This document shows positions 1 through 64,000 of a stretch of 64,000 bases of DNA, in pieces; the first letter of the stretch is position 1; every line of letters starts with the position of its first letter. Position numbers and translations under genes: made by a program. A model generated the notes under the pieces. That model had not been told where the DNA came from, searched no databases, and saw nothing but the letters and a program-made list of their open reading frames with translations. The stretch is from Bacteroidaceae bacterium (GTDB lineage: Bacteria; Bacteroidota; Bacteroidia; Bacteroidales; Bacteroidaceae). The stretch covers positions 124,001 to 188,000 of the forward strand of contig JAFTXN010000005.1 in NCBI GenBank assembly GCA_017461605.1. The letters are read 5' to 3'.

Positions 1-1451
1 GTCCAGAAGTTGGCTTGCACACCCAGATAGCGTGTCTGCAGGTCGGCAGGCACTCCTTTGGCCGGTACGTAGTTGTAGACGGCTTCGAGGCTTTCTGTGC
101 CATGTCCTTGCGATAAGGGTTCTGCCGGGTCGGTACTCTGTTTGCGATTGATGTAATAAGGGATTTGGGGGGTAAGGATGGCGTCAAAGCCTCTTTTGGC
201 AGCCTCTTTGGCAGCTCCATCGGCACCGATCCATGCCATGATGGTGGAGCCGGTGAGGGCTGAGGTGTTGCCGTGCAGCACTTCGTTCCAGAAGATGAGC
301 TTGCGCTGTTGGGCTTCGGGCTTTGCTGCGATGTAGTCGATAATCTTCTTATAGAAATCGGTCTGTAAATCGCGGAATTTGGTTGAACCTATTTCTGCCA
401 AACGTTTTTTGCATAGTTCGTTGCGCTCCCATTTGTAGGTGGGGCATTCGTCTCCGCCCAGGTGCAGATAGCCGAAGGGGAACAGGCTGATGAGTTCGTC
501 GACCACGTCCTTGGTGAATTGCAGGGCTTGCGGTGCGGCCACGTTCATCACATCGGTCGAAACACCTTGTCCCACCCATACTTCATGCTTGGCTTCGGGG
601 TCGCAGCTGAGTTCAGGATAAGCGGCCAGGGCAGCCTGAAAGTGTCCCGGCATATCGATTTCGGGTAAGATTTCTATGAATCGCTCACGGGCATACTGCA
701 CAATCTCGCGGATGTCGTCCTGTGTATAGAATCCGCCATAGTGTTGGTGATCGCGGGGCACGTCTCCCCAGGGCAACACCTTGCTTTCGCGCCAGGCACC
801 CACAGAGGTGAGAAGTGGATATTTCTTGATCTCGATGCGCCATCCTTGGTCTTCGGTGAGATGCCAATGAAAGCGGTTCATCTTGTATGTGGCCATGATG
901 TCGAGCACGCGCTTCACTTCTTCTTTCCCGAAGAAGTGGCGACCCTCGTCCAGCATGAAGCCGCGCCAACCGTAGCGAGGGGCGTCTTCAATGGTTACAG
1001 CACGGATGCTCCAACGGTCGTTGGCGACAGGCACTTCGGCCATTACGTTGCGTGGGAAGAGTTGTTTCAGCGTCTGAAGTGCATAGAAGAGACCGGCCGG
1101 TCGGGCTGCAGCGATGCTAACGCCCTCTGTGGCACTGACATTCAGACGATAAGCCTCGGCTCCCAAAGAGGTGTCGTGCGTGATACGGATGGCTGCCTGT
1201 TTGCTCTGTCGGGCAATCCGCACGTTGAGGCCGGTGCTCTTTGTAAAACTCTCGGCAAAGCGATCCACAACATTGCGCAGACTGTCGGCCGAAGGGCATA
1301 CGATGCAGACATTCTGAGGAAAAACGTAGTTGGCATTGTGCCATTCGATAGAGGCCGGCAGCGGAAGGACAGCGGGACGTGCTATCTTGCGGGCTTGCGT
1401 CATAGTGACGGCCGTAAATAGCAAAAGAATTAGAAGAAGACGTGTTTTCAT
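1..1451 (-). CDS. Beta-N-acetylhexosaminidase, GH20 (C-terminus cut by window edge)
   Basis: Secreted glycoside hydrolase family 20 enzyme that would remove terminal GlcNAc/GalNAc from glycans such as mucin or N-glycans. The start at 1451 (MKTRLLLILLL) gives a signal peptide with a likely cut after TQA. A GH20b-type N-terminal domain follows, then the TIM barrel with YGWRGFMLDEGRHFF and the catalytic motif LHLGGDECP (Asp334-Glu335), which fits substrate-assisted catalysis. Reading continues in frame through position 1, so about 483 residues are visible and the C-terminus is missing. It lies downstream of rpsO but is separated from it by a terminator. I saw no convincing promoter of its own in the 80-base gap. 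Family assignment is secure; substrate is inferred. Confidence 0.95.
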   Translation of the reverse strand, partial: MKTRLLLILLLFTAVTMTQARKIARPAVLPLPASIEWHNANYVFPQNVCIVCPSADSLRNVVDRFAESFTKSTGLNVRIARQSKQAAIRITHDTSLGAEAYRLNVSATEGVSIAAARPAGLFYALQTLKQLFPRNVMAEVPVANDRWSIRAVTIEDAPRYGWRGFMLDEGRHFFGKEEVKRVLDIMATYKMNRFHWHLTEDQGWRIEIKKYPLLTSVGAWRESKVLPWGDVPRDHQHYGGFYTQDDIREIVQYARERFIEILPEIDMPGHFQAALAAYPELSCDPEAKHEVWVGQGVSTDVMNVAAPQALQFTKDVVDELISLFPFGYLHLGGDECPTYKWERNELCKKRLAEIGSTKFRDLQTDFYKKIIDYIAAKPEAQQRKLIFWNEVLHGNTSALTGSTIMAWIGADGAAKEAAKRGFDAILTPQIPYYINRKQSTDPAEPLSQGHGTESLEAVYNYVPAKGVPADLQTRYLGVQANFW

Positions 1452-1520
1452 TGATATGGATTTTTGGAATTCAGGATACTTTGGTGCAATCATCGGGAAG
1501 TCCGATGAATGTGTTGCAAA

Positions 1521-1568
1521 TAAAAAAAGAAAAACGCCCCGTAACATCCGGAAGATGGTGCGGGGCGT
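1521..1568 (-). terminator. Intrinsic terminator of rpsO
   Basis: An inverted repeat ACGCCCCG / CGGGGCGT (1534-1541 with 1561-1568) is followed on the minus strand by a T-rich run (A-rich on plus, 1521-1533). It sits 26 bases after the rpsO stop. Confidence 0.85.
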
Positions 1569-1594
1569 AAGTTCTTTGAGGACTTCTCGGCAAA

Positions 1595-1864
1595 TTACTT
1601 ACGCAGACCGAGAGCCTTTACGATAGCACGATAGCGATTGATGTCGCGTTCTTTGAGGTAGTTGAGAAGCGCACGACGCTTACCTACCAACTTTACGAGA
1701 GCGCGTTCGGTTGTATGATCTTTACGGTTCGCTCTCATGTGCTCCGTCAAATGGGAAATACGGTAGGAGAACAAGGCCACCTGGCTCTCAGCGGAACCGG
1801 TATCCGTGTTGGACTTTCCGTATTGTCCAAAGATTTCTTGCTTCTTTACAGAATCTAAGTACAT
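1595..1864 (-). CDS. rpsO: 30S ribosomal protein S15
   Basis: Primary 16S rRNA-binding protein of the small subunit (central domain), 89 residues, the normal family length. The sequence is colinear with S15: the N-terminal MYLDSVKKQEIF, the middle DTGSAESQVALFSYRISHLTEHM, and the C-terminal RRALLNYLKERDINRYRAIVKALGLRK. It is transcribed alone from a clear promoter at 1952-1982 with a leader of about 80 bases and ends at its own terminator. In other bacteria S15 represses its own translation through leader structure; whether this leader does so cannot be judged by eye. Confidence 0.98.
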   Translation of the reverse strand: MYLDSVKKQEIFGQYGKSNTDTGSAESQVALFSYRISHLTEHMRANRKDHTTERALVKLVGKRRALLNYLKERDINRYRAIVKALGLRK

Positions 1865-1951
1865 TTTGTAAATGAATTAAATGGTTTAAAAAATATGTGC
1901 CCGGCCTCTCGCTTGTGTTCGGAAACATGCTCCGAAAGGCTGAAAGCGCGG

Positions 1952-1982
1952 CAAAGATACGGAGTTACAATGTTTTGACAAA
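1952..1982 (-). promoter_or_regulatory. Promoter of rpsO
   Basis: On the minus strand a TTTG box (1982-1979) and the -7 box TATCTTTG (1959-1952) are separated by exactly 19 bases, matching the Bacteroidota primary sigma consensus. The predicted start point leaves a leader of about 80 bases before rpsO. Confidence 0.8.
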
Positions 1983-2059
1983 ACAATAGCCGCTGTTTTT
2001 TTTGATGAACAGTGGCTTGAGTTGTGATTTTGCTTATTGCAAGCAGCAGAAATGCGTAT

Positions 2060-3163
2060 TTATTCGTAATGCTTGGCATTGAGTTCGCCTGTGAGTACTC
2101 CCAACGCATTTTGTCCCAAAGCTTCCATTTCGCCCTCACCGGGGTAGATGTAGACCGGGGCAATCCAGTCGATGCGGTCGGCTATGCGCGATGTGATATA
2201 GGGGGCATGGGCCATGCCGCCGGTGAGCAGGATGGCATCTACCTGACCTCTGAAAACGGCGGCTTGCGCTGCTGCGCTTTTGGAAATCTGATAAGTCATG
2301 GCGTCGATGAGCAGGCGCACTTTTTCGTCGCCGGCTTCGGCACGGCTGACGAGTTCTTTTACATCTTTCGAACCAATGTGAGCTTCCAATCCGGCACGGC
2401 CCGTAACCATGCGCAGCAGTTCGGCTTCTTGGTAACGGCCGCTGAAACACAGGCGAATGAGGTCGCCGATGGGCAGGGTGCCGGCACGTTCGGGTGAGAA
2501 GGGGCCTTCGCCGTCGAGGGCGTTGTTTACGTCGATGGCTTGCCCTTGGCGATGGGCGGCAATGCTGACACCGCCTCCCAGATGGCATACGATGAGGTTG
2601 AGATTCTCGTATCGTTTCCCTTGTTCGCGAGCAAAGCGGCGGGCAATGGCGCGTTGGTTGAGTGCATGCCAGATGGATCGACGGGGAATCTCCGGCAGAC
2701 CGCTGAAACGGGCTTCCGGAATCAGTTCGTCGACCATCACAGGGTCGGCTGTGAGTGCCAGGCAACCGGGAATGCCTGCAGCTATCTCGGCAGCAATGAG
2801 GCAACCCAGGTTGCAGGCATGCTTTCGTTGGGCATGCTTCATGTCGTTGCAGAGTGTGTCGTTGATGTGATACACTCCGCCGCTGATGGGTTTGCCAAGG
2901 CCGCCGCGTCCTATCACGGCGTGGAAGCGGATGGGAATGTGGTTGGCCGCAAGTTCCTCAAGGATGAGCTGCTTGCGAAACTCGTGTTGGTCGGTGGTTT
3001 CGACAAACCGTGAGAGTTGGCTCGCGTCGTGCGAAATGTTTTTGATGAGGATGGTGGTTTCGCCTCTGAACACTGCAATCTTGGTGGAGGTGGAACCGGG
3101 GTTGATGGCCAATATCAAAAAGTCGGCATCGCTGCTGGGTGTCCGGCTGTTCATGTTCTTCAT
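2060..3163 (-). CDS. buk: Butyrate kinase
   Basis: Acetokinase-family kinase that interconverts butyryl phosphate (or branched short-chain acyl phosphates) plus ADP with the free acid plus ATP. Family motifs are visible: LAINPGSTSTKIAVF at the N-terminus, VIGRGG, the phosphate-binding CHLGGGVSIAAH, NALDGEGPFSPERAG and LTGGMAH. Its 367 residues are close to the usual 355. It follows ptb with a 39-base gap on the same strand, the classic ptb-buk order, so one transcript is likely. In Bacteroidales this pair often serves isobutyrate/isovalerate or energy recovery from amino acids rather than bulk butyrate production. No butyryl-CoA synthesis gene is in the window, so the physiological substrate is uncertain. 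Confidence 0.95.
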   Translation of the reverse strand: MKNMNSRTPSSDADFLILAINPGSTSTKIAVFRGETTILIKNISHDASQLSRFVETTDQHEFRKQLILEELAANHIPIRFHAVIGRGGLGKPISGGVYHINDTLCNDMKHAQRKHACNLGCLIAAEIAAGIPGCLALTADPVMVDELIPEARFSGLPEIPRRSIWHALNQRAIARRFAREQGKRYENLNLIVCHLGGGVSIAAHRQGQAIDVNNALDGEGPFSPERAGTLPIGDLIRLCFSGRYQEAELLRMVTGRAGLEAHIGSKDVKELVSRAEAGDEKVRLLIDAMTYQISKSAAAQAAVFRGQVDAILLTGGMAHAPYITSRIADRIDWIAPVYIYPGEGEMEALGQNALGVLTGELNAKHYE

Positions 3164-3202
3164 GTTTGAAAGTGAGGATGTGTGAAGGGGCTGCGTGGGT
3201 GG

Positions 3203-4135
3203 TTATGCTTCGGTGCGGTCGAAGGTGTTGCAAACGGCGGCCATGGTCATGCTGTAGTATTTCGACAACATGCTGTCGCCGCGTGAGGGCAGCACCACGG
3301 GGCAGATGGTGCCCTGCAATGTGCCGGCAATGAGGGCTCCGGCGAAGAAGGAGAGTGTCTTATAGAAAGCGTTTCCGGCTTCGATGTTTGGAAAGATGAG
3401 AGCGTCTGCTCGGCCTTCCAGGGGGGTATTGATGCCCTTGACGGCGCACCCTTCGATGTCGCATGAAGTGCGGACATCCAGCGGTCCGTCAACGATGGCC
3501 GAACCCCATGTGCCTTGATCGGCTTGCCGGATGATGTCGGCATAACCCTCTGTGTGGGGGAACTTGGGGCTGACCTTCTCGGAGCAATGTGTGAGTGCGA
3601 TGCGAGGAGTCTTGATGCCGAAGGCGCGACAGGCGGCAATGGCATAGCCCACTTGGGCAAGGCGTTGCTCGTGTGTGGGATAGGGAATGACGGCGGCGTC
3701 GGTGAAGAACAGCAGTTTGTGGTAAGCCGGGATTTCGGCCACGGCCAAGTGGGTGAGTGTGCGTCCGGCCGGCAGAATGCCTTCTTCCTTGTTGAGGATG
3801 GCTCGCAGCAGGTTGTCGGTGTTGATGAGTCCTTTCATCAGAATGTCGGCCTGCCCGTTGCGCACCAGCGAAACGGCTGTGCGGGCGGCTTCGTCGGGGG
3901 TGGCGGCCTCGATGTGCGTTATGTGTTCGGAATAACGCTCTGCCGCATCACTTAGTCCTAGCTTGGAACGTTCGCCAATGAGTATCATCTCGGCAAAACC
4001 CTTGGACAAGGCTCGCTCGACGGCCTGCGATGTGGAGCTGTCGTAGCAACAAACCACGGCAATGCGTTGGCGTGTGCCCAAACTCCGCAGACGTGTTTCC
4101 ATGTCCATGAATCTCCGTATCTTCTCTGTTTTCAT
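3203..4135 (-). CDS. ptb: Phosphate butyryltransferase
   Basis: Phosphate acyltransferase that makes acyl phosphate from acyl-CoA and orthophosphate, the step before butyrate kinase. At 310 residues it matches the Ptb subgroup rather than the longer Pta. Seen in the sequence: RQRIAVVCCYDSSTSQAVERAL near the N-terminus, DILMKGLINTDNLLRAILNKE, and the C-terminal VVLPSRGDSMLSKYYSM. It is the first gene of the ptb-buk pair. A -7-like element lies at 4162-4169. A 21-bp repeat block lies further upstream at 4374-4457. Confidence 0.92.
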   Translation of the reverse strand: MKTEKIRRFMDMETRLRSLGTRQRIAVVCCYDSSTSQAVERALSKGFAEMILIGERSKLGLSDAAERYSEHITHIEAATPDEAARTAVSLVRNGQADILMKGLINTDNLLRAILNKEEGILPAGRTLTHLAVAEIPAYHKLLFFTDAAVIPYPTHEQRLAQVGYAIAACRAFGIKTPRIALTHCSEKVSPKFPHTEGYADIIRQADQGTWGSAIVDGPLDVRTSCDIEGCAVKGINTPLEGRADALIFPNIEAGNAFYKTLSFFAGALIAGTLQGTICPVVLPSRGDSMLSKYYSMTMAAVCNTFDRTEA

Positions 4136-4161
4136 ATTTTTCTTCTTGCTTTTGTTGTCTG

Positions 4162-4169
4162 CAAAGCTA
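4162..4169 (-). promoter_or_regulatory. Probable -7 element of ptb-buk
   Basis: TAGCTTTG on the minus strand matches TAnnTTTG, 27 bases before the ptb start. No convincing TTTG box sits at the expected distance, so this is a weaker call. Confidence 0.5.
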
Positions 4170-4373
4170 AGGATTTAATGGGTGAAAATTGCACACTTTG
4201 GCTTGAAATATGCAGTAAGGAGAGAGATTTAGCGCGATTTCGGCCTTTGGGGCGGTGCTTGAGGGGCTGTGTGAGGTGCAGGAGTGGGGGCCGGCGGCAT
4301 CTTTTTTGAGACTGCTGCCGCGCAAAGTGTTTTGCGTGCCGTTAATTCTTCTCCGCAGTGCTTTGAAAGTATG

Positions 4374-4457
4374 TTGCAAGGCTTGCAATATATATTGCAA
4401 GTCATGAGATATATATTGCAAGCCATGAAATATATATTGCAAGCCTTGAGATATACT
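4374..4457. repeat. Four tandem 21-bp AT-rich repeats (family B), copy 1
   Basis: Four units of exactly 21 bp start at 4374, 4395, 4416 and 4437. Each has the form TTGCAAGnCnTGnnATATATA, and each half is roughly palindromic. A shorter, diverged unit precedes them, and the block ends in CTTTTTGAGCACCCCGG. The same architecture recurs at 49364-49451. The 4136-4648 gap holds no gene I can support: reading frames across the block encode only heptad-like peptides forced by the 21-bp period. A small hairpin CGCAAA-gtgt-TTTGCG lies at 4321-4336. The block is upstream of ptb and downstream of the terminator at 4541-4589. Confidence 0.85.
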
Positions 4458-4540
4458 TTTTGAGCACCCCGGATGAGTTTTCCTACCATGTTGATGAATT
4501 TTGATGGGGGAAAGATGTCTTTCTGCGGTAGGGTGAGGTG

Positions 4541-4589
4541 ATAAAAAGAAATCTGCAAATCCCGACATGGGGCGTCGGAATTTGCAGAT
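4541..4589 (-). terminator. Intrinsic terminator after the T9SS protein gene at 4649
   Basis: A 16-bp stem (4551-4566 with 4574-4589, one mismatch) has a seven-base loop and is followed on the minus strand by TTCTTTTTATC. It closes the minus-strand run of secreted-protein genes. Confidence 0.85.
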
Positions 4590-4648
4590 GTGTGGATGTC
4601 GGTGCTTGTTGCGATGGTGGGGCAACAAGTGGCCGTCGGTGTGGTTTC

Positions 4649-6535
4649 TTAACGATTGACAATCACCTTGCGAGCACCGGTCTCGCCGTTGTGAAGTGTG
4701 TAGTTCACCACATAGATGCCACTGTTGAGCGGCATGTCGGTGCTCACGCTCTGTCCGCCAAGTTGATGAATCTGCATATTGCGCACGGGGACATTGGCTT
4801 GCAGGGTACCGTTGGCTCCGATACCAAAGCGCACATCTGTCGACAAGTTGTCGCTTACTGCGTGAATGCCGGTGATGAGGTGATTCAGCTTGTTGCTACC
4901 TGCATTCAGCACCTCGTTTCGTGTCATATCCTCCTTATTCATCATGTGTACGAAGGCAATTACTTGGCAGTTGTCCCAGTTCCATCCGGAGTTCCAAGCG
5001 GCAGGTTCGAACGCTATGTCGAATGTGTTGTCAGCCTGCAGTGTCAGCGGGTCGCCCGTGGTAACGGTGTTGAATACATGGCGCTTCACTCCGTTGTGCT
5101 TGAAGCGCTCCATGATATCAGCCGGAGCACCTTCACCATCGAGTCCCAATTGTGGATACTTGTCAATAGGAAGTCCGTTCTCCACGAGATAAACCGAGAG
5201 GTAGAGGGGCTCGCCCGAAGCTGCCATCTCTGCATTGACGCGTCCATGAACGCGGCATGCCAATTGGGCATCTGTCTTCTCAACATCTACCAGCACTTCG
5301 GCCATGGCCGGTCGGGCAGTAGCAGCTACCAGAGCTGCAGTGTAGGGTGCGGTGGAGGCTTCGCTGGCTCCGAGGACAGGAGCTATCTCTCCTTTCTGAA
5401 CACAACGGTCGTACATCACAGCCGGATTGTAAGTGTAGTCACTGCCGAAGAGGTACAGCAGGTCGGCATCCATGGGCTGTGTGAAAACATCGTCTTGGAA
5501 ACCGGTGTGGTGTGTAACGTAGAGAACAGGTCCGTCAAACTCTTCCAAGGCTTTGTCGAGGTAGTAGATCATGAACGGACAGTTGGTGCAACGCTGGCTG
5601 GTGAACTCTTCCACCAACGGAATGCGGAGGAAAGCATCCTGAGTGATGTAGTGGTAAGATATACCATCAGCAGAGGCTTGGGTCGGAGTGCCGTTGGCCG
5701 AATTAACAGTGAGCTTGAGCCATTGTGATGCACCTGTCTCAGCACCGGCACGCACCGGCAGATCGATGATACGACCTCCGTAGGCAGGCAACGGTGTATC
5801 AAAATGAATGGTTTGTGTATGAGTGTCGGTGTCGCCTTGTCCCTCGGTTACCAGCTCCAAGGTTTCGATGGGCTGTGCCGAACGGTTGTGAATGTAGACC
5901 TTGGCGTCGAACATTCGGGAGGGAGCGATGGTGAGTGCCGCCGAGGCCACTTGGGCGTAAACGGTGTTCTCCAACTTGTCGGCGGCTTCGTCATCAAGGA
6001 TGGCTTGGATGAAAAGTGTGCCACGGTCGGAGTATTCTTTCCAACCTTCGTCCTTCAATTTTATCCACGAACTTCCGGGTACTGAAACTCCGGCGAAGGA
6101 AACCAAGGGGTAGGGGGTGCCGCGCACTTCGTACACTTGCAAACCCACGAAAAGCTTTTCGTCGCCGATGGTAACGGGTTCGTCAAACATAATCTCGTTC
6201 CAGCCTTCTGCGAAATCGCAATAGGTCTTTGTGGCTTCGGCATCGGGAGTTCCGCTGATGTGTTGGATGTAGGTGCGCTTCTGACGCTTGCCGATGTACT
6301 CGGCACGCAGGAAACAGCGCACGCCTTTCACCTGATGCCCCTTGAGGCGCGCCACCACGGGGTCGGCGGCGGGGTCAAGGCAAATCAGGCCGCCGACAGA
6401 TGCGTTCTCGCCGGTGCCTTGCGCTTGAATCTCTTCGGGAATCACTTGGTCGGGAGCAAAACCGTAGTGAACGGGAGTCTGTGCTGATGCTCCCCAACTG
6501 ACCAAAGCTAAGAGGGAGAGAAGAATTTTTTTCAT
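4649..6535 (-). CDS. Omp28-family thioredoxin-fold protein with T9SS sorting domain
   Basis: Exported protein of 628 residues. I chose the start at 6535 because MKKILLSLLALVSWGASAQ is a clean signal peptide; an upstream Met at 6610 would place 25 unrelated residues before it. The first half is a beta-rich region of unknown role. Then comes the Omp28-type thioredoxin-like domain, starting at PLVEEFTSQRCTNCP with Cys316 and Cys319 as a CxxC. The C-terminus (IHQLGGQSVSTDMPLNSGIY ending KVIVNR) is a type A T9SS sorting domain, so the protein is probably moved across the outer membrane and attached to the surface. It is last in a run of four such genes. Enzyme activity and partner are unknown; redox or protein-binding roles are inference. 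Confidence 0.85.
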   Translation of the reverse strand: MKKILLSLLALVSWGASAQTPVHYGFAPDQVIPEEIQAQGTGENASVGGLICLDPAADPVVARLKGHQVKGVRCFLRAEYIGKRQKRTYIQHISGTPDAEATKTYCDFAEGWNEIMFDEPVTIGDEKLFVGLQVYEVRGTPYPLVSFAGVSVPGSSWIKLKDEGWKEYSDRGTLFIQAILDDEAADKLENTVYAQVASAALTIAPSRMFDAKVYIHNRSAQPIETLELVTEGQGDTDTHTQTIHFDTPLPAYGGRIIDLPVRAGAETGASQWLKLTVNSANGTPTQASADGISYHYITQDAFLRIPLVEEFTSQRCTNCPFMIYYLDKALEEFDGPVLYVTHHTGFQDDVFTQPMDADLLYLFGSDYTYNPAVMYDRCVQKGEIAPVLGASEASTAPYTAALVAATARPAMAEVLVDVEKTDAQLACRVHGRVNAEMAASGEPLYLSVYLVENGLPIDKYPQLGLDGEGAPADIMERFKHNGVKRHVFNTVTTGDPLTLQADNTFDIAFEPAAWNSGWNWDNCQVIAFVHMMNKEDMTRNEVLNAGSNKLNHLITGIHAVSDNLSTDVRFGIGANGTLQANVPVRNMQIHQLGGQSVSTDMPLNSGIYVVNYTLHNGETGARKVIVNR

Positions 6536-6563
6536 GGGAAATAAGTTTCTTTTGATAAATGGA

Positions 6564-6615
6564 TGAATTTGCAAATTCGCAGCCGGAAAGTCGAGCCTAC
6601 GAATTTGCAAATTCA
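6564..6615. repeat. Intercistronic inverted repeat of GAATTTGCAAATTC
   Basis: Two copies of the self-complementary 14-mer GAATTTGCAAATTC (6565-6578 and 6601-6614) together form a 16-bp inverted repeat with a 20-base loop. It lies between the stop of the gene at 6636 and the start of the gene ending at 4649. No strong T-run follows, so an RNA processing or stability element is more likely than a terminator. Confidence 0.6.
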
Positions 6616-6635
6616 GTGAACTGTGAGGATAAGTG

Positions 6636-8528
6636 TTACTTCAAGATAACTTTTCGGCCATCCATGATATAGATGCCACCCTTCTGAGGTGTCAGAACGC
6701 GGCGGCCGCTCAAGTCATACCAAGTGCTGCCTGTGCGGACACCTTCGGCCTCAACGCCGGCGATACCGGTGGTTGCACTCTTGACTGCGGCTTCTGCACT
6801 GTTGATAATCTGACGTTCGAGATTGCCATTCTGACTTCCGCGATTGAGGAAGGCGATGACACTCAGTTTCTCGGGATTATAGTCGGAGTAAACGTCTGTC
6901 TTGAAAGTCATGGAATAGTCTCCACCGGTTACGCTGAGCTGTTTGCCCCACATCGGAGTGAGGTTTTCGCGAATTACGTTGTAGTGAACATAACGATTGG
7001 TGGTTTCGGCTGCTTCCTTGTCGTCCCAGAACTTTTGGTCGTAGCTTTCCACTTCGTTCTCCATCAGATAGACGGTGAGGAAGAGAGGCTCGTCATCGGG
7101 CATAACTCCCTCGGCCACGTTTCCGCTGACCACGATGGAAACCTGTTCACCCGACTCGTCGATGTTGGCATCGATGTTGACACTGGCAAAAGTGGGATGC
7201 GCGAGAATGTCGTCGTAATAGCTTGTTTGCAAGGGTGTGGGGTAGAGAATTCCCATGTGCATGGGAGTTCCTTCGAGATTGACGGGTGAAGATGCATAAG
7301 CCGTGCGGTTGATGGTCATGTCGGGAACAAAAACTTTCATGGAGTCTCCCTTGACAAAATCCAGCAACATGAGGATGGCTTCGTCGGGTTCGCCAATCAT
7401 GAACTTGTCATCCGTGTGCTGACAAACCACATTCATTTGCTCTTGATAAGGCTCGTAGCCCAACATGAAAATATCGTCGAAGTACGTCGGAATGTGGTAG
7501 AGATTTTCCGAAGCATAGAATTCAATCAACGGCTTGTGAGTGTATTGTTGTGCCGTCTCTTGAGAAATACCGATGAGGTGGATGGTTGTTTCAGGAATGT
7601 TGGTAGGTTCCACGCCATTCACTTTGGTGAAACGCACTTTGGTTTCGCCGGTTCCGAAGCAGAAGATGGGAAGTTTGGCCTTGCTGCTCAAGCCGATTTC
7701 AATGGCTTTGCTCAAATCGATCGTTGTGCTGCGGCTTTCTTCTCCCTGTGAAACGGTGATTTCCAAGGAGGAGATGTTGTTGGAACCTACGTTCTTGATG
7801 TTGAAGAGGCCGACGTTGTCAACTCCGGACTGCACAATCTGGTCGTAGCGTACACTGGAAATATCTATAAGGTTGTTGAACTGACCTGTGCTGTCGGTGA
7901 TCTTTAACATAATCGGCATCATGCCCAAATCGCGTGAGTCGTACCAAATTTCGTCCCCATCGGCTGTGGTTTCACCGTGGAAGAGGAAACTGCTGTTCGC
8001 GATGCCCGTGGGATAGAACTTAGGAATGGAACATACGCCTTTCTTCAGGTCGGTGTAGAAACCCACACAAAGCGTATCAGTGTCGGGGATGGTAACCGAA
8101 GAGGTGAGTTTTACATCATTCCATCCAAATCTGACAGTTCCTGAGCCGCTTGCGATGTTTTCGCTGTTGAAGCTTCCGATGCGAACGAAGCAATCGTAAG
8201 TGGCGTTGCTCGCTGTATCGTCCCATCCGCAGCGAATGGCAGTGATGGTGCCGCCGATGTATTTTTCAAACAAGGCGCGAGGAAGTTTTACGCCCACTCC
8301 GACACGTGCATCTCTGTCGAGAGAAAGTCCGTCATACTCATAGATGTAAGCATCGTATGGGCAATGACCCACGTAGACGTTGCCCGCAGTGGCGGCCAAT
8401 GTTTGTGTCTCTGTGCCGGCAGGGGCGGTGGCTTTGTGCGATTTCCATGGATTTTGCGCTGAGGCGTTTAGCACAAAGGCAAAGGCGAATGCAAATGCCA
8501 TAATCAGTCCGGTGTAGTTTTTCTTCAT
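6636..8528 (-). CDS. Omp28-like T9SS protein lacking the CxxC motif
   Basis: Exported protein of 630 residues with a signal peptide (MKKNYTGLIMAFAFAFAFVLNASA). It has the same domain plan as its downstream neighbour. Where the paralogue reads PLVEEFTSQRCTNCP this one reads PLIEFYASENLYHIP: both cysteines are replaced (Leu343 and Ile346) while the proline and the spacing are kept. It should therefore not act as a dithiol oxidoreductase. The C-terminus (WYDLSGRRVLTPQKGGIYIMDGRKVILK) is a T9SS sorting domain. It has its own strong promoter (8573-8603) and probably shares a transcript with the gene at 4649. Ligand or function unknown. Confidence 0.82.
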   Translation of the reverse strand: MKKNYTGLIMAFAFAFAFVLNASAQNPWKSHKATAPAGTETQTLAATAGNVYVGHCPYDAYIYEYDGLSLDRDARVGVGVKLPRALFEKYIGGTITAIRCGWDDTASNATYDCFVRIGSFNSENIASGSGTVRFGWNDVKLTSSVTIPDTDTLCVGFYTDLKKGVCSIPKFYPTGIANSSFLFHGETTADGDEIWYDSRDLGMMPIMLKITDSTGQFNNLIDISSVRYDQIVQSGVDNVGLFNIKNVGSNNISSLEITVSQGEESRSTTIDLSKAIEIGLSSKAKLPIFCFGTGETKVRFTKVNGVEPTNIPETTIHLIGISQETAQQYTHKPLIEFYASENLYHIPTYFDDIFMLGYEPYQEQMNVVCQHTDDKFMIGEPDEAILMLLDFVKGDSMKVFVPDMTINRTAYASSPVNLEGTPMHMGILYPTPLQTSYYDDILAHPTFASVNIDANIDESGEQVSIVVSGNVAEGVMPDDEPLFLTVYLMENEVESYDQKFWDDKEAAETTNRYVHYNVIRENLTPMWGKQLSVTGGDYSMTFKTDVYSDYNPEKLSVIAFLNRGSQNGNLERQIINSAEAAVKSATTGIAGVEAEGVRTGSTWYDLSGRRVLTPQKGGIYIMDGRKVILK

Positions 8529-8572
8529 AGGTTTGTTTTATTAGTGTTGTTGATGAAAAATTTGTTCGTGCT

Positions 8573-8603
8573 CAAAAATAGTTATATCTATTGTATGAAC
8601 AAA
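8573..8603 (-). promoter_or_regulatory. Promoter of the gene at 6636-8528
   Basis: On the minus strand TTTG (8603-8600), a 19-base spacer and TATTTTTG (8580-8573) give a textbook Bacteroidota promoter, about 45 bases before the start codon. Confidence 0.8.
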
Positions 8604-8643
8604 CGAGAATGCCGTTTTTGTAATCTTTCGACCGAAAAATAGC

Positions 8644-10566
8644 TCATTTCGTCGCAATTTTCAATGTTTTTGTAGCATTTTTCGTTTTGAAACTTACCAA
8701 GTAAATTCCTGCCGGCAGTTGTGGGAGTTGCACAGTGGCCGTTCCTCTCTTCGTGAATTGCCGGCTGATGATGCGGCCGTCCACTCCGGTCAGGGTCAGT
8801 GTGCCCTTTTCGCAATTCTGTCGGAACTTAGCGAAATGGGTGGTGCCGTCGGTGATAATTTCAAAAGCATCATCGGTGGGTGTGGATGCGATGCCGGTGG
8901 TGGTGAGCGGCGTTTGTGCGGCGTTCACCACGTGTCCGGTGTTTTCATCGATGAGCATGGCCACCACGCGGGCTTTGCTCGCATTCTGGAGGTTGCTCAC
9001 GGTGAACTGATACTCGAAGTCGTAGAATTCGCCGGCCTTGACCTGTTGCGGCACGGAATTGGGTAATCCTTCGCGATGCCCGGCGATGCTCAAGGCCACA
9101 TCGTTGAAGGTGAACGGAGTGATTTTGTAAGGCAAATCTTCGAAGCCGTCAAGGTTATACTCCGCATTTCCGTTCAGATAATTGGTTTGGTAATAGTTGT
9201 CCCCTTGCAAGCCGTCTTCCACCACCACAAAGGCCAATCGGTGGGAGGCTTTTTCCATATTGATGGCAAAGCGTGTGCGAGCTTTCACAGTGATTTCCTG
9301 ATTTTCAAGAGAGGCCGTGAGCGAAACGTCGGCCGTGGTTTCTTGAGCTTGTTCGTCGAGGAAGAAAGTTTCAAAGCCTCCGTGCTGCATCGAGTAGTCG
9401 GCTTTTCCGTTTTCTTCAACGAGTATCATGGGCACAGCTTCGCATTTGCGATTTATCCAACCGCTCGGGTAGGAGGAGAAGAGCATTTCACGGGCATATC
9501 CTTCCACTTCCAGAATGTCATCATAGTGCACGGCTATTCCTATAAAGGTGTCGGGATATTTCTCTTTCATTCGCTCCATGGCCACAATGCCCAACGGACA
9601 CCATCCGCACCACATGCCTGTTCCTTCTTCGATGACGGTGCGTTTCACGGGGTCAAAGAGAAATCCCACGACGTAGGCTTCCAATGTGTCCGGCCGTTCC
9701 CCTTCAATCTCGGTCCAGAGTTTGTAGTGCAGTGTGTCGCCCGGGATGATGGGGAATGCTTCCTCAAATTCAAAGAAGAACTTCTCGCCCGGCTGCACGC
9801 TGATGTCATTATATTCGCGGCGCAGTTCTTTTCCGTTCACCTCACAGAAAGCCACAAAATGTCCGAGCGTGTTTGCGGCGTTGGAATGCAGCCATCCTGA
9901 AATCCTGACGGGAGTTTCACCGTAGGCATGTGCGCCTAATCCGCTTGCGATTTCAAAAGCTCCCGGACTGCCGGAGACGCAGATGTCATCGATGGCAAGA
10001 ATTTCTTTTGAAGTGCTGCGATTGATGAAAGCCACGTAGACATCCTGCCCTGCATAGGCTCCGAGCGAAACCTCGTGTTCGTTCCAACTGTTCACCGTCT
10101 CTTCATCGATGGTGGCCAGAGGGGGATTTGTGAAATCGTCGGGGTGATTGCCGGTGGTGCTGACGCGGATTTCGTAGGTGTCTCCCGTTTTCACATCGTT
10201 GCACACCGATTGTCCGCGCCAGGTGAGGCGTGCATCGTCGGCATAGATGCGGATGCGCCCGGTGATGAGCCAATCGTTGGCCGGTGCAACTTCGGTTCCT
10301 GCCGTCGCCTTATATTTTGATGTACTGGCGGCATAGCGATTTGTGCTTCCCGTTTCGCGCAGGCAGACCCAAGCCTGTCCTTGGTCGATGCCCTCTTGCA
10401 CCATTGTGAAATGGTGGGCTTGACCGTCAAGGTCGTAGGCGGAATAATCCGTGGGGATGCCGTTGCTGAAGTCGTTTTGATGGGAAATAACGATGTCGTC
10501 TTGTGCTTGCGTCGGAACGCCGAGGCCAAGCAATGACATCAGGAGAAGACCAATGTGCGGTTTCAT
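8644..10566 (-). CDS. Cleaved-adhesin plus Omp28-type T9SS surface protein
   Basis: Exported protein of 640 residues. The start at 10566 (MKPHIGLLLMSLLGLGVPTQA) gives a clean signal peptide. Residues of about 30-185 look like a cleaved-adhesin/choice-of-anchor-J jelly roll: NDWLITGRI, then VYVAFINRSTSKEILAIDDI. An immunoglobulin-like stretch follows, then the Omp28 thioredoxin-like domain with VIEEGTGMWCGWCPLG (Cys320, Cys323). The WCGWC motif is thioredoxin-like and more canonical than in the paralogues. The C-terminus (GVDGRIISRQF ... PAGIYLVSFKTKNATKTLKIATK) is a T9SS sorting domain. It sits between two other exported proteins on the same strand. Surface location is well supported; activity is not established. 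Confidence 0.87.
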   Translation of the reverse strand: MKPHIGLLLMSLLGLGVPTQAQDDIVISHQNDFSNGIPTDYSAYDLDGQAHHFTMVQEGIDQGQAWVCLRETGSTNRYAASTSKYKATAGTEVAPANDWLITGRIRIYADDARLTWRGQSVCNDVKTGDTYEIRVSTTGNHPDDFTNPPLATIDEETVNSWNEHEVSLGAYAGQDVYVAFINRSTSKEILAIDDICVSGSPGAFEIASGLGAHAYGETPVRISGWLHSNAANTLGHFVAFCEVNGKELRREYNDISVQPGEKFFFEFEEAFPIIPGDTLHYKLWTEIEGERPDTLEAYVVGFLFDPVKRTVIEEGTGMWCGWCPLGIVAMERMKEKYPDTFIGIAVHYDDILEVEGYAREMLFSSYPSGWINRKCEAVPMILVEENGKADYSMQHGGFETFFLDEQAQETTADVSLTASLENQEITVKARTRFAINMEKASHRLAFVVVEDGLQGDNYYQTNYLNGNAEYNLDGFEDLPYKITPFTFNDVALSIAGHREGLPNSVPQQVKAGEFYDFEYQFTVSNLQNASKARVVAMLIDENTGHVVNAAQTPLTTTGIASTPTDDAFEIITDGTTHFAKFRQNCEKGTLTLTGVDGRIISRQFTKRGTATVQLPQLPAGIYLVSFKTKNATKTLKIATK

Positions 10567-10599
10567 GAGAGAAATGAACAAAGGGGATGTGAATGTTTA

Positions 10600-10635
10600 A
10601 AAACAAGGCAGAGGTGGGAAAAGGCCCACCTCTGC
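10600..10635 (-). terminator. Intrinsic terminator of the Asp-box protein gene
   Basis: A perfect 11-bp stem GCAGAGGTGGG / CCCACCTCTGC (10608-10618 with 10625-10635) is followed on the minus strand by TTGTTTTTAAAC. Confidence 0.85.
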
Positions 10636-10642
10636 GATAGGA

Positions 10643-11956
10643 TTACTTCTTCAAGAATTTTCCGGAAACTGTCTGACCGTTAATGTTGGCTTTATATATA
10701 TATGTACCGGGTGTCAGGTGTCGCACGTCGATGCTGTTGCCGGATACGCTGACCGGCGCCATTCGGCCGCTCAGGTCGTAAACTGCTGCTTGCTGTGCTC
10801 CGGCGGCAAAGGTCAGAGTGGAACCATTGAACTGCGGTGCGTTTGCTCCGGCTTCCACGGTCTTAATTCCTGTGGTGCTCGGGAGATCTTTCAGAGGAAA
10901 TCTGTAGAGACCGCTGTTGGTTGTGCTGGAGAAGGGAGGCTCGTAAGCGGCGAGATAGACATACTTTTCATCCATGGCAAAGCCCATCGGAGTGAAGCTG
11001 TAGCCGGTGGAGTAGGGGATGCCGTTGTTGAGGGTGGCCCAGCTGGCACCTTCGTCCGGAGTGTAATAGACTCCGCTCATTCCCATGCCCACGAAGAGAC
11101 CTTTGTCTGTGGCAAGCAAGGCGCGGATGTTGTTGTCGTCTGTTTCGGGACGGGGAACAGCTCCCCACACAGTGTCTGTGTCCAAAGTTTCAATGAAAGG
11201 AACTTCCGTTGTGTAGTTCATAACGCTTCGGCCACCGTACATTTTGCCATTATAAACAGTAGTTATGGCCATGAAGTTGCAGTCCTCGCGCAGCACCTCC
11301 CAAGAGTTGGTTTCCGGCAAGTAACGGAAGATGAGGTAAACACCGAAGGCGTAAAGATCGCCATTGAAGGAGGTGAGGTTATAGATGTTCTCCACGGCAC
11401 GCTTGCCGAGTTTGGGATCCACTTCGCCGTAGGAGAGTGCTTCGATGTCGGTTTGGTGCCAAGTTTCACCGTTGTCTTCGGAATAGATAACGCCACCGCC
11501 GCTGAAGTCGCCCAAGAAGAGCTTCCCGTTGTGCATGGTGAGTGCGTAGGCATTGGTGTAGTCGGCATATTCGCCCAATGCGTCTTCCACGGCACGCTTG
11601 TAGCTGAGGGTTTCCCATGTTTTTCCGCCATCGTTGGAGCGTCCCACGCGAGCCTCACAGCCTGCGGCGAAAATATACTCGTCGTTCTCGACAAATATAT
11701 TATATGTATAGTCGGGCGCACCGGTTTTGGTCCAAGTGGCACCTTTGTCTTCGGAAATATAGATGCCGCCGGTAAGGTCAAACTGGTAGTCGGCCATGAT
11801 GAGGTTGCCGTTGCGAGCGATGTGGAAGGCATTCGTGGCCGGCAGCTTGTAGATTTGCTCCCAAGAAGCCTCTTGGGCAGAAGTGTTGATGCAAGTCATG
11901 AGACCGATGGTCAGCATGATGTTTCTGAAAACTTTGGAGTAGAAATTTTTAGTCAT
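10643..11956 (-). CDS. Asp-box (BNR-like) beta-propeller T9SS protein
   Basis: Exported protein of 437 residues. The start at 11956 (MTKNFYSKVFRNIML) is preferred because its hydrophobic stretch ends in TSAQ and because the -7-like sequence TATATTTG at 11993-11986 lies just upstream. Four Asp boxes (S/T-x-D-x-G-x-x-W) are visible: SEDKGATW (about residues 68-75), SNDGGKTW (107-114), SEDNGETW (159-166) and TPDEGASW nearer the end. This predicts a propeller of the sialidase/photosystem-stability type. I do not see the arginine triad context of an exo-sialidase, so a sialidase call is not justified. The C-terminus (VYDLSGRMAPV ... HLTPGTYIYKANINGQTVSGKFLKK) is a T9SS sorting domain. Confidence 0.85.
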   Translation of the reverse strand: MTKNFYSKVFRNIMLTIGLMTCINTSAQEASWEQIYKLPATNAFHIARNGNLIMADYQFDLTGGIYISEDKGATWTKTGAPDYTYNIFVENDEYIFAAGCEARVGRSNDGGKTWETLSYKRAVEDALGEYADYTNAYALTMHNGKLFLGDFSGGGVIYSEDNGETWHQTDIEALSYGEVDPKLGKRAVENIYNLTSFNGDLYAFGVYLIFRYLPETNSWEVLREDCNFMAITTVYNGKMYGGRSVMNYTTEVPFIETLDTDTVWGAVPRPETDDNNIRALLATDKGLFVGMGMSGVYYTPDEGASWATLNNGIPYSTGYSFTPMGFAMDEKYVYLAAYEPPFSSTTNSGLYRFPLKDLPSTTGIKTVEAGANAPQFNGSTLTFAAGAQQAAVYDLSGRMAPVSVSGNSIDVRHLTPGTYIYKANINGQTVSGKFLKK

Positions 11957-12044
11957 AAGCCTTATGGTTTTAGTTACGTTGCGTGCAAATATATGTATAA
12001 AACGGATAAAATCATAGACGAATAACAAAAATGTATGTATGGAA

Positions 12045-12080
12045 AAGGAAAAGACGCACCAAATGGCACGTCTTTTCCTT
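12045..12080 (-). terminator. Terminator of pckA
   Basis: A perfect 12-bp inverted repeat AAGGAAAAGACG / CGTCTTTTCCTT (12045-12056 with 12069-12080) lies 35 bases after the pckA stop. The minus-strand T-run is weak. Confidence 0.7.
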
Positions 12081-12114
12081 GAAATCTATCTTTTTGATAG
12101 TTGTTTGCGCTTTT

Positions 12115-13722
12115 TTAGAGCTTCGGACCGGCAGCCACGAGAGCCTGACCGGCTTCGTTTCCGGTGAACTTGGCGAAGTTCTTGATGAAGCGACCGGCGA
12201 GATCCTTGGCTTTCTCTTCCCACTGAGCGGCTTCTGCATAAGTGTCGCGGGGGTCGAGGATGTTCGGATCAACGTTGGGCAATGCTGTGGGCACAACGAA
12301 GTCGAAGTAAGGAATGGTCTTCGTGGGTGCGGTGTTGATGCTGCCGTCGAGGATAGCATCGATGATGCCGCGAGTGTCCTTGATGGAGATGCGCTTGCCG
12401 CTTCCGTTCCAACCTGTGTTCACGAGGTAAGCCTTGGCGCCCACTGCGTTCATCTTCTTCACGAGTTCTTCAGCATACTTTGTGGGGTGCAGGCTCAAGA
12501 AAGCTGCGCCGAAGCAAGCTGAGAAGGTGGGAGTGGGCTCGGTGATGCCGCGCTCTGTACCTGCCAACTTGGCGGTGAAACCGGAGAGGAAGTAGTACTG
12601 AGCCTGCTGGTCGTCGAGGATGGACACGGGGGGCAACACGCCGAATGCGTCGGCAGAGAGGAAAATCACCTGGTGAGCGTGAGGACCTTTGGATACGGGC
12701 TTCACGATGTTGTTGATGTGCTCGATGGGATAAGAAACGCGAGTGTTCTCGGTTACGCTCTTATCTGCGAAATCAATCTTGCCATCGGCAGCCACTGTAA
12801 CGTTCTCAAGGAGTGCGTTGCGGCGGATAGCGTTGTAGATGTCGGGTTCGCTTTCCTTGTCGAGGTTGATAACCTTGGCATAGCAACCGCCTTCATAGTT
12901 GAACACGCCTTCTTCGTCCCAACCGTGTTCGTCGTCACCGATGAGGAGACGCTTCGGGTCAGTGGAGAGGGTGGTCTTACCGGTTCCGGACAGACCGAAG
13001 AAGATAGCGGTGTCGGTGCCTTCCATGTTGGTGTTGGCGGAGCAGTGCATGGATGCGATGCCCTTCAACGGGTTCAGGTAGTTCATGATTGAGAACATAC
13101 CCTTCTTCATTTCACCACCATACCAGGTGTTCAGGATTACCTGTTCGTTTGTTTTAAGGTTGAAGACAGTGGCAGTCTCAGAGTTGAGGCCGAGTTCCTG
13201 ATAGTTGTCAACCTTTGCCTTAGAGGCGTTGAAGCAAACGAAGTCGGGCTCGCCGTAAGCAGCGAGTTCTTCCTCGGTGGGACGGATGAACATGTTCTTC
13301 ACGAAGTGTGCCTGCCAAGCCACTTCCATGATGAAGCGAACTTTCAGACGTGTAGCAGGGTTTGCACCGCAGAAGGTGTCCATCACGAACAAGCGCTTGC
13401 CGCTGAGCTGCTTCACAGCCTTGGCCTTGAGGTCGGCCCAAGTCTCTTCAGAGCAGGGCTTGTTGTCGTTCTTGTATTCGTCGGAAGTCCACCAAACGGT
13501 GTCCTTGCTGGCTTCGTTCATAACGAAGAATTTGTCCTTGGGCGAACGGCCGGTGTAGATACCGGTCATTACGTTCACAGTGTCGAGTTCGGTTACCTGA
13601 CCTACTTCGTAACCTTCGAGGCCGGCCTTGGTTTCTTCTTCGAAGAGCACTTCGTAAGAAGGGTTGTGCAGCACTTCAACAGCTCCGGTGATACCGTACT
13701 TGCTTAAATCTAATGTTGCCAT
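12115..13722 (-). CDS. pckA: Phosphoenolpyruvate carboxykinase (ATP)
   Basis: Cytosolic enzyme interconverting oxaloacetate plus ATP with PEP, CO2 and ADP. In fermentative Bacteroidota it usually runs in the CO2-fixing direction towards succinate and gains ATP. Its 535 residues are typical of the ATP-dependent family. Seen: [11 protein letters not shown] near residue 58, the kinase P-loop GLSGTGKT at 243-250, the metal-binding DDEHGW at 263-268, and [14 protein letters not shown]. It is transcribed alone from a promoter at 13795-13823 and closed by the hairpin at 12045-12080. Confidence 0.98.
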
Positions 13723-13794
13723 AGTTTTTTTGAGGTATTAAAAAATTAGAAATTGCTTTGGATTTGTGTGACTCCACTTTGCATGAAGTCGTAG

Positions 13795-13823
13795 CAAATT
13801 TACGAAAAACTTTTCTCCACAAA
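13795..13823 (-). promoter_or_regulatory. Promoter of pckA
   Basis: TAAATTTG (13802-13795, minus strand) preceded by TTTG at 13823-13820 with a 17-base spacer, about 70 bases before pckA. Confidence 0.65.
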
Positions 13824-13951
13824 AAAAAATGTAGATTTAATTGCTTGACTTTTGCGCTTTTTTAGGGAAAATCAAGGTGGTGATACCACATTTGCAAGTT
13901 GTGCTTAGCAAAATGTGTGAGTGCAGGTCGAAAATGCCGCGGCTTCTCGGG

Positions 13952-14055
13952 AAAATCTGCAGTGCTTGCAGAAAATTCTACGAGCACTGCAGAAAAATCT
14001 GCAAGCACTGCAGATTTTTGTTCGTTGTGTGGCCGTTTTTCGAGCAAAGTGTCAG
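13952..14055 (+). repeat. 21-bp repeat element (family A) with conserved tail, upstream of upp
   Basis: Three units of about 21 bp carry the core TGCAAGCACTGCA or its complement (13952-13971, 13972-13992, 13993-14013). The first and third are reverse complements, giving a 21-bp stem around a 25-base loop that ends in ATTTTT. After it comes the tail GGCCGTTTTTCGAGCAAAGTGTCAG at 14031-14055 (25 bases; key part CAAAGTGTCAG), shared with three other loci. The tail ends 8 bases before the -33 box of upp. The 398-base gap between pckA and upp contains the pckA promoter, this element and the upp promoter, and no gene. Confidence 0.85.
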
Positions 14056-14062
14056 CACTTTC

Positions 14063-14093
14063 TTGGAGGTCTGACGGAATTGATATACTTTTG
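14063..14093 (+). promoter_or_regulatory. Promoter of upp
   Basis: TTG at 14063-14065, a 20-base spacer, then TACTTTTG at 14086-14093 fits TAnnTTTG. It lies about 28 bases before the upp start and argues against the longer in-frame reading that runs back through the repeat. Confidence 0.65.
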
Positions 14094-14120
14094 TTGGAAA
14101 TTTTCAAAATCACTCCAATC

Positions 14121-14798
14121 ATGAAGGTAATCAATCTTGGAGCCACGCATTCGGTGGTGAATGGTTATATGGCTCAGTTGCGCGATGTCGAGGTGCAACA
14201 GAACAGAACGCTCTTCCGCAACAATCTGAAACGCATAGGCCATGCCATGGCTTACGAGTTGAGTCGCACGTTGACATACTCGGACAAGGAGGTTCGCACA
14301 CCGCTGGGCGTCAAGGTGGTGCCTACCTACGACGACCGCATTGTCGTGGGAACGGTGCTGCGTGCCGGTTTGGCATTTCACGAGGGCTTTCTCGATATTT
14401 TTGATGGTGCCGACAGCGCTTTCATTTCTGCATATCGGGATGAGGGAAGTCGCGAGGAAATGCAGATTCACATCGACTATCTCGCTGCACCGTCGTTGGA
14501 GGGTTGCACCTTCCTTTTGGTCGACCCGATGCTGGCTACGGGTGGCAGCCTGGAGCTGTCTTACGAAGCCTTTCTGCGGGCCGGAACTCCGGCTAAGCTT
14601 CACATCTGTTCGGTCATTGCTGCCCCTGAGGGCATAGAGCGCTTGCAGCGTGCTTTCCCCTCGGACGATGTGACGCTGTGGGTGGCCGGTATCGATGACA
14701 AACTCAACGAAGCAGCATACATCGTGCCCGGACTTGGCGATGCGGGCGATTTGTGTTTCGGACCAAAGCTTTCGGCCGACTTCTACACCAAGAAATGA
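14121..14798 (+). CDS. upp: Uracil phosphoribosyltransferase
   Basis: Pyrimidine salvage enzyme that makes UMP from uracil and PRPP. The product has 225 residues starting at MKVINLGATHSVVNGYMAQLRDV. Visible are the PRPP-binding LLVDPMLATGGSLELSYEAF and the uracil-binding C-terminal GLGDAGDLCFG. Reading is open upstream in the same frame through the 21-bp repeat, but the promoter at 14063-14093 and family alignment favour this start. It is monocistronic and ends at a strong bidirectional hairpin. Confidence 0.96.
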   Translation: MKVINLGATHSVVNGYMAQLRDVEVQQNRTLFRNNLKRIGHAMAYELSRTLTYSDKEVRTPLGVKVVPTYDDRIVVGTVLRAGLAFHEGFLDIFDGADSAFISAYRDEGSREEMQIHIDYLAAPSLEGCTFLLVDPMLATGGSLELSYEAFLRAGTPAKLHICSVIAAPEGIERLQRAFPSDDVTLWVAGIDDKLNEAAYIVPGLGDAGDLCFGPKLSADFYTKK

Positions 14799-14860
14799 TA
14801 GCCGCCGGCTTGATGCGTAGGGTGATGGAAGCCTTTTGCATCTTTGTCGGCAGATTGTAT

Positions 14861-14910
14861 AAAGAATGGGGACAGCAACTTGGATGTGCAAGTTGCTGTC
14901 CCCATTCTTT
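14861..14910. terminator. Bidirectional terminator between upp and the gene at 14937
   Basis: A perfect 21-bp inverted repeat (14861-14881 with 14890-14910) with an 8-base loop, A-rich on one end and T-rich on the other, sits between convergent genes. Confidence 0.9.
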
Positions 14911-14936
14911 CTTATGGCAGGTTGATTTTCTGCAGT

Positions 14937-15935
14937 TTATTTCAGCATATTCGAAACCTTTTCCTCCAAATCCTTCACAGTGATGTCGCGTGCCGTGATG
15001 CGACCGTCGGCATTGACCAGCATGATGCTCGGAACATAGCGAACACCGAGCAGCGTCACAAGTGGCGAGGCAAAGGCGCGTCCGTCGCAGATGGTGGGGA
15101 CGGCCTGCAGTGTGTCGGTTTGCAAACGCTTGTTGATGAGTTGCTTGTCGGTGTCGAGTGAGAGAATAAGCATGCCCAGTTTTTCTCCGTAGGCATTGCG
15201 CAGTCGGCGCAGCTTCAGAAACAGGTTGGGCGTGTCGTTGCTCCATCCGGCACAGCACACGATGAGGGTTGGTTTGCCTTTCAGCTGTTGCGTCAGCACC
15301 TCTCTGCCGTCGATGGTCTCGGCCCTGAAGTCGGGCAGAGGTTTCCCGACGGTGTTGACCAGCATGCCACGATAATAGTTGTCGAGCCTGAGCACCTCCG
15401 CATTGCCGGGTTGGGCTTTGCGGATAGCGTCCAGCAGGCCGAGGATGGTTTCGTCGTAACTCTCAGCTTTGAGGAAATACTCCTTCAGTGCTGCGATGGC
15501 AGCCTGTGTGCCGGCATTGTCGCGAATGAACTGAGCTGCAGCCATGCGCACGTCCGACTTTGATTTTTTGAGGTTGTGCAGCCGGAAGTCGGTGAGCAGC
15601 TTGTTGTCCTTCGTGCCATCGATTTCGGTAGCTTGCAGGTGGCCGGCATTTCCCTTCACCGTAATCTCTTTGCCCGGCTCGGCAATGATGGGCAGCTCTG
15701 AGAAGTTGGGAAACAGCAGCGTCAGTACGGTGGGCTTTGTCAGTGGTCTCTCGTAATCGAAGTCGCCGTTTTCGATTTTCAACGTATCGACTCCGGCAAA
15801 CACGCCTTCGGCGCTGTAGATGTAGCACTCGGCCTGTTTGATGTTCTTGAAGCTTCCCTTGATGCGAACACGGTCATCGGCCACTCCGCACGAGGCAAGG
15901 AGCAGAATGAGCAGTAGGAGAGGTGTTTTCTGCAT
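14937..15935 (-). CDS. DUF4369/thioredoxin-like lipoprotein with WCxxC replaced by WSNDT
   Basis: Lipoprotein of 332 residues (lipobox LLASC, Cys16). The N-terminal DUF4369-like domain (VRIKGSFKNIKQAECYIYSAE) and a C-terminal AhpC/TSA-TlpA-like fold (VGKPLPDFRAETIDGREVL, then KPTLIVCCAGWSNDTP) follow the common Bacteroidota plan. Aligned with a normal FFATWCKPCNRE site, this one reads CCAGWSNDTPNL, so both redox cysteines are Ser and Thr. Two cysteines survive just before the Trp but not as CxxC. The fold is kept, with VPSIMLVNADGRI providing the cis-proline region. Disulfide exchange seems unlikely; a binding or scaffold role is inference. Confidence 0.83.
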   Translation of the reverse strand: MQKTPLLLLILLLASCGVADDRVRIKGSFKNIKQAECYIYSAEGVFAGVDTLKIENGDFDYERPLTKPTVLTLLFPNFSELPIIAEPGKEITVKGNAGHLQATEIDGTKDNKLLTDFRLHNLKKSKSDVRMAAAQFIRDNAGTQAAIAALKEYFLKAESYDETILGLLDAIRKAQPGNAEVLRLDNYYRGMLVNTVGKPLPDFRAETIDGREVLTQQLKGKPTLIVCCAGWSNDTPNLFLKLRRLRNAYGEKLGMLILSLDTDKQLINKRLQTDTLQAVPTICDGRAFASPLVTLLGVRYVPSIMLVNADGRITARDITVKDLEEKVSNMLK

Positions 15936-15944
15936 ACGAATTCT

Positions 15945-15991
15945 GAAAGAAAAAGTCCCAAAACACGCATCGACTGTGTGTCTTGGGACTT
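15945..15991 (-). terminator. Intrinsic terminator of the OmpA/TPR lipoprotein gene
   Basis: AAGTCCCAA / TTGGGACTT (15953-15961 with 15983-15991), extended by an inner ACAC/GTGT pairing, is followed on the minus strand by TTTTTCTTTC. Confidence 0.8.
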
Positions 15992-16025
15992 CTGTGTTAT
16001 GCGTTGGCGGAATTTGTTTCCGCGA

Positions 16026-17720
16026 TTACTTGATCAGTGCTTGGAAAGCAGCGTCCTTGAAGAGCGATGCAAACTCAAGGTCCTTGGCGATGCGCTCCTT
16101 GTACGAGGGATCCAGCTTGATGGCATTGCGCAGGTTGCTGATGGCCTCGGCAGCCTTGTTGGTGCGGGCTGCGACGATGGCTTTCAGATAGCTGGTGGTG
16201 GCATTTTCAGCATTGAGACCGGCCAATGTGGAAGCAGCTCCGGCATAATCCTTGTTGAGGATCTGTGCGAGCGCAGCGCTGTTGGAAGGAGCGCTCTTCA
16301 GTGCGCTGGCGGCTTGAGCGTAGTTACCCTTCGCTACCTGCAGGTTGCCGAGCAGCTCATTGTAGTTGGGAGCTGTTGTGGCGCGTGCCAAGAGATTTTC
16401 AGCCTCGTTGATGTTGCCCTCGGCCATAGCTACGAGTGCCTTGTTCGCATACACTTCGGGAGCGTTGGCATTGAGCGAGGCTGCCTTGTCGAGGTAGGCT
16501 TTTGCGGCTACCAGGTCGTTGTCTCCGTATGCCAATGCAGCCAAGTTGTTGTAGGCACGGAAATCGTTGGGATACTGCTTGATGGCAGTGGTGTAGATGT
16601 CCTCTTTTCCGGTCGTGGTGAGTGTGGCAGCGTAGAGCAACTCTTCGAGGCTCAGCTGTGAGGGATCGTTTTTGTACTGGCTCTGGATTTCAGCGTCTGT
16701 GCGACCCACGATGTTGTAGTGGATAGTGAGGCGGGCACGACGAAGCTCGGGCAGAATTTCGTCAGCGAGTTCGCTGAATGCTACAGAGAGGTTGCGGATT
16801 TGTGCTTCGCGCTCTTCGGGATCGGGATACATGGAGAGCACACGCAGAATGGCGTCCTTATCCTGAATGTTGGAGGCTGCAACCAGTTCCTGGAAGCCTT
16901 CCCAGTCCTCAGCGGTATAGCGAGTGTTGATGTCGGCGTTCAGACCGATTTCCTTCAACTGTCCACGCACGTAAGTGGCAGAGCTGCGTTCGCGAGCTGC
17001 GGCGAGGCGGCTGTTGAGGTCGGTGGCACCATCAGGTGAGGCGTAAGCCGAAATTTCGATGTCGCCCATCTGGAGTCCCTTCTGGTCTTCCTTGATTTCG
17101 CGGAGTGTGCGGATGAAATCCTGCACCGAGGTGCTCTTCAGCTCGCTGGTACGCACCTTTGCCTGCTGGATGAGGTAGCGAATCTGCGCGCTTTTCGTCT
17201 GTGCGATGATGTACTGGTAGGCATCCGGAGCTACAGCGGTGCTTGTGCCGGACAGGGTCTTGCCGAGCAGGGCTGAGGTGGCCACAACGCCATCAGCAAT
17301 CTTTACTTCGGGCACTTCCACTTCGCGCTTTCCGACTTGGGCTTTGAAAGTCAGGAATAGTTCGCTCTGCTGCATCTCGGGGATGTAGGCGAATGTGTTA
17401 CGCATTGTGTAGTTTCCACCTACCTTGTAGGAAATTTCCTGGTTGTTTCCCTGAACTTTCTCGCCTTGGAAAGTGGCTGCTTGTCCCACTGCTTCGCCGC
17501 CGGCATAGCGCAACACGGGCGTTACAGTCACGATAGCTTTTTTCTTCATGTATTTCTCGGGGAAGCGACCGTTGATAGTAACGGGTACTTGCCCTGCCAC
17601 AGCTTCCAGAGGGGAAGGCGTAACGGTGAAGTTGTCGGCCGAAAGTTCGCCGAGCTTGTTGCAAGAACTCAGAGCCACTGTGGCTGCGAGCGCTGCGGTA
17701 AGGAAAAATTTACTGTTCAT
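16026..17720 (-). CDS. OmpA-like domain plus TPR lipoprotein
   Basis: Lipoprotein of 564 residues (signal ending ALSSC, Cys20). Residues of about 30-190 are a beta-rich region. The middle, MGDIEISAYASPDGATDLNSRLAAARERSSATYVR, resembles an OmpA peptidoglycan-binding domain (the SPDG...N..L...R pattern). The last 200 residues are tetratricopeptide-like: YPNDFRAYNNLAALAYGDND, PEVYANKALVAMAEGN, and repeated Ala-rich helices. This is a widespread but poorly characterised Bacteroidales envelope protein, presumably linking outer membrane, peptidoglycan and a protein partner. A -7-like TATATTTG lies at 17779-17772. It is monocistronic. Confidence 0.8.
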   Translation of the reverse strand: MNSKFFLTAALAATVALSSCNKLGELSADNFTVTPSPLEAVAGQVPVTINGRFPEKYMKKKAIVTVTPVLRYAGGEAVGQAATFQGEKVQGNNQEISYKVGGNYTMRNTFAYIPEMQQSELFLTFKAQVGKREVEVPEVKIADGVVATSALLGKTLSGTSTAVAPDAYQYIIAQTKSAQIRYLIQQAKVRTSELKSTSVQDFIRTLREIKEDQKGLQMGDIEISAYASPDGATDLNSRLAAARERSSATYVRGQLKEIGLNADINTRYTAEDWEGFQELVAASNIQDKDAILRVLSMYPDPEEREAQIRNLSVAFSELADEILPELRRARLTIHYNIVGRTDAEIQSQYKNDPSQLSLEELLYAATLTTTGKEDIYTTAIKQYPNDFRAYNNLAALAYGDNDLVAAKAYLDKAASLNANAPEVYANKALVAMAEGNINEAENLLARATTAPNYNELLGNLQVAKGNYAQAASALKSAPSNSAALAQILNKDYAGAASTLAGLNAENATTSYLKAIVAARTNKAAEAISNLRNAIKLDPSYKERIAKDLEFASLFKDAAFQALIK

Positions 17721-17863
17721 TTGAGTATGAATTGAATGTTGGTTTTAGCTTTTATGTGTTGTATCTACAGGCAAATATAGTATGTGTAAAGGTCTTCTTG
17801 GTGGATTTGCTAGATTATTTAGTGCTTTTTGGGGAATACGGTAGTGGTTTTAACATTTACACA

Positions 17864-18712
17864 CTATTCAGCCAATTTTCGGCAGAGCTTTCCGCCAAAC
17901 AGGCAATAGATGCCGATGGTGATAAACGGCAGGCTGAGCATCTGTCCTTGGTCCAATCCGATGGCTTGCACCATTTGCATTTCCCAAGGCTCCTGCACCT
18001 CTTTGCAGAACTCCACGAAGAAGCGGAAAACAAAGATGGTGGTGAGGCAGAACCCAAAGTAGAAACCTGTGCCAACCTTCTGCTTATACCTATAATATAT
18101 AAGGACACTTGCGACAAAGAAGACGAAATATGCGATGGCTTCGTAGAGTTGTGCCGGATGGCGGGCGAAATTTTCACCCAGGCCGGCGAACACGAATCCA
18201 TAGTCTGTGCCGGTGGGCTTGCCCACTATCTCGGAATTCATGAGGTTTCCCAAACGAATGAAACACGCTGTGATAGGCGTTGCAATGGCTATGTTGTCGA
18301 GCACACGCATCAGGTTGATTTTGGTCTTGCGAACGTAGAGCCACAGGGCCAGCATGAGGCCCAGCGTACCGCCGTGCGAAGCCAGTCCGGCGTATCCCGT
18401 GCAGTGCCAACCGCCGTCAGGCATTTCGCGGATGGGGAGCAACATCTCGACGGGGTGTGTCAGGAAATAGCCCGGCTCATACAGCAGGCAGTGTCCCAAT
18501 CGGGCACCGACAAGAATGCCGATGAAGCAGTAGAGAAACAGCGGATCGAATTTTTCCTGCGGAATGTTCTGTTGCCGATAGAGTTTGTAGACCACAAAAT
18601 AGGCCAATGCCAAACCCAGGCACCAGCACAAGGAGTACCAGCGCAGTTCGAAATTTCCCAGGTGCAGTGCCACGACATCGGGTTCCCAAAGAATAGAGTT
18701 GAAAACAGGCAT
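17864..18712 (-). CDS. lgt: Prolipoprotein diacylglyceryl transferase
   Basis: Inner-membrane enzyme that moves diacylglycerol from phosphatidylglycerol to the lipobox cysteine, the first step of lipoprotein maturation. It serves the many lipoproteins encoded nearby. The product has 282 residues and about seven membrane segments. Family motifs: GARLGHCLLYEP, YAGLASHGGTLGLMLALWLY, and the Lgt signature IRLGNLMNSEIVGKPT. It starts 8 bases after the ychF stop, so it is translated from the ychF transcript. Confidence 0.96.
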   Translation of the reverse strand: MPVFNSILWEPDVVALHLGNFELRWYSLCWCLGLALAYFVVYKLYRQQNIPQEKFDPLFLYCFIGILVGARLGHCLLYEPGYFLTHPVEMLLPIREMPDGGWHCTGYAGLASHGGTLGLMLALWLYVRKTKINLMRVLDNIAIATPITACFIRLGNLMNSEIVGKPTGTDYGFVFAGLGENFARHPAQLYEAIAYFVFFVASVLIYYRYKQKVGTGFYFGFCLTTIFVFRFFVEFCKEVQEPWEMQMVQAIGLDQGQMLSLPFITIGIYCLFGGKLCRKLAE

Positions 18713-18720
18713 GGCGGAAG

Positions 18721-19824
18721 TTATACGTTAAAGCGGAAGTGCATGATGTCGCCGTCTTGAACGACATACTCCTTGCCCTCAACATGCAGCAGGCCGGCTT
18801 CGCGCACAGCCGATTCGCTGCCCAGACGCACGTAGTCGTCGTATTTTATCACTTCGGCGCGGATAAAGCCTTTCTCAAAGTCGGTGTGTATCACGCCGGC
18901 GCATTGCGGTGCTTTCCAACCGCGGCGGTAGGTCCATGCCTTGACTTCCATTTCGCCGGCAGTGATGAATGTTTCCAGTTCAAGCATTTTGTAGGCCGCC
19001 TTGATGAGGCGGTTGCATCCGCTCTCCTCGAGTCCGACATCCTGCAGGAACATCTGACGCTCCTCGTATGTTTCCAGTTCGGCGATATCGGCTTCGGTGC
19101 GTGCAGCGAGTACGAGCACCTCTGCGTTCTCCTCGGCCACGGCTTTGCGCACGGCTTCCACGTGTTCGTTGCCGGTAGCTGCCGATGCTTCGTCCACATT
19201 GCACACATACATCACCGGCTTGGCGGTGAGCAGGAACAGGTTGCGAGCTGCCGCCTGCGCCTCTTTGCTGTCGAACTCCACCGAGCGTGCGCTCTTGCCT
19301 TGCAGCAGGGCTTCGCGGATGGCGGTGAGCACGTCGTATTCCACCTTGGCGTTTTTGTCGCCGCCCACTTGTGCAATTTTCTCTACGCGCTTGATGCGGT
19401 TTTCGACCGTTTCCAAGTCCTTCAGCTGCAACTCGGTATCGATAATCTCCTTGTCGCGCACCGGGTCAACGCTTCCATCTACGTGTACCACGTTTCCGTC
19501 GTCGAAGCAACGCAACACGTGAATGATGGCATCCGTCTCACGGATGTTGCCCAGGAACTGGTTGCCGAGGCCCTCGCCTTTCGAAGCTCCCTTCACCAAT
19601 CCGGCAATGTCGACAATCTCGACTGTGGTCGGCACGATGCGACCCGGATTTACCAACTCGGCCAGTCGGGTGAGTCGCTCGTCGGGTACGGTGATGACGC
19701 CTACATTGGGCTCGATGGTGCAAAAGGGGAAGTTGGCTGCCTGGGCTTTGGCGTTGCTCAGGCAGTTGAAGAGGGTGGACTTACCCACATTGGGCAAACC
19801 CACGATTCCACACTGTAAACTCAT
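18721..19824 (-). CDS. ychF: Ribosome-binding ATPase YchF/OLA1
   Basis: Obg-family P-loop NTPase that prefers ATP and associates with ribosomes and stress responses. The product has 367 residues. The start at 19824 (MSLQCGIVGLPNVGKSTLF, P-loop at 9-16) is chosen over an upstream Met in the same frame. Visible are VEIVDIAGLVKGASKGEGLGN, the switch/G3 region, the coiled-coil insert, and a C-terminal TGS-like domain ending QDGDIMHFRFNV. Expression is from the promoter at 19855-19885, which lies inside an 86-bp tandem duplication. It is co-transcribed with lgt. Confidence 0.97.
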   Translation of the reverse strand: MSLQCGIVGLPNVGKSTLFNCLSNAKAQAANFPFCTIEPNVGVITVPDERLTRLAELVNPGRIVPTTVEIVDIAGLVKGASKGEGLGNQFLGNIRETDAIIHVLRCFDDGNVVHVDGSVDPVRDKEIIDTELQLKDLETVENRIKRVEKIAQVGGDKNAKVEYDVLTAIREALLQGKSARSVEFDSKEAQAAARNLFLLTAKPVMYVCNVDEASAATGNEHVEAVRKAVAEENAEVLVLAARTEADIAELETYEERQMFLQDVGLEESGCNRLIKAAYKMLELETFITAGEMEVKAWTYRRGWKAPQCAGVIHTDFEKGFIRAEVIKYDDYVRLGSESAVREAGLLHVEGKEYVVQDGDIMHFRFNV

Positions 19825-19854
19825 AAGTTGTTTCTTTGTTTTTGTTTCTGGTTG

Positions 19855-19885
19855 CAAAGTTAGTGCAAGGCGAGTGGAAAGCAAA
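19855..19885 (-). promoter_or_regulatory. Promoter of ychF-lgt
   Basis: TTTG (19885-19882), a 19-base spacer and TAACTTTG (19862-19855) on the minus strand. The -33 region and spacer belong to the duplicated unit; the -7 box lies at its edge. Confidence 0.75.
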
Positions 19886-20007
19886 GCAAAAACGTTGTTT
19901 TTAGATTTGCTTTCCCGAGCCGCAGCCTGACTTGGGCTTTGCCAAAGTGTGCAAGGCGAGTGGAAAGCAAAGCAAAAACGTTGTTTTTAGATAAGCATTC
20001 CCGAGCC
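19863..20007. repeat. Tandem duplication, period 86 bp, upstream of ychF
   Basis: Sequence at 19863-19921 is repeated at 19949-20007. The first 44 bases are identical and a CCCGAGCC near the end is shared. The unit contains CAAAGCAAA (the TTTG boxes seen from ychF). The distal copy lacks TA in its -7 position (CACTTTGG), so only the proximal copy gives a full promoter. The 19825-20315 gap also contains a family A repeat at 20030-20098 and no gene. Confidence 0.8.
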
Positions 20008-20029
20008 TCCGTCTGATTGCGCCTTGCGG

Positions 20030-20098
20030 AAAAATCTGCAAGCACTGCAGAATTTTCTACAAGCACTGCAAAAAATTCTACAAGCACTGCAGATTTTT
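20030..20098. repeat. 21-bp repeat element (family A)
   Basis: Three units of 20-22 bp carry AAGCACTGCA (cores at 20040-20049, 20060-20070 and 20081-20091) and end in GATTTTT. The conserved tail is not clearly present; a weak resemblance (GGCTTTTTAACAAAAGG) begins near 20134. It lies between ychF and the plus-strand gene at 20316. Confidence 0.8.
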
Positions 20099-20315
20099 CC
20101 CCATTCCATCGGTGACCTTTATGCGTGGAGAGTCGGCTTTTTAACAAAAGGAGTGAAGAACGACGGCTGCCGGTGCGGAGGGTGAAAGGTGGGTTTGTCT
20201 ATGAAATGTTGTGCTTGGTCTATTTTGTGTGCGCAGCCGCGGCAAATCCTCTATCTTTGCCCAAAAATATAAACACATGAAATAGCCTCGCAAAGGTTTG
20301 ATTAACAAGGATAAG

Positions 20316-20780
20316 ATGAAGTTTAAGAAACGATGGATGCTTGCCCTGCTTGTGGCAGGCTGTGTGTCGGCGGCGCATGCCGATCTGGTGGTGCTCGAAC
20401 GAGATGGGACGGCATGTTCACTCAGTCCGGAGAAGGTGAGAAGCATCACTTTCGACAGCGGACGTATGACGGTGAGAACTGTCGATGGAACCATGCAAAC
20501 CTGGGAGGTGTCAGCGATTCGCAAGTGCTATTTTGGCACTGCCCCCGAAGTGCCAACGGGAGTGAGCGCAGCCTTGGCATCACGCTGGGTGGTCCGTGGA
20601 GACAACGTGATGGTCAGCAGCGCTTCGGCCTCGGTGCTCACAGTGCTGAATGCCGAAGGACGGCTTGTGCTGATGCAACATGTGGTAGCCGGAACGAGCA
20701 CGGTGAGTCTGGCCAACCTGCCGGCAGGTGTGTACCTGGTGCGAATGAATGGTAAAACCTTGAAACTGATGAAACGATGA
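20316..20780 (+). CDS. Small exported protein with T9SS-type sorting domain
   Basis: 154 residues. The start at 20316 (MKFKKRWMLALLVAGCVSAAHA) gives the best signal peptide. The N-terminal part (VVLERDGTACSLSPEKVRSI, TFDSGRMTVRTVDGT) contains the SITFD element common in Bacteroidales exported proteins. The C-terminal 75 residues (VLNAEGRLVLMQHV ... SLANLPAGVYLVRMNGKTLKLMKR) look like a T9SS sorting domain with almost nothing in front of it. TATCTTTG at 20252-20259 is the likely -7 box. It overlaps the next gene by 4 bases (ATGA), so translation is coupled. Function unknown. Confidence 0.78.
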   Translation: MKFKKRWMLALLVAGCVSAAHADLVVLERDGTACSLSPEKVRSITFDSGRMTVRTVDGTMQTWEVSAIRKCYFGTAPEVPTGVSAALASRWVVRGDNVMVSSASASVLTVLNAEGRLVLMQHVVAGTSTVSLANLPAGVYLVRMNGKTLKLMKR

Positions 20781-22942
20781 AGAAGAGAGGATTTTTGACA
20801 AGCCTTGCAGCCGTTTTCTTCATGGTGCTGCAAGCGCAGGAAACGGTGATGATACATCGGGCAGATGGTGTGGTGTTGGCAACTCCCATCACAAGCACGG
20901 ACAGCATCGACTTTGATGATGCTGCCGGCTTGGTGCGTTTTCATCTGGGCACCACAGTCGGTGCTGTAGCGATGGCAGATATCGATAGCATCACTTTCGG
21001 CACGGCTTCGTCGGACATTCGGGTGACCTATTGCGGTGCGGAACGCCCTGTGGTGGTCAATCCTTATGCTTTTCGCGGTGTGGACATTTCCGTCGTCGGT
21101 GGAACGGTGGTGGTGAACAATGCTCGTACCGACGAACTGACTTACGAACTTTCGGGGAGCGGAACGGGAGGGTTCAAACTTTACAGCGCCAAGAAGCAAG
21201 TGCTTCGACTGAACGGCCTGGTGCTTACGGGCATCGACGGACCGGCCATAAACATTCAGAGCAAGAAGAAAACCACGGTCGAACTTGTGGCCGAAACGCA
21301 TAGCAGGCTTGAGGATGTCTCCACATACACTCCCTGTGGTGATGAAGACGCGAAAGGGGCTTTCTTCTCCGAAGGGCAATTGGTGTTCTGCGGTGACGGC
21401 TCGCTGTCGGTGCTTGGCCGGGCCGATCATGCCATTTGCAGTGACGACTATGTGCGTGTGGAGAGTGGCACCGTGGTGGTGGAAGGTGCTGTGGGCGATG
21501 GCGTGAATGCCAACGACCGCTTTGAGATGTCGGGAGGCATGTTACAGGTTTCGGGCACCGTCGGCGATTGTGTGGATGGTGGTGCCGGTAATGTGGCAAT
21601 CACCGGCGGAACGCTCCGACTCACGGCATCGACAGCCAACACCAAGGCTCTGAAGTGCGACAGCCTGATGAACATCTCGGGGGGCACATTGGAAATTTCG
21701 CTGACGGGCAGCAGTTGCAAAGGACTCAAGTCGGCTACCGACATAAGCATCTCCGGTGGGTTGCTGACCTTTGAAGCCTCGGGCGGAGTCGTTGTGGAAA
21801 GTGGCGAAACGTCTTATTGCTCTGCCATCAAGTGCGACGGAAATATGAATATCAGCGGTGGAAATCTTCAAATCCGTCACACGGGCACTTCCGGCAAGGG
21901 TATATCTGTGGACGGAGCCTTGGAGATGACGGCCGGCGAGGTGGAAATCAGCGTGACGGGCAATGGAGGAACTTACACCAATGCTTCGAACACGAGCGAC
22001 ACTTACAATGCTACGTGCATCAAGGTGGATGGCGACCTGCAACTGCTGGGCGGAACGCTCCGTCTGTCGGCTTCGGGCACGGGTGGCAAATGTATTTCTG
22101 TAGATGGAGCTTCTGTCTACGGGAATGCCGATGGCGGGCCGGCGATCACGGCAGCCACTTCCGGCAGTCCCATCAGTGGAAGCTCCGGCTCGGGGGGTGG
22201 AGGCGGCGGACGTCCCGGTGGTAACTGGCGTCCCGGTGGGACATCTTCGAGTACGGGCGGAAAACCCAAGGTGATACGCGGAGAGGGCGATGTTACCGTG
22301 GAGAACGGTCTGTTCGTCTTGTCGTCTGCTGCCGAAGGCGGTGAGGGAATCGAGAGCAAGACGGCGCTTACTGTGAACGGCGGAACCATCGAGGCAAATA
22401 CCTACGACGATGGTTTGCAGGCGAGTCGACAACTCGTTGTCAACGGCGGCAAAATCTTTGTAAACGCTTCAAACAATGACGGAATCGATTCCAACGGAAC
22501 GCTGATGGTGGCCGGAGGAGTGGTGATTTCGTGCGGAGCGACGCAACCCGAGGAAGGATTTGACTGCGACCAAAATACGTTTTCTGTCACCGGAGGTACC
22601 CTTGTGGGCGTGGGAGGCGCAACCAGCACACCTACATCGTCCGTTACCACACAGTGCGTGGCCATCTATTCGGGCAAGGGGTCGCAAAACACCGAATACA
22701 CCGTGTGCAATTCGGCCACGGGTGAGCACATGTTCAGCTTTGTGTTGCCGCGTTCGTATAGTCAGATGACGATGCTCTTCTCGACACCCGGCATGGCGAA
22801 ATCGGCCGGATATACCATTTACACCGGCGGTACGAAAAACGGAGGTGAGGAGTTTCACGGCCTGACCACCGGGGCAACATTCGGAGGCGGTACGCAGGTT
22901 GCTACTTTCACCACCGGCAGCATGGTGACCACGGTGCGTTGA
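20777..22942 (+). CDS. Carbohydrate-binding-like right-handed beta-helix protein (Cthe_2159/DUF4353 type)
   Basis: Exported protein of 721 residues with a signal peptide ending LQAQ. After a short SITF element come many repeats of the form 'I-S-G-G-x-L-x-I', such as MNISGGTLEISLTG, ISISGGLLTFEASG, MNISGGNLQIRHTG, LTVNGGTIEANTYDDG and LVVNGGKIFVNASNNDGIDS, typical of Cthe_2159-like polygalacturonan-binding beta-helix proteins. A Gly-rich linker lies at about residues 465-500. No sorting domain is evident, in contrast with its operon partner. I infer an extracellular or surface glycan-binding function; enzymatic activity is not shown. Confidence 0.83.
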   Translation: MKKRGFLTSLAAVFFMVLQAQETVMIHRADGVVLATPITSTDSIDFDDAAGLVRFHLGTTVGAVAMADIDSITFGTASSDIRVTYCGAERPVVVNPYAFRGVDISVVGGTVVVNNARTDELTYELSGSGTGGFKLYSAKKQVLRLNGLVLTGIDGPAINIQSKKKTTVELVAETHSRLEDVSTYTPCGDEDAKGAFFSEGQLVFCGDGSLSVLGRADHAICSDDYVRVESGTVVVEGAVGDGVNANDRFEMSGGMLQVSGTVGDCVDGGAGNVAITGGTLRLTASTANTKALKCDSLMNISGGTLEISLTGSSCKGLKSATDISISGGLLTFEASGGVVVESGETSYCSAIKCDGNMNISGGNLQIRHTGTSGKGISVDGALEMTAGEVEISVTGNGGTYTNASNTSDTYNATCIKVDGDLQLLGGTLRLSASGTGGKCISVDGASVYGNADGGPAITAATSGSPISGSSGSGGGGGGRPGGNWRPGGTSSSTGGKPKVIRGEGDVTVENGLFVLSSAAEGGEGIESKTALTVNGGTIEANTYDDGLQASRQLVVNGGKIFVNASNNDGIDSNGTLMVAGGVVISCGATQPEEGFDCDQNTFSVTGGTLVGVGGATSTPTSSVTTQCVAIYSGKGSQNTEYTVCNSATGEHMFSFVLPRSYSQMTMLFSTPGMAKSAGYTIYTGGTKNGGEEFHGLTTGATFGGGTQVATFTTGSMVTTVR

Positions 22943-22969
22943 CGCTCGGCAGGCTTTGGGAAAAATAAA

Positions 22970-23010
22970 AACGGTGCGCAAACACGTGAGAAAAGTGTTT
23001 GCGCACCGTT
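22970..23010. terminator. Bidirectional terminator between the beta-helix gene and rnc
   Basis: A perfect 16-bp stem (22970-22985 with 22995-23010) and a 9-base loop, with an A-run on the left serving as T-run for the minus strand, between convergent genes. Confidence 0.9.
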
Positions 23011-23025
23011 AGTGTGTAGATGTGT

Positions 23026-24300
23026 TTATTCCTGATTGAAAGCAGCTTCTTCGGCAGCACGGATGATTTCTTCGCGTGCCTTTTCGCTCTGCTCGGAAGC
23101 ATTTTCAGCATCCTGACGAGGACGTTTCCGGCGACGCGAACGCGTGGTCGGTTTTTCGCCATCATTCTGCGCTGAGGCCTCTTGCGCTGTGGAGGCTTGC
23201 GCCTGCTTTTCCGATTTTTCAACTGCTCGGTTGGGTTTTTCCATAGGTGCCTCAGCCTGCTTGGCAGGGGGATTGGCGCTTCTCTTTCGGGGCGTCGGTT
23301 TTTTCTTTTCCGTTTCAGTCTTCCCCGGAGTGTTGGCGCCGGTATTCTCTGTGCTCTCCGCCTGCTGTGCATTGTTGTTGCGCTGTGCTTCGCGGGCTGC
23401 GCGACGTGAGCGCTTCTTCACCGGAGTTTCCGTGCGGCATTCGGGAGTGCGCTGTTCGAGACGGGCAATTTCCTCTTCGATTTCGTCAATCTTCGGGAGC
23501 ACCGAGAATTCTTCGGCTCCCATGGCGGTGCGTTTCTCCTTGGCTCTGAAGATGCTGTCGAGGAATTTCGGTTCGCGTCGAAGCTTCAGCAGTGCTTCTT
23601 TGGCGGCTTTCTGCTGGCTCTCTTTCTTTGAGTATCCGTTGCCGGCGCCTGCCACAATTCCTTCGAGCACTACGCGCGTTTCAAAATAGGGATTGTTGGT
23701 GCCGGGATTGAGCGTGTCGGTCAGCTCAAAGAGTGCAGAAATTTTGTTCTTCTGACTCCATTCCAGCAGCTTGCTTTTGAAATTCACTTCTTTCTTCGCC
23801 ATGCCGTCGATATCGATGAGACGGCCCAGGATGCGGCGTTTCAAGAACCACTTGCAGTATTTGTAGCCGCGGTCAAGGTAGACAGCGCCTACCAGAGCCT
23901 CCAGCGCGTTTCCGCCAAGGTGGCTGTTGTGCGACGAGTTGTTGATGTGACTTTTCACAAGCTCTTCCAGTTTCATGTCCTTGGCCAGAGCGTTCAGCGT
24001 GGTGCGTTGCACAAGTTTGCTGCGCGTGTCTGTGAGAAAGCCTTCGCGTTTTCGTTCGAAGTGATGGTACAGGATGTCGCTTACAGTGGCTTCAAGAATC
24101 GCATCGCCCAAGAATTCGAGTCGCTCATTGTTCAGCGATTTTCCGTTGCTCCCTTTGTAACTTGCTGACTTGTGTGCCAGTGCGGTGCGATAGATTTCGA
24201 TGTTGTGCGGATAGAAGCCCAGAATTCGGTATAGGGAAGAGTAAAGCTCCCTATCCTTGCGGAAGGGGAGCTTTATCCTATCTATAAGATTAGCAATCAT
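23026..24300 (-). CDS. rnc: Ribonuclease III with long charged C-terminal extension
   Basis: Endonuclease for double-stranded RNA, used in rRNA processing and RNA turnover. The catalytic domain has the signature NERLEFLGDA (58-67) and NALEALVGAVYLD (131-143). The dsRNA-binding domain covers about 172-242 (NFKSKLLEWSQ ... YSKKESQQKAAKEALLKL). A tail of about 180 residues, rich in Lys, Arg, Glu, Ala and Pro, follows; ordinary RNase III ends near 225-250. The tail resembles the disordered RNA- or protein-binding tails of degradosome proteins. It is the third gene of acpP-fabF-rnc, 12 bases after fabF. Confidence 0.95.
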   Translation of the reverse strand: MIANLIDRIKLPFRKDRELYSSLYRILGFYPHNIEIYRTALAHKSASYKGSNGKSLNNERLEFLGDAILEATVSDILYHHFERKREGFLTDTRSKLVQRTTLNALAKDMKLEELVKSHINNSSHNSHLGGNALEALVGAVYLDRGYKYCKWFLKRRILGRLIDIDGMAKKEVNFKSKLLEWSQKNKISALFELTDTLNPGTNNPYFETRVVLEGIVAGAGNGYSKKESQQKAAKEALLKLRREPKFLDSIFRAKEKRTAMGAEEFSVLPKIDEIEEEIARLEQRTPECRTETPVKKRSRRAAREAQRNNNAQQAESTENTGANTPGKTETEKKKPTPRKRSANPPAKQAEAPMEKPNRAVEKSEKQAQASTAQEASAQNDGEKPTTRSRRRKRPRQDAENASEQSEKAREEIIRAAEEAAFNQE

Positions 24301-24312
24301 ACGTGCGTCTTC

Positions 24313-25578
24313 TTATTCCTCATACTTCTTCACGATGCAGCAGGCGTTGTGTCCGCCAAAGCCGAACGTGTTGCTCAAAGCGGCGCGAACAGGGCGCTCC
24401 TGTGCTTTGTTGAATGTGAAGTTGAGGTTGTAATCGATGTTCTCATCGTTGTCGCCTTCTGTGTGATTGATGGTGGGGGGCACGATGTCGTTCTGTACGG
24501 ACAGACACGAAATGAGCGTTTCCACAGCTCCAGCGGCACCAAGCAGGTGTCCTGTCATCGATTTTGTGGAGCTGATGTTGAGCTTATATGCGTGCTCACC
24601 AAAAAGTTTCAGAATGGCTTTCACCTCCGACACGTCTCCCACGGGGGTGGATGTGCCGTGTACGTTGATGTAATCGATGTCCTCGGGCTGCATTCCGGCG
24701 TCCTTGAGCGCGCGGCTCATCACCAAGTGAGCACCCAGGCCCTCGGGGTGAGAGGCTGTGATGTGGTGTGCGTCGGCCGACATACCCACTCCGGCTACTT
24801 CGCAATAGATTTTTGCTCCACGAGCCTTGGCATGTTCGAGTTCTTCGAGAACGAGGCAGGCTGCTCCCTCGCCCATCACGAAACCATCGCGGCTGGCGCT
24901 GAACGGGCGTGAGGCATGTTCGGGATCGTCGTTGCGAGTGGAGAGTGCGTGCATCGCAGTGAAACCTCCCACACCACCGGGGCAAATTGCGGCCTCGGCA
25001 CCTCCGGTTACAATCGCGTTGGCCTTGCCGAGACGAATCAGGTTGAAAGCATCGGCGATGGCATTGGTGGAAGAGGCACAGGCGGACGTGGTGGTGTAGT
25101 TGGGACCGTGAAATCCGTAGTTGATGGATATCTGTCCGGCCGCGATGTCTGCAATCATCTTCGGGATGAAGAAAGGATTGAACTTGGGACCCATCTGAGC
25201 TCCGTTTACCGCGTAGTTTCCTATTTCCTGCTCGAAAGTGTTGATTCCTCCGATTCCGACACCGAGGATTACGCCGATTTCGTTTTTGTCAATGCCTTCT
25301 GCATCAATGCCGCTGTCGCTCACGGCTTGTTGGGCTGCGACGATGGCATATTGCTCGTAGAGGTCCATTTTGCGAGCCTCCTTGCGGTCGATGAAGTCAG
25401 TGGCTTTGAAATTCTTTACTTCGCAGGCGAATTGTGCCTTGAACTGTGAGGCATCGAAGTGAGTGATAGGGCCGGCTCCGCTGACACCTTTCTTGATGTT
25501 TTCCCATACTTCGGGAACATTGTTTCCCACGGGGGTAAGTGCTCCGAGGCCGGTTACGACTACTCTTTTCAGTTCCAT
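24313..25578 (-). CDS. fabF: 3-oxoacyl-[ACP] synthase II
   Basis: Condensing enzyme of fatty acid elongation that uses malonyl-ACP. The product has 421 residues. Catalytic Cys167 is in TTTSACASST, the first His in INVHGTSTPVGD and the second in SMTGHLLGAAGA, the Cys-His-His triad of the family. It lies downstream of acpP (127-base gap containing a hairpin) and upstream of rnc. Confidence 0.98.
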   Translation of the reverse strand: MELKRVVVTGLGALTPVGNNVPEVWENIKKGVSGAGPITHFDASQFKAQFACEVKNFKATDFIDRKEARKMDLYEQYAIVAAQQAVSDSGIDAEGIDKNEIGVILGVGIGGINTFEQEIGNYAVNGAQMGPKFNPFFIPKMIADIAAGQISINYGFHGPNYTTTSACASSTNAIADAFNLIRLGKANAIVTGGAEAAICPGGVGGFTAMHALSTRNDDPEHASRPFSASRDGFVMGEGAACLVLEELEHAKARGAKIYCEVAGVGMSADAHHITASHPEGLGAHLVMSRALKDAGMQPEDIDYINVHGTSTPVGDVSEVKAILKLFGEHAYKLNISSTKSMTGHLLGAAGAVETLISCLSVQNDIVPPTINHTEGDNDENIDYNLNFTFNKAQERPVRAALSNTFGFGGHNACCIVKKYEE

Positions 25579-25615
25579 AATTTTCTGTAAAAAGGTTGAG
25601 ACTATTGCATACCCA

Positions 25616-25677
25616 CAAAGGAGTGTAGGATAGAGGTGCGGAAATATCCGCGAGGCTTGCTATCCTACACCCCTTTG
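25616..25677. promoter_or_regulatory. Intercistronic hairpin between acpP and fabF
   Basis: An 18-bp stem with one mismatch (25616-25633 with 25660-25677) has a 26-base loop that itself contains CGGATATTTCCG-like pairing. There is no T-run on either side. It may be a processing or partial-termination site letting acpP be expressed far above fabF; this is inference. Confidence 0.6.
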
Positions 25678-25705
25678 ATGAATGAATTGGGGTCTGGTGT
25701 CAATA

Positions 25706-25942
25706 TTATTTCGCGTTGGCTTCGATATATGCGATAGCGTCGCCTACGGTGCTGATCTTCTCAGCCTGATCGTCGGGAATCTGGATGCCGAATTCCTTCT
25801 CAAACTCCATGATGAGCTCTACTGTATCCAGAGAGTCTGCGCCGAGGTCGTTGGCGAAGCTAGCTTCGTTGTTTACTTCTGCTTCTTCAACACTGAGTTT
25901 GTCTACGATGATTTGCTTTACTTTTGCTTCGATTTCAGACAT
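25706..25942 (-). CDS. acpP: Acyl carrier protein
   Basis: 78-residue acidic carrier of fatty acid synthesis. The phosphopantetheine attachment site is Ser37 in DLGADSLD. First gene of acpP-fabF-rnc, with a strong promoter at 25997-26028. Confidence 0.98.
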
Positions 25943-25996
25943 GGTCTTTTACTTTTTAGATATTAGTAATATGTTTCTTGTAAATTCTTATGGCTG

Positions 25997-26028
25997 CAAA
26001 AATAGGGCATATAATCAATAAAAGCAAA
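25997..26028 (-). promoter_or_regulatory. Promoter of acpP-fabF-rnc
   Basis: TTTG (26028-26025), a 20-base spacer and TATTTTTG (26004-25997) on the minus strand, about 50 bases before acpP. Confidence 0.75.
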
Positions 26029-26190
26029 TCTTTAAGGGAAAAAAGAAGTCATACTTGCACATTTTGACCGTAAATGTGCTTTCGGCGTGTCAGAAATCGG
26101 CGTGACAGATTGTGGGAGTGCTGTTGCCGAAGGTGGGGGATGGGGTGACGATAGTATGTTTTTGTGGTGAAATGTCGGGCTTGCGTTGGC

Positions 26191-26259
26191 GAAAAATCTG
26201 CAGTGCTTGTAGAATTTTCCGGAAGCACTGCAGAATTTTCTAAACGCCTTGCAGATTTT
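26191..26259. repeat. 21-bp repeat element (family A), hybrid copy
   Basis: CTGCAGTGCTTGTAG, GAAGCACTGCAG and the arm TTTTCTAAACGCCTTGCAG follow one another. The arm TCTAAACGCC is also found at 38052-38061, 43922-43932 and (as complement or variant) 55000-55042. Orientation appears reversed relative to the upp copy, and the conserved tail is not clear. The 25943-26369 gap holds the acpP promoter, this element and the manC terminator only. Confidence 0.8.
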
Positions 26260-26301
26260 CGGTACATGCGCGAGCGAATGAGGGGGTGGGATTGGGCCAA
26301 C

Positions 26302-26329
26302 AAAAAAGCCCTCAAAGATGTTGAGGGCT
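26302..26329 (-). terminator. Intrinsic terminator of manC
   Basis: A 9-bp stem AGCCCTCAA / TTGAGGGCT (26307-26315 with 26321-26329) is followed on the minus strand by TTTTTTG. Confidence 0.88.
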
Positions 26330-26369
26330 TGGGGTAGGGGAGTGTGATTGGTGGTGCTGTGTTTTCCGA

Positions 26370-27452
26370 CTACACAAAGTCGTCACCCAACTGCATTTGG
26401 GCTTCGTTCACCAGTCGACGCACCAATGCAGGATCGTCGTTGGGACAGATTACGAGTACGTTGTCGCAGGCTGCCACCAGGTAGCCGTCGAGTCCGCGAA
26501 TGACAGCGGCTGTGCCCGACGGGAGGCGCACCAGGTTGTTTCGGCTGGCGGAGAACATGACACGCGAGTCGCAAATCACGGCATTGCCATCAGCGTCCTT
26601 GTCTTCCACTTGGTATAATTCGGGCCAGCATCCGATGTCGGCCCATCCGAAGGTACATTCGCGCACCACCACATTCTGTGAATTGCCAAGAATGGTGAGG
26701 TCCAGGCTGTTGTGTGTGGTCGACGGGTAGTGCCGAACGATGATGTCAAGTTCCTCCTGCGGTGTGAGCGGAGTGTCGGCGTCGTCTTGGCGCCCCATTG
26801 TGGGGATGAGCGTCTTGATGTGCTTGTTCATGGTACGCACGTTCCAGAGGAACAGACCGGTGTTCCAAAGAAACTCACCACTGTCGACAAACATACGGGC
26901 ATACTCTGCATTCGGTTTCTCGGTGAACGATTTCACCCGACACAGGTTGGCTGAAATCTCTTCACCACGCTGGATGTATCCGTATCCGGTGTTGGGTTCG
27001 GTGGCACGCACGCCGATGGCCAGGAATTCATCGTGGTCGTGTACATAACGGAAGGCGTCGCGCAGCTCTTGCTCGTACAGTTCCGTATCTACAATATATT
27101 GGTCCGCCGGAACAGCCATCACGGCAGCATCGGCATCGCGCACGGCGATATGTGCTGATGCGTGGGCCGCAGCCGGAGCGGTGGATAGTTGTACCGGCTC
27201 GGTCAGGATATTGGAGACCGGAAGCATGGGCAGCTGTTCGCTCACCAAGTCGGTATACTCGGCGAAGGTACTTATATATATGTGTGAGGTGGGTATAAAA
27301 CGCGATACGCGGTCGTATGTCTGCTGAAGCAAAGTTCGCCCGGTGCCGAAAAAGTCGAGAAACTGCTTGGGCTTGGCTTTGCGACTGCATGGCCACAAAC
27401 GTTTGCCGATTCCGCCGGCCATGATGATGCAGTAATTGTTGTAGTTCTCCAT
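26370..27452 (-). CDS. manC: Mannose-1-phosphate guanylyltransferase
   Basis: Makes GDP-mannose from mannose-1-phosphate and GTP, for GDP-fucose and surface polysaccharides. It has 360 residues, the single-domain form without the phosphomannose isomerase fusion. Seen: the nucleotidyltransferase signature IIMAGGIGKRLWPCSRKAKPKQF (parts of residues 8-32), AVPADQYIVDTE, and FTEKPNAEYA. Monocistronic, between a terminator and the divergent tRNA-Leu promoter region. Confidence 0.95.
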   Translation of the reverse strand: MENYNNYCIIMAGGIGKRLWPCSRKAKPKQFLDFFGTGRTLLQQTYDRVSRFIPTSHIYISTFAEYTDLVSEQLPMLPVSNILTEPVQLSTAPAAAHASAHIAVRDADAAVMAVPADQYIVDTELYEQELRDAFRYVHDHDEFLAIGVRATEPNTGYGYIQRGEEISANLCRVKSFTEKPNAEYARMFVDSGEFLWNTGLFLWNVRTMNKHIKTLIPTMGRQDDADTPLTPQEELDIIVRHYPSTTHNSLDLTILGNSQNVVVRECTFGWADIGCWPELYQVEDKDADGNAVICDSRVMFSASRNNLVRLPSGTAAVIRGLDGYLVAACDNVLVICPNDDPALVRRLVNEAQMQLGDDFV

Positions 27453-27556
27453 ATCAGTAAAGATTTATGCAGGGCTAATATAGTTAATAAATGCCGGATA
27501 AAGGCATCTTCTTCTGATAAAAGAACGAAAAAACGTGCTTTTTGGTGTATCAACTC

Positions 27557-27586
27557 TTGTTTTTAAAGATTATTTCCTTACCTTTG
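27557..27586 (+). promoter_or_regulatory. Promoter of tRNA-Leu
   Basis: TTG (27557-27559), a 19-base spacer and TACCTTTG (27579-27586), about 88 bases before the mature tRNA. Confidence 0.75.
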
Positions 27587-27673
27587 CACCGCATTAACGC
27601 TTCACAGGGTTCTCCATAAGGCGTATGGAAACTTCGGTTTTGCGACTGGAGAAACGGGGAAGCACGATGCGAA

Positions 27674-27755
27674 GCCCAGATGGCGGAATCGGTAGACGCG
27701 CTGGTCTCAAACACCAGTGGGGCAACCCGTGCCGGTTCGACCCCGGCTCTGGGTA
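27674..27755 (+). tRNA. tRNA-Leu (anticodon CAA)
   Basis: The cloverleaf is readable: acceptor GCCCAGA paired with TCTGGGT, D arm with GGCGGAATCGGTAGACGC, anticodon stem CTGGT/ACCAG around loop CTCAAAC (anticodon CAA), a class II variable arm, and T arm GCCGGTTCGACCCCGGC. CCA is not encoded directly after the discriminator A. It has its own promoter and terminator. Confidence 0.97.
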
Positions 27756-27761
27756 CAACGA

Positions 27762-27800
27762 AAACAGGCGAGCAGATATTTCTGTTCGCCTGTTTCTTTT
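27762..27800 (+). terminator. Terminator of tRNA-Leu
   Basis: A 15-bp stem with one G-T pair (27762-27776 with 27781-27795), a 4-base loop and trailing CTTTTG, just after the tRNA. Confidence 0.85.
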
Positions 27801-27873
27801 GTGTGTATATCGTCGAGATGTGTCACGCTGCCCTTCGGAGTGGGCTGCGCCCCTCGCATGTGAAGGCGCAGGC

Positions 27874-29226
27874 TTACACCATAGGCAGTGAGTGGCCGTT
27901 GATTTTTCTGTAAAGGTCGAGGGCATAAACATCTGTCATGCCCGAAATATAGTCGAGCACTGCCATGATTCGCTCGTCCAATGTGTCGGCTTTCAGTTGG
28001 TACTGGTTGGATACCTGTCCCAGGAGCAGACGGCTGTAAGCCTTGTCCGGAGAAAGCACGGCCTCGGTCATGAGTTCGAGCAGTGTGTATATGATGCGAT
28101 AACCGGCGAGGTCGACATCGAGCACATCCTTCGAGCAGTAGATGCGTCCGCGAGCCACTTCTTCGCAACGGGTGTAGGCTTGGTGCAGCAGGGGTGGCAG
28201 GTGCTCGATGAGCGAGCCGGAGAATGTGCCGGCTAGGATTTCGGCTTCGTGGTCGACGAAGATACGCACGCAGGCCTGTTCCAAAGCGTTGATGACGCAC
28301 GAGCGGAAGTAAACAATGCGGTCGCCGGGATCGGTGTCGGTGGGGTAGGCTTCGCGCAGTGCTTTCTGCTGTTCGGGCGTGAAGAATGCAAGTAGCAAAT
28401 CGGCGGTTTCATCGATAGAAAGCAGGCGTAGCTTGTAGGCATCCTCGATGTCCATGATTTCGTAACAAATGTCGTCGGCTGCTTCCACGAGGTAAACCAA
28501 CGGGTGTCGGGCGTAGCGCACGCCGCTTCCGGCTTCGGAGGGCAGGCGAAGCATTCCCAGAGTGTCGGCAATGCGGCAGAAATCCTCCTCTTCGGGAGCA
28601 AAAAATCCGAACTTCGACTTCCTGCCGGCCAGTTGCGAACTGTAAGGATATTTAGCGATGGCGGCCAACGTGGAATAGGTCATCACGAAGCCTCCCTTGC
28701 GGCGGCCGTTGAAGCGGTGTGTGAGCAGGCGAAACGTGTTCGCGTTTCCATCGAAGTGCGTGATGTCCTGCCAAGTGTCCCGGCGGAGCTTGTTTTCGCC
28801 CTCTTCATCCGGATGGAGGAGCAGACCTTTTCCCTCGGCGAAATAGCTGCGTATGGCTCGCTCTCCGCTGTGCCCGAATGGCGGATTGCCCATGTCGTGT
28901 GCCAGGCAGGCGGCCGAAACAATGGCGCCTATGGCATGAATTTCGGTCTCGGCCAGTTCGGGATGGCGCACCACGAGTTCGCAAGCCACGTCCGCACCCA
29001 GCGAACGCCCCACGCTCGAAACCTCAAGGCTGTGTGTGAGGCGGTTGTGCACAAATACGCTGCCCGGAAGTGGGAATACCTGCGTCTTGTTTTGCATTCG
29101 GCGGAAGGCAGCTGAGAATATGAGGCGGTCGAAGTCGCGTTGGAACTCCGTGCGTCGCTCGGCCAAGGGTGATTGTGAACCCTCCTTGCCCAAACGTTGG
29201 GATGAGATGAGTTGTTTCCAATTCAT
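27874..29226 (-). CDS. dgt: dGTP triphosphohydrolase
   Basis: HD-domain enzyme that hydrolyses dGTP (or dNTPs in some homologues) to the nucleoside and tripolyphosphate. The product has 450 residues. The HD motif is split in the normal way: RLTHSLEV (His65) and [14 protein letters not shown]. The N-terminal [21 protein letters not shown] is diagnostic. It is divergent from dut across a short gap, so two nucleotide-pool genes stand back to back. -7 box at 29280-29273. Confidence 0.95.
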
Positions 29227-29272
29227 GGATGTGGAATATCGGGAAGTGTATCGATGAATTTGTTCGTTGCTG

Positions 29273-29280
29273 CAAATTTA
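29273..29280 (-). promoter_or_regulatory. -7 element of dgt
   Basis: TAAATTTG on the minus strand, 47 bases before dgt. No clear -33 partner. Confidence 0.55.
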
Positions 29281-29344
29281 GAACAAAATACCGCGCAGAC
29301 TTGCTTTTTCGCACAAAACAACAATCAATATACGGGATTTTCCT

Positions 29345-29352
29345 TATTTTTG
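29345..29352 (+). promoter_or_regulatory. -7 element of the dut operon
   Basis: TATTTTTG on the plus strand, divergent from the dgt box 65 bases away. It supports a start for dut at 29388 or 29409 and rules out the longer upstream reading. Confidence 0.55.
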
Positions 29353-29408
29353 CCCATTACTTGTGTACGCGCACACGTATTATAATAATGTATAAACATT
29401 CGGTGAAA

Positions 29409-29843
29409 ATGAAAATCAACATACTGAATCGCTCTCACCATGCCCTGCCTTCCTACGCCACACTGCTGAGCGCGGGCATGGACCTTCGTGCCAATCTGGA
29501 TGCCCCCATCACGCTTCGTCCCTTGGAGCGCAGACTCATACCGACCGGTCTGAGCATCGCCCTGCCCGAGGGCTATGAGGCGCAAGTGCGGCCGCGTTCC
29601 GGCTTAGCACTGAAGAAAGGCATCGGAGTGCTCAATGCTCCCGGTACCATCGATGCCGATTATCGCGGAGAGATTGGCGTGATTCTCATCAACCTCTCGC
29701 AAGAAGATTTCGTGGTAAATGATGGCGAACGTATCGCACAGATGGTCGTGGCCAAGCACGAAACGGTGGAGTGGGTTCCCGTGGAAGAACTCGACGACAC
29801 CGAGCGCGGTGCCGGAGGTTTCGGGCACACAGGTCGCCAATAG
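29409..29843 (+). CDS. dut: dUTP diphosphatase
   Basis: Trimeric dUTPase that makes dUMP and keeps uracil out of DNA. The product has 144 residues from [21 protein letters not shown], which aligns with the usual N-terminus; a Met seven codons earlier (29388) is also possible. Motifs: [45 protein letters not shown] and the C-terminal [10 protein letters not shown] arm. It leads a four-gene run with a TPR lipoprotein, DUF4292 and an EnvC-like protein, an order I recognise from other Bacteroidales. Confidence 0.96.
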
Positions 29844-29885
29844 CATTTCAGAAAATATCTGCCGAAATTTCAAAAACGAACTCCC

Positions 29886-31700
29886 ATGCTCCGTCGTTCT
29901 TCATTGTTGCAAGTGGTTGCTACGCTGGTTGCCCTGTTTCTGGCAACGGGGTGTGGCAATTATGCCGTGCGTCGTGGGCTGCCCGTGGTGAGTGAGAATT
30001 TGGCAGAGCAGGCTCGGCGCAATCTCGGATACGAGGCCCGACGCTGTTATGACGCGCTCTACCTCGAGTCGGTGCGTCAGCGCGAACGCGGAAGGTATGA
30101 CGCGCAATACGACTTGCTTCATGCTGCGCTCGAAATCAATCCGCAGGCTTCCGAGGCCCTTTTTGATTTGGCGCGACTGGAGCTGTCGTTTGGCGGATAC
30201 AGCGACTCGACCCACATACGCCGTGGCGACTCGTTGCTGCAGCGAGCCGTGGCTTTGGAGCCGGGCAACCGATATTACAAAGAGATGCTGGGCGAACTGA
30301 TGGCCGAGCGAGGAGATTTGGATGGCGCCATAGCTATCTACGAGAGCCTGGTGCGCGATTACGGAGGCACCGAGCCGCTTCTCACACTTGTCGGCCTTTA
30401 TGAGGAAAAGTCCGACTACGATGGCGCAATCCGTGCGCTCAATCGGCTACAGACTCTGGAAGGACGTACAGAGGCTTACAGTCTTGAGAAGTTCAAGATA
30501 TATATTCAGAAAGGGGATACAGAACATGCTTATGCCGAGATAGAAGCACTTTGTGCCGAGTTTCCGATCGATTTGCGGTATCGCGTGCTTTTGGGAGACC
30601 TCTACCGAGAATACGGACACCACGAAATGGCTTTGGCCATCTATCGCGATGTTTTGACGATGGAACCCGAAAACTCGTTGGCGCAGCAGTCGCTGTTGTC
30701 CTACTATCTGGAGACCGGCGAAGACTCTCTCTATCGTGCTACGGTGGACGATGTGGTGCTCAATTCCAATACGCGAAGTTCGGCGCGGGTCAAGGCGATG
30801 TATACATACGCCGCTGCAAGTATGCAGAAGTTTCCCGAGGACTCCACGCGCATCCGAAATCTTTTTAATAAGGCGCTGCAATTACCCCAGGAGGATAGAG
30901 GAGTGGCTGAACTCCGAGTGGAATATGCCAAACAGATGAACGAACCTTCGGATTCGCTTGCGGCAGCCTTGAAGCGCGTGTTGGAGATAGAGCCCGACTA
31001 TGGACGCTCGCGGCTGGAGCTTCTGCAACTCTTGGTGCGCCACAAGGACGATTCTGCAGCCATTAAGTTGTGTCGCGAAGGCCAGTTGTACGAACCGACA
31101 CAGGTGGTGTATTATTTCTACGAGGGCATCTTTCTTTACCAACTGGATGACAAAAAAGCAGCGTTGGATGCTCTGCAGCGTGGAGCGTCTTACGTGAATT
31201 CGGAAACCTATCCCGTGGTGGCTTCCGACCTTTACAGCACCATGGGAGACCTTCTTCACGATTTCGGACGCAATGACGAAGCATACGCAGCCTACGACTC
31301 TTCGCTTGTCTACAATCCCGACAACATCCTCTGCCTGAACAATTATGCCTACTTCCTCTCCCTGGAAGGCCGCAACCTAGACAAGGCGGCCGAGATGGCA
31401 CGCAGAGCTGTGCAGACCGAGCCTCACAATGCCACCTACCTGGACACGTATGCCTGGGTGCTGTTTGTGCAGCGCCACTACCAGCAGGCGAAAATCTACA
31501 TCGATGAGACGCTGAAGCACCTTGGCCCGGAGGACAATGATGCCGGCTTGTACGAACATGCCGGTGATATCTATTACAAATGCGGAGAGCGTGCGCAAGC
31601 TGTGGAATACTGGAGAAAAGCACTGGAATGCGCCACGGATGCCAAGCGGAAGGCGATGCTGAAAAAGAAGATACGAAACAAAAAATACTATGTGGGGTAA
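29886..31700 (+). CDS. TPR repeat lipoprotein
   Basis: 604 residues with lipobox LATGC (Cys23). Nearly the whole protein is tetratricopeptide repeats: YDLLHAALEINPQASEALFD, MALAIYRDVLTMEPENSLAQ, AYAAYDSSLVYNPDNILCLN, AEMARRAVQTEPHNATYLDT, AVEYWRKALECATDAK. It is probably an outer-membrane lipoprotein scaffold facing the periplasm. Its stop overlaps the upstream reading of the next gene, and the operon context suggests a shared envelope function with DUF4292 and EnvC-like proteins. No specific activity can be assigned. Confidence 0.88.
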   Translation: MLRRSSLLQVVATLVALFLATGCGNYAVRRGLPVVSENLAEQARRNLGYEARRCYDALYLESVRQRERGRYDAQYDLLHAALEINPQASEALFDLARLELSFGGYSDSTHIRRGDSLLQRAVALEPGNRYYKEMLGELMAERGDLDGAIAIYESLVRDYGGTEPLLTLVGLYEEKSDYDGAIRALNRLQTLEGRTEAYSLEKFKIYIQKGDTEHAYAEIEALCAEFPIDLRYRVLLGDLYREYGHHEMALAIYRDVLTMEPENSLAQQSLLSYYLETGEDSLYRATVDDVVLNSNTRSSARVKAMYTYAAASMQKFPEDSTRIRNLFNKALQLPQEDRGVAELRVEYAKQMNEPSDSLAAALKRVLEIEPDYGRSRLELLQLLVRHKDDSAAIKLCREGQLYEPTQVVYYFYEGIFLYQLDDKKAALDALQRGASYVNSETYPVVASDLYSTMGDLLHDFGRNDEAYAAYDSSLVYNPDNILCLNNYAYFLSLEGRNLDKAAEMARRAVQTEPHNATYLDTYAWVLFVQRHYQQAKIYIDETLKHLGPEDNDAGLYEHAGDIYYKCGERAQAVEYWRKALECATDAKRKAMLKKKIRNKKYYVG

Positions 31701-31752
31701 TCATCGTCCGGCCTTGGGTCGGGTGATAATATCTCGGAAGAAAGAAACATCT

Positions 31753-32601
31753 ATGATGAAACTGAGAAAAATCACAAGCCTGATAGGAGCTTTGTTGATG
31801 CTCCTGCTGATCACCGGATGCCGTTCGGGAGAAAATGCTTCGAGAGGTGAGAATGCCGGAAGCCTTGCCACTTCCGCCGAAGCCTATAAGCAGAAAGTGC
31901 AAGCCAATGCGCAGACATCGCAAACGCTTACGGCACGCATCAAGATGACGGTCAACCTCTCGGGCAACGATGTCAGCGTCAACGGAACGCTTCGCATGAA
32001 GCGCGACGACGTGGTGCAACTTTCGGCTACGGTGCTTGGCATGGAGGTGGGTCGCGTCGAGTTTTCGCCCGACGATGTGCTCATCATCGACCGCTTCAAC
32101 GGCCAATATGTGCGTGCCTCTTACGATCGCGTGAGCTTCTTGCGCAATGCCGGCCTCAACTTCTACGCACTTCAGGCCCTATTTTGGAACGAGCTCTTTG
32201 TGCCGGGCGAGAAGTCTGTGAGCACTTCATCCCTTCAGCGCTTCAAGAGTTCGGTTTCGGGCAGTCACACCCTGCTGCAGCTGGACGATGCGCCGAAATT
32301 GAACTATCGCTTCCTGACCATCACCGAGTCGGCCTCCATCAATCGCCTCACGGTGGAGAACAAAGAGGGTGCGCACAAGGGGCAGCTCACATGGAAGTAT
32401 GATGATTTCACTTCGTTGAACGGAAAACCCTTCCCCACGCAGATGTCTGTGAACGTGACCGGTGTGGGTAAGGATGCCGGTCTCGTCATTACGCTCAGTC
32501 GACTCGAAAATGCCACCAACTGGCAGCCGCACACCACCCCCTCGGCCAAATATCAGGAGCGCGACGCCGACACGCTGTTCCGTCGCTTGCTTGGCATGTG
32601 A
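31753..32601 (+). CDS. DUF4292 lipoprotein (LolA/LolB-like fold)
   Basis: 282 residues. The start at 31753 (MMKLRKITSLIGALLMLLLITGC) gives a lipobox ITGC; an upstream Met at 31690 would overlap the previous gene. The body matches DUF4292: TARIKMTVNLSGNDVSVNGT, then VVQLSATVLGMEVGRVEFSPDDVLIIDR, then the strand-rich LTWKYDDFTSLNGKPFP. The family is thought to have a LolA/LolB-like half-barrel, which suggests lipid or lipoprotein handling, but this is unproven. Confidence 0.85.
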   Translation: MMKLRKITSLIGALLMLLLITGCRSGENASRGENAGSLATSAEAYKQKVQANAQTSQTLTARIKMTVNLSGNDVSVNGTLRMKRDDVVQLSATVLGMEVGRVEFSPDDVLIIDRFNGQYVRASYDRVSFLRNAGLNFYALQALFWNELFVPGEKSVSTSSLQRFKSSVSGSHTLLQLDDAPKLNYRFLTITESASINRLTVENKEGAHKGQLTWKYDDFTSLNGKPFPTQMSVNVTGVGKDAGLVITLSRLENATNWQPHTTPSAKYQERDADTLFRRLLGM

Positions 32602-32658
32602 TGCTTCGGCAAAAACAACCACTGAAAGAACAATCTCCCACTCCCATATATAATAAAT

Positions 32659-34053
32659 ATGTATCCGTCGCACAAAACTTCTACCTTCCGTTTCCTTTTG
32701 CTGGCATTGCTGACGCTGTTTGTCCTGAGCGGTGTGGCGCAGACCAATCGCAACATACGCAAATTGCAGTCGCAGCAAGCTGTGTTGAAGAGGCAGATAG
32801 CCGAGTCCGAACAGCTCTTGCGTAGCAACAAGAAGGACGTACGTTCTCAGTTGAGCAATCTGGAATTACTCAACTCGCAGATCAACACCCAGCAGCAGTA
32901 TGTGGAGGGCATGCAGGGGCAGGTCGATTCGCTCGACCGCAGCATAGCCGTGCTGCAGAGGCAGTTGGAAGTGTTGCAAAGCGAACTGACGGAGTGTAAG
33001 CGCAAGTATCATCGTTCGGTGATGTATATGTATCGCAACCGATTGGTTCACAACAAACTCATGTTCATCTTTTCGGCCCACAACTTCCGTGAGATGTTTC
33101 GCCGCACGCGCTACATGATGGAGTATGCCAAGTATCAGCGTGCGCAGGGTGAGATCGTGAAACGCAAGGAGGCGGCAGTGCGCGACAAGCGTGCCGCGCT
33201 GTTGGCTGCCAAGGCAGAGAAAAATGCCCTGTTGCAGCAAGGGCGCACCGAGCAAGCCAAGCTCGAAACGCAGAAGGGCGAGCGCGAAGCCATGGTGGCC
33301 GAGCTGAACAAGCAGCAGGCGCAGTTGCAGAGCACCATCAACGAGCGTAAGAAGAAGTACAGCGCACTCAACGCTCGCATCGAGCAGCTCATTCAGCAGG
33401 AGATTGCTGCGGCCGAACGTCGGCGCAAGGAGGCAGAAGCACGCCGCAAGCGTGAACGCGAAGAGCGAGAGCGCAAGGAGCGTGCCGAGCGCGAACGGCG
33501 TGAACGTGAGGCGCGTGCCAAGAAGAATCGCCGCAATTCGGGCGGCAACAACAATCGCTCTTCGGCATCTGCGGGTGCCGGTTCGGGTGGTGCAACGGCA
33601 ACTCCGCGATTTAACGCGCCCGATGATGCCGACCGCGCACTGAGCAGCAATTTTGCCGCCAACCGCGGACGCCTGCCGGTGCCCATCACTGGTTCCTACG
33701 TCATATCCAGCCGTTACGGGCAATATGCCGTTGAAGGTCTGAAGGGCGTGCAGCTCGACAACAAGGGCATCAACATCACCGGCCGGCAGGGAGCGCAGGC
33801 CCGTTGCGTCTTTGATGGAGAAGTGTCCGCCGTGTTTGCATTTGGCGGCATGAAGAATGTGATTGTTCGCCACGGCAGTTACATCACAGTCTATTGCAAC
33901 TTGTCGTCCGTCTCGGTGCGTCAGGGGCAGAAGGTAAGCACGCGGCAGACGCTCGGCACCGTTGCACCCGATGGTTCCGGCAACTGCACACTCCACTTCC
34001 AGCTACGCAAAGAGACCAACAAGCTCAATCCCGAAGTCTGGATTGCTCGCTGA
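32659..34053 (+). CDS. envC: EnvC-like murein hydrolase activator (degenerate LytM domain)
   Basis: 464 residues with a signal peptide (ends LSGVAQ). A long coiled coil (about 22-280, e.g. RKLQSQQAVLKRQIAESEQL) runs into a Lys/Arg/Glu-rich stretch, then a Ser/Gly/Asn linker, then a C-terminal LytM/M23 domain (about 345-464). The zinc-site residues are missing: the usual HxGxDI is LDNKGINI, and the usual HLHFE is TLHFQ. This is what E. coli EnvC shows, which activates amidases rather than cutting peptidoglycan. It is last gene of the dut operon and probably acts in cell separation. The symbol reflects similarity only. Confidence 0.87.
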   Translation: MYPSHKTSTFRFLLLALLTLFVLSGVAQTNRNIRKLQSQQAVLKRQIAESEQLLRSNKKDVRSQLSNLELLNSQINTQQQYVEGMQGQVDSLDRSIAVLQRQLEVLQSELTECKRKYHRSVMYMYRNRLVHNKLMFIFSAHNFREMFRRTRYMMEYAKYQRAQGEIVKRKEAAVRDKRAALLAAKAEKNALLQQGRTEQAKLETQKGEREAMVAELNKQQAQLQSTINERKKKYSALNARIEQLIQQEIAAAERRRKEAEARRKREREERERKERAERERREREARAKKNRRNSGGNNNRSSASAGAGSGGATATPRFNAPDDADRALSSNFAANRGRLPVPITGSYVISSRYGQYAVEGLKGVQLDNKGINITGRQGAQARCVFDGEVSAVFAFGGMKNVIVRHGSYITVYCNLSSVSVRQGQKVSTRQTLGTVAPDGSGNCTLHFQLRKETNKLNPEVWIAR

Positions 34054-34101
34054 CATAAGCTGTCGGGGGCTTGAGATATGCCACCGCATGGCGCGAATTT
34101 C

Positions 34102-34200
34102 TACAAGGCGTTCTGAAAATTCTGCAAGCACTGCAGAATTTTCAGAACGCCTTGTAAATTTTTGCGGTTTCATCGGGCGTTTTTGGTGCAAAGTGTCAGG
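34102..34200 (+). repeat. Family A hairpin element with conserved tail, upstream of tlpA
   Basis: A perfect 25-bp inverted repeat (34102-34126 with 34132-34156) with loop AGCAC contains the core CTGCAAGCACTGCAG and the arm ACAAGGCGTTCTGAAAATT, and is followed by AATTTTT. The tail GGGCGTTTTTGGTGCAAAGTGTCAGG covers 34175-34200 (key part CAAAGTGTCAGG). It could terminate the dut operon. The 34054-34420 gap otherwise holds the tlpA promoter and no gene. Confidence 0.88.
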
Positions 34201-34385
34201 ATTTTCCGGTGGCTCTTCTTCGTTTCTCTACTGCTGTTTCTGAACCTTTTTCCGCCTTCTCCATTCGTGTCGACACCGATGTCGTCTCCTCACGTCCCAT
34301 TTTCAGCCCTCGGCACCCAATGACTGCAGCCGTAAAATTATGTAAAATTAACCACGTTGGTATATGTGATTTCGCGCTATTTACA

Positions 34386-34393
34386 TACATTTG
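34386..34393 (+). promoter_or_regulatory. -7 element of the tlpA operon
   Basis: TACATTTG followed by CACC, 28 bases before the start codon. A TTG at 34357-34359 is rather far (26-base spacing). Confidence 0.6.
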
Positions 34394-34420
34394 CACCCTA
34401 ACATCGTAAAAATTAAAGAT

Positions 34421-35296
34421 ATGAAACGTAATTTTCTTGTAATGGCAGTGCTTTTCTTGCTTGCCACAACAGCAGCTTTTGCGCAGCTTCCCTCTGTGAC
34501 GCTAAAGAGTATGGACGGCAAGGAAGTCAATACAGCCACGCTTAACAACGGAGGCAAACCTTTTATCATCAGTTTCTTCGCTACCTGGTGCAAGCCCTGT
34601 AATCGCGAACTCGATGCCATCAATGAGGTGTATCCCGACTGGCAGGAAGAGACCGGTGTGAAGGTAATTGCCATCTCCATCGACCAGGCTCAGAACATCA
34701 ACAAGGTGAAACCTCTGGTCGACGGCAAAGGTTGGGAATACGAGGTGTTGCTCGACCCGAACAGTGATTTCCGTCGTGCGATGGGTGTAAACCTCATCCC
34801 CCATGTGTTCATCATCGACGGCAATGGTAAGATCGTTGAGTCGCGTAGCGGTTACACCGAAGGCGGTGAGGCGCATCTCATCGAGAAAGTGCGCGAGATT
34901 CTTGCGGCCGGTGGCAACGCTGATGTGAAGCCCGCTTGCAAGAACAAGGGTGGCCAGTGCCAAGGCGCAGGTGCCGCTTGTCCCGGTGAGAAGCCCGCTT
35001 GCGGCAATGGACAGCCCGAGTGTAAGGGTGGTCAGCCCGGTTGCCCCGGCGAAAAGCCCGCTTGCAAGAATGGTGATCGCAAGTGCAAGGACGGTCAGTC
35101 CGGTTGTCCCGAAGGGAAGCCTGCTTGCAAGAACGGCGATCGCAAGTGCAAAGAGGGGCAGTGCAAGTGCAAGGATGGCGAGTGCAAGTGCGAAAAGTGC
35201 AAGGGCCAATGCAAGAATGGCGAACGTCAATGCAAGAACGGCGAGCGTAAGTGCAAGGAAGGACAGCAGTGTCCCGAATGTCCTCGTAACAAATAA
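34421..35296 (+). CDS. tlpA: TlpA-type thioredoxin with 21-cysteine repetitive C-terminal tail
   Basis: 291 residues. The start at 34421 gives signal peptide MKRNFLVMAVLFLLATTAAFAQ. Residues 23-163 are a complete TlpA/ResA-like thioredoxin domain: SFFATWCKPCNRE (CKPC at 57-60), cis-Pro127 in LIPHVF, and FIIDGNGKIVE. Residues of about 166-291 are a low-complexity tail with 21 cysteines. It starts with imperfect 21-residue repeats (for example PACKNGDRKCKDGQSGCPEG) and ends in 7-residue repeats (CKNGERQ, CKNGERK). Spacing such as CKCKDGECKCEKC recalls metallothioneins. I infer a periplasmic redox protein that binds soft metals or carries many thiols. First gene of a three-gene operon. Confidence 0.88.
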   Translation: MKRNFLVMAVLFLLATTAAFAQLPSVTLKSMDGKEVNTATLNNGGKPFIISFFATWCKPCNRELDAINEVYPDWQEETGVKVIAISIDQAQNINKVKPLVDGKGWEYEVLLDPNSDFRRAMGVNLIPHVFIIDGNGKIVESRSGYTEGGEAHLIEKVREILAAGGNADVKPACKNKGGQCQGAGAACPGEKPACGNGQPECKGGQPGCPGEKPACKNGDRKCKDGQSGCPEGKPACKNGDRKCKEGQCKCKDGECKCEKCKGQCKNGERQCKNGERKCKEGQQCPECPRNK

Positions 35297-35314
35297 GCCA
35301 TTCACCGAATGACT

Positions 35315-37108
35315 ATGAAACATTTCAAACATACACTTGCGGTGGCAGTCATGCTGACCGCAAGTTTTGCTACTGTATCGGCCCAAGAGCCCGAGGATGG
35401 CAAGAAAGTTACACTTACCGGTAGCGTGCAGAGCGATGTGCTCATACCGCAAGAGGACATCGTCGACGAACAAGGCAATGTGCTTTCCGATGATCCTGTG
35501 ATGACTAACACGTACGTCGAACTCCATGCCCACAGTCGCTACGTCGATGCCGGTGCACGTCTCGAGTTCACCGAGTATCCGCTGCCGGGCTTTGAGAAAG
35601 ATTTCAAGGGCTGGGGCGTTCCTTTCTATTACATTACGGGTAAATACAAGTGGGCCGAGCTCACCGCCGGATGCTATTACGAGCAATTCGGGTCGGGCCT
35701 GATTTTGCGTACCTACGAAGAGCGTTCTCTGGGTGTTGACGGAGCGTTGCGCGGAGGCCGTTTGGCGCTCAAGCCCTACAAAGGCGTCAATCTGAAAGTC
35801 ATTGCCGGACAACAGCGCAACTATTGGGGCGATGATAAATTCTTTGGCGGTTACAACGAAAGCTTTGTATATGGTGGAGACCTCGAACTGAACATCGACA
35901 GATGGAGCAAGCGAATGCAGCAGAGCGGTACGTATCTCACGCTGGGCCTTTCGGCCGTGGCTAAACACGAAGGCAATCCCGAGACACCCATTCTCAGCAC
36001 TCGTCCCACGGGCAACCTCAATCCTGATGGCACTCCCGAAACCGGCGTCTACAGTCTGAACGTTCCCAACAATGTAACTGCGTTCGACGTCCGTGCTTCT
36101 TTGCAAAAGGGCAACTACAACTTCCTGGCCGAATACGCCTGGAAGAGTCAGGATCCCTCGGCCGACAATGCTTACACATTCCATCGCGGAAATGCGCTCC
36201 TGCTTTCCGGTTCTTACTCCAAGCGCGGCATGAGTGTCCTCCTGCAGGCCAAGCGTAGTCAGAACATGGGTTACAGAAGTGCGCGTGCCATCAACGGAGC
36301 CTCTTCTTACCTCAACCATCTTCCCGCATTCTCCATGCAGCACACCTACACGCTGGCTGCGCTTTACCCCTATGCCACCCAATACGGCCGCTTCAGTTCC
36401 AATCAGGCCTTGCAAGTGCCGGGCGAATGGGCGTTCCAAGCTGAGGTAGGCTATAACTTCAAGCGCAAAACTCCGCTCGGCGGTAAGTATGGCACCAACT
36501 TCAAGGTGAATTTCTCGCACATCCGTTCCATTGATTTTGCTCCCGTGGCCCAAAACGAAGTGGTGGGCACAGACGGTTGGAAAACCCAAGTGTTCCAGTC
36601 CGGCAATGGGTTCGGACAGTTCTTCGGTGCCGGTGGCGAAACCTTCTACCAGGACGTGAATGTGCAGATGGAGAAGAAAATTACCAAGGATTGGAAGCTG
36701 AATTTGATGTACATGCACCAGCGTTACAACAAGAGCATAGTGGAAGGCGAAGGGGGAACCATAAAGTCGCACATCGCAATCGCAGAAGCCAAGTGGAACA
36801 TCAACAAGAAGCTCACCCTGCGTGGAGAAGCGCAATACCTGCACACGAAGCAGGACGAGGGCGACTGGTGTTTCGGCTTGCTGGAGCTGTCGGTGCTTCC
36901 CTCACTCATGTTCACCGTGTCCGACCTCTGGAATTGCGGCGAGACGAATACGCACTACTACATGGCACAGGCCACTTACACCCACAAGGCTCACCGTTTG
37001 CAGGTGGGATACGGACGCACTCGCGCCGGCTACAACTGCACGGGCGGTGTATGCCGATTTGTTCCTGAGAGCAAGGGCGTAACCTTGTCTTATAACTTCA
37101 ATTTCTAA
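35315..37108 (+). CDS. DUF6029 outer-membrane beta-barrel-like protein
   Basis: 597 residues; start at MKHFKHTLAVAVMLTASFATVSAQ (an ATG six bases earlier is also possible). The mature protein has alternating aromatic/polar strands (GSYSKRGMSVLLQAKRSQNM, WKLNLMYMHQRYNKSI, LTLRGEAQYLHTK) and ends in SKGVTLSYNFNF, a C-terminal phenylalanine typical of outer-membrane barrels. It matches the DUF6029 family, which I know as a partner of TlpA and Omp28 genes in Bacteroidales. It follows tlpA by 18 bases and precedes the Omp28 lipoprotein by 19. Function unknown. Confidence 0.83.
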   Translation: MKHFKHTLAVAVMLTASFATVSAQEPEDGKKVTLTGSVQSDVLIPQEDIVDEQGNVLSDDPVMTNTYVELHAHSRYVDAGARLEFTEYPLPGFEKDFKGWGVPFYYITGKYKWAELTAGCYYEQFGSGLILRTYEERSLGVDGALRGGRLALKPYKGVNLKVIAGQQRNYWGDDKFFGGYNESFVYGGDLELNIDRWSKRMQQSGTYLTLGLSAVAKHEGNPETPILSTRPTGNLNPDGTPETGVYSLNVPNNVTAFDVRASLQKGNYNFLAEYAWKSQDPSADNAYTFHRGNALLLSGSYSKRGMSVLLQAKRSQNMGYRSARAINGASSYLNHLPAFSMQHTYTLAALYPYATQYGRFSSNQALQVPGEWAFQAEVGYNFKRKTPLGGKYGTNFKVNFSHIRSIDFAPVAQNEVVGTDGWKTQVFQSGNGFGQFFGAGGETFYQDVNVQMEKKITKDWKLNLMYMHQRYNKSIVEGEGGTIKSHIAIAEAKWNINKKLTLRGEAQYLHTKQDEGDWCFGLLELSVLPSLMFTVSDLWNCGETNTHYYMAQATYTHKAHRLQVGYGRTRAGYNCTGGVCRFVPESKGVTLSYNFNF

Positions 37109-37127
37109 ACCCGAACGCACAAAGATT

Positions 37128-37922
37128 ATGATACTGAAAAGATTTTTTCCTGTCCTGTTGGGCGTGATGGCTGTGGCAGGCTGTTTTTCTTCTTGCGACA
37201 CCGTCGACGAGGCCGATCGCTGGGAGGGTCCGCTGCCCTTCGAGGTGAGAAAAAATGTTCTCATCGAGGATTTCACGGGTCAGATGTGTCTGAATTGCCC
37301 CCTGGCATCTGAGGAAGTGCACAAGTTGCAGGAAACCTATGGTGCCGAGCATGTCATTGCCGTAGCCATTCACGGTGGTGCGCTCTCCATTTCGAAGGAT
37401 AATAACGGCCTGGCCACCGATGAGGGCAACGCATACGTTTCGCATTGGGGCATCGATGCGTTCCCCAATGGCAAGGTCGATCGCGGAGGTATCCTCGATT
37501 ACCTATCGTGGGGCGGTGCTGTCTACACCCGTTTGCAGCAGATTTCTCCTTTGAGCATCGGGCTTACGGGAAACTACCAAGCCGAAACACGCACATACGA
37601 GGTGCAAGTTTCGCTGACTGCCATGGAAGATGTGGCCGGCAAACTGCAACTTTGGCTGACGGAGGACAACATTACGGGCTTCCAAATAAAACCCGACGGA
37701 AGCAGAGACCGCAATTATGTGCACAACCACGTGTTCCGTCAAACCATCAATGGATTGTGGGGCGACGCTGTGCAGATGTCTGCCGGCAACGAGGGTGTAC
37801 ATACTTACAGCGTGGAAATCCCAGCCGACTATGTTGCTGAGAACATGAACCTTGTGGCCTTTGTCTACAACGACTCCGGCGTGCTCCAGGTGGAGCAGGT
37901 CTCTGTCTGTCCCAAGGATTGA
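37128..37922 (+). CDS. Omp28-family outer membrane lipoprotein
   Basis: 264 residues with lipobox VAGC (Cys19), a minimal Omp28 protein. The thioredoxin-like domain starts at VLIEDFTGQMCLNCPLA (Cys54 and Cys57 form CxxC) and runs to the C-terminus (LVAFVYNDSGVLQVEQVSVC). There is no sorting domain, so it should be lipid-anchored rather than T9SS-secreted. As third gene after TlpA and DUF6029 it may be a redox partner or substrate of the TlpA protein; that is inference from operon order and from both having CxxC motifs. Confidence 0.9.
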   Translation: MILKRFFPVLLGVMAVAGCFSSCDTVDEADRWEGPLPFEVRKNVLIEDFTGQMCLNCPLASEEVHKLQETYGAEHVIAVAIHGGALSISKDNNGLATDEGNAYVSHWGIDAFPNGKVDRGGILDYLSWGGAVYTRLQQISPLSIGLTGNYQAETRTYEVQVSLTAMEDVAGKLQLWLTEDNITGFQIKPDGSRDRNYVHNHVFRQTINGLWGDAVQMSAGNEGVHTYSVEIPADYVAENMNLVAFVYNDSGVLQVEQVSVCPKD

Positions 37923-37950
37923 TAAGCGGAGTCGGTATTGAGATACTTCA

Positions 37951-37990
37951 AAGGCCCATGGCGTAAGCAATTCACGCCATGGGCCTTTTT
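37951..37990 (+). terminator. Terminator of the tlpA operon
   Basis: A perfect 14-bp stem AAGGCCCATGGCGT / ACGCCATGGGCCTT (37951-37964 with 37974-37987), followed by TTT. Confidence 0.9.
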
Positions 37991-38005
37991 CTATGTGCTT
38001 TGGCG

Positions 38006-38111
38006 GAAAATCTGCAGTGCTTGCAGAATTTTTTGCAGTGCTTGCAGAAAATTCTAAACGCCGTGTAAATTTTTGCGAACAGAATGCCCGATTTTTTGTC
38101 AAAGTGTCAGG
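38006..38111 (+). repeat. Family A repeat element with conserved tail, upstream of argB
   Basis: Two units CTGCAGTGCTTGCAG are followed by the arm TTCTAAACGCCGTGTAAATTTTTGC (25 bases, same arm as at 43922). The tail GCCCGATTTTTTGTCAAAGTGTCAGG covers 38086-38111 (key part CAAAGTGTCAGG). It is a mosaic of the tandem-unit form and the right half of the long-hairpin form. The 37923-38241 gap holds the upstream terminator, this element and the argB -7 box. Confidence 0.85.
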
Positions 38112-38175
38112 CTTCATTCCGAGGCAGATGGGCTTTTTCGTAGGCCGTTGGGTTTCCCCTTTCGTGGGAAACTCG

Positions 38176-38183
38176 TACCTTTG
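38176..38183 (+). promoter_or_regulatory. -7 element of argB
   Basis: TACCTTTG followed by CG, 59 bases before argB and 65 bases after the conserved repeat tail. No clear -33 partner. Confidence 0.55.
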
Positions 38184-38241
38184 CGAAGCCTTGGGAAGCC
38201 CGTAGGCACATCTCCTGTTATTGCATAACCCCGTAATCGAA

Positions 38242-39069
38242 ATGAAAGAAGCACTTACACTTGTGAAAGTGGGCGGTAAAATCGTGGAAAACGAGGCCTC
38301 GCTTTCTGCATTGCTGACAGACTTTAATGCCATTCACGGCCCGAAACTTCTGGTGCATGGCGGTGGTCGCACTGCTACCGATGTAGCCTCTCGGCTCGGC
38401 ATCGCGACCCACATGGTGGGCGGTCGTCGCATCACCGATGCCGACATGCTCGATGTGGTTACCATGGTCTACGGCGGCCTTGTGAACAAGCGCGTCGTGG
38501 CCGGCCTTCAGGCGCGTGGCATCAACGCCGTGGGATTGACAGGCGCCGACATGGATGTGATGCGCTCGCGCCGTCGTCCGGTGGTGCTCATGGCCGATGG
38601 CACGGAGGTCGACTACGGATTTGTGGGCGACGTTGAGGCTGTTGACGGACAGCGTTTGGCCGATCTTATTCGCAGTGGCGTAACTCCGGTGCTGGCTCCG
38701 CTCACGCACGATGGCTGTGGCAGTTTGCTCAATACCAATGCCGACACCATAGCCGGCGAGGCAGCCAAGGCCTTGGCACAACATTTCGATGTGACGCTGG
38801 TGTTCTGTTTTGAGCACGCAGGAGTGTTGGCCGACCCCGACGATGAAACAAGTGTCATCTCTCACATCGGACGTGCCGACTTTGCGCGTCTGGTGGCCGA
38901 CGGGGTGGTGGCCGGCGGCATGATACCGAAGATAGAAAACAGTCTTGCAGCCGTCGAGGCCGGGGTGGCACGTGTCATCATCACCCGAGCCGATGCCTTG
39001 GTTCAGACGCTGCTCCAGGATGATGAGACCTGCGGTTCCGGTTTCAAAACAGGTACAATAATCTCTTGA
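38242..39069 (+). CDS. argB: Acetylglutamate kinase (possibly acting on N-succinylglutamate)
   Basis: Second step of arginine synthesis: phosphorylates the gamma-carboxylate of N-acylglutamate. Bacteroidales often use N-succinyl intermediates, so substrate is left open. The product has 275 residues from MKEALTLVKVGGKI. Amino-acid-kinase motifs: VKVGGKIVEN, LVHGGGRTATDV, LTGADMDVM, LNTNADTIAGEAA and the C-terminal GGMIPKIENSLAAVEAG. No other arg gene is adjacent; the next gene is a U32 protein 17 bases on. Confidence 0.95.
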   Translation: MKEALTLVKVGGKIVENEASLSALLTDFNAIHGPKLLVHGGGRTATDVASRLGIATHMVGGRRITDADMLDVVTMVYGGLVNKRVVAGLQARGINAVGLTGADMDVMRSRRRPVVLMADGTEVDYGFVGDVEAVDGQRLADLIRSGVTPVLAPLTHDGCGSLLNTNADTIAGEAAKALAQHFDVTLVFCFEHAGVLADPDDETSVISHIGRADFARLVADGVVAGGMIPKIENSLAAVEAGVARVIITRADALVQTLLQDDETCGSGFKTGTIIS

Positions 39070-39086
39070 ATAAGTAGTTTGAAATA

Positions 39087-40373
39087 ATGAATACCCTTCT
39101 GAAAACTTCCGACCTTGCAGGCCTCACTCCCGAAAGCTTTGAGGTGATGGCCCCCGTCGGTTCGCGCGAATGTTTGGCCGCAGCCTTGGAGGCCGGCGCC
39201 GATTCGGTGTATTTTGGCATCGAGACGCTGAACATGCGCGCCCATTCTGCCAGTCGTTTCACCATAGCCGATTTGCGCGAGATAGCCACCGTGTGTGCCG
39301 AGCGTGGTGTGAAAACTTACCTCACGGTCAACACGATTATCTACGACGACGACATGGTGATGATGCGTTGCATCTGTGATGCTGCGCTCCAAGCCGGTAT
39401 TTCTGCCGTCATAGCTTCGGATGTTGCCGTGTTGGTCTATTGCCGTGAAATAGGGCAGGAGGTGCATCTCTCCACCCAGCTCAATATCTCCAACATCGAG
39501 GCCCTGCGTTTCTATGCCCGTTATGCCGATGTGGCTGTGCTGGCGCGCGAATTGAACTTGCAGCAGGTACGTTCCATCTACGAGGGCATCGTTTCCGAGA
39601 ACATCTGCGGTCCGGCCGGACGTCCCGTGCGCATCGAGATGTTCTGCCACGGCGCACTCTGCATGGCCGTGAGCGGAAAGTGCTACCTCTCGCTCGATAA
39701 CCTGGGTCGCTCGGCCAATCGTGGCGAGTGCATGCAGGTGTGTCGTCGCGGCTACACCGTGCGCGACCGTGAGACCGGCACAGAGCTGGATGTGGACAAC
39801 AAATATATCATGAGCCCGAAGGATCTCAAAACCATCGGTTTCATCGACGAAATGATGCATGCCGGTGTGCGCGTGTTCAAGATAGAAGGACGCGCTCGCA
39901 GTGCCGAATATGTGCTCACCGTGGTGCGCTGTTACAAGGAAGCCATCCGTGCCGTTTTGGATGGTACTTACAGCGATGAGAAGGTGGAGCAGTGGAATGC
40001 GGAATTGGCGCGTGTGTTCAATCGCGGCTTCTGGGATGGTTATTATCTCGGGCAGAAACTTGGCGAATGGAGTGCGCAATATGGCTCTTCGGCCACCGAA
40101 AAGAAGCAGTACATCGGCAAAGGCATCAAGTTCTACTCCAAACTTGGCGTGGCCGAGTTCCTTATCGAAGCCGGCGAGCTGAATGTTGGCGACAAACTGC
40201 TGGTCATCGGTCCTACCACCGGAGCTGTTTATCTCACGGCTGAGGAAATTCGTTACGAACTCCGGCCCGTCAGCACAGCCCACAAGGGGCAACACATCTC
40301 CATTCCCGTGCCTTGCAAAGTGCGTCCCAGCGACAAGCTCTACAAGGTGGTAGCTTCCGGCAACCCCTCTTAA
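39087..40373 (+). CDS. Peptidase U32 family protein (tRNA/rRNA hydroxylation type)
   Basis: 428 residues. The U32 signature EMFCHGALCMAVSGKCYLS lies at 184-202, with further cysteines at 215 and 219, consistent with an Fe-S-binding RNA-modifying protein. Characterised U32 relatives (TrhP/YegQ, RlhA) hydroxylate tRNA U34 or 23S rRNA, so the peptidase name is probably historical. A C-terminal beta-barrel domain (about 345-428) is present. It follows argB closely. Confidence 0.9.
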   Translation: MNTLLKTSDLAGLTPESFEVMAPVGSRECLAAALEAGADSVYFGIETLNMRAHSASRFTIADLREIATVCAERGVKTYLTVNTIIYDDDMVMMRCICDAALQAGISAVIASDVAVLVYCREIGQEVHLSTQLNISNIEALRFYARYADVAVLARELNLQQVRSIYEGIVSENICGPAGRPVRIEMFCHGALCMAVSGKCYLSLDNLGRSANRGECMQVCRRGYTVRDRETGTELDVDNKYIMSPKDLKTIGFIDEMMHAGVRVFKIEGRARSAEYVLTVVRCYKEAIRAVLDGTYSDEKVEQWNAELARVFNRGFWDGYYLGQKLGEWSAQYGSSATEKKQYIGKGIKFYSKLGVAEFLIEAGELNVGDKLLVIGPTTGAVYLTAEEIRYELRPVSTAHKGQHISIPVPCKVRPSDKLYKVVASGNPS

Positions 40374-40407
40374 AAATACCCGTTTCATCGACAAAAATCC
40401 ATTAAGC

Positions 40408-41025
40408 ATGACTCTGCTTTTCGACTTTGGCGGCGTGCTCGTCGACCTTGACAAAGAACGCTGCATCCGCAACTTCCGGAATTTGGGCTTCGACATACGT
40501 CCTTATCTCGGCACTTACGTACAGGGCGGATTCTTCGCAGAATTTGAGCGAGGGGAACTGAGCACGGCGGAGTTTTGTGAGAAAATTCGCGAAGTCTCCG
40601 GCAAGAATCTTACAGACGAAGTCATCGTTGCTGCATGGCAGAGCTTCTTGTTGGATGTGCCTGTGGAGCGTCTGGAGATGTTGCTGAAAATTCGCCGACA
40701 CTACCCTGTCTGCGTGCTGAGCAACACCAACGTGGTACACTGGGACATGGCGCGCCACGACTACTTTACCTATCAAGGCCGATGCGTTGCCGACTTTTTC
40801 GACCACGTGTTCCTTTCCTGCGAGTTGGGCGTGTGCAAGCCCGACCGCGAGATATTCCAAGCCGTGTGCGATGGCGTAGGTTGCCCGGCAGCTGACATAC
40901 TATTCTTCGACGATTCTGAAGTAAACTGCGAAGCCGCTCGTGCGTTTGGCATGCAAGCCCGCATCGCTCCGGCCGGCAGTCGCTGGTTTTCATACTTCGA
41001 TGAGGAGGGCCGCCTTCGCGAATAG
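40408..41025 (+). CDS. HAD-superfamily hydrolase
   Basis: 205 residues. The nucleophile motif is DFGGVLVDLD near the N-terminus, motif II is VLSNTN, and motif III/IV is CELGVCKPDREIF ... ILFFDDSEVNCEAARAFGM. This is subfamily IA with an alpha-helical cap, like YihX-type sugar phosphatases, but the substrate cannot be deduced. Confidence 0.9.
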   Translation: MTLLFDFGGVLVDLDKERCIRNFRNLGFDIRPYLGTYVQGGFFAEFERGELSTAEFCEKIREVSGKNLTDEVIVAAWQSFLLDVPVERLEMLLKIRRHYPVCVLSNTNVVHWDMARHDYFTYQGRCVADFFDHVFLSCELGVCKPDREIFQAVCDGVGCPAADILFFDDSEVNCEAARAFGMQARIAPAGSRWFSYFDEEGRLRE

Positions 41026-41078
41026 CGTCGTGGCCAATCGCTCGGCGAATTCCTAATGTTGTTACAGATACTCTTACC

Positions 41079-42041
41079 ATGCAGATCATAGATACGTTGA
41101 CCGATGCCGATTTTCGCACCCCGAAGGTGGAAATTCCGGCATGCCTCTCCGAAAAACCCGTGGCCGCTGCCATAGGTTTTTTCGACGGAGTGCATCTCGG
41201 CCATCGGCATCTGCTTGCTCAGGTGCGCCATGAAGCCGCTTTGCGTGGCCTTTCGGCGGCAGCCGTTACCTTTTCCCAACATCCGCGAAGCACCCTATGC
41301 ACCGATTATCGGCCTCGGCTGATTACGTCGTTGCCGGAGAAACTTTCGCGCTTGGAGGCCGAGAGTTTGGATCTCTGCCTGGTGCTGAATTTCACGCCGT
41401 TTGTAGCTTCGCTGTCGGCACGCGGCTTCATGGAAGTGCTGCGCCGCCGGCTGAATGTGCGTTGCCTCGTTATCGGCTACGACCATCGGTTTGGTTGCGG
41501 GCGCTCTGAAACTTTCTCCGACTATGTGGCGTTTGGCCGCGAACTGGGCATCGATGTGGTGCAAGCCACGGAGCTACCTGCCGAAGGCGTCAGCGTCAGT
41601 TCGTCGGCAGTGCGGCGGGCGCTGGAAAGCGGTGATGTGAAGCAGGCCTCCCGTTTCCTGGGTTATAATTACAGTCTTGAAACACTTGTGGTGCCCGGAC
41701 GAAAGATAGGTCGCACCATAGGTTTCCCCACAGCCAATCTGCAACTTTGCGACCCCGATCGGCTCATTCCTGCCGGCGGTGTGTATGCTGTGCGTGTGCG
41801 GTGGGCGAATGTGTGCTACGAGGCCATGCTCAACATCGGTTGCCGTCCCACCATTGGCAAAGCCTTGGCGCAAACGCTCGAAGCACACCTCTTTGACTTC
41901 AGCGGTGATTTGTATGGTTCCCGTCTCACGCTGGAATTTGTGGAACGCCTCCGCGACGAACGTGCTTTCGTTTCTCTCGAATCTCTGCGCGAGCAGTTGG
42001 CTTGTGATGCTGCTTGTGCAAAATCCATCCTGCAATTATGA
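41079..42041 (+). CDS. ribF: Riboflavin kinase / FAD synthetase
   Basis: Bifunctional enzyme making FMN then FAD. The product has 320 residues. The N-terminal FAD synthetase domain has IGFFDGVHLGHRHLL and VIGYDHRFGCGR; the C-terminal riboflavin kinase domain has VVPGRKIGRTIGFPTANLQL (about 204-223) and MLNIGCRPTIGKAL. It overlaps the next gene by 4 bases (ATGA). Confidence 0.96.
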   Translation: MQIIDTLTDADFRTPKVEIPACLSEKPVAAAIGFFDGVHLGHRHLLAQVRHEAALRGLSAAAVTFSQHPRSTLCTDYRPRLITSLPEKLSRLEAESLDLCLVLNFTPFVASLSARGFMEVLRRRLNVRCLVIGYDHRFGCGRSETFSDYVAFGRELGIDVVQATELPAEGVSVSSSAVRRALESGDVKQASRFLGYNYSLETLVVPGRKIGRTIGFPTANLQLCDPDRLIPAGGVYAVRVRWANVCYEAMLNIGCRPTIGKALAQTLEAHLFDFSGDLYGSRLTLEFVERLRDERAFVSLESLREQLACDAACAKSILQL

Positions 42042-42862
42042 AAAAATCCCTGCTTTATCTGCTCCTTTTTGTCGCCGCAAACGTGGTTGGAGGCGTCGTG
42101 GCGATTCTTCTGAGCAACGTTGAGCCACTGCTGAACGGTGCGCCCATTGATACCACCGGCTTGACGGTGGATGGCCGAAGCATCGGTGTGGCTACGTTTT
42201 GGGCGTATGTGTTGCTGGTGGCACTCATGGCAGTTTTGCGACTCACTCCCCATTGGCGAACCCTCCTGCCGCGAAGAGGCGGATGGCGTGCCGAGATTTC
42301 GGCCCTCATGGCGGTGGTGTTGCTGGCCTATGCCTTGACCTTCTTGTTGGCTCCGCTGAACCTCTCCGATGGGGGCATGATGGCCCACTTCGAATCCATG
42401 AAGACCAGTGTGCTGTGTGTGTGCCTGATCACCGTGTTGGGCCCCTTGGTCGAGGAACTTGTGTTTCGTGCCGGGGTGCTGCACAGTCTGTTGCAGCGCC
42501 GTTGGCATCCGTTGCCTGCCGTCTTGCTCACCGCTGCCGTCTTTGCCATAGTGCACGGCAACCCGATGCAAGCCCTGCCGGCCTTTGTGTCGGGCACGCT
42601 CTTGGGTGTGTACTATTATCGCTCGGGTGGACTGCGCTTGCCATTGATGGCACATATTCTGAACAACACGCTGGCGGCGCTGGCAATGTATTTCCCCTGG
42701 TTGGAGGGCTACCCTGCCGAGCGAACACTTGCCGAGCAGTTGACTGCAGGCTTTTTGCTGCTTTGCGCAAGCCTCCTGTGTGTGGGCTGGTGGTGGGTGC
42801 TGACTGCAAAAAGCACCGATGAAATCGATAAATACCGTAACGATGAAGATAGGAACGATTGA
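42038..42862 (+). CDS. CPBP-family intramembrane metalloprotease
   Basis: 274 residues with six or more membrane segments. Abi/CPBP motifs: GPLVEELVFRAGVLHSLL (EExxxR) and AAVFAIVHGN, later PLMAHILNNTLAAL. The family cleaves or processes substrates inside the membrane (Rce1-like) or serves bacteriocin self-immunity. The stop of ribF overlaps its start, and it overlaps dusB at its end, so it is part of this operon. Confidence 0.9.
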   Translation: MKKSLLYLLLFVAANVVGGVVAILLSNVEPLLNGAPIDTTGLTVDGRSIGVATFWAYVLLVALMAVLRLTPHWRTLLPRRGGWRAEISALMAVVLLAYALTFLLAPLNLSDGGMMAHFESMKTSVLCVCLITVLGPLVEELVFRAGVLHSLLQRRWHPLPAVLLTAAVFAIVHGNPMQALPAFVSGTLLGVYYYRSGGLRLPLMAHILNNTLAALAMYFPWLEGYPAERTLAEQLTAGFLLLCASLLCVGWWWVLTAKSTDEIDKYRNDEDRND

Positions 42863-43856
42863 TCTTGGGCCTCGCCCCCTTTTGTTGGCTCCCATGGAGG
42901 ATGTAACCGACATCGGGTTCCGTCTGCTGTGTCGTCAACTCGGTGCAGCGATGGTTTATTCCGAGTTTGTGGCGGCCGATGCCCTTGTGCGTATGGTGAA
43001 CAAGAGTCTGCAGAAGCTCACCGTGTGTGAAGAAGAGCGCCCTGTGGCCATACAGATTTACGGCAAGGACCCGGCAGCCTGTGCAGAGGCTGCTCAGATT
43101 GTGGTGGAGCGTGCGCGTCCCGATGTGTTGGACATCAACTTCGGCTGTCCCGTGAAGCGTGTGGCCGGAAAGGGTGCCGGTGCCGGTCTGCTGCAGGACG
43201 TGCCACGCATGCTCGACATAGCGCGTTCCGTGGTGCAGGCCGTGAATGTTCCCGTAACTGCCAAGACGCGCTTGGGCTGGGACGGAAGCCACATCATCAT
43301 TGAAGAACTGGCCGAACAGCTTCAGGACTGCGGCATACAGGCACTGACTATTCACGGACGCACTCGGGCACAGATGTACACGGGTGTGGCCGACTGGAAT
43401 CCCATTGCCGCTGTGAAGCGCAACCCGCGTGTGAAAATTCCTATCATAGGCAACGGCGACCTGTGTACAGCGGCCGATGCTCGGCGTGCTTTCGACGAAT
43501 TCGGTGTCGATGCCGCCATGGTGGGGCGAGCCACCTTCGGCCGTCCGTGGGTGTTCAAGGAGATGCGCGATGCCTTGCAGGACGAACCCCTCTGTGTGGA
43601 TGGTGTGATCGATAGTCGGTGCGAACCCATGTCGGCCGGTTGGAAACTCGATGTTCTCAAAGAACAGGTTCGTCAAAGCGTGGCCCGCATCGACGAATAC
43701 CGCGGCATTCTGCACATCCGCCGTCATCTGGCCGCCAGTCCCATCTTCAAGGGCATCCCCGACTTTCGGCAGACGCGCATAGCGATGCTGCGAGCTGAGA
43801 CAGTGGACGAGCTCTTTTCCATCATGGAGAGCACACGCGCTGTCATCGGTGGCTGA
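42843..43856 (+). CDS. dusB: tRNA-dihydrouridine synthase
   Basis: Flavoenzyme reducing uridine to dihydrouridine in the tRNA D-loop. The product has 337 residues from MKIGTIDLGPRPLLLAPMED; an earlier Met at 42819 is possible but overlaps the CPBP gene by 44 rather than 20 bases. Catalytic Cys102 is in NFGCPVKRV, and the FMN-binding parts are GNGDL and GRATFGRPW. Pairing with ribF (its cofactor supplier) in one operon makes sense. Confidence 0.95.
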   Translation: MKIGTIDLGPRPLLLAPMEDVTDIGFRLLCRQLGAAMVYSEFVAADALVRMVNKSLQKLTVCEEERPVAIQIYGKDPAACAEAAQIVVERARPDVLDINFGCPVKRVAGKGAGAGLLQDVPRMLDIARSVVQAVNVPVTAKTRLGWDGSHIIIEELAEQLQDCGIQALTIHGRTRAQMYTGVADWNPIAAVKRNPRVKIPIIGNGDLCTAADARRAFDEFGVDAAMVGRATFGRPWVFKEMRDALQDEPLCVDGVIDSRCEPMSAGWKLDVLKEQVRQSVARIDEYRGILHIRRHLAASPIFKGIPDFRQTRIAMLRAETVDELFSIMESTRAVIGG

Positions 43857-43877
43857 AAATGCGCGCCCATTCCCGAG

Positions 43878-43980
43878 AAATCTACACGGCGTTTAGAATT
43901 TCCTGCAAGCACTGCAGAATTTTCTAAACGCCGTGTAGATTTTTGCATGCTGCAAGGCCGATTTTCCGACAAAACGTCAG
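43878..43980 (+). repeat. Family A hairpin element with conserved tail, upstream of the ECF sigma gene
   Basis: Left arm 43878-43898 pairs with 43922-43942, inner TGCA pairs around loop AGCAC (43908-43912), with a 5-base internal mismatch, followed by TTGC. The tail GGCCGATTTTCCGACAAAACGTCAG (25 bases) covers 43956-43980 and diverges slightly (CAAAACGTCAG). It may also terminate the dusB transcript. Confidence 0.87.
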
Positions 43981-44042
43981 CCAATTCAGCCTCCATTTCT
44001 ATCAAAAGCGAAAAGGATGAAAAAAATTTTCAAACATTTCTG

Positions 44043-44050
44043 TAACTTTG
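44043..44050 (+). promoter_or_regulatory. -7 element of the sigma factor operon
   Basis: TAACTTTG, 33 bases before the sigma gene. The match to the housekeeping box means autoregulation by the ECF factor is not required for expression. Confidence 0.55.
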
Positions 44051-44082
44051 GGCAAACTCATCCGTCTTATCAATAGAGGGCT

Positions 44083-44595
44083 ATGAAAGATTTGGACTTC
44101 AGATACGATTTGTTGCCACTGAAAGACAAGCTCTTTCGGTTGGCTTATCGCATCACCCTCCACACCGCCGAAGCCGAAGACATCACGCAGGATACCCTTA
44201 TCCGCGTATGGAACAAGCGACACGAGCTGGAAGATGTCCGATCGCTGGAGGCCTATTGCCTCACCGTGTGTCGCAATTTGGCCAACGACCGCCGCGAACT
44301 GAGCGAAGCGCAAAACCTGTCGCTCGACGGCACGCCCTGCGATGCTCCCGACAATTCGCCCGAAGCCGACAGCCGCATGGAGCACGACGAACGCCTGCAG
44401 TGGGTACACCGCCTCTTGGCAAAACTGCCCGAAAAGCAACGCACCATCCTTCAGTTGCGAGACATCGAAGGACACTCCTATCGGGAAATTGCCGACATCG
44501 TGGGGGTGAGCGAGGAACAGGTGAAGGTAAATCTCTTCAGAGCGCGTCGGTGGATCAAAGAACAATATGAGAAAATCGAAAATTATGGACTATAA
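44083..44595 (+). CDS. ECF-type RNA polymerase sigma factor
   Basis: 170 residues with region 2 (LFRLAYRITLHTAEAEDITQDTLIRVWNK, positions about 17-45) and region 4 (LLAKLPEKQRTILQLRDIEG then YREIADIVGVSEEQVKVNLFRARRWIKE). It directs RNA polymerase to a regulon I cannot identify. The next gene overlaps it by 11 bases, the usual position of an anti-sigma factor. Confidence 0.94.
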   Translation: MKDLDFRYDLLPLKDKLFRLAYRITLHTAEAEDITQDTLIRVWNKRHELEDVRSLEAYCLTVCRNLANDRRELSEAQNLSLDGTPCDAPDNSPEADSRMEHDERLQWVHRLLAKLPEKQRTILQLRDIEGHSYREIADIVGVSEEQVKVNLFRARRWIKEQYEKIENYGL

Positions 44596-45109
44596 ATATA
44601 TCGAGCAACTGCTGGAACGCTATTGGGACTGCGAAACTTCCGTGGAGGAAGAACGCATTCTGCGCGACTTCTTCGCCCAGGCGGAGGTGCCGGCGCATTT
44701 GGCTGCCTACAAGTCGCTGTTCGATTATCAGCGTGCCGAAGCTCAGGTAAGCCTCTCCGAAGATTTCGAAGCCCGTCTGTTGGCTCGCGTGGAGCAAGCC
44801 GAAACTCCGGTGTGCGCTCGCCGACTCACCTTGAGCCGTCGCCTCCGTCCGTTGTACCGCGCTGCTGCCTCGGTGGCCATTGTCTCGTTGTTGGGACTGG
44901 CTGCACAGCACTCGTTCGAGCGCTCGGCCGCTCCCGAAGGGTGGGACTACAGCGCTGCCGGCTACTCCGACAGCTATAACACGCCTGAGGCAGCACTCGA
45001 CTCCTGCATCAAGGTGCTCGAATTCGTGCAGGACGGCCTGAAAACGGCTTCGGCCGATTCGGCTCGCCATTCTGCGGGGGACGCAGGCTTCTCTAAAATA
45101 TCGGAATAA
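44585..45109 (+). CDS. Probable membrane anti-sigma factor
   Basis: 174 residues: a cytoplasmic N-terminus (YKYIEQLLERYWDCETSVEEERILRDFF) resembling zinc-free anti-sigma domains, one membrane segment (about 90-110, AAASVAIVSLLGLAAQ), and a short periplasmic part with YNTPEAALDSCIKVLEFVQDGL. It overlaps the sigma gene by 11 bases and the next gene by one (TAATG), so all three are translationally coupled. Role is inferred from topology and position. Confidence 0.78.
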   Translation: MDYKYIEQLLERYWDCETSVEEERILRDFFAQAEVPAHLAAYKSLFDYQRAEAQVSLSEDFEARLLARVEQAETPVCARRLTLSRRLRPLYRAAASVAIVSLLGLAAQHSFERSAAPEGWDYSAAGYSDSYNTPEAALDSCIKVLEFVQDGLKTASADSARHSAGDAGFSKISE

Positions 45110-45582
45110 TGAGAAAGCTGACACTCATTGCGCTCCTTGCGTTGCTGACCGTCACCGTGGTTCAAGCCCAACGCGAACAGGATTTTGCCTCACGCTTTAT
45201 GAGCCTCTACGGCGAGGATGCAGCACTCTCGTGCAACACTGTGAGCCCCACCATGATGGGACGCATCGTTCCGCTCACCAATGACAGCCTGCCGGCTTTG
45301 CGGCAAGTGCTCTCGCAAATCAAGAGTATACGCGTGGTGATGCCGACCGCCGAAACCCACATGCCGGACCTGATGGACAAGGCCGAGCAGTTGGCACTCA
45401 ACAACCGCCGCCGCTATAAGCCCTATGCCGAGACCGAAGGCAGAAGCATCTATCTGCGAAAACGTGGAAAGTATGTGGTGGAATTTGTGATGATTGCAGG
45501 AAAATCGCCCAACGATTTTGCCGTTGTCAGCATCACCGGAAACATGACGGAAAGCTTCTTCAGCGAACTGATGAAGATTTGA
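45109..45582 (+). CDS. DUF4252 exported protein
   Basis: 157 residues, signal peptide ending VVQAQ. The remainder matches DUF4252 (FASRFMSLYGEDAALSCNTVSPTMMG ... GKYVVEFVMIAGKSPNDFAVVSITGNM, quoted in part). In Bacteroidota DUF4252 proteins repeatedly follow ECF sigma/anti-sigma pairs, so it may sense or respond to envelope conditions. Molecular function unknown. Confidence 0.83.
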   Translation: MRKLTLIALLALLTVTVVQAQREQDFASRFMSLYGEDAALSCNTVSPTMMGRIVPLTNDSLPALRQVLSQIKSIRVVMPTAETHMPDLMDKAEQLALNNRRRYKPYAETEGRSIYLRKRGKYVVEFVMIAGKSPNDFAVVSITGNMTESFFSELMKI

Positions 45583-45730
45583 CGAAAACAAGAATACAAC
45601 AGAAGCAAAGATACATGAAGACGGCTCCGAAACGCGGGGCACACAAGTAAACCAACCATTGCACTATTAAAACACACCTACGGGCGCAATCCCCACAAAT
45701 GCCGCCCGAAATCGTCCGGCGGGGCGATGC

Positions 45731-45780
45731 AAAGATAAACAGGGGAGCCTGCCACGCGGCAAGCTCCCCTTTATCTTTTT
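45731..45780. terminator. Bidirectional terminator between the sigma operon and btuG
   Basis: AGGGGAGC / GCTCCCCT (45741-45748 with 45763-45770) with inner TGCC/GGCA pairing, extended by AAAGATAAA / TTTATCTTT outside. T-rich on both strands, between convergent operons. The rest of 45583-45806 shows nothing I can name. Confidence 0.88.
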
Positions 45781-45806
45781 ACACAGAAATCTGCGATTTC
45801 ATCGGG

Positions 45807-46901
45807 CTATTTGAATACCACAGCAAAGGGGTGCACGCCGGCATCGTAGCGTTTCACCAGTTGGCCGTCGGGGGTGTAACGATAGATGTAGCCCGGAGAG
45901 TTGTAGTCATACTGTGCTCGGTCGCTCGTGATGTAGATGTGGCCATCGGCAGGGCATACGGAGAGACTGATGGGCACAGCCGGCAGGTCGGTGAGCGACA
46001 GCATGTTTTCGCTGAGCACCGTGCCATCCTGTGTACTGTATGCCTTGTATTTCAGCGTGCTTTCGTTGGTTGTGTAGTTGGTATAATTATAAATGGTGTA
46101 TAGCGTATTGTCTTTTATCGCAATGCTTGTGGCCGGAACGAAAGTGCTTGCCGAGTTGTCGGGCAGGATTTTCCACACTTCGGGCTTCACTTCGGAGATG
46201 CCCATGCCGTAGTTGCCCTGACACACGGCGAAGACGTTGCCGTCGGCATCGGCTTGAACGATGTTGGGATTCATTCCCACCTTGATTTCAGCCTGCTTGG
46301 AGAAATCGGAAGTGCTCACACGAACCACACGAAAGCCATTGGCATATTCATTATTGTAATTGTAGCCGTCGGAGATGGTTACGTAAACACTGCCATTGGC
46401 GGTGCAGATGCCGGCAGGGTTGGGGCCTACTTCCAGACGCTCTTCGTCGGCTTCGAGCGTGAGGGTGTCGATGCGGGCCAGGTATCCATCGTTGCACGAA
46501 ACGTAGACGTATCCGTCGGCAGCGCAGATACCTTCGGGCGAAGTGATGGCTATCTGCTTGACAATGCTTCCGGTGGCGGCGTCAAGGCACCACACGAGAT
46601 TGCTGCCGTACATAGCGACGTACAGCCGCGAACCGTATACCATGCCGGCCTGTGGCGTGTCGCCCAGTTGCACTCCATTGGCTTGCATGAAGAGTCCGGA
46701 AGTATAGGCATCGGTGCTGAAGTTGAGGAAGTCCAGTGTACCGGCGATGCCGTCGTAGATGTTACCTTGGTTGAGCACGAAAGCTCCGGCCGTTCCGGTG
46801 CCTACGGGTTCGGTGGGTGGGAGGTGCATTTCGTCGTCAGAACAGGCGTTGAAGGTTAAGGCCGTGAGCAGTGCGATGACTGCGAGTTTGAATTGTTTCA
46901 T
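45807..46901 (-). CDS. btuG: BtuG-like surface cobalamin-binding lipoprotein (beta-propeller)
   Basis: 364 residues with lipobox FNAC (Cys20). The body is a YncE/DUF5074-type seven-bladed propeller: repeated blades such as GICAADGYVYVSCNDGYLARID, GICTANGSVYVTISDGY and ISLSVCPADGHIYITSDRAQ (fragments). It lies 78 bases downstream of btuB, behind one cobalamin riboswitch. In Bacteroides BtuG sits on the outer face of BtuB and captures B12 with very high affinity; operon and fold together support that identity here. Confidence 0.85.
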   Translation of the reverse strand: MKQFKLAVIALLTALTFNACSDDEMHLPPTEPVGTGTAGAFVLNQGNIYDGIAGTLDFLNFSTDAYTSGLFMQANGVQLGDTPQAGMVYGSRLYVAMYGSNLVWCLDAATGSIVKQIAITSPEGICAADGYVYVSCNDGYLARIDTLTLEADEERLEVGPNPAGICTANGSVYVTISDGYNYNNEYANGFRVVRVSTSDFSKQAEIKVGMNPNIVQADADGNVFAVCQGNYGMGISEVKPEVWKILPDNSASTFVPATSIAIKDNTLYTIYNYTNYTTNESTLKYKAYSTQDGTVLSENMLSLTDLPAVPISLSVCPADGHIYITSDRAQYDYNSPGYIYRYTPDGQLVKRYDAGVHPFAVVFK

Positions 46902-46979
46902 GGTGTGTTGTGTTTTTTTTGAGTGAATGTTTCGGGTGAGTACTCACTATGTTGAAATTCGCGAATGCTTTTTAGGTAA

Positions 46980-48989
46980 TCAGAGGTTGGCTCGCAGGGT
47001 CAGTTTGTAGGCTCGGCCGGGCATGGGGTAGCGTCGCACCACTTCATACTGCGCATCGAGGGCATTGATGAGGTCGGCCCGCAGGTCGAGGCGCAGTTTG
47101 CCCAGGGTGAAGGACCGATAGAGTGCAAATCCCAATTCGGCGTAGGCCGGCAGACGTGTGCCGGGCAGATGCTCGTGGGTGCTGTAGCGCCGGCCCGATG
47201 CCGTGCAGCCGATGCTCAGGTTGACCCAGGGATTTTCGTATGCCACTGTCGTGCCTGCAGTGTGGCGTGGCATGTAGGCCGGTTGCTTGCCGTAGGACGC
47301 GGCACTCGGGTCGGTGCGATCGGTGGCGCATTGCAGTGTGTAGGCCAAGGTGAAGAAGATGTGGTGTCGGCGGGCAGCATTCCACCGGCTGTTGACCGAG
47401 AGTTCCAGACCGCCGCCCCGCACACGTCCCATGTTGATGGTGCGCCACACGTAGAGGTTGTAGGGCACGGACGTGATTCTGTCGTCGATGCGGTTGTAGT
47501 AGCCGTCAGCCGTGAGGCGCAGCGAGGGCCACCAAGTGCTTGCCGGTGTGGCAGCCAGCGTCAGACCGGCTCCTATCTGGCGTGTCAGTTCGGGCCGAAG
47601 GTCTTGCGAGCCGAGGTGATAGTAGTAGGACTCGGCAAAAGTGGGTAGGCGGAAGTTCTCCTTATAATATATACGTGTGTAGAGTGCTGTGCTGCTCTCG
47701 TCCCTCGTGGCTCTCCACACCACGGCTGCCTCGGGGGTGAACCGGTGAGCATTGCGTGCAGCCTTTGTTCCGTCGGGCGTATGGTTGAAGTGCAGGCTGC
47801 CCGTCAGGCGTGCGGTGGCCTTCAGTCGGCCGGCTTCGTAGCGCACGGAGAGCGCCTGCAGCCAACTGTGGCGCGCTACGCCCGAGCTCGGCATGTTGCT
47901 GCTCATGTTTTGATAAGCATAGTCGGTGGCGTAGGCCGCGCTCCACGCCCCTTTGCTCCAAGCTCCGCCGCCTGTGGCATACCATTCGCGCTGCACGTAG
48001 TGCTGTCGTGAAGCTCCGCCCGGGTATTGTGGGTCGATGTCGGCATAGCGTGAGGCTTGCCAGTGGAACTTGCCGGCTCCGAAAGCCTGCCATGCTCCTC
48101 TGTGATAATTCCATACGCTTTGTGCCGAAGCTTCCTCTTCTTCCAAGTGCTCGTTGTTGTTTTCGGTGTAGAGCACCACTTGTCCGGGCAGCCTGCGGTG
48201 GTTGCTGTAGTAGGAGGCCTTGGCTGTGAGTTGCGAGTGGGCGAATCGGTGCAGCAGATTGGCTTCGGTGCTCCACACCTGCATTCGGCTGTTGGCTCTG
48301 CGCTCCCGTGTGGTCTGCGTTCCGTTTTTCAGCGTAAAGGGGTAGTCGTTTCGGGCATGGAAGAAGTCACCGCCCAGTGCCACCTGTGTGTGGCTGCCGG
48401 CTCGTTGTGTGATTTGAAATGAAGGGCTGATCATGCCGAACGAACCCTGCGACAAGGCGGCTGCCAGATGCGTACCCTTGCGCAGCGTGCCGGCGGCGGT
48501 CGACTGCAGGGCCACGGTGGCCGATGCAAGGTTGCGCACCGGTGTGAGCAAGCGGTCGTTGCCGGCAGCGGTGAGAGTTATGGCAGCAAGATTTTCGAGG
48601 CGAAAGCGTCCGATATCCGTTTGTCCTTGTCGAGCGTTGGAGACGGCCAACCCATCGTAGGTGACGGTCGTGTGTGCTGCGCCGAGTCCGCGCACCGAGA
48701 CGGTTTTCAGTCCTCCGGCACCGCCATAGTCGCGCAGGTTTACCCCGTTCATGCGTCGTAGGGCGTCGCTTGTGGTGGTGATGGCCATTCGTCGGAATGC
48801 GGTGCTGTCGAAGCGTTGTGCAGGGATGGCGGACGACACTTCGGTCGGGCGGCGTGAGGTTGCAACGTGGGCTTCCGGCAGCAGCCGGGTGAGGCTGTCG
48901 GTGGGCTGTTGCGCCAATGCAGATACACTGCAAAAGCAGACAACGGCCATTGCTGCTATGGCAACAATGGAGCGAAGATGTGGCTTCAT
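46980..48989 (-). CDS. btuB: TonB-dependent cobalamin receptor
   Basis: 669 residues. The start at 48989 (MKPHLRSIVAIAAMAVVCFCSVSALA) gives a signal peptide; reading continues upstream through the riboswitch, which cannot be coding. The plug domain has RRMNGVNLRDYGGAGGLKTVSVRGLGAAHTTVTYDG (in parts), and the barrel ends NALDAQYEVVRRYPMPGRAYKLTLRANL (fragments). Placement directly behind a cobalamin riboswitch and before btuG fixes the substrate as cobalamin or corrinoids. Inner-membrane BtuCDF genes are not in this window. Confidence 0.92.
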   Translation of the reverse strand: MKPHLRSIVAIAAMAVVCFCSVSALAQQPTDSLTRLLPEAHVATSRRPTEVSSAIPAQRFDSTAFRRMAITTTSDALRRMNGVNLRDYGGAGGLKTVSVRGLGAAHTTVTYDGLAVSNARQGQTDIGRFRLENLAAITLTAAGNDRLLTPVRNLASATVALQSTAAGTLRKGTHLAAALSQGSFGMISPSFQITQRAGSHTQVALGGDFFHARNDYPFTLKNGTQTTRERRANSRMQVWSTEANLLHRFAHSQLTAKASYYSNHRRLPGQVVLYTENNNEHLEEEEASAQSVWNYHRGAWQAFGAGKFHWQASRYADIDPQYPGGASRQHYVQREWYATGGGAWSKGAWSAAYATDYAYQNMSSNMPSSGVARHSWLQALSVRYEAGRLKATARLTGSLHFNHTPDGTKAARNAHRFTPEAAVVWRATRDESSTALYTRIYYKENFRLPTFAESYYYHLGSQDLRPELTRQIGAGLTLAATPASTWWPSLRLTADGYYNRIDDRITSVPYNLYVWRTINMGRVRGGGLELSVNSRWNAARRHHIFFTLAYTLQCATDRTDPSAASYGKQPAYMPRHTAGTTVAYENPWVNLSIGCTASGRRYSTHEHLPGTRLPAYAELGFALYRSFTLGKLRLDLRADLINALDAQYEVVRRYPMPGRAYKLTLRANL

Positions 48990-49044
48990 GCGATATAGGA
49001 AAAAGATCCCGATATGTACCGGCGCCCTTCCTCGAGGACGCGAG

Positions 49045-49240
49045 TCGGAAAGTGTTGGCAGCGGCAGGTCTTCTGACTTTTCCCCGCTCGACACGCCTTC
49101 CCGGTGCAGCCGCCAAGCGTTTGGCTGACCAGTGGCTGGATATGTGTCGGCGAAAATGGGAATTACAGCAGCGGGACTGTACGGGACTTGCACCCGTTTC
49201 CCTTTTCATCGCTCTCCCAAGGGGAGATGGCGAACCGTTG
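49045..49240 (-). ncRNA. Cobalamin riboswitch
   Basis: On the minus strand the leader contains the hallmarks of the AdoCbl/cobalamin aptamer: GGGAAACGGGTGCAAGTCCC, then GTACAGTCCCGCTGCTGTAA, then the B12 box AAAGTCAGAAGACCTGCC at about 49070-49053. It lies between the btuB promoter (49247-49277) and the btuB start, so cobalamin should lower uptake-gene expression. Boundaries are approximate. Confidence 0.95.
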
Positions 49241-49246
49241 CGGCGA

Positions 49247-49277
49247 CAAAGGTAAGGCAAACGGGATGAAGGACCAA
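49247..49277 (-). promoter_or_regulatory. Promoter of btuB-btuG
   Basis: TTG (49277-49275), a 20-base spacer and TACCTTTG (49254-49247) on the minus strand, placing the transcript start right at the riboswitch. Confidence 0.7.
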
Positions 49278-49363
49278 GGGAAAGTCTTGCTTTTTTCTTT
49301 TCTCCTCCGAGATGAACTTCCGCAGAGTGCTTCTAAACTTTTTCACAATGCTTGTAAAGTATG

Positions 49364-49451
49364 TTTCAAGTCTTGCAATATATATATATATCAAGCCTTG
49401 CAATATATATCTCAAGTCATGCAATATATATTGCAAGGCATGAGATATTCT
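49364..49451. repeat. Four 21-bp AT-rich repeats (family B), copy 2
   Basis: Units start at 49364, 49389, 49410 and 49431; each is about 21 bp of form nnnCAAGnCnTGCAATATATA, with four extra bases (TATA) between the first and second. A diverged unit (ATGCTTGTAAAGTATG) precedes and CTTTTGCTGCGCTCCCGG follows, as at the 4374 copy. It lies between the divergent btuB and metK promoters. Confidence 0.85.
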
Positions 49452-49533
49452 TTTGCTGCGCTCCCGGGAAAGTCTTTGTGCTTTTTGTGATTTTTTATGA
49501 GGTACTCAGACAACTTATGTAGGCGGAAAAGCG

Positions 49534-49541
49534 TACCTTTG
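49534..49541 (+). promoter_or_regulatory. -7 element of metK
   Basis: TACCTTTG followed by CACC. The predicted transcript start near 49548 lies just before the SAM-II-like element and leaves a leader of about 200 bases. Confidence 0.7.
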
Positions 49542-49554
49542 CACCCGAAGAAAG

Positions 49555-49606
49555 AATGTGGACAGATTTGGCTGCTTGCAACCACGGTAAAAAATGCTAA
49601 AACATA
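49555..49606 (+). ncRNA. SAM-II-like riboswitch upstream of metK
   Basis: The leader shows the SAM-II pattern: GTGG (49558-49561) pairing with CCAC (49582-49585) as P1, a loop containing GATTTGGCTGCTTGCAA, then ACGGTAAAAAATGCTAAAAC, which corresponds to the conserved 3' strand with its AUGCUAAAA pseudoknot segment. SAM-II elements are known upstream of methionine/SAM genes in alphaproteobacteria and Bacteroidota. The position at the start of a metK leader fits. The call is from sequence pattern, not a covariance search. Confidence 0.78.
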
Positions 49607-49745
49607 CGGCCTCAGTGTGCGGCCGCGGCATTGTCAAGCGGGGCGTGTGCCCCATCGTTTTCACTCAGCCTTTTCTCGAAATTCCATGTTCTGCCTTCGA
49701 TTCTCGGAGACAGATTGTTTTATTTATACCAACGATAGAAAGAAA

Positions 49746-51038
49746 ATGGGATACTTGTTTACATCCGAATCAGTGTCTGAAGGACACCCCGACAAGGTAG
49801 CCGACCAAATCTCGGATGCCGTTCTTGATGAACTGCTGGCTTTCGACCCTAATTCGAAAGTGGCTTGCGAAACGCTGGTAACCACCGGACAAGTGGTGGT
49901 GGCTGGTGAGGTGAAATCGGAAGCCTATGTTGATCTGCAGGAAGTGGCTCGCCGCACCATCCGTCGCATCGGCTACACTCGCGCGGAGTATAAATTTGAT
50001 GCCGAAAGCTGTGGCATCTTCAGCGCCATACATGAGCAAAGTGCCGACATCAATCGTGGCGTGGAGCGCACCGACCCCATGAGTCAGGGAGCGGGCGACC
50101 AGGGAATGATGTTTGGGTATGCAAACAACGAAACCGATACCCTAATGCCCTTGCCCCTTTCGCTGGCACACGACATCCTGATAGTGTTGGCCGATATTCG
50201 TCGCGAAGGAAAACAGATGCCGTATCTGCGTCCCGACTCCAAGAGTCAGGTAACGGTGGAGTACGACGACAACAACCGCGCCGTGCGCATCGATACCATC
50301 GTGGTAAGTACGCAGCACGACGACTTCGTCTCGGCCGATGAAGCCGGCTCGCAGGAAGAAGCCGACCGCCTGATGCTGGAGCGTATCCGCAAGGACGTGA
50401 TCGAAGTACTCATTCCGCGTGTACTGAAAGAACGTGTGCACACTCCCGAAGTGCGTGCCCTGTTTGAGAAAGGCGAGATAAAATACTTTGTGAACCCCAC
50501 CGGAAAGTTTGTCATCGGCGGACCGCATGGCGATACGGGCCTGACCGGCCGCAAAATCATTGTGGATACCTACGGAGGCCGTGGTGCTCATGGTGGTGGG
50601 GCTTTCTCAGGAAAGGACCCCTCGAAGGTGGACCGCTCGGCAGCGTATGCAGCTCGCCACATTGCGAAGAACATGGTGGCCGCAGGAGTGGCTGATGAGA
50701 TGTTGGTACAGCTGAGTTACGCCATCGGAGTGGCCGACCCCATCAGTGTATATGTGAACACTTACGGCACTTCCAAGGTGGCGCAGAGCGATGGTGAGAT
50801 AGCCTGCAAGGTGAGTGAAATCTTCGACCTACGTCCCCGAGCCATCGAAGAACGTCTCAAGTTGCGCAACCCCATATACGAAGAAACGGCCAGCTATGGC
50901 CACGTGGGCCGCGAACCGCGCACCGTAACCAAGACCTTCTGTGTGCGTGGCGGTGAGCCTCGCGTGATGGAGGTTGAGCTGTTCACATGGGAGAAACTCG
51001 ACTATGTGGAACAGGTGAAAGCCGCTTTCGGAATTTGA
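49746..51038 (+). CDS. metK: S-adenosylmethionine synthetase
   Basis: Makes SAM from methionine and ATP. The product has 430 residues. The start at 49746 ([21 protein letters not shown]) is the conserved N-terminus; the frame is open upstream but that would translate the riboswitch. Motifs: [17 protein letters not shown] and the second ATP/P-loop-like [16 protein letters not shown]. Likely under SAM feedback through the leader. Confidence 0.98.
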
Positions 51039-51067
51039 TACCGCCTCCGCATTCTTTGAGAAGCAAG

Positions 51068-51643
51068 ATGAAAATCACAGTTTATAGTGCCTCGAGCGGA
51101 CAGGTCCCCGAAGTCTACTTGCAAGCAGCGCAATCGCTGGGCCAAGAGCTGGCGCGGCGCGGCCACACGCTAATCAACGGCGCGGGCCGCACCGGCCTGA
51201 TGGGCCGCACGGCAGAGGCTTGTATGGAAGCCGGAGGCCGGGCTGTAGGTGTGATACCCGAGTTTATGGTAGAGCAAGGTTGGCACCACCAAGGGCTTTC
51301 CGAGATGATTGTTACCGAAGATATGCATCGCCGCAAGGAGACGATGGCTTCGCTCTCCGATGCCTGCATTGCGCTGCCCGGTGGTGTGGGAACGATGGAA
51401 GAACTGCTCGAAATCATCACTTGGAAGCAGCTGGGGCTATACTTGAAGCCCATCATCGTACTCAATGTGCAAGGATATTACGACCCTTTGTTGGAAATGA
51501 TGAGTCGCGCAGCCGATGAGCGATTTATGAGGGAGCAACACTGCAATATATGGTGTGTGGCTACAGATGCGGCAGAGGCTGTTCGCCTGGCTGAGACCAC
51601 ACCGCTCTGGGATAGCAGCGTGCGCAAATTGGCTGCGCTGTAA
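51068..51643 (+). CDS. LOG-family (TIGR00730-like) nucleotide-binding protein
   Basis: 191 residues from MKITVYSASSGQVPEVYLQAA. It has the LOG motif PGGVGTMEEL and the Rossmann turn GAGRTGLMG. Family members are phosphoribohydrolases that release nucleobases from nucleoside 5'-monophosphates (cytokinin-activating in plants) or are nucleosidases; often mislabelled lysine decarboxylase. It lies 29 bases after metK. Confidence 0.88.
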   Translation: MKITVYSASSGQVPEVYLQAAQSLGQELARRGHTLINGAGRTGLMGRTAEACMEAGGRAVGVIPEFMVEQGWHHQGLSEMIVTEDMHRRKETMASLSDACIALPGGVGTMEELLEIITWKQLGLYLKPIIVLNVQGYYDPLLEMMSRAADERFMREQHCNIWCVATDAAEAVRLAETTPLWDSSVRKLAAL

Positions 51644-51664
51644 AGTCGAAATAGGATGTAGGAT

Positions 51665-52696
51665 ATGTGGCAGTCGATGAAAGATAGTGTGCAAGTGGTG
51701 GCGCCGGTAGCAGATACCGTGCGCACTTCGGCCGTGGCTGCCAAACCACAGCGGAAGACTGTTTACCAAGTCATTCAGAGCTTGCCCGAAGATGCTACGC
51801 CGGCACAGCAAGACTCGGCGGTGCAGGCATATTTTCGCATCAAGGACTTCGTATGGACAGACAGCACACGCGGTGATTTGCCACTGGGTTCGGAAACTCG
51901 TGAGGAACTTATGCGCAAGGAGATAGATGTGTATAAACTTCCGGGTACGCCTCGCTATGATTGGAAAGTGGAGGCTCGGATTTACGAACCGCAGGGCGTG
52001 GCCGGTGATCCGCTTCCTTATCGTTTTCGCTCCGACGACTATGTTTCCGGAACGCTCATCCTGAGTTTCTTCTTGGTGGCATGGGTGATTACACATTCGT
52101 GGCATTTCCTTGTGGGAAGCATCAAGGACTTCTTCTATACCCGTGAGCGAGAGAATATGTTCGATTCGCGTACCGACAGCGAGCTTCGCGGGCAGTTGTT
52201 CCTCGTCTTCCAGACCTGCTTTGTGCTCGGCCTGCTTTTCTTTGACTATACACAGGAACGCATGACCGAGGTATTCAATCTGGTGTCGCCTTATCAGATT
52301 TTGGGCATGGGTGTAGGCATTTGTTTGATATATTATGTGGCGAAGCTCCTGCTGTATGAATTTATCAATAGTGTGTTCTTCGACCATCGACAATCCACCC
52401 GTTGGCGTGAATCCTACTTCCTGTCGATTTTGGCACTCGGTCTGCTACTTTTGCCGGTGTCTCTGCTGGTGGTATATTTTGATATAGGATTTTCCACACT
52501 CACATTACTCTTCTTTTTAGTCGTGGTAAGTATCAAAATAATGCTTTTATATAAGTGTGGAAGCATCTTTTTCAAATACAGGTTCGGTGGAGTGCATTTA
52601 ATTTTGTACTTTTGTGCGCTCGAAATCCTACCTGCACTTGTGCTGTGGCGAGCCTTGACTTTTGCCAACAACTGTTTGTTGACAGTCGGACTATAG
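51665..52696 (+). CDS. DUF4271 membrane protein
   Basis: 343 residues: an N-terminal soluble region of about 130 residues, then six or so membrane segments (YVSGTLILSFFLVAWVITHS, FLVFQTCFVLGLLFF, SILALGLLLLPVSLLVVYF and others). It matches DUF4271, which in Bacteroidota regularly precedes hemD. A link with heme or envelope biogenesis is only positional. A second Met at 51677 could be the true start. Confidence 0.83.
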   Translation: MWQSMKDSVQVVAPVADTVRTSAVAAKPQRKTVYQVIQSLPEDATPAQQDSAVQAYFRIKDFVWTDSTRGDLPLGSETREELMRKEIDVYKLPGTPRYDWKVEARIYEPQGVAGDPLPYRFRSDDYVSGTLILSFFLVAWVITHSWHFLVGSIKDFFYTRERENMFDSRTDSELRGQLFLVFQTCFVLGLLFFDYTQERMTEVFNLVSPYQILGMGVGICLIYYVAKLLLYEFINSVFFDHRQSTRWRESYFLSILALGLLLLPVSLLVVYFDIGFSTLTLLFFLVVVSIKIMLLYKCGSIFFKYRFGGVHLILYFCALEILPALVLWRALTFANNCLLTVGL

Positions 52697-52719
52697 AAAA
52701 TTACAAAAGCTAACTATAG

Positions 52720-53466
52720 ATGATTAAGAAAATCCTGGTGTCGCAACCGCAACCGACATCTGAAAAATCTCCTTACTTTGACATTTCCGAAAAATATGGG
52801 GTGGAGTTCGTGTTCCACCCGTTCATAAAGGTCGAAGGGCTTAGCGCGAAAGAATTTCGCCAACAGAAAGTTCAAATCCTCGAACATACAGCCATCGTCT
52901 TCAACTCCCGACATGCCATCGACCATTTCTTCAATCTCTGCAAGGAGATGCGCATTGCCATTCCTGCGGACATGAAATACTTTGCCATATCGGAGACGGT
53001 TGCGCTCTATATTCAGAAGTATGTGCAATACCGTAAGCGTAAGGTATCGTTTGGCTCGACAGGTAAGTGGCCCGAGCTTATACAAGTGATGGCCAAGCAT
53101 AAAAGCGAGAAGTACCTGATTCCGCAGAGCGACGTTCACACCGACGAAGTGCGCACGCTGCTCGACGCGAAGAAACTCAAGTATACGGAATGCGTGATGT
53201 ATCGCACGGTTTCCAATGCTATCTCCGAAGAAGAGATGCGAGGCATGGACATGTTGGTGGTCTTCACGCCGGCCGGTGTACAGTCGCTGCAGAAAAATTT
53301 CCCCGACTTCAAGCAGGATGAAAACATCAAGATAGGATGTTTCGGAAAGGCTACAGCCAAGGCGCTGTCGGAAGCAGGATTTCGCATCGACGTGGAAGCA
53401 CCTTCGGAGAAGGCTCCCTCGATGACGGGCTGTCTGGAACTATATTTGGAAGAAGCCAACGCATAA
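52720..53466 (+). CDS. hemD: Uroporphyrinogen-III synthase family protein
   Basis: 248 residues. The HemD fold is indicated by IKKILVSQPQPTSEKSPYFDISEKYGVEF (fragment), VFNSRHAIDHFF, the second-domain YLIPQSDVHTDEVRTLLDAKK, and VVFTPAGVQSLQKNF. It would close and invert ring D of the tetrapyrrole. HemD is poorly conserved, and in Bacteroidota the DUF4271-HemD pair is often not beside other hem genes, so the family is sure but the in vivo role less so. Ends at a strong terminator. Confidence 0.88.
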   Translation: MIKKILVSQPQPTSEKSPYFDISEKYGVEFVFHPFIKVEGLSAKEFRQQKVQILEHTAIVFNSRHAIDHFFNLCKEMRIAIPADMKYFAISETVALYIQKYVQYRKRKVSFGSTGKWPELIQVMAKHKSEKYLIPQSDVHTDEVRTLLDAKKLKYTECVMYRTVSNAISEEEMRGMDMLVVFTPAGVQSLQKNFPDFKQDENIKIGCFGKATAKALSEAGFRIDVEAPSEKAPSMTGCLELYLEEANA

Positions 53467-53502
53467 GCCGATAGGCTGTGGGAATGCTCACTCCCCCAAT
53501 GC

Positions 53503-53576
53503 CGAAAGCCGGAAGCAGAATTCAGAGATGTCGATAAGGCATCAGGAATTTTGCTTCCGGCTTTCGTTTGTTTTTA
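53503..53576 (+). terminator. Terminator after hemD
   Basis: A 20-bp inverted repeat with one non-canonical pair (53503-53522 with 53547-53566) is followed by TTTGTTTTTAC. Confidence 0.87.
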
Positions 53577-53651
53577 CTCCACCTTTTGCCGGCTCTCATG
53601 GAGCGCAGGACGGGCTTCGGCTTGGGAATAAAAGAAAATCCGTGGCCTTTC

Positions 53652-53682
53652 TTTGTATTCCGCTCACCTTGCACTACCTTTG
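53652..53682 (+). promoter_or_regulatory. Promoter of rnpA-yidD-tatD
   Basis: TTTG (53652-53655), a 19-base spacer and TACCTTTG (53675-53682), 27 bases before rnpA. Confidence 0.8.
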
Positions 53683-53708
53683 TCTGGTAATAAGAAAATC
53701 ATCCCTCC

Positions 53709-54101
53709 ATGAAGCAATTTGCTTTCCCCAAAGCCGAGCATTTGTGCCTGCAGCGCGAGATCGATGCTCTCTTTGTTCCCGGTGTTCATTCGGCCGTGGC
53801 CTTTCCGCTGCGTGCCGTGTTCCGAACCGTGGAGTGGGAGAAGGGGCCGGCCGTAAAGGTGCTGTTGAGTGTGTCGAAGCGGAAGCACAAATTGGCCGTG
53901 GACCGTAATCGTGCCAAGCGCCAAATCCGTGAGGCTTATCGCAAGAACAAGCATTTGCTGCTTGCCTCGTTGCTTCCCGGTGAGAGCGTGCACATTGGCT
54001 TCCTTTGGTTGGCGGACGAGCCGATGGCTTCGGCGGTGGTCGAACGGCGCATGGTGGGATTGTTGCAACGCATTGCCGAAAAAGTAGCTCAAAGCCGATG
54101 A
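53709..54101 (+). CDS. rnpA: Ribonuclease P protein component
   Basis: Protein subunit of RNase P, which trims tRNA 5' ends. The product has 130 residues. The RNR motif region reads [28 protein letters not shown] (fragment), with [12 protein letters not shown] before it. It overlaps yidD by 4 bases. rpmH is not adjacent, unlike in many bacteria. Confidence 0.95.
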
Positions 54102-54322
54102 TACGCAAAGTCTTGACGGGGCTGCTCGTAGCTCCCATACGTTTTTATCAACGCTTCATTTCCCCCTACACGCCTCCGGCTTGTCGTTTCACACCCACGT
54201 GTTCGCAATATGCGGTTGAGGCTCTGCGAAAGCATGGCCCATTGAAGGGGTTGTGGCTGGCCATTCGCCGATTGTTGCGATGCCATCCGTGGGGTGGAAG
54301 CGGTTACGACCCTGTTCCCTGA
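54098..54322 (+). CDS. yidD: Membrane protein insertion efficiency factor YidD
   Basis: 74 residues from [20 protein letters not shown]. Family motif [20 protein letters not shown] and C-terminal [12 protein letters not shown]. The start codon overlaps the rnpA stop (ATGA), the standard rnpA-yidD arrangement. Confidence 0.96.
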
Positions 54323-54364
54323 CGAGGTTGTGGTTTTTCTGCATGGTGATAGAAAAACGAAAAG

Positions 54365-54943
54365 ATGTTGTTCACGGATTTCCATACACATAACATGTCT
54401 GCTCCGGCCGGTAGCGCCATTGTGTCGTTGCCGCTCGAAATCCTATTGTCTCCCGAAACCTTTGAGCCATCGGATGGTGCATCCTATTCTGCCGGCATTC
54501 ATCCTTGGTGGACCGATGGTGATGTCGACAGGATGTTTGTCGGATTGTCTGCGCTGGTCCGGCATCCGCAGGTGGTGGCTTTGGGCGAATGCGGGCTCGA
54601 CAGACTGCGCGGTGCATCGTTGGAGCTGCAATGCGCAATCTTTGAGCGTCAGGTGGAGATGGCTTCTGCACAATCTCTGCCCGTAACGATACATTGTGTG
54701 AGGGCTTTCGGCGAACTGCTCCGGCTGCACAAGCGACTCAAACCGGCAACGGTATGGACGGTGCACGGCTTTCGCGGTGGTCCGCAGTTGGCCCGGCAAC
54801 TGTTGACTGCCGGTATGGATTTGAGTTTCGGCCTGCACCACAATGCCGAGAGCCTTCGCATCACACCGGAGCACCGTCGGCACTTTGAGACCGACGACAG
54901 CGGGGTTTCGCTGGCCGAGGTGCTGAGGGCTGCCGGCCTCTGA
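54365..54943 (+). CDS. Short TatD-family metal-dependent hydrolase
   Basis: 192 residues, against about 260 for ordinary TatD nucleases. Metal ligands are kept in order: FHTHN, the glutamate in LGECGLD, TIHCVRAFGE, VHGFRGG, and a late ETDDSG. The shortening is spread over loops rather than an obvious truncation, and the start and stop look natural. A DNase-like role is inferred from the family. Confidence 0.87.
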   Translation: MLFTDFHTHNMSAPAGSAIVSLPLEILLSPETFEPSDGASYSAGIHPWWTDGDVDRMFVGLSALVRHPQVVALGECGLDRLRGASLELQCAIFERQVEMASAQSLPVTIHCVRAFGELLRLHKRLKPATVWTVHGFRGGPQLARQLLTAGMDLSFGLHHNAESLRITPEHRRHFETDDSGVSLAEVLRAAGL

Positions 54944-54987
54944 CAATGTTTGCTCTCGAGGCGGAGAAATGGCCGATGAAATGGCTG

Positions 54988-55054
54988 AAAACTTACAAGG
55001 CGTTTAGGATTTTCTGCAAGCACTGCAGAAAATCCTAAACGCCTTGTAAGTTTT
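54988..55054. repeat. Family A long hairpin (perfect 31-bp stem)
   Basis: A perfect inverted repeat of 31 bp (54988-55018 with 55024-55054) around loop AGCAC contains both the core CTGCAAGCACTGCAG and the arm ACAAGGCGTTTAGGA. A/T runs at both ends make it a good bidirectional terminator between tatD and the convergent gene at 55108. The conserved promoter-side tail is absent here, where no gene starts. Confidence 0.92.
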
Positions 55055-55082
55055 GCCCCAAAGCCTGTGGAGACTTTGGGGC
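55055..55082. terminator. Second hairpin between tatD and the T9SS gene
   Basis: GCCCCAAAG / CTTTGGGGC (55055-55063 with 55074-55082), directly next to the 31-bp hairpin. Confidence 0.6.
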
Positions 55083-55107
55083 AAAAGGTTTGATTTTTTC
55101 GAAAGTG

Positions 55108-56742
55108 TTATTTGACGATGTGCTTGCTACCGTTGATGATGTAGACGCCGGCCGGCAAGCGCAGGATTTGTGCCTTTGTTGCACCTCTCAGCACGCAGAA
55201 GCCGCTGATGTCGTATACGTTGGTGGCGGTCTGCGGATTGATTTCAGCGGATGCGATGCCAACGCTTGCTCCGCTGAAGGTGGCAGTGAATGCCGCGCTA
55301 TGATCGATGCCGTCGGCTGTCTGCAGGTTGTTAGCCGTCAGTACGATACTTTTTGCTCCGGCTACTTCAGCAGGCACGGGGATGAGGAGGATGTATGCGC
55401 CGGCATAGTCGGAATCGGCTGTTGCAGTGAACTCGTTGGTGATGTGCGTCTTCTCGTTTCCATCGGCATCGGTGTAGGTGAAGAGGAAGCCTTCGTGCTT
55501 CACTTTTTCGTAGTTTGTAACCCACAATTCGATTTCGCTCACTCCCTCAAGGCTCTTGCCGGATGCGGGAGTGAACTCGCTGATGATGTCGACGCTGATT
55601 TCTTCGTAGGGCATTGTGAAACCGAAAGCTCCGCGTGAGCCTTGTGCGTCATTGAAAGCAAAGCTGCCATCGGCTGCACGCACATCGGAAAACTTGATAT
55701 ATATATCAGAGAAAACTTCTTCGTATTCCACCATGTCGCGGTGGCGACGCAACTTTCCGCTTAAGTCGACAGTGATGGTGTTGCCGACTACGGTGTAGGG
55801 GATGAGTTCGGAGTAGTAGTTGTTTCCTTCGATCTCAGTGCTTCCATATCCCAATGTGGCCACGGCTTTATCCTCTCTGCCTTCATGCGAGAGCAACTCA
55901 CCGGAGAATGTCAGAGTGATGACACTTGCCGGGTCGCCCGGTATCCAGTAGGACAAGAACTTGTTGCCATTGATACCGGTGGTGGAGGTGAGTGTAATAG
56001 GTAGTGCTCCACTCACAAACTCTATTTCGGCTGTTCCATCTGTGCCATAGATGACGGTTTCATCGGCGGCCGAACGTACGTTCTTGAAGCGCAACACAAA
56101 TTTTTGCCCTTCGGAAAGTGTGCCGTCTTGCATGAGTGATAACACTGTGGCTTTGGCATCGATAGCAGCTGTAGCTCCGATGATATTCATGGTTACCTTC
56201 TTGGCTGTTTCGCCTACGACGATTTCTGCGGCATCGGCTCTGAAGGCTCGGTTGAATGTTACGCTGATTTGACCTCCGTCACCGAGGTTGAACACAGAGC
56301 CTTCGGCAGGTATCACCTTGGTGATGGTGACTTCGGGTGCGTCTTCCATGCTGAGTTTCATCACGCCATCGGCCATGCAGAACACTTTCTGGAAGTAATA
56401 AGTAGTGCCTTCTTCCACATGGATATCGTAGGATTCTCCTGTGCCGGTGAATTGGTGTGTGTAGTCGATGGCATTAGCAAATTCGGCATCGCTGTATACG
56501 CTCATCAGGCAACCGTTGGTAGCATTGACCGTGAGGGTTCCGCTTTTGGGTGCGGTGAAGTGTCCTTCGTAAGTGCTGAAGTCGCTTTTCAACTCATATT
56601 CAGTGTTTAGTTTCATCTCGCCGAAATCTATGGTGGCGGCGTTGACCGTTTCGGCTGATGCCATGATGCAACCGATGAGAAGGAGGCACAAACGTCCGCA
56701 CAGGGAGCGGAAGTGCAGGTGTTGGGTGTTGATGGTTTTCAT
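55108..56742 (-). CDS. T9SS-type exported protein with Ig-like domain
   Basis: 544 residues. The signal region is somewhat long (hydrophobic LCLLLIGCIMASAETVNA). A beta-sandwich follows (DFGEMKLNTEYELKSDFSTY), then SbsA/Big_5-like immunoglobulin segments (VIPAEGSVFNLGDGGQISVTF and later). The C-terminus (NVYDISGFCVLRGATKAQIL ... PAGVYIINGSKHIVK) is a T9SS sorting domain. It lies 60 bases after the 1265-residue gene with no terminator between, so it is likely in the same transcript. No catalytic motif seen. Confidence 0.8.
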   Translation of the reverse strand: MKTINTQHLHFRSLCGRLCLLLIGCIMASAETVNAATIDFGEMKLNTEYELKSDFSTYEGHFTAPKSGTLTVNATNGCLMSVYSDAEFANAIDYTHQFTGTGESYDIHVEEGTTYYFQKVFCMADGVMKLSMEDAPEVTITKVIPAEGSVFNLGDGGQISVTFNRAFRADAAEIVVGETAKKVTMNIIGATAAIDAKATVLSLMQDGTLSEGQKFVLRFKNVRSAADETVIYGTDGTAEIEFVSGALPITLTSTTGINGNKFLSYWIPGDPASVITLTFSGELLSHEGREDKAVATLGYGSTEIEGNNYYSELIPYTVVGNTITVDLSGKLRRHRDMVEYEEVFSDIYIKFSDVRAADGSFAFNDAQGSRGAFGFTMPYEEISVDIISEFTPASGKSLEGVSEIELWVTNYEKVKHEGFLFTYTDADGNEKTHITNEFTATADSDYAGAYILLIPVPAEVAGAKSIVLTANNLQTADGIDHSAAFTATFSGASVGIASAEINPQTATNVYDISGFCVLRGATKAQILRLPAGVYIINGSKHIVK

Positions 56743-56801
56743 GTGTGTATATGGTTGTTATTGTTGTCAAGCGTGATGTGAGGTCGGCTTGTTTATGTGT
56801 G

Positions 56802-59800
56802 TTAGTTGAGCAGGAGTTTTTTGATAAAGCATCCCGATGCGGTGGTAACCTTTGCGATGACCGTGCCCTTGTAGCCCTGTGTGGACAGGGTGAGTGTACC
56901 TTGTCCGTTGGTGCTTGCAAGGAGTGTTCCGCCATGGGTGTAAATCTGCACCTGCGCTGCTTCGCTTGTCTGCACGGTGACGGCATTGCCATTGGTGCGG
57001 AGGGTGGGGGCGTTGTAGGTAGTCTGAGTGATGCCCACAGGGTCGTAGGCCTTCACAGCACATTGTGCAGCATTGACCACGCGGCCGGTGTTGGCATCGA
57101 TCATCATCACGACAACGTGCAGTTGGCTCGGGTCTGTGATGTTGCCGGGCAGCTCGGTGGTGATGTCAGCGCGAACTTCCTCACCTGCCGTTACGTTGGT
57201 CGGGATGTAGCCTCCGGTTCCGTTGAAGGTCAGCCCCACAGTGGCGCGTGCCACATGGTTATGATAGAACGGGTAGGTGGTTCCTGCCGACAGGCTTCCG
57301 CCTTCGCCCCATTCGCCCAGGTCGGGATCGGAGATGCCACCAAACGTGTTGCGCTGGTATCCCTTGACATTGTCTTCCAGGATGACGGCGAAGAGGTTGA
57401 GGTTCAGTTTTTCTGCCTCCAAGGCAAACTTCACGGAGCACGGGATGACGATGCTGGTGGAGTCGGCGTTATAGCTCGCCGTAGCCGATATTTCTGCATC
57501 GGCCGGCACTGCCAATTCTTCCTGAACAAGGTCCAACCACAGTTTGTCGCCGTTCACACCGCTGAAACCGTAGTCGCCTTCCACCGAAATCATGGGCGAA
57601 GAAACAACACCGCTACGGTTGATGATGCCACTGGGAGCTGCGCTGAGACCGAGGAAGGCATTGTAGGCTTCCAGGCCGGTTCCGAGATTGTCGCCCGTAT
57701 AGGTGTGCAGGGCGATGGGGATGAACTGAGCACCGAATGTGTTGCTGATTTTCTCGATGGCCAGTTTGCCCAACGGACAGTTCACGCAGCCTTGTCCGGT
57801 CATCTCTTCGAGAACCACGCGCTTGGTCGGCTGGAATTGCAGGTTCTTCACCGATGCGTTGATGGTGTTCTCGGTGTTGTTCAGGCGCACATCGATAGCG
57901 TAGGCATTGTTTTTGCCTTTTTCCAGAGGCAGGGCAACGGGGAACTCAAAAGCATACACATCACCCTTCTTTAGGCTCAGATTCTCTTCCGAGAGGGTGC
58001 TCACCGTCTGACCGGCAGCATTCTTCAGCGTGAGTTGCACGGACGAATATGTTTCGGCCTCGGTGTCGATGGCAATGCGGCCCTTGATGATCAGGTTGTC
58101 CTTGTTGATCACTGAGGAAGCATTGTCCAATGTTACGAGGAACGGGATATTGTGTGTAACCTCGACATTGTCAATCATGATGGCACTCTGCGCTTCGTTT
58201 TCATTGACGAAGGCGATGTAGATGTTCTTGCCGGCAAATTGGCGCAGGTCGACGGAGTATTCACTCCACTCTCCGTCAATGGCATCTTCGGTGGCGCCGG
58301 GTGTGAGTCGCTCGTTGAACACGGTGGTTCCCTCGGAGCGCATTTTCTCTACGATGGAGGTGTTCAGCACATTGTATACGTTGTTGCTTTCCCACACGAT
58401 GATGCGCAGCATGTCGGTAGCCGCGTTTTGGTAACTTTGTCCCTTGAATTTTAGCACGCACAGGTTGTCGGGGATAAACACCTGGGGCAGCACCATCCAG
58501 TCGTCCGACTTTCCTGCAGGTTCGTAGCACGAATGCGAGCAGGCTGCCATGTCGGTGCTTGCTGCGTTGTCGCGCACCAGCGACCAGGGATAGTTGGTGG
58601 CGTCGGCAAATCCCCACGATTGCATAGTGCTGTTGGGCATGTTGCAGTCGCCTTCGTAGAGCATGAAGTTCATGAGGCCGTTATCAAAGTTGTCGTAGAA
58701 GAGCGTTTTGTCGTCGAACGAAACTTCGCGCTCATAGGCTCCGATATAGTTGAGCACGATCTCCGAGTTTGCATTGTTGCCGGCCAAATCTGTGATAGCA
58801 CCGGCCGGAATTACCACCTTGTAGCGAACATCCTTATACAGATATTCGGTGGTGGCAGGATACACGGCCACCTGTTTTCCACCGTACGACATGAGCAGAC
58901 GGGCGCAAGGCTCTGTGTCGTCGCCTTGATATAGATTGGCTTGCACGGACTCTGCAATCATCACATCGGTGTCGAAGGTCAGCACGATGGGGTTGGCCGA
59001 ATAGTCTATTTGGGCAAACGCGGCTTCGTTGGCCGGATAGACATTTGTCATCTGTACGGGCATGTCTGCGCGTCCCATGTATCCGATGTTGATGTCACGG
59101 TTGTTGCGTGTCTCGTCTCCGTCGATGCAGATGCTTCCGGCCGGGATGTGCAGTGTGTAGGCCTTACCGTCTTCCAGGGTTCCCTTGCGGAAGGTGATGT
59201 TTGCCGACTTCGAATTTTTCTCGGCACTGAATCCCACTGATGTATAGACGGTAGCACCTTCGGCATCGCGTATCTCGACGCAATTGGCAGCACCAAGAAT
59301 CTTGATGTTGCGTTCGAAAGAAATCTTGATCTTTTGCAGTTTTGAGAGGCTTGTACCGGCAGTGGGTGAAACGGCATATTGACCCAGCAGATCGATGTCT
59401 GCGCAAGTGCTCACGAAGGTCTCGGGAAGTTCCAGCACGTAGCTGCCTTCGATGTCGGCCATGACGGCCATTTTACATCCGTTGTCAGAGATCGTCATCG
59501 GCGTTCCGGTGTTGGCATAACCGGTTTTTGCAGTATAGTCAATGCCGTATTTCTGTTTCAGAATCAGGTTGACACCAAACCAGTACTGCCCTGAACGAAC
59601 ACTCCAGTCACGATAAGGATTGGATATCGGCGATGCGCCCATCACGTTGCCTTGGTTGTCAACCACCCATCCGCCTTTGTCGGCATCCTCGGTGCCATCG
59701 AATAATGTAAATTCTCCGGTGGCGACATTCATCAGATAGGGGGCTTCATATTCCGTACCGAAGTCGCTACCTTCCACGTCCTTTACGACGTGCGCATTAC

Positions 59801-60599
59801 CCGTTACCCACAATCCGTTGTTGCTGAGACGGGCGTTCGAGATGTGGCTCATGTAGTCGGCCTGTGCTTCCCAAGAAAATACGGGGTCGTCCTTGAATCC
59901 CACCATGCGGTAGCTATCGTTCTCGGTGTTATAAACATAGTAGCAGATACCGCCTGCATACTCGGCCATTGGCAGGTAAGAGAACGACATACATCCCAGA
60001 ATGTTGCAGCCATCGGCGGAGATACTTACGAAGCGGTTTTGTCCCTTGTCTTCGTGTGCCATGTCTTTGGTGGGAATGCCCGGAGTGGCTATCAGCTCGC
60101 CGGTGGCGATGTCCCACAGTGCTTGCGTCTCTTTGTATAGGTCTGCGCTATAAGTCAGCTTTCCTACGGCATATCGTCCGTCGGGGGTGATGGCGAACAC
60201 CACGCCTCCGTCTGCTTCGTCGCCGGTGCTCAGCAGCGTGTAACGGCCGGTGGCTTTGCTCCAGTAAGCGGGTTTTTCATTCAGTTCGCCCACCACGATA
60301 CTTCCGTCGTTGCTCACATCGTTGGCGGCTGCGCTGATGATTTCCGACTCGTCGTAGGCTGATGTGAGCAGTGTGCTCTCTTCAGTGACGAGATTGATGA
60401 GGCGCGGTCCGGTACGGAAGAGCGAATTGGCCGCATTGGTGGCGTCGGCTGCAGCCCACAGTCCGTTGTCGGACATGCTGTTGATCAGCGCGTTGTCATC
60501 AAACTTGAAAAATTGGAAATGGGGTTCTCCTTGCGCAAGTGCAGTGTTTGCAAAAAATGGAGCAAGGAATGAGAAAAGGCAGAACAGAATTCTTTTCAT
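56802..60599 (-). CDS. Large mosaic T9SS surface protein with Omp28 domain
   Basis: 1265 residues, signal peptide ending NTALAQ. In order: about 30-400 a repeat region with 'S-x-x-G-x-x-x-x-G' motifs (DVSNDGSIVVGEL, AITPDGRYAVGKL, SISADGCNILGCM, TISDNGCKMAVMA), probably a propeller; about 405-620 two SbsA/Big_5-like Ig domains (VSPTAGTSLSKLQKIKISF; VYPANEAAFAQIDYSANPIV); about 630-830 a cleaved-adhesin jelly roll (DDWMVLPQVFIP ... IAFVNENEAQSAIMIDNVEV); about 925-1180 an Omp28 thioredoxin-like domain with VVLEEMTGQGCVNCPLG (Cys938, Cys941); and a C-terminal T9SS domain ending GCFIKKLLLN. Probably a surface adhesin-like protein; redox role unproven. Confidence 0.86.
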   Translation of the reverse strand: MKRILFCLFSFLAPFFANTALAQGEPHFQFFKFDDNALINSMSDNGLWAAADATNAANSLFRTGPRLINLVTEESTLLTSAYDESEIISAAANDVSNDGSIVVGELNEKPAYWSKATGRYTLLSTGDEADGGVVFAITPDGRYAVGKLTYSADLYKETQALWDIATGELIATPGIPTKDMAHEDKGQNRFVSISADGCNILGCMSFSYLPMAEYAGGICYYVYNTENDSYRMVGFKDDPVFSWEAQADYMSHISNARLSNNGLWVTGNAHVVKDVEGSDFGTEYEAPYLMNVATGEFTLFDGTEDADKGGWVVDNQGNVMGASPISNPYRDWSVRSGQYWFGVNLILKQKYGIDYTAKTGYANTGTPMTISDNGCKMAVMADIEGSYVLELPETFVSTCADIDLLGQYAVSPTAGTSLSKLQKIKISFERNIKILGAANCVEIRDAEGATVYTSVGFSAEKNSKSANITFRKGTLEDGKAYTLHIPAGSICIDGDETRNNRDINIGYMGRADMPVQMTNVYPANEAAFAQIDYSANPIVLTFDTDVMIAESVQANLYQGDDTEPCARLLMSYGGKQVAVYPATTEYLYKDVRYKVVIPAGAITDLAGNNANSEIVLNYIGAYEREVSFDDKTLFYDNFDNGLMNFMLYEGDCNMPNSTMQSWGFADATNYPWSLVRDNAASTDMAACSHSCYEPAGKSDDWMVLPQVFIPDNLCVLKFKGQSYQNAATDMLRIIVWESNNVYNVLNTSIVEKMRSEGTTVFNERLTPGATEDAIDGEWSEYSVDLRQFAGKNIYIAFVNENEAQSAIMIDNVEVTHNIPFLVTLDNASSVINKDNLIIKGRIAIDTEAETYSSVQLTLKNAAGQTVSTLSEENLSLKKGDVYAFEFPVALPLEKGKNNAYAIDVRLNNTENTINASVKNLQFQPTKRVVLEEMTGQGCVNCPLGKLAIEKISNTFGAQFIPIALHTYTGDNLGTGLEAYNAFLGLSAAPSGIINRSGVVSSPMISVEGDYGFSGVNGDKLWLDLVQEELAVPADAEISATASYNADSTSIVIPCSVKFALEAEKLNLNLFAVILEDNVKGYQRNTFGGISDPDLGEWGEGGSLSAGTTYPFYHNHVARATVGLTFNGTGGYIPTNVTAGEEVRADITTELPGNITDPSQLHVVVMMIDANTGRVVNAAQCAVKAYDPVGITQTTYNAPTLRTNGNAVTVQTSEAAQVQIYTHGGTLLASTNGQGTLTLSTQGYKGTVIAKVTTASGCFIKKLLLN

Positions 60600-60637
60600 T
60601 TATAAGATGGTTTTATGTATTTGCAAAATGCGTAAAA

Positions 60638-60690
60638 CGGTTATACGGACAGCATGTTGAGATAATTAAACACGCTGTTCATAATAACCG
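60638..60690 (-). promoter_or_regulatory. Leader hairpin at the 5' end of the 1265-residue gene transcript
   Basis: CGGTTAT (60638-60644) pairs with ATAACCG (60684-60690), and GGACAGCATGTT (60647-60658) with AACACGCTGTTC (60669-60680, one mismatch and one G-T). It begins within a few bases of the predicted start point, so the mRNA would open with a long stem-loop. Confidence 0.6.
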
Positions 60691-60692
60691 TG

Positions 60693-60700
60693 CAAAGTTA
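60693..60700 (-). promoter_or_regulatory. -7 element of the 1265-residue gene
   Basis: TAACTTTG on the minus strand, about 94 bases before the start codon. No ideal -33 box. Confidence 0.6.
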
Positions 60701-60845
60701 CGAAAAAAAGCCTTAAGGTGTTGAAATCCTGTGAGGATTATAGCCGCATCTACGTTTTGTGTTGTGAAATATGCACTTTTCAGCCCAAAAATTGCAGTAC
60801 TTGCAGATTGTATTCCAAAACAGCCTTGCTGACATAGGATGGATA

Positions 60846-60890
60846 TGAAAATCCCCACTAGCACCAGCGGAGCGGTTGGCGTTTGTGGGG
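60846..60890 (-). terminator. Possible terminator of tdh
   Basis: CCCCAC / GTGGGG (60853-60858 with 60885-60890) with a partly paired interior, followed on the minus strand by ATTTTC. The 60601-60923 gap shows, besides this, only the leader of the upstream gene and a small AATCCT/AGGATT hairpin near 60725. Confidence 0.5.
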
Positions 60891-60923
60891 TTATAGGAAA
60901 GTGGGACACCGCTATGTGTATAA

Positions 60924-61877
60924 TCAGAGTAGGCGTGCCGAGAGTTTCTCCAACATATCGCGTGTCATGTTGTCGAGATTGTACTTGGGGCACCAGTCCC
61001 ATTCCTGACGGGCGCAAATGTCGTCCAGGCTATTGGGCCAGCTGTCGGCATTTTTTTGCTTGAGCGGTTCTACCTTGTACTCCATTTGGAAGTCGGGTTT
61101 GTATTTTCGGATGGCCTCGAAAATTCCTTCAGGGTCAAAGCTCATGGCTGCGATGTTGAAAGCATTGCGGTGGATGAGGCGTGTAGGATTTGCTTCCATG
61201 AGCATGACGCACGCTTCAAGGGCGTCGGGCATGTACATCATGTCCAGGTAAGTTCCGGCAGCAATGGGGCACACAAACTTTTCCCCACGCACAGCGCTGT
61301 AGTAGATGTCCACGGCATAGTCTGTGGTGCCGCCGCCCGGTGGAGTTACATAGGAGATGAGTCCGGGAAAACGTACGGAACGCGTATCTACGCCATACTT
61401 CTTGTGATAATAGTCCGAGAGGAGTTCGGTTGTAACTTTGCTCACTCCGTAGATGGTGATAGGACGTTGGATGGTGTCTTGCGGTGTGTGGTTGCGCGGG
61501 GTCTCAGGACCGAAAGAACCGATAGAACTCGGCGTGAACACGGCGCAACCATTCTCCCTGGCAATTTCAAGAATGTTCCACAGACCGTCCACACCGATCT
61601 TCCAAGCCAGCATAGGCTTCGACTCGGCTACGACCGAGAGCAGTGCCGCCAAGTTGTAGATGGTGTCGATGTCGTATTTTTTCACTACGGCATCAATGCC
61701 TGTGCTGTCGGTTACGTCACACACTTCAGCAGGGCCGCTTTCTTTGAGTTCTCCTTTGGGTTCTGCCCCTTTGATGTAGCCGGCCACAACGTGGTTGTTA
61801 CCATAAATGCTACGGAGTTTCATGGTCAGTTCAGAGCCGATCTGTCCGGTAGCACCGATTACCAAAATGTTTTTCAT
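60924..61877 (-). CDS. tdh: L-threonine 3-dehydrogenase, short-chain (epimerase-like) type
   Basis: NAD-dependent enzyme that oxidises threonine to 2-amino-3-ketobutyrate. The product has 317 residues; start at 61877 (MKNILVIGATGQIGSEL, with GATGQIG as the NAD site). Catalytic YGVSK (Tyr143, Lys147) and TPSSIGSFGPETP match SDR-type threonine dehydrogenases rather than generic epimerases. kbl, the next enzyme, is divergently transcribed 239 bases away, which supports the substrate. Otherwise it would only be called an NAD-dependent epimerase. Confidence 0.88.
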   Translation of the reverse strand: MKNILVIGATGQIGSELTMKLRSIYGNNHVVAGYIKGAEPKGELKESGPAEVCDVTDSTGIDAVVKKYDIDTIYNLAALLSVVAESKPMLAWKIGVDGLWNILEIARENGCAVFTPSSIGSFGPETPRNHTPQDTIQRPITIYGVSKVTTELLSDYYHKKYGVDTRSVRFPGLISYVTPPGGGTTDYAVDIYYSAVRGEKFVCPIAAGTYLDMMYMPDALEACVMLMEANPTRLIHRNAFNIAAMSFDPEGIFEAIRKYKPDFQMEYKVEPLKQKNADSWPNSLDDICARQEWDWCPKYNLDNMTRDMLEKLSARLL

Positions 61878-62116
61878 GGCTGTAGGGTTATGAAAATAGC
61901 TTCTTTCTGTTTCTATGGCAAAGGAATACTTTTTTTCAGAAATTCGCCACAAACTTATTGATATTTTCAAAAAAATACGTTCCTTTGCCTACAACGCTAC
62001 ACCCATGTCCGAAAAGCCTTTGGTTATGGGTGGTTTCGGCTGTTGCTATGCCCTGTCTCGGGCGACAAGGTCGGGCGTTGAAAAAGATACTTCAAACTTA
62101 TTAAAATATATTTCAC

Positions 62117-63304
62117 ATGTACGGTAAAATGCAACAGCATCTCCAGCAAGAACTGGAGGCTATCAAGGAAGCCGGTCTGTACAAATCAGAGCGACTCATC
62201 GAAGGTCCGCAACAAGCAGCCATCAACGTGAGCGGTAAAGAAGTGCTCAACTTCTGCGCCAACAACTATTTGGGACTCTCCAACCATCCTCGCTTGGTGC
62301 AGGCAGCCAAGGACATGATGGACCGCCGTGGTTATGGCATGTCTTCTGTGCGTTTCATCTGCGGAACGCAGGATGCTCATAAGGAACTCGAAGCTGCCAT
62401 CTCACGCTTCTTCAAGACCGAGGATACCATTCTTTATGCCGCTTGCTTCGATGCCAACGGTGGTGTGTTCGAGCCGTTGCTCACTGCTGACGATGCTATT
62501 ATCTCTGACGCGCTCAACCATGCTTCAATCATCGATGGCGTGCGTCTCTGCAAGGCCAAGCGTTATCGCTACGCCAATGCCGATATGGCCGACCTGGAGC
62601 GTTGCTTGCAGGAAGCCCAAGAGCAGCGTTTCCGCATCATCGTTACCGATGGCGTGTTCTCAATGGATGGAAATGTAGCTCCCATGGACAAAATTTGCGA
62701 CTTGGCAGAAAAATATGATGCCCTCGTGATGGTGGACGAAAGCCATAGCGCCGGTGTTGTGGGTGCAACAGGTCGCGGTGTGAGCGAGTTCTACAACACT
62801 TACGGTCGTGTGGACATCTATACCGGTACGTTGGGTAAAGCCTTCGGTGGTGCTATGGGTGGTTTCACTACCGGTCGCAAGGAAATCATCGACATGCTGC
62901 GTCAGCGCAGCCGCCCCTACCTATTCTCCAACTCCTTGGCTCCTGCCATCGTAGGTGCTGCGCTCGAAATGTTCACCATTCTCGACGAGAGCAACGAGCT
63001 TCACGACCGTTTGGTGGAGAACGTGGAGTATTTCCGCACCAAGATGATGGCTGCCGGCTTCGATATCAAGCCCACACAGAGTGCCATCTGTGCTGTGATG
63101 CTCTATGATGCCAAACTTTCGCAGGACTATGCTGCACGCATGCAGGAAGAGGGCATCTACGTAACCGGCTTCTATTATCCCGTAGTGCCGAAGGATCAGG
63201 CTCGCATCCGCGTTCAGCTGTCGGCCGGACACACTCGCGAACATCTGGACAAGTGCATCGAAGCCTTTATCAAGGTGGGCAAAGAACTGGGTGTGCTGAA
63301 GTAA
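62117..63304 (+). CDS. kbl: 2-amino-3-ketobutyrate CoA ligase (glycine C-acetyltransferase)
   Basis: PLP enzyme that splits 2-amino-3-ketobutyrate with CoA into glycine and acetyl-CoA. The product has 395 residues from [20 protein letters not shown]. Motifs: [29 protein letters not shown], and the PLP lysine Lys241 in [15 protein letters not shown]. It forms the threonine-to-glycine route with the divergent tdh. Confidence 0.97.
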
Positions 63305-63343
63305 AAACAGATAAGCCGTTCCGAAATCTTCGGAATGTTTAAT

Positions 63344-63387
63344 ACAAAAAGCCCCGCCGGGATGAAAATCTTGGCGGGGCTTTTTGT
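63344..63387. terminator. Bidirectional terminator between kbl and ybeY
   Basis: A 15-bp stem ACAAAAAGCCCCGCC / GGCGGGGCTTTTTGT (63344-63358 with 63373-63387) between convergent genes, with T-runs on both strands. Confidence 0.92.
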
Positions 63388-63433
63388 ATGCCGTAAGACG
63401 CGGTGTCGATGTGGCAATGCCGAATGTGGAATA

Positions 63434-63856
63434 TTATGCCCGGGACTTGCGCATGGCGAGTGCCTTGTTTTCGGCTGCTTCCATTATTTCGCGCTCACCC
63501 GGTCCCTTGTCGTCGATGCCGCACAGGTGCAGGATACCATGGATGATGACGCGGAAGAGCTCGTCTTCGTATTCAGCACCTTGCTCCTCGGCGTTCGATC
63601 GAACGGTGTCGAGGCTGATGAATAGGTCGCCGCTGATGCGATTGTCTTCGCAGTAGTCGAAGGTGATGATGTCCGTGTAGTAATCGTGGTTGAGGTATTC
63701 GCGGTTTACCTCCAAAATCTTCTCGTCGTTGCAGAAGATGTATGCGATGTCGCCCACGCTTTTCCCGTATTCGGCAGCTACGGAGCGAATCCATGCCGTC
63801 ACTTCACGGCGACGCAGGGTGGGCATCTTGATGTCGATGGCTTGATAGGAAATCAT
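63434..63856 (-). CDS. ybeY: rRNA maturation endoribonuclease YbeY
   Basis: 140 residues. Zinc-dependent single-strand RNase for 16S rRNA 3' maturation. The motif HGILHLCGIDDKGPGEREIM gives His106 and His110, but the third ligand position (116), His in most bacteria, is Asp. I recall Asn or Asp in this place in other Bacteroidota, so it is probably lineage-wide rather than a defect. The start at 63856 is followed by a short gap and then the window edge. Confidence 0.93.
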   Translation of the reverse strand: MISYQAIDIKMPTLRRREVTAWIRSVAAEYGKSVGDIAYIFCNDEKILEVNREYLNHDYYTDIITFDYCEDNRISGDLFISLDTVRSNAEEQGAEYEDELFRVIIHGILHLCGIDDKGPGEREIMEAAENKALAMRKSRA

Positions 63857-63946
63857 GCTTGTTGTTGATGGATTTTTCTTCGATGAAATGGGGCTTTTTC
63901 TGATATAGCTCAGATGTCTCCGAATACAGACTTGACAGTTCTCCGC

Positions 63947-64000
63947 TCAGAATAGCGATGGCTGGGTGGGGTCTGTGCTTCTCAGGATGTTGCGTCCCAA
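63947..64000 (-). CDS. Possible C-terminal end of an unidentified gene (cut by window edge)
   Basis: Reading in from the right edge on the minus strand gives 17 codons (LGRNILRSTDPTQPSLF) then TGA at 63949-63947, followed by a gap of 90 bases before ybeY. It is too short to identify or to be sure it is coding. Confidence 0.3.
   Translation of the reverse strand: MGRNILRSTDPTQPSLF

Follow-up and report, generated by a model that had tools for sequence, protein, structure and literature searches.

A cysteine-array tail on an exported TlpA-like reductase of Bacteroidaceae, and the putative envelope thiol relay encoded beside it

Introduction

Why should an exported thioredoxin-like reductase end in a repetitive array of 21 cysteines? 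The question is raised by a gene in a stretch of 64,000 nucleotides (the window) of contig JAFTXN010000005.1 from a Bacteroidaceae bacterium (assembly GCA_017461605.1). A preliminary description had proposed that the tail of the encoded protein is a metal or thiol buffer kept reduced by the thioredoxin domain to which it is fused. It was silent both on the operon in which the gene lies, whose partner genes DUF6029 and Omp28 encode near-invariant cysteine pairs, and on two further lineages with Cys-rich tails. Here we ask whether the tail is a genuine and constrained part of the protein, where else it occurs, how often it arose, and what the operon suggests about its role.

Results

A TlpA-like protein with a heptad cysteine array

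That the gene encodes an exported TlpA-type protein with a CKPC active site, as first described, is borne out by a signal peptide recognised by eye, by Pfam assignments (residues 22-140, AhpC-TSA, PF00578, 80.8 bits against a gathering cut-off of 26; residues 22-147, Redoxin, PF08534, 69.7 bits against 26.6) and by the solved chain 2m72_A, which aligns with residues 19-164 of the protein, P0001, at E 1e-64 (Table 1). P0001 resembles periplasmic thioredoxins of the TlpA/ResA/DsbE (CcmG) kind in its signal peptide, its AhpC-TSA/Redoxin fold, its CxxC motif and its proline 127, which is invariant in alignment A1 (11 sequences) and is probably the cis-Pro of the fold. Among the NCBIfam models for ResA, DsbE and rhizobial TlpA it falls under every curated cut-off (74.4/170, 45.2/123.15 and 40.4/230, respectively). 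The nearest solved chain, 2m72_A, comprises 156 residues and lacks a Cys tail, whereas P0001 adds one of 127 residues. The tailed gene is present as a single copy in the window genome (2.06 Mb in 10 contigs, 81% complete), and is preceded by the letters TACATTTG, identical in the sister species considered below, which resemble the Bacteroidota -7 element consensus, TAnnTTTG.

Table 1. Positions of the operon, its protein features and the surrounding repeats in the window.
Feature	Position	Strand	Basis
Candidate promoter -7 element TACATTTG	34386..34393	+	resembles TAnnTTTG; putative role from sequence
tlpA-like gene with Cys tail, P0001 (291 aa)	34421..35296	+	open frame, 291 codons + stop
Probable Sec signal peptide, residues 1-21 (..ATTAAFA|QLP)	34421..34483	+	by eye; putative cleavage site
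Thioredoxin-fold (AhpC-TSA/Redoxin) domain and short linker, residues 22-164	34484..34912	+	Pfam; homologue 2m72_A
CKPC active site, residues 57-60	34589..34600	+	C57 and C60 invariant in alignment A1 (11 sequences)
Cys-rich tail, residues 165-291	34913..35293	+	composition count
Unbroken 7-residue lattice of 16 Cys, residues 173, 180, 187 ... 278	34937..35254	+	position count
Denser Cys sub-cluster CKCKDGECKCEKCKGQC (CxC, CxC, CxxC), residues 248-264	35162..35212	+	sequence
DUF6029 family protein P0002 (599 aa), second operon gene	35309..37108	+	Pfam PF19494, E 2.4e-171
CTGGVC pair of DUF6029, residues 577-582, within CxGGVCRxVP near C-terminus	37037..37054	+	both Cys invariant in alignment A2 (11 sequences)
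Omp28 family lipoprotein P0003 (264 aa), third operon gene	37128..37922	+	PF11551, E 3.7e-42; NF033782, 269.9 bits (cut-off 150)
CLNC motif of Omp28, residues 54-57	37287..37298	+	both Cys invariant in alignment A3 (8 sequences)
Intergenic palindromic repeat, core AAAATTCTGCAAGCACTGCAGAATTTT	34092-34166 and 38006-38077		flank operon on both sides
Further copies of the AAAATTCTGCAAGCACTGCAGAATTTT repeat	13993, 20030, 20072, 26192, 43897, 55012

The tail holds 21 Cys in 127 residues (16.5%), together with 23 Lys and 23 Gly, lacks both aromatic residues and His, and carries a net charge of +12 (28 Lys+Arg against 16 Asp+Glu). The 21- and 7-residue repeats reported at first sight were recovered, the heptad being the deeper unit: the underlying DNA repeats with periods of 63, 42 and 21 bp, and the 21-residue units are heptad triplets. 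Among 100,000 shuffled tails the lattice of 16 Cys was never reached (maximum 8), a result that speaks to order and not to selection, since tandem duplication alone yields such a lattice.

Searched against Pfam, the tail matched no family up to E 10, and against solved structures it gave no convincing match (best E 0.13; two matches in the PDB up to E 1, neither a metallothionein). A BLAST search of plasmid and phage sequences with the low-complexity filter on returned no match. Metallothioneins include the bacterial proteins SmtA/BmtA and MymT as well as the animal MTs, and judged from sequence alone the tail is like them in its Cys richness, its lack of aromatic residues and the CxC and CxxC motifs of one sub-cluster; it differs in its Cys share of 16.5%, its mostly C-x6-C lattice, its export and its fusion to a reductase. 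To our knowledge, C-x6-C heptad spacing is not typical of metallothioneins.

Another known class of Cys-rich peptides invites comparison. MNIO-modified peptides (bufferins, HvfA) are exported, Cys-rich and repetitive, and their modifying enzymes belong to family PF05114 (DUF692). The tail, being exported, Cys-rich, Lys/Gly-rich and repetitive, could be such a modified copper-binding peptide carried on a thioredoxin. Against this, PF05114 exceeds its cut-off in none of the 58 genomes of the genus, the four with Cys tails included (one fragment, in G003, lies below the cut-off), in a search that matched 2 of 14 control genomes. As the tailed genomes are 81-87% complete, gaps alone are unlikely to account for absence from all four, and MNIO chemistry therefore appears highly improbable.

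The tail recurs, under constraint, in a sister species

Contig JAFYPU010000006.1 of Bacteroidaceae MAG RGIG7311 from water buffalo cecum (L033) encodes a protein of the same build with 17 Cys in its tail, and genus genome G019 encodes the identical protein. The two species are 94% identical across the columns used for tree inference, and their tails differ by one 21-residue and one 7-residue indel, both multiples of seven, so that the array gains or loses whole units, in agreement with the expansion that the internal repeats had been taken to imply. An array created by sequencing or assembly error would be conceivable in repetitive DNA from an incomplete draft of 10 contigs, and the exact copy number of units could be off. 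The frame is nevertheless open throughout, and a separate public assembly of another species reproduces the array with fewer units, which makes an artefact scarcely credible; the tail is thus also present in a close relative.

Substitutions between the two species distinguish the cysteines from the rest of the tail. Of the 99 codons that can be aligned, 20 have changed the amino acid, all of them among the 82 non-Cys codons (20/82) as against 0/17 at Cys codons; sparing of all 17 has a hypergeometric p of 0.014 (Fisher, 0.020), a modest value from a single species pair. Domain and tail have similar synonymous divergence (dS 0.63 and 0.67, respectively), and dN is 0.012 in the domain, 0.145 in non-Cys tail codons and 0 in the 17 Cys codons, giving a dN/dS of 0.17 for the tail, below 1. 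Judged by these codon comparisons, the tail is a translated, constrained sequence.

Cysteine tails are rare among TlpA relatives

To place the tail among its relatives, we collected 213 loci with a hit, of which four were dropped (partial or below 35% identity), leaving 175 distinct proteins. Four have at least 9 tail Cys, all in one genus, while 3 have a single tail Cys and 168 have none. The expectation that TlpA domains normally end after the fold thus holds, with 171/175 proteins having 0-1 tail Cys, and because these relatives lack a Cys tail we regard the tail as dispensable to core function. The remaining tails of at least 10 residues (n = 27) have a high content of Lys, Ala and Glu, with 0.3% Cys. 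The four Cys tails belong to the window genome (G000, 21 Cys), G019 (17), G028 (11) and G063 (9).

Several wider searches frame these counts. Six peptide patterns, of which the tail supplied three, were run against 84,980 species genomes, a set that possibly excludes the window genome; they gave 10 confirmed loci, with full query coverage in L033 only. Two overlapping family samples yielded matches in 85/301 and 105/398 genomes, all of which were read, one locus (G351) being cut by a contig end. At order level (201 genomes with a match) no Cys tail was found in the 43 stretches read among the matches listed, these being listed matches with open frames of at least 199, plus some others. Weak hits to the tail alone in G022, G074 and G075 were attributed to chance, the three frames of the fetched strand containing no Cys-rich repeat frame. 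In the open-licence literature we found no paper on a TlpA protein with a Cys tail among the matches listed; the Cys-array tail on TlpA would therefore be the new element, the domain, the gene order and Cys-rich metal ligands being of known kinds.

Within the genus, a TlpA orthologue was identified in 35/58 genomes, with thresholds that differed across searches and with one hit at 30% identity (G073) left out of the count. Of the 23/58 genomes without an orthologue at the thresholds used, some are more than 90% complete (e.g. G006, G011 and G031), and the operon is accordingly patchy in the genus.

Dissimilar tails occupy three places on the tree

On a tree of the TlpA domain and DUF6029, the four tailed sequences require at least three changes. 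Placing all four tails in a single clade is rejected by the AU test (p 1e-33) on a 35-row tree, from which six rows were omitted as long or distant (G065, G005, G004, f1g27_G083, f22_L035 and f1g32_G088), the one-clade group having been set by trait after a 41-row tree, which also forces three changes, had been inspected. When labels were shuffled, 53 of 500 replicates needed as few changes, meaning that the tail label is neither more scattered nor more clustered than chance.

The tails themselves differ in construction. In the window lineage the repeat unit spans 21 bp, encoding 7 aa; the corresponding lengths are 45 bp and 15 aa for G028, and 27 bp and 9 aa for G063. With the window tail as query, neither of the latter two tails is found at E 0.001. 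Spacing differs as well, as does net charge, which is +1 and -3 in the other two, and what the three types have in common is richness in Cys and Lys, with no shared geometry. From the three tree places and three dissimilar repeat units we conclude that the origin or turnover of Cys-rich tails was a repeated event; the placements could represent three gains or, for example, one gain with losses in the adjacent G028 and G063 clades, around which gains and losses are hardest to separate. The recurrence suggests that Cys richness itself is under selection in these tails, and, because tails of dissimilar spacing and charge recur, the number and density of cysteines, rather than one fold, appears to matter.

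In the same tree, the operon sequences of six genomes that carry the label of the window's genus (G061, G064, G012, G008, G009 and G071) group with other genera, which may reflect movement of the operon between genera or heterogeneity of the genus.

The main rival to a selected array is non-adaptive repeat birth, in which slippage at a Lys-rich gene end would create in-frame arrays that happen to hold Cys and are tolerated as ballast. Repeat periods in multiples of 21 bp, short Lys-rich ends in other relatives, the rarity of the tails (4/175) and the fast evolution of non-Cys tail sites relative to the domain are all as this process would predict. It accounts poorly for three dissimilar arrays that are all Cys-rich (9-21 Cys) when the 27 other tails are not, for the retention of 17/17 Cys between sister species and for a tail dN/dS below 1, and such arrays, if useless, would be expected to carry a cost in an exported protein; we consider it doubtful. 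A tail that cross-links or anchors the reductase, its cysteines forming disulfides with envelope or surface partners, would find some encouragement in the many cysteines and in the positive net charge of the window protein. The near-neutral or negative charge of the other two tails argues against it, and the fused reductase would be expected to reverse such cross-links, making this reading very unlikely.

The tail is fused to a component of a conserved three-gene operon

The gene order TlpA - DUF6029 - Omp28 on one strand, as found in the window, is widely conserved. DUF6029 and Omp28 lie behind TlpA in 33/34 genus loci read (counting G022, where Omp28 is cut by a contig end; in the remaining locus, G033, the contig ends), and in a set of 60 loci from the family, the order and in some cases the genus, DUF6029 was detected 57 times and an Omp28-like match 51 times, counting a broken frame in L104. 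In Bacteroidota, DUF6029 and Omp28 (PF19494, PF11551) commonly occur in this order with a tail-less TlpA.

Both partners carry conserved cysteine pairs. The motif CxGGxCR occurs within the last 60 residues in 86/87 DUF6029 sequences (not de-duplicated), and its extended form CxGGVCRxVP is near-invariant across Bacteroidota and one Chlorobiota-labelled MAG. P0002 is probably an outer-membrane barrel, in which this motif might, by strand order, occupy the last loop. Likewise, a CxxC motif (mostly GQxCxNCP) lies within residues 21-120 in 75/76 Omp28 sequences (not de-duplicated). The Omp28-like frames of L187, L190, L113 and L114 are 616-689 residues long against the usual ~265, which suggests extra domains. 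For DUF6029-like barrels, a role in polysaccharide export is suggested in PMC9603273. DUF6029 itself appears in one paper among the matches listed from the open-licence literature; no established function of DUF6029 or Omp28 was found in the open-licence literature among the matches listed.

Beyond the operon, the upstream genes encode a TPR-like protein, a 303-residue protein and an M23 peptidase, and those downstream resemble, by eye, acetylglutamate kinase and a U32-type peptidase. No metal-related gene was seen by eye among the neighbouring frames (the M23 protein was also scanned against Pfam). A protein of the DsbD transmembrane family (DsbD_TM) is encoded elsewhere in the window genome and is a possible source of reductant for the CKPC domain.

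The operon is flanked on both sides by an intergenic palindromic repeat with the core AAAATTCTGCAAGCACTGCAGAATTTT, of which the window contains 7 copies within 3 mismatches, compared with 0 in shuffles, and one more, longer, at 55012. At E 0.001 the repeat is confined to G000 and G019 among the 58 genus genomes (29 and 28 matches, with 15 scored in each from 158 and 212 first-look candidates, respectively). As far as these 58 genomes indicate, the family is a REP-like burst confined to the heptad-tail lineage.

The conserved pairs raise the alternative that the tail is a flexible redox arm, whose cysteines would bridge the periplasm, handing disulfides or electrons on from CKPC to the DUF6029 and Omp28 pairs, and would not store metal. 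Tethering of the tail to the reductase, cysteine pairs in both partners and the presence of the operon at 33/34 genus loci read are consistent with this role. The operon is nonetheless common with a tail-less TlpA, and therefore no arm is needed there; nor do the three tails share a geometry. We judge a redox arm rather unlikely.

Discussion

Our tentative preference, which we hold at slightly short of an even chance, is that P0001 would serve an outer-membrane thiol relay as its reductase and carry a tethered thiolate buffer, for metal, thiols or both, which its own thioredoxin domain would keep reduced. The exported TlpA/ResA-like reductase (CKPC), the DUF6029 barrel (CxGGVC) and the Omp28 lipoprotein (CxxC) would together form an envelope thiol relay, in which DsbD-type electrons would reduce CKPC and CKPC in turn would keep the cysteine pairs of DUF6029 and Omp28 in the right state. 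The flexible Cys-array tail, presumably gained in this lineage, would act as a tethered thiolate store, taking up soft metal (Cu(I), Zn) or oxidants beside the relay, and the thioredoxin domain would reduce the tail's disulfides, either in cis or in trans.

A bolder reading, possible though on balance not likely, is that this envelope reductase is a hot spot on which Cys-array tails have repeatedly been born from different microrepeats, each yielding a self-reducing, metallothionein-like "thiol capacitor" that would serve an undescribed thiol relay (TlpA - DUF6029 CxGGVC - Omp28 CxxC). If this is right, selection for Cys richness itself would have been satisfied repeatedly by dissimilar repeats built on one protein, and the tailed lineages would offer natural replicates for studying what role a thiol array plays in a gut bacterium's periplasm. 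DUF6029 and Omp28, a widespread pair, would then constitute a redox-controlled outer-membrane system.
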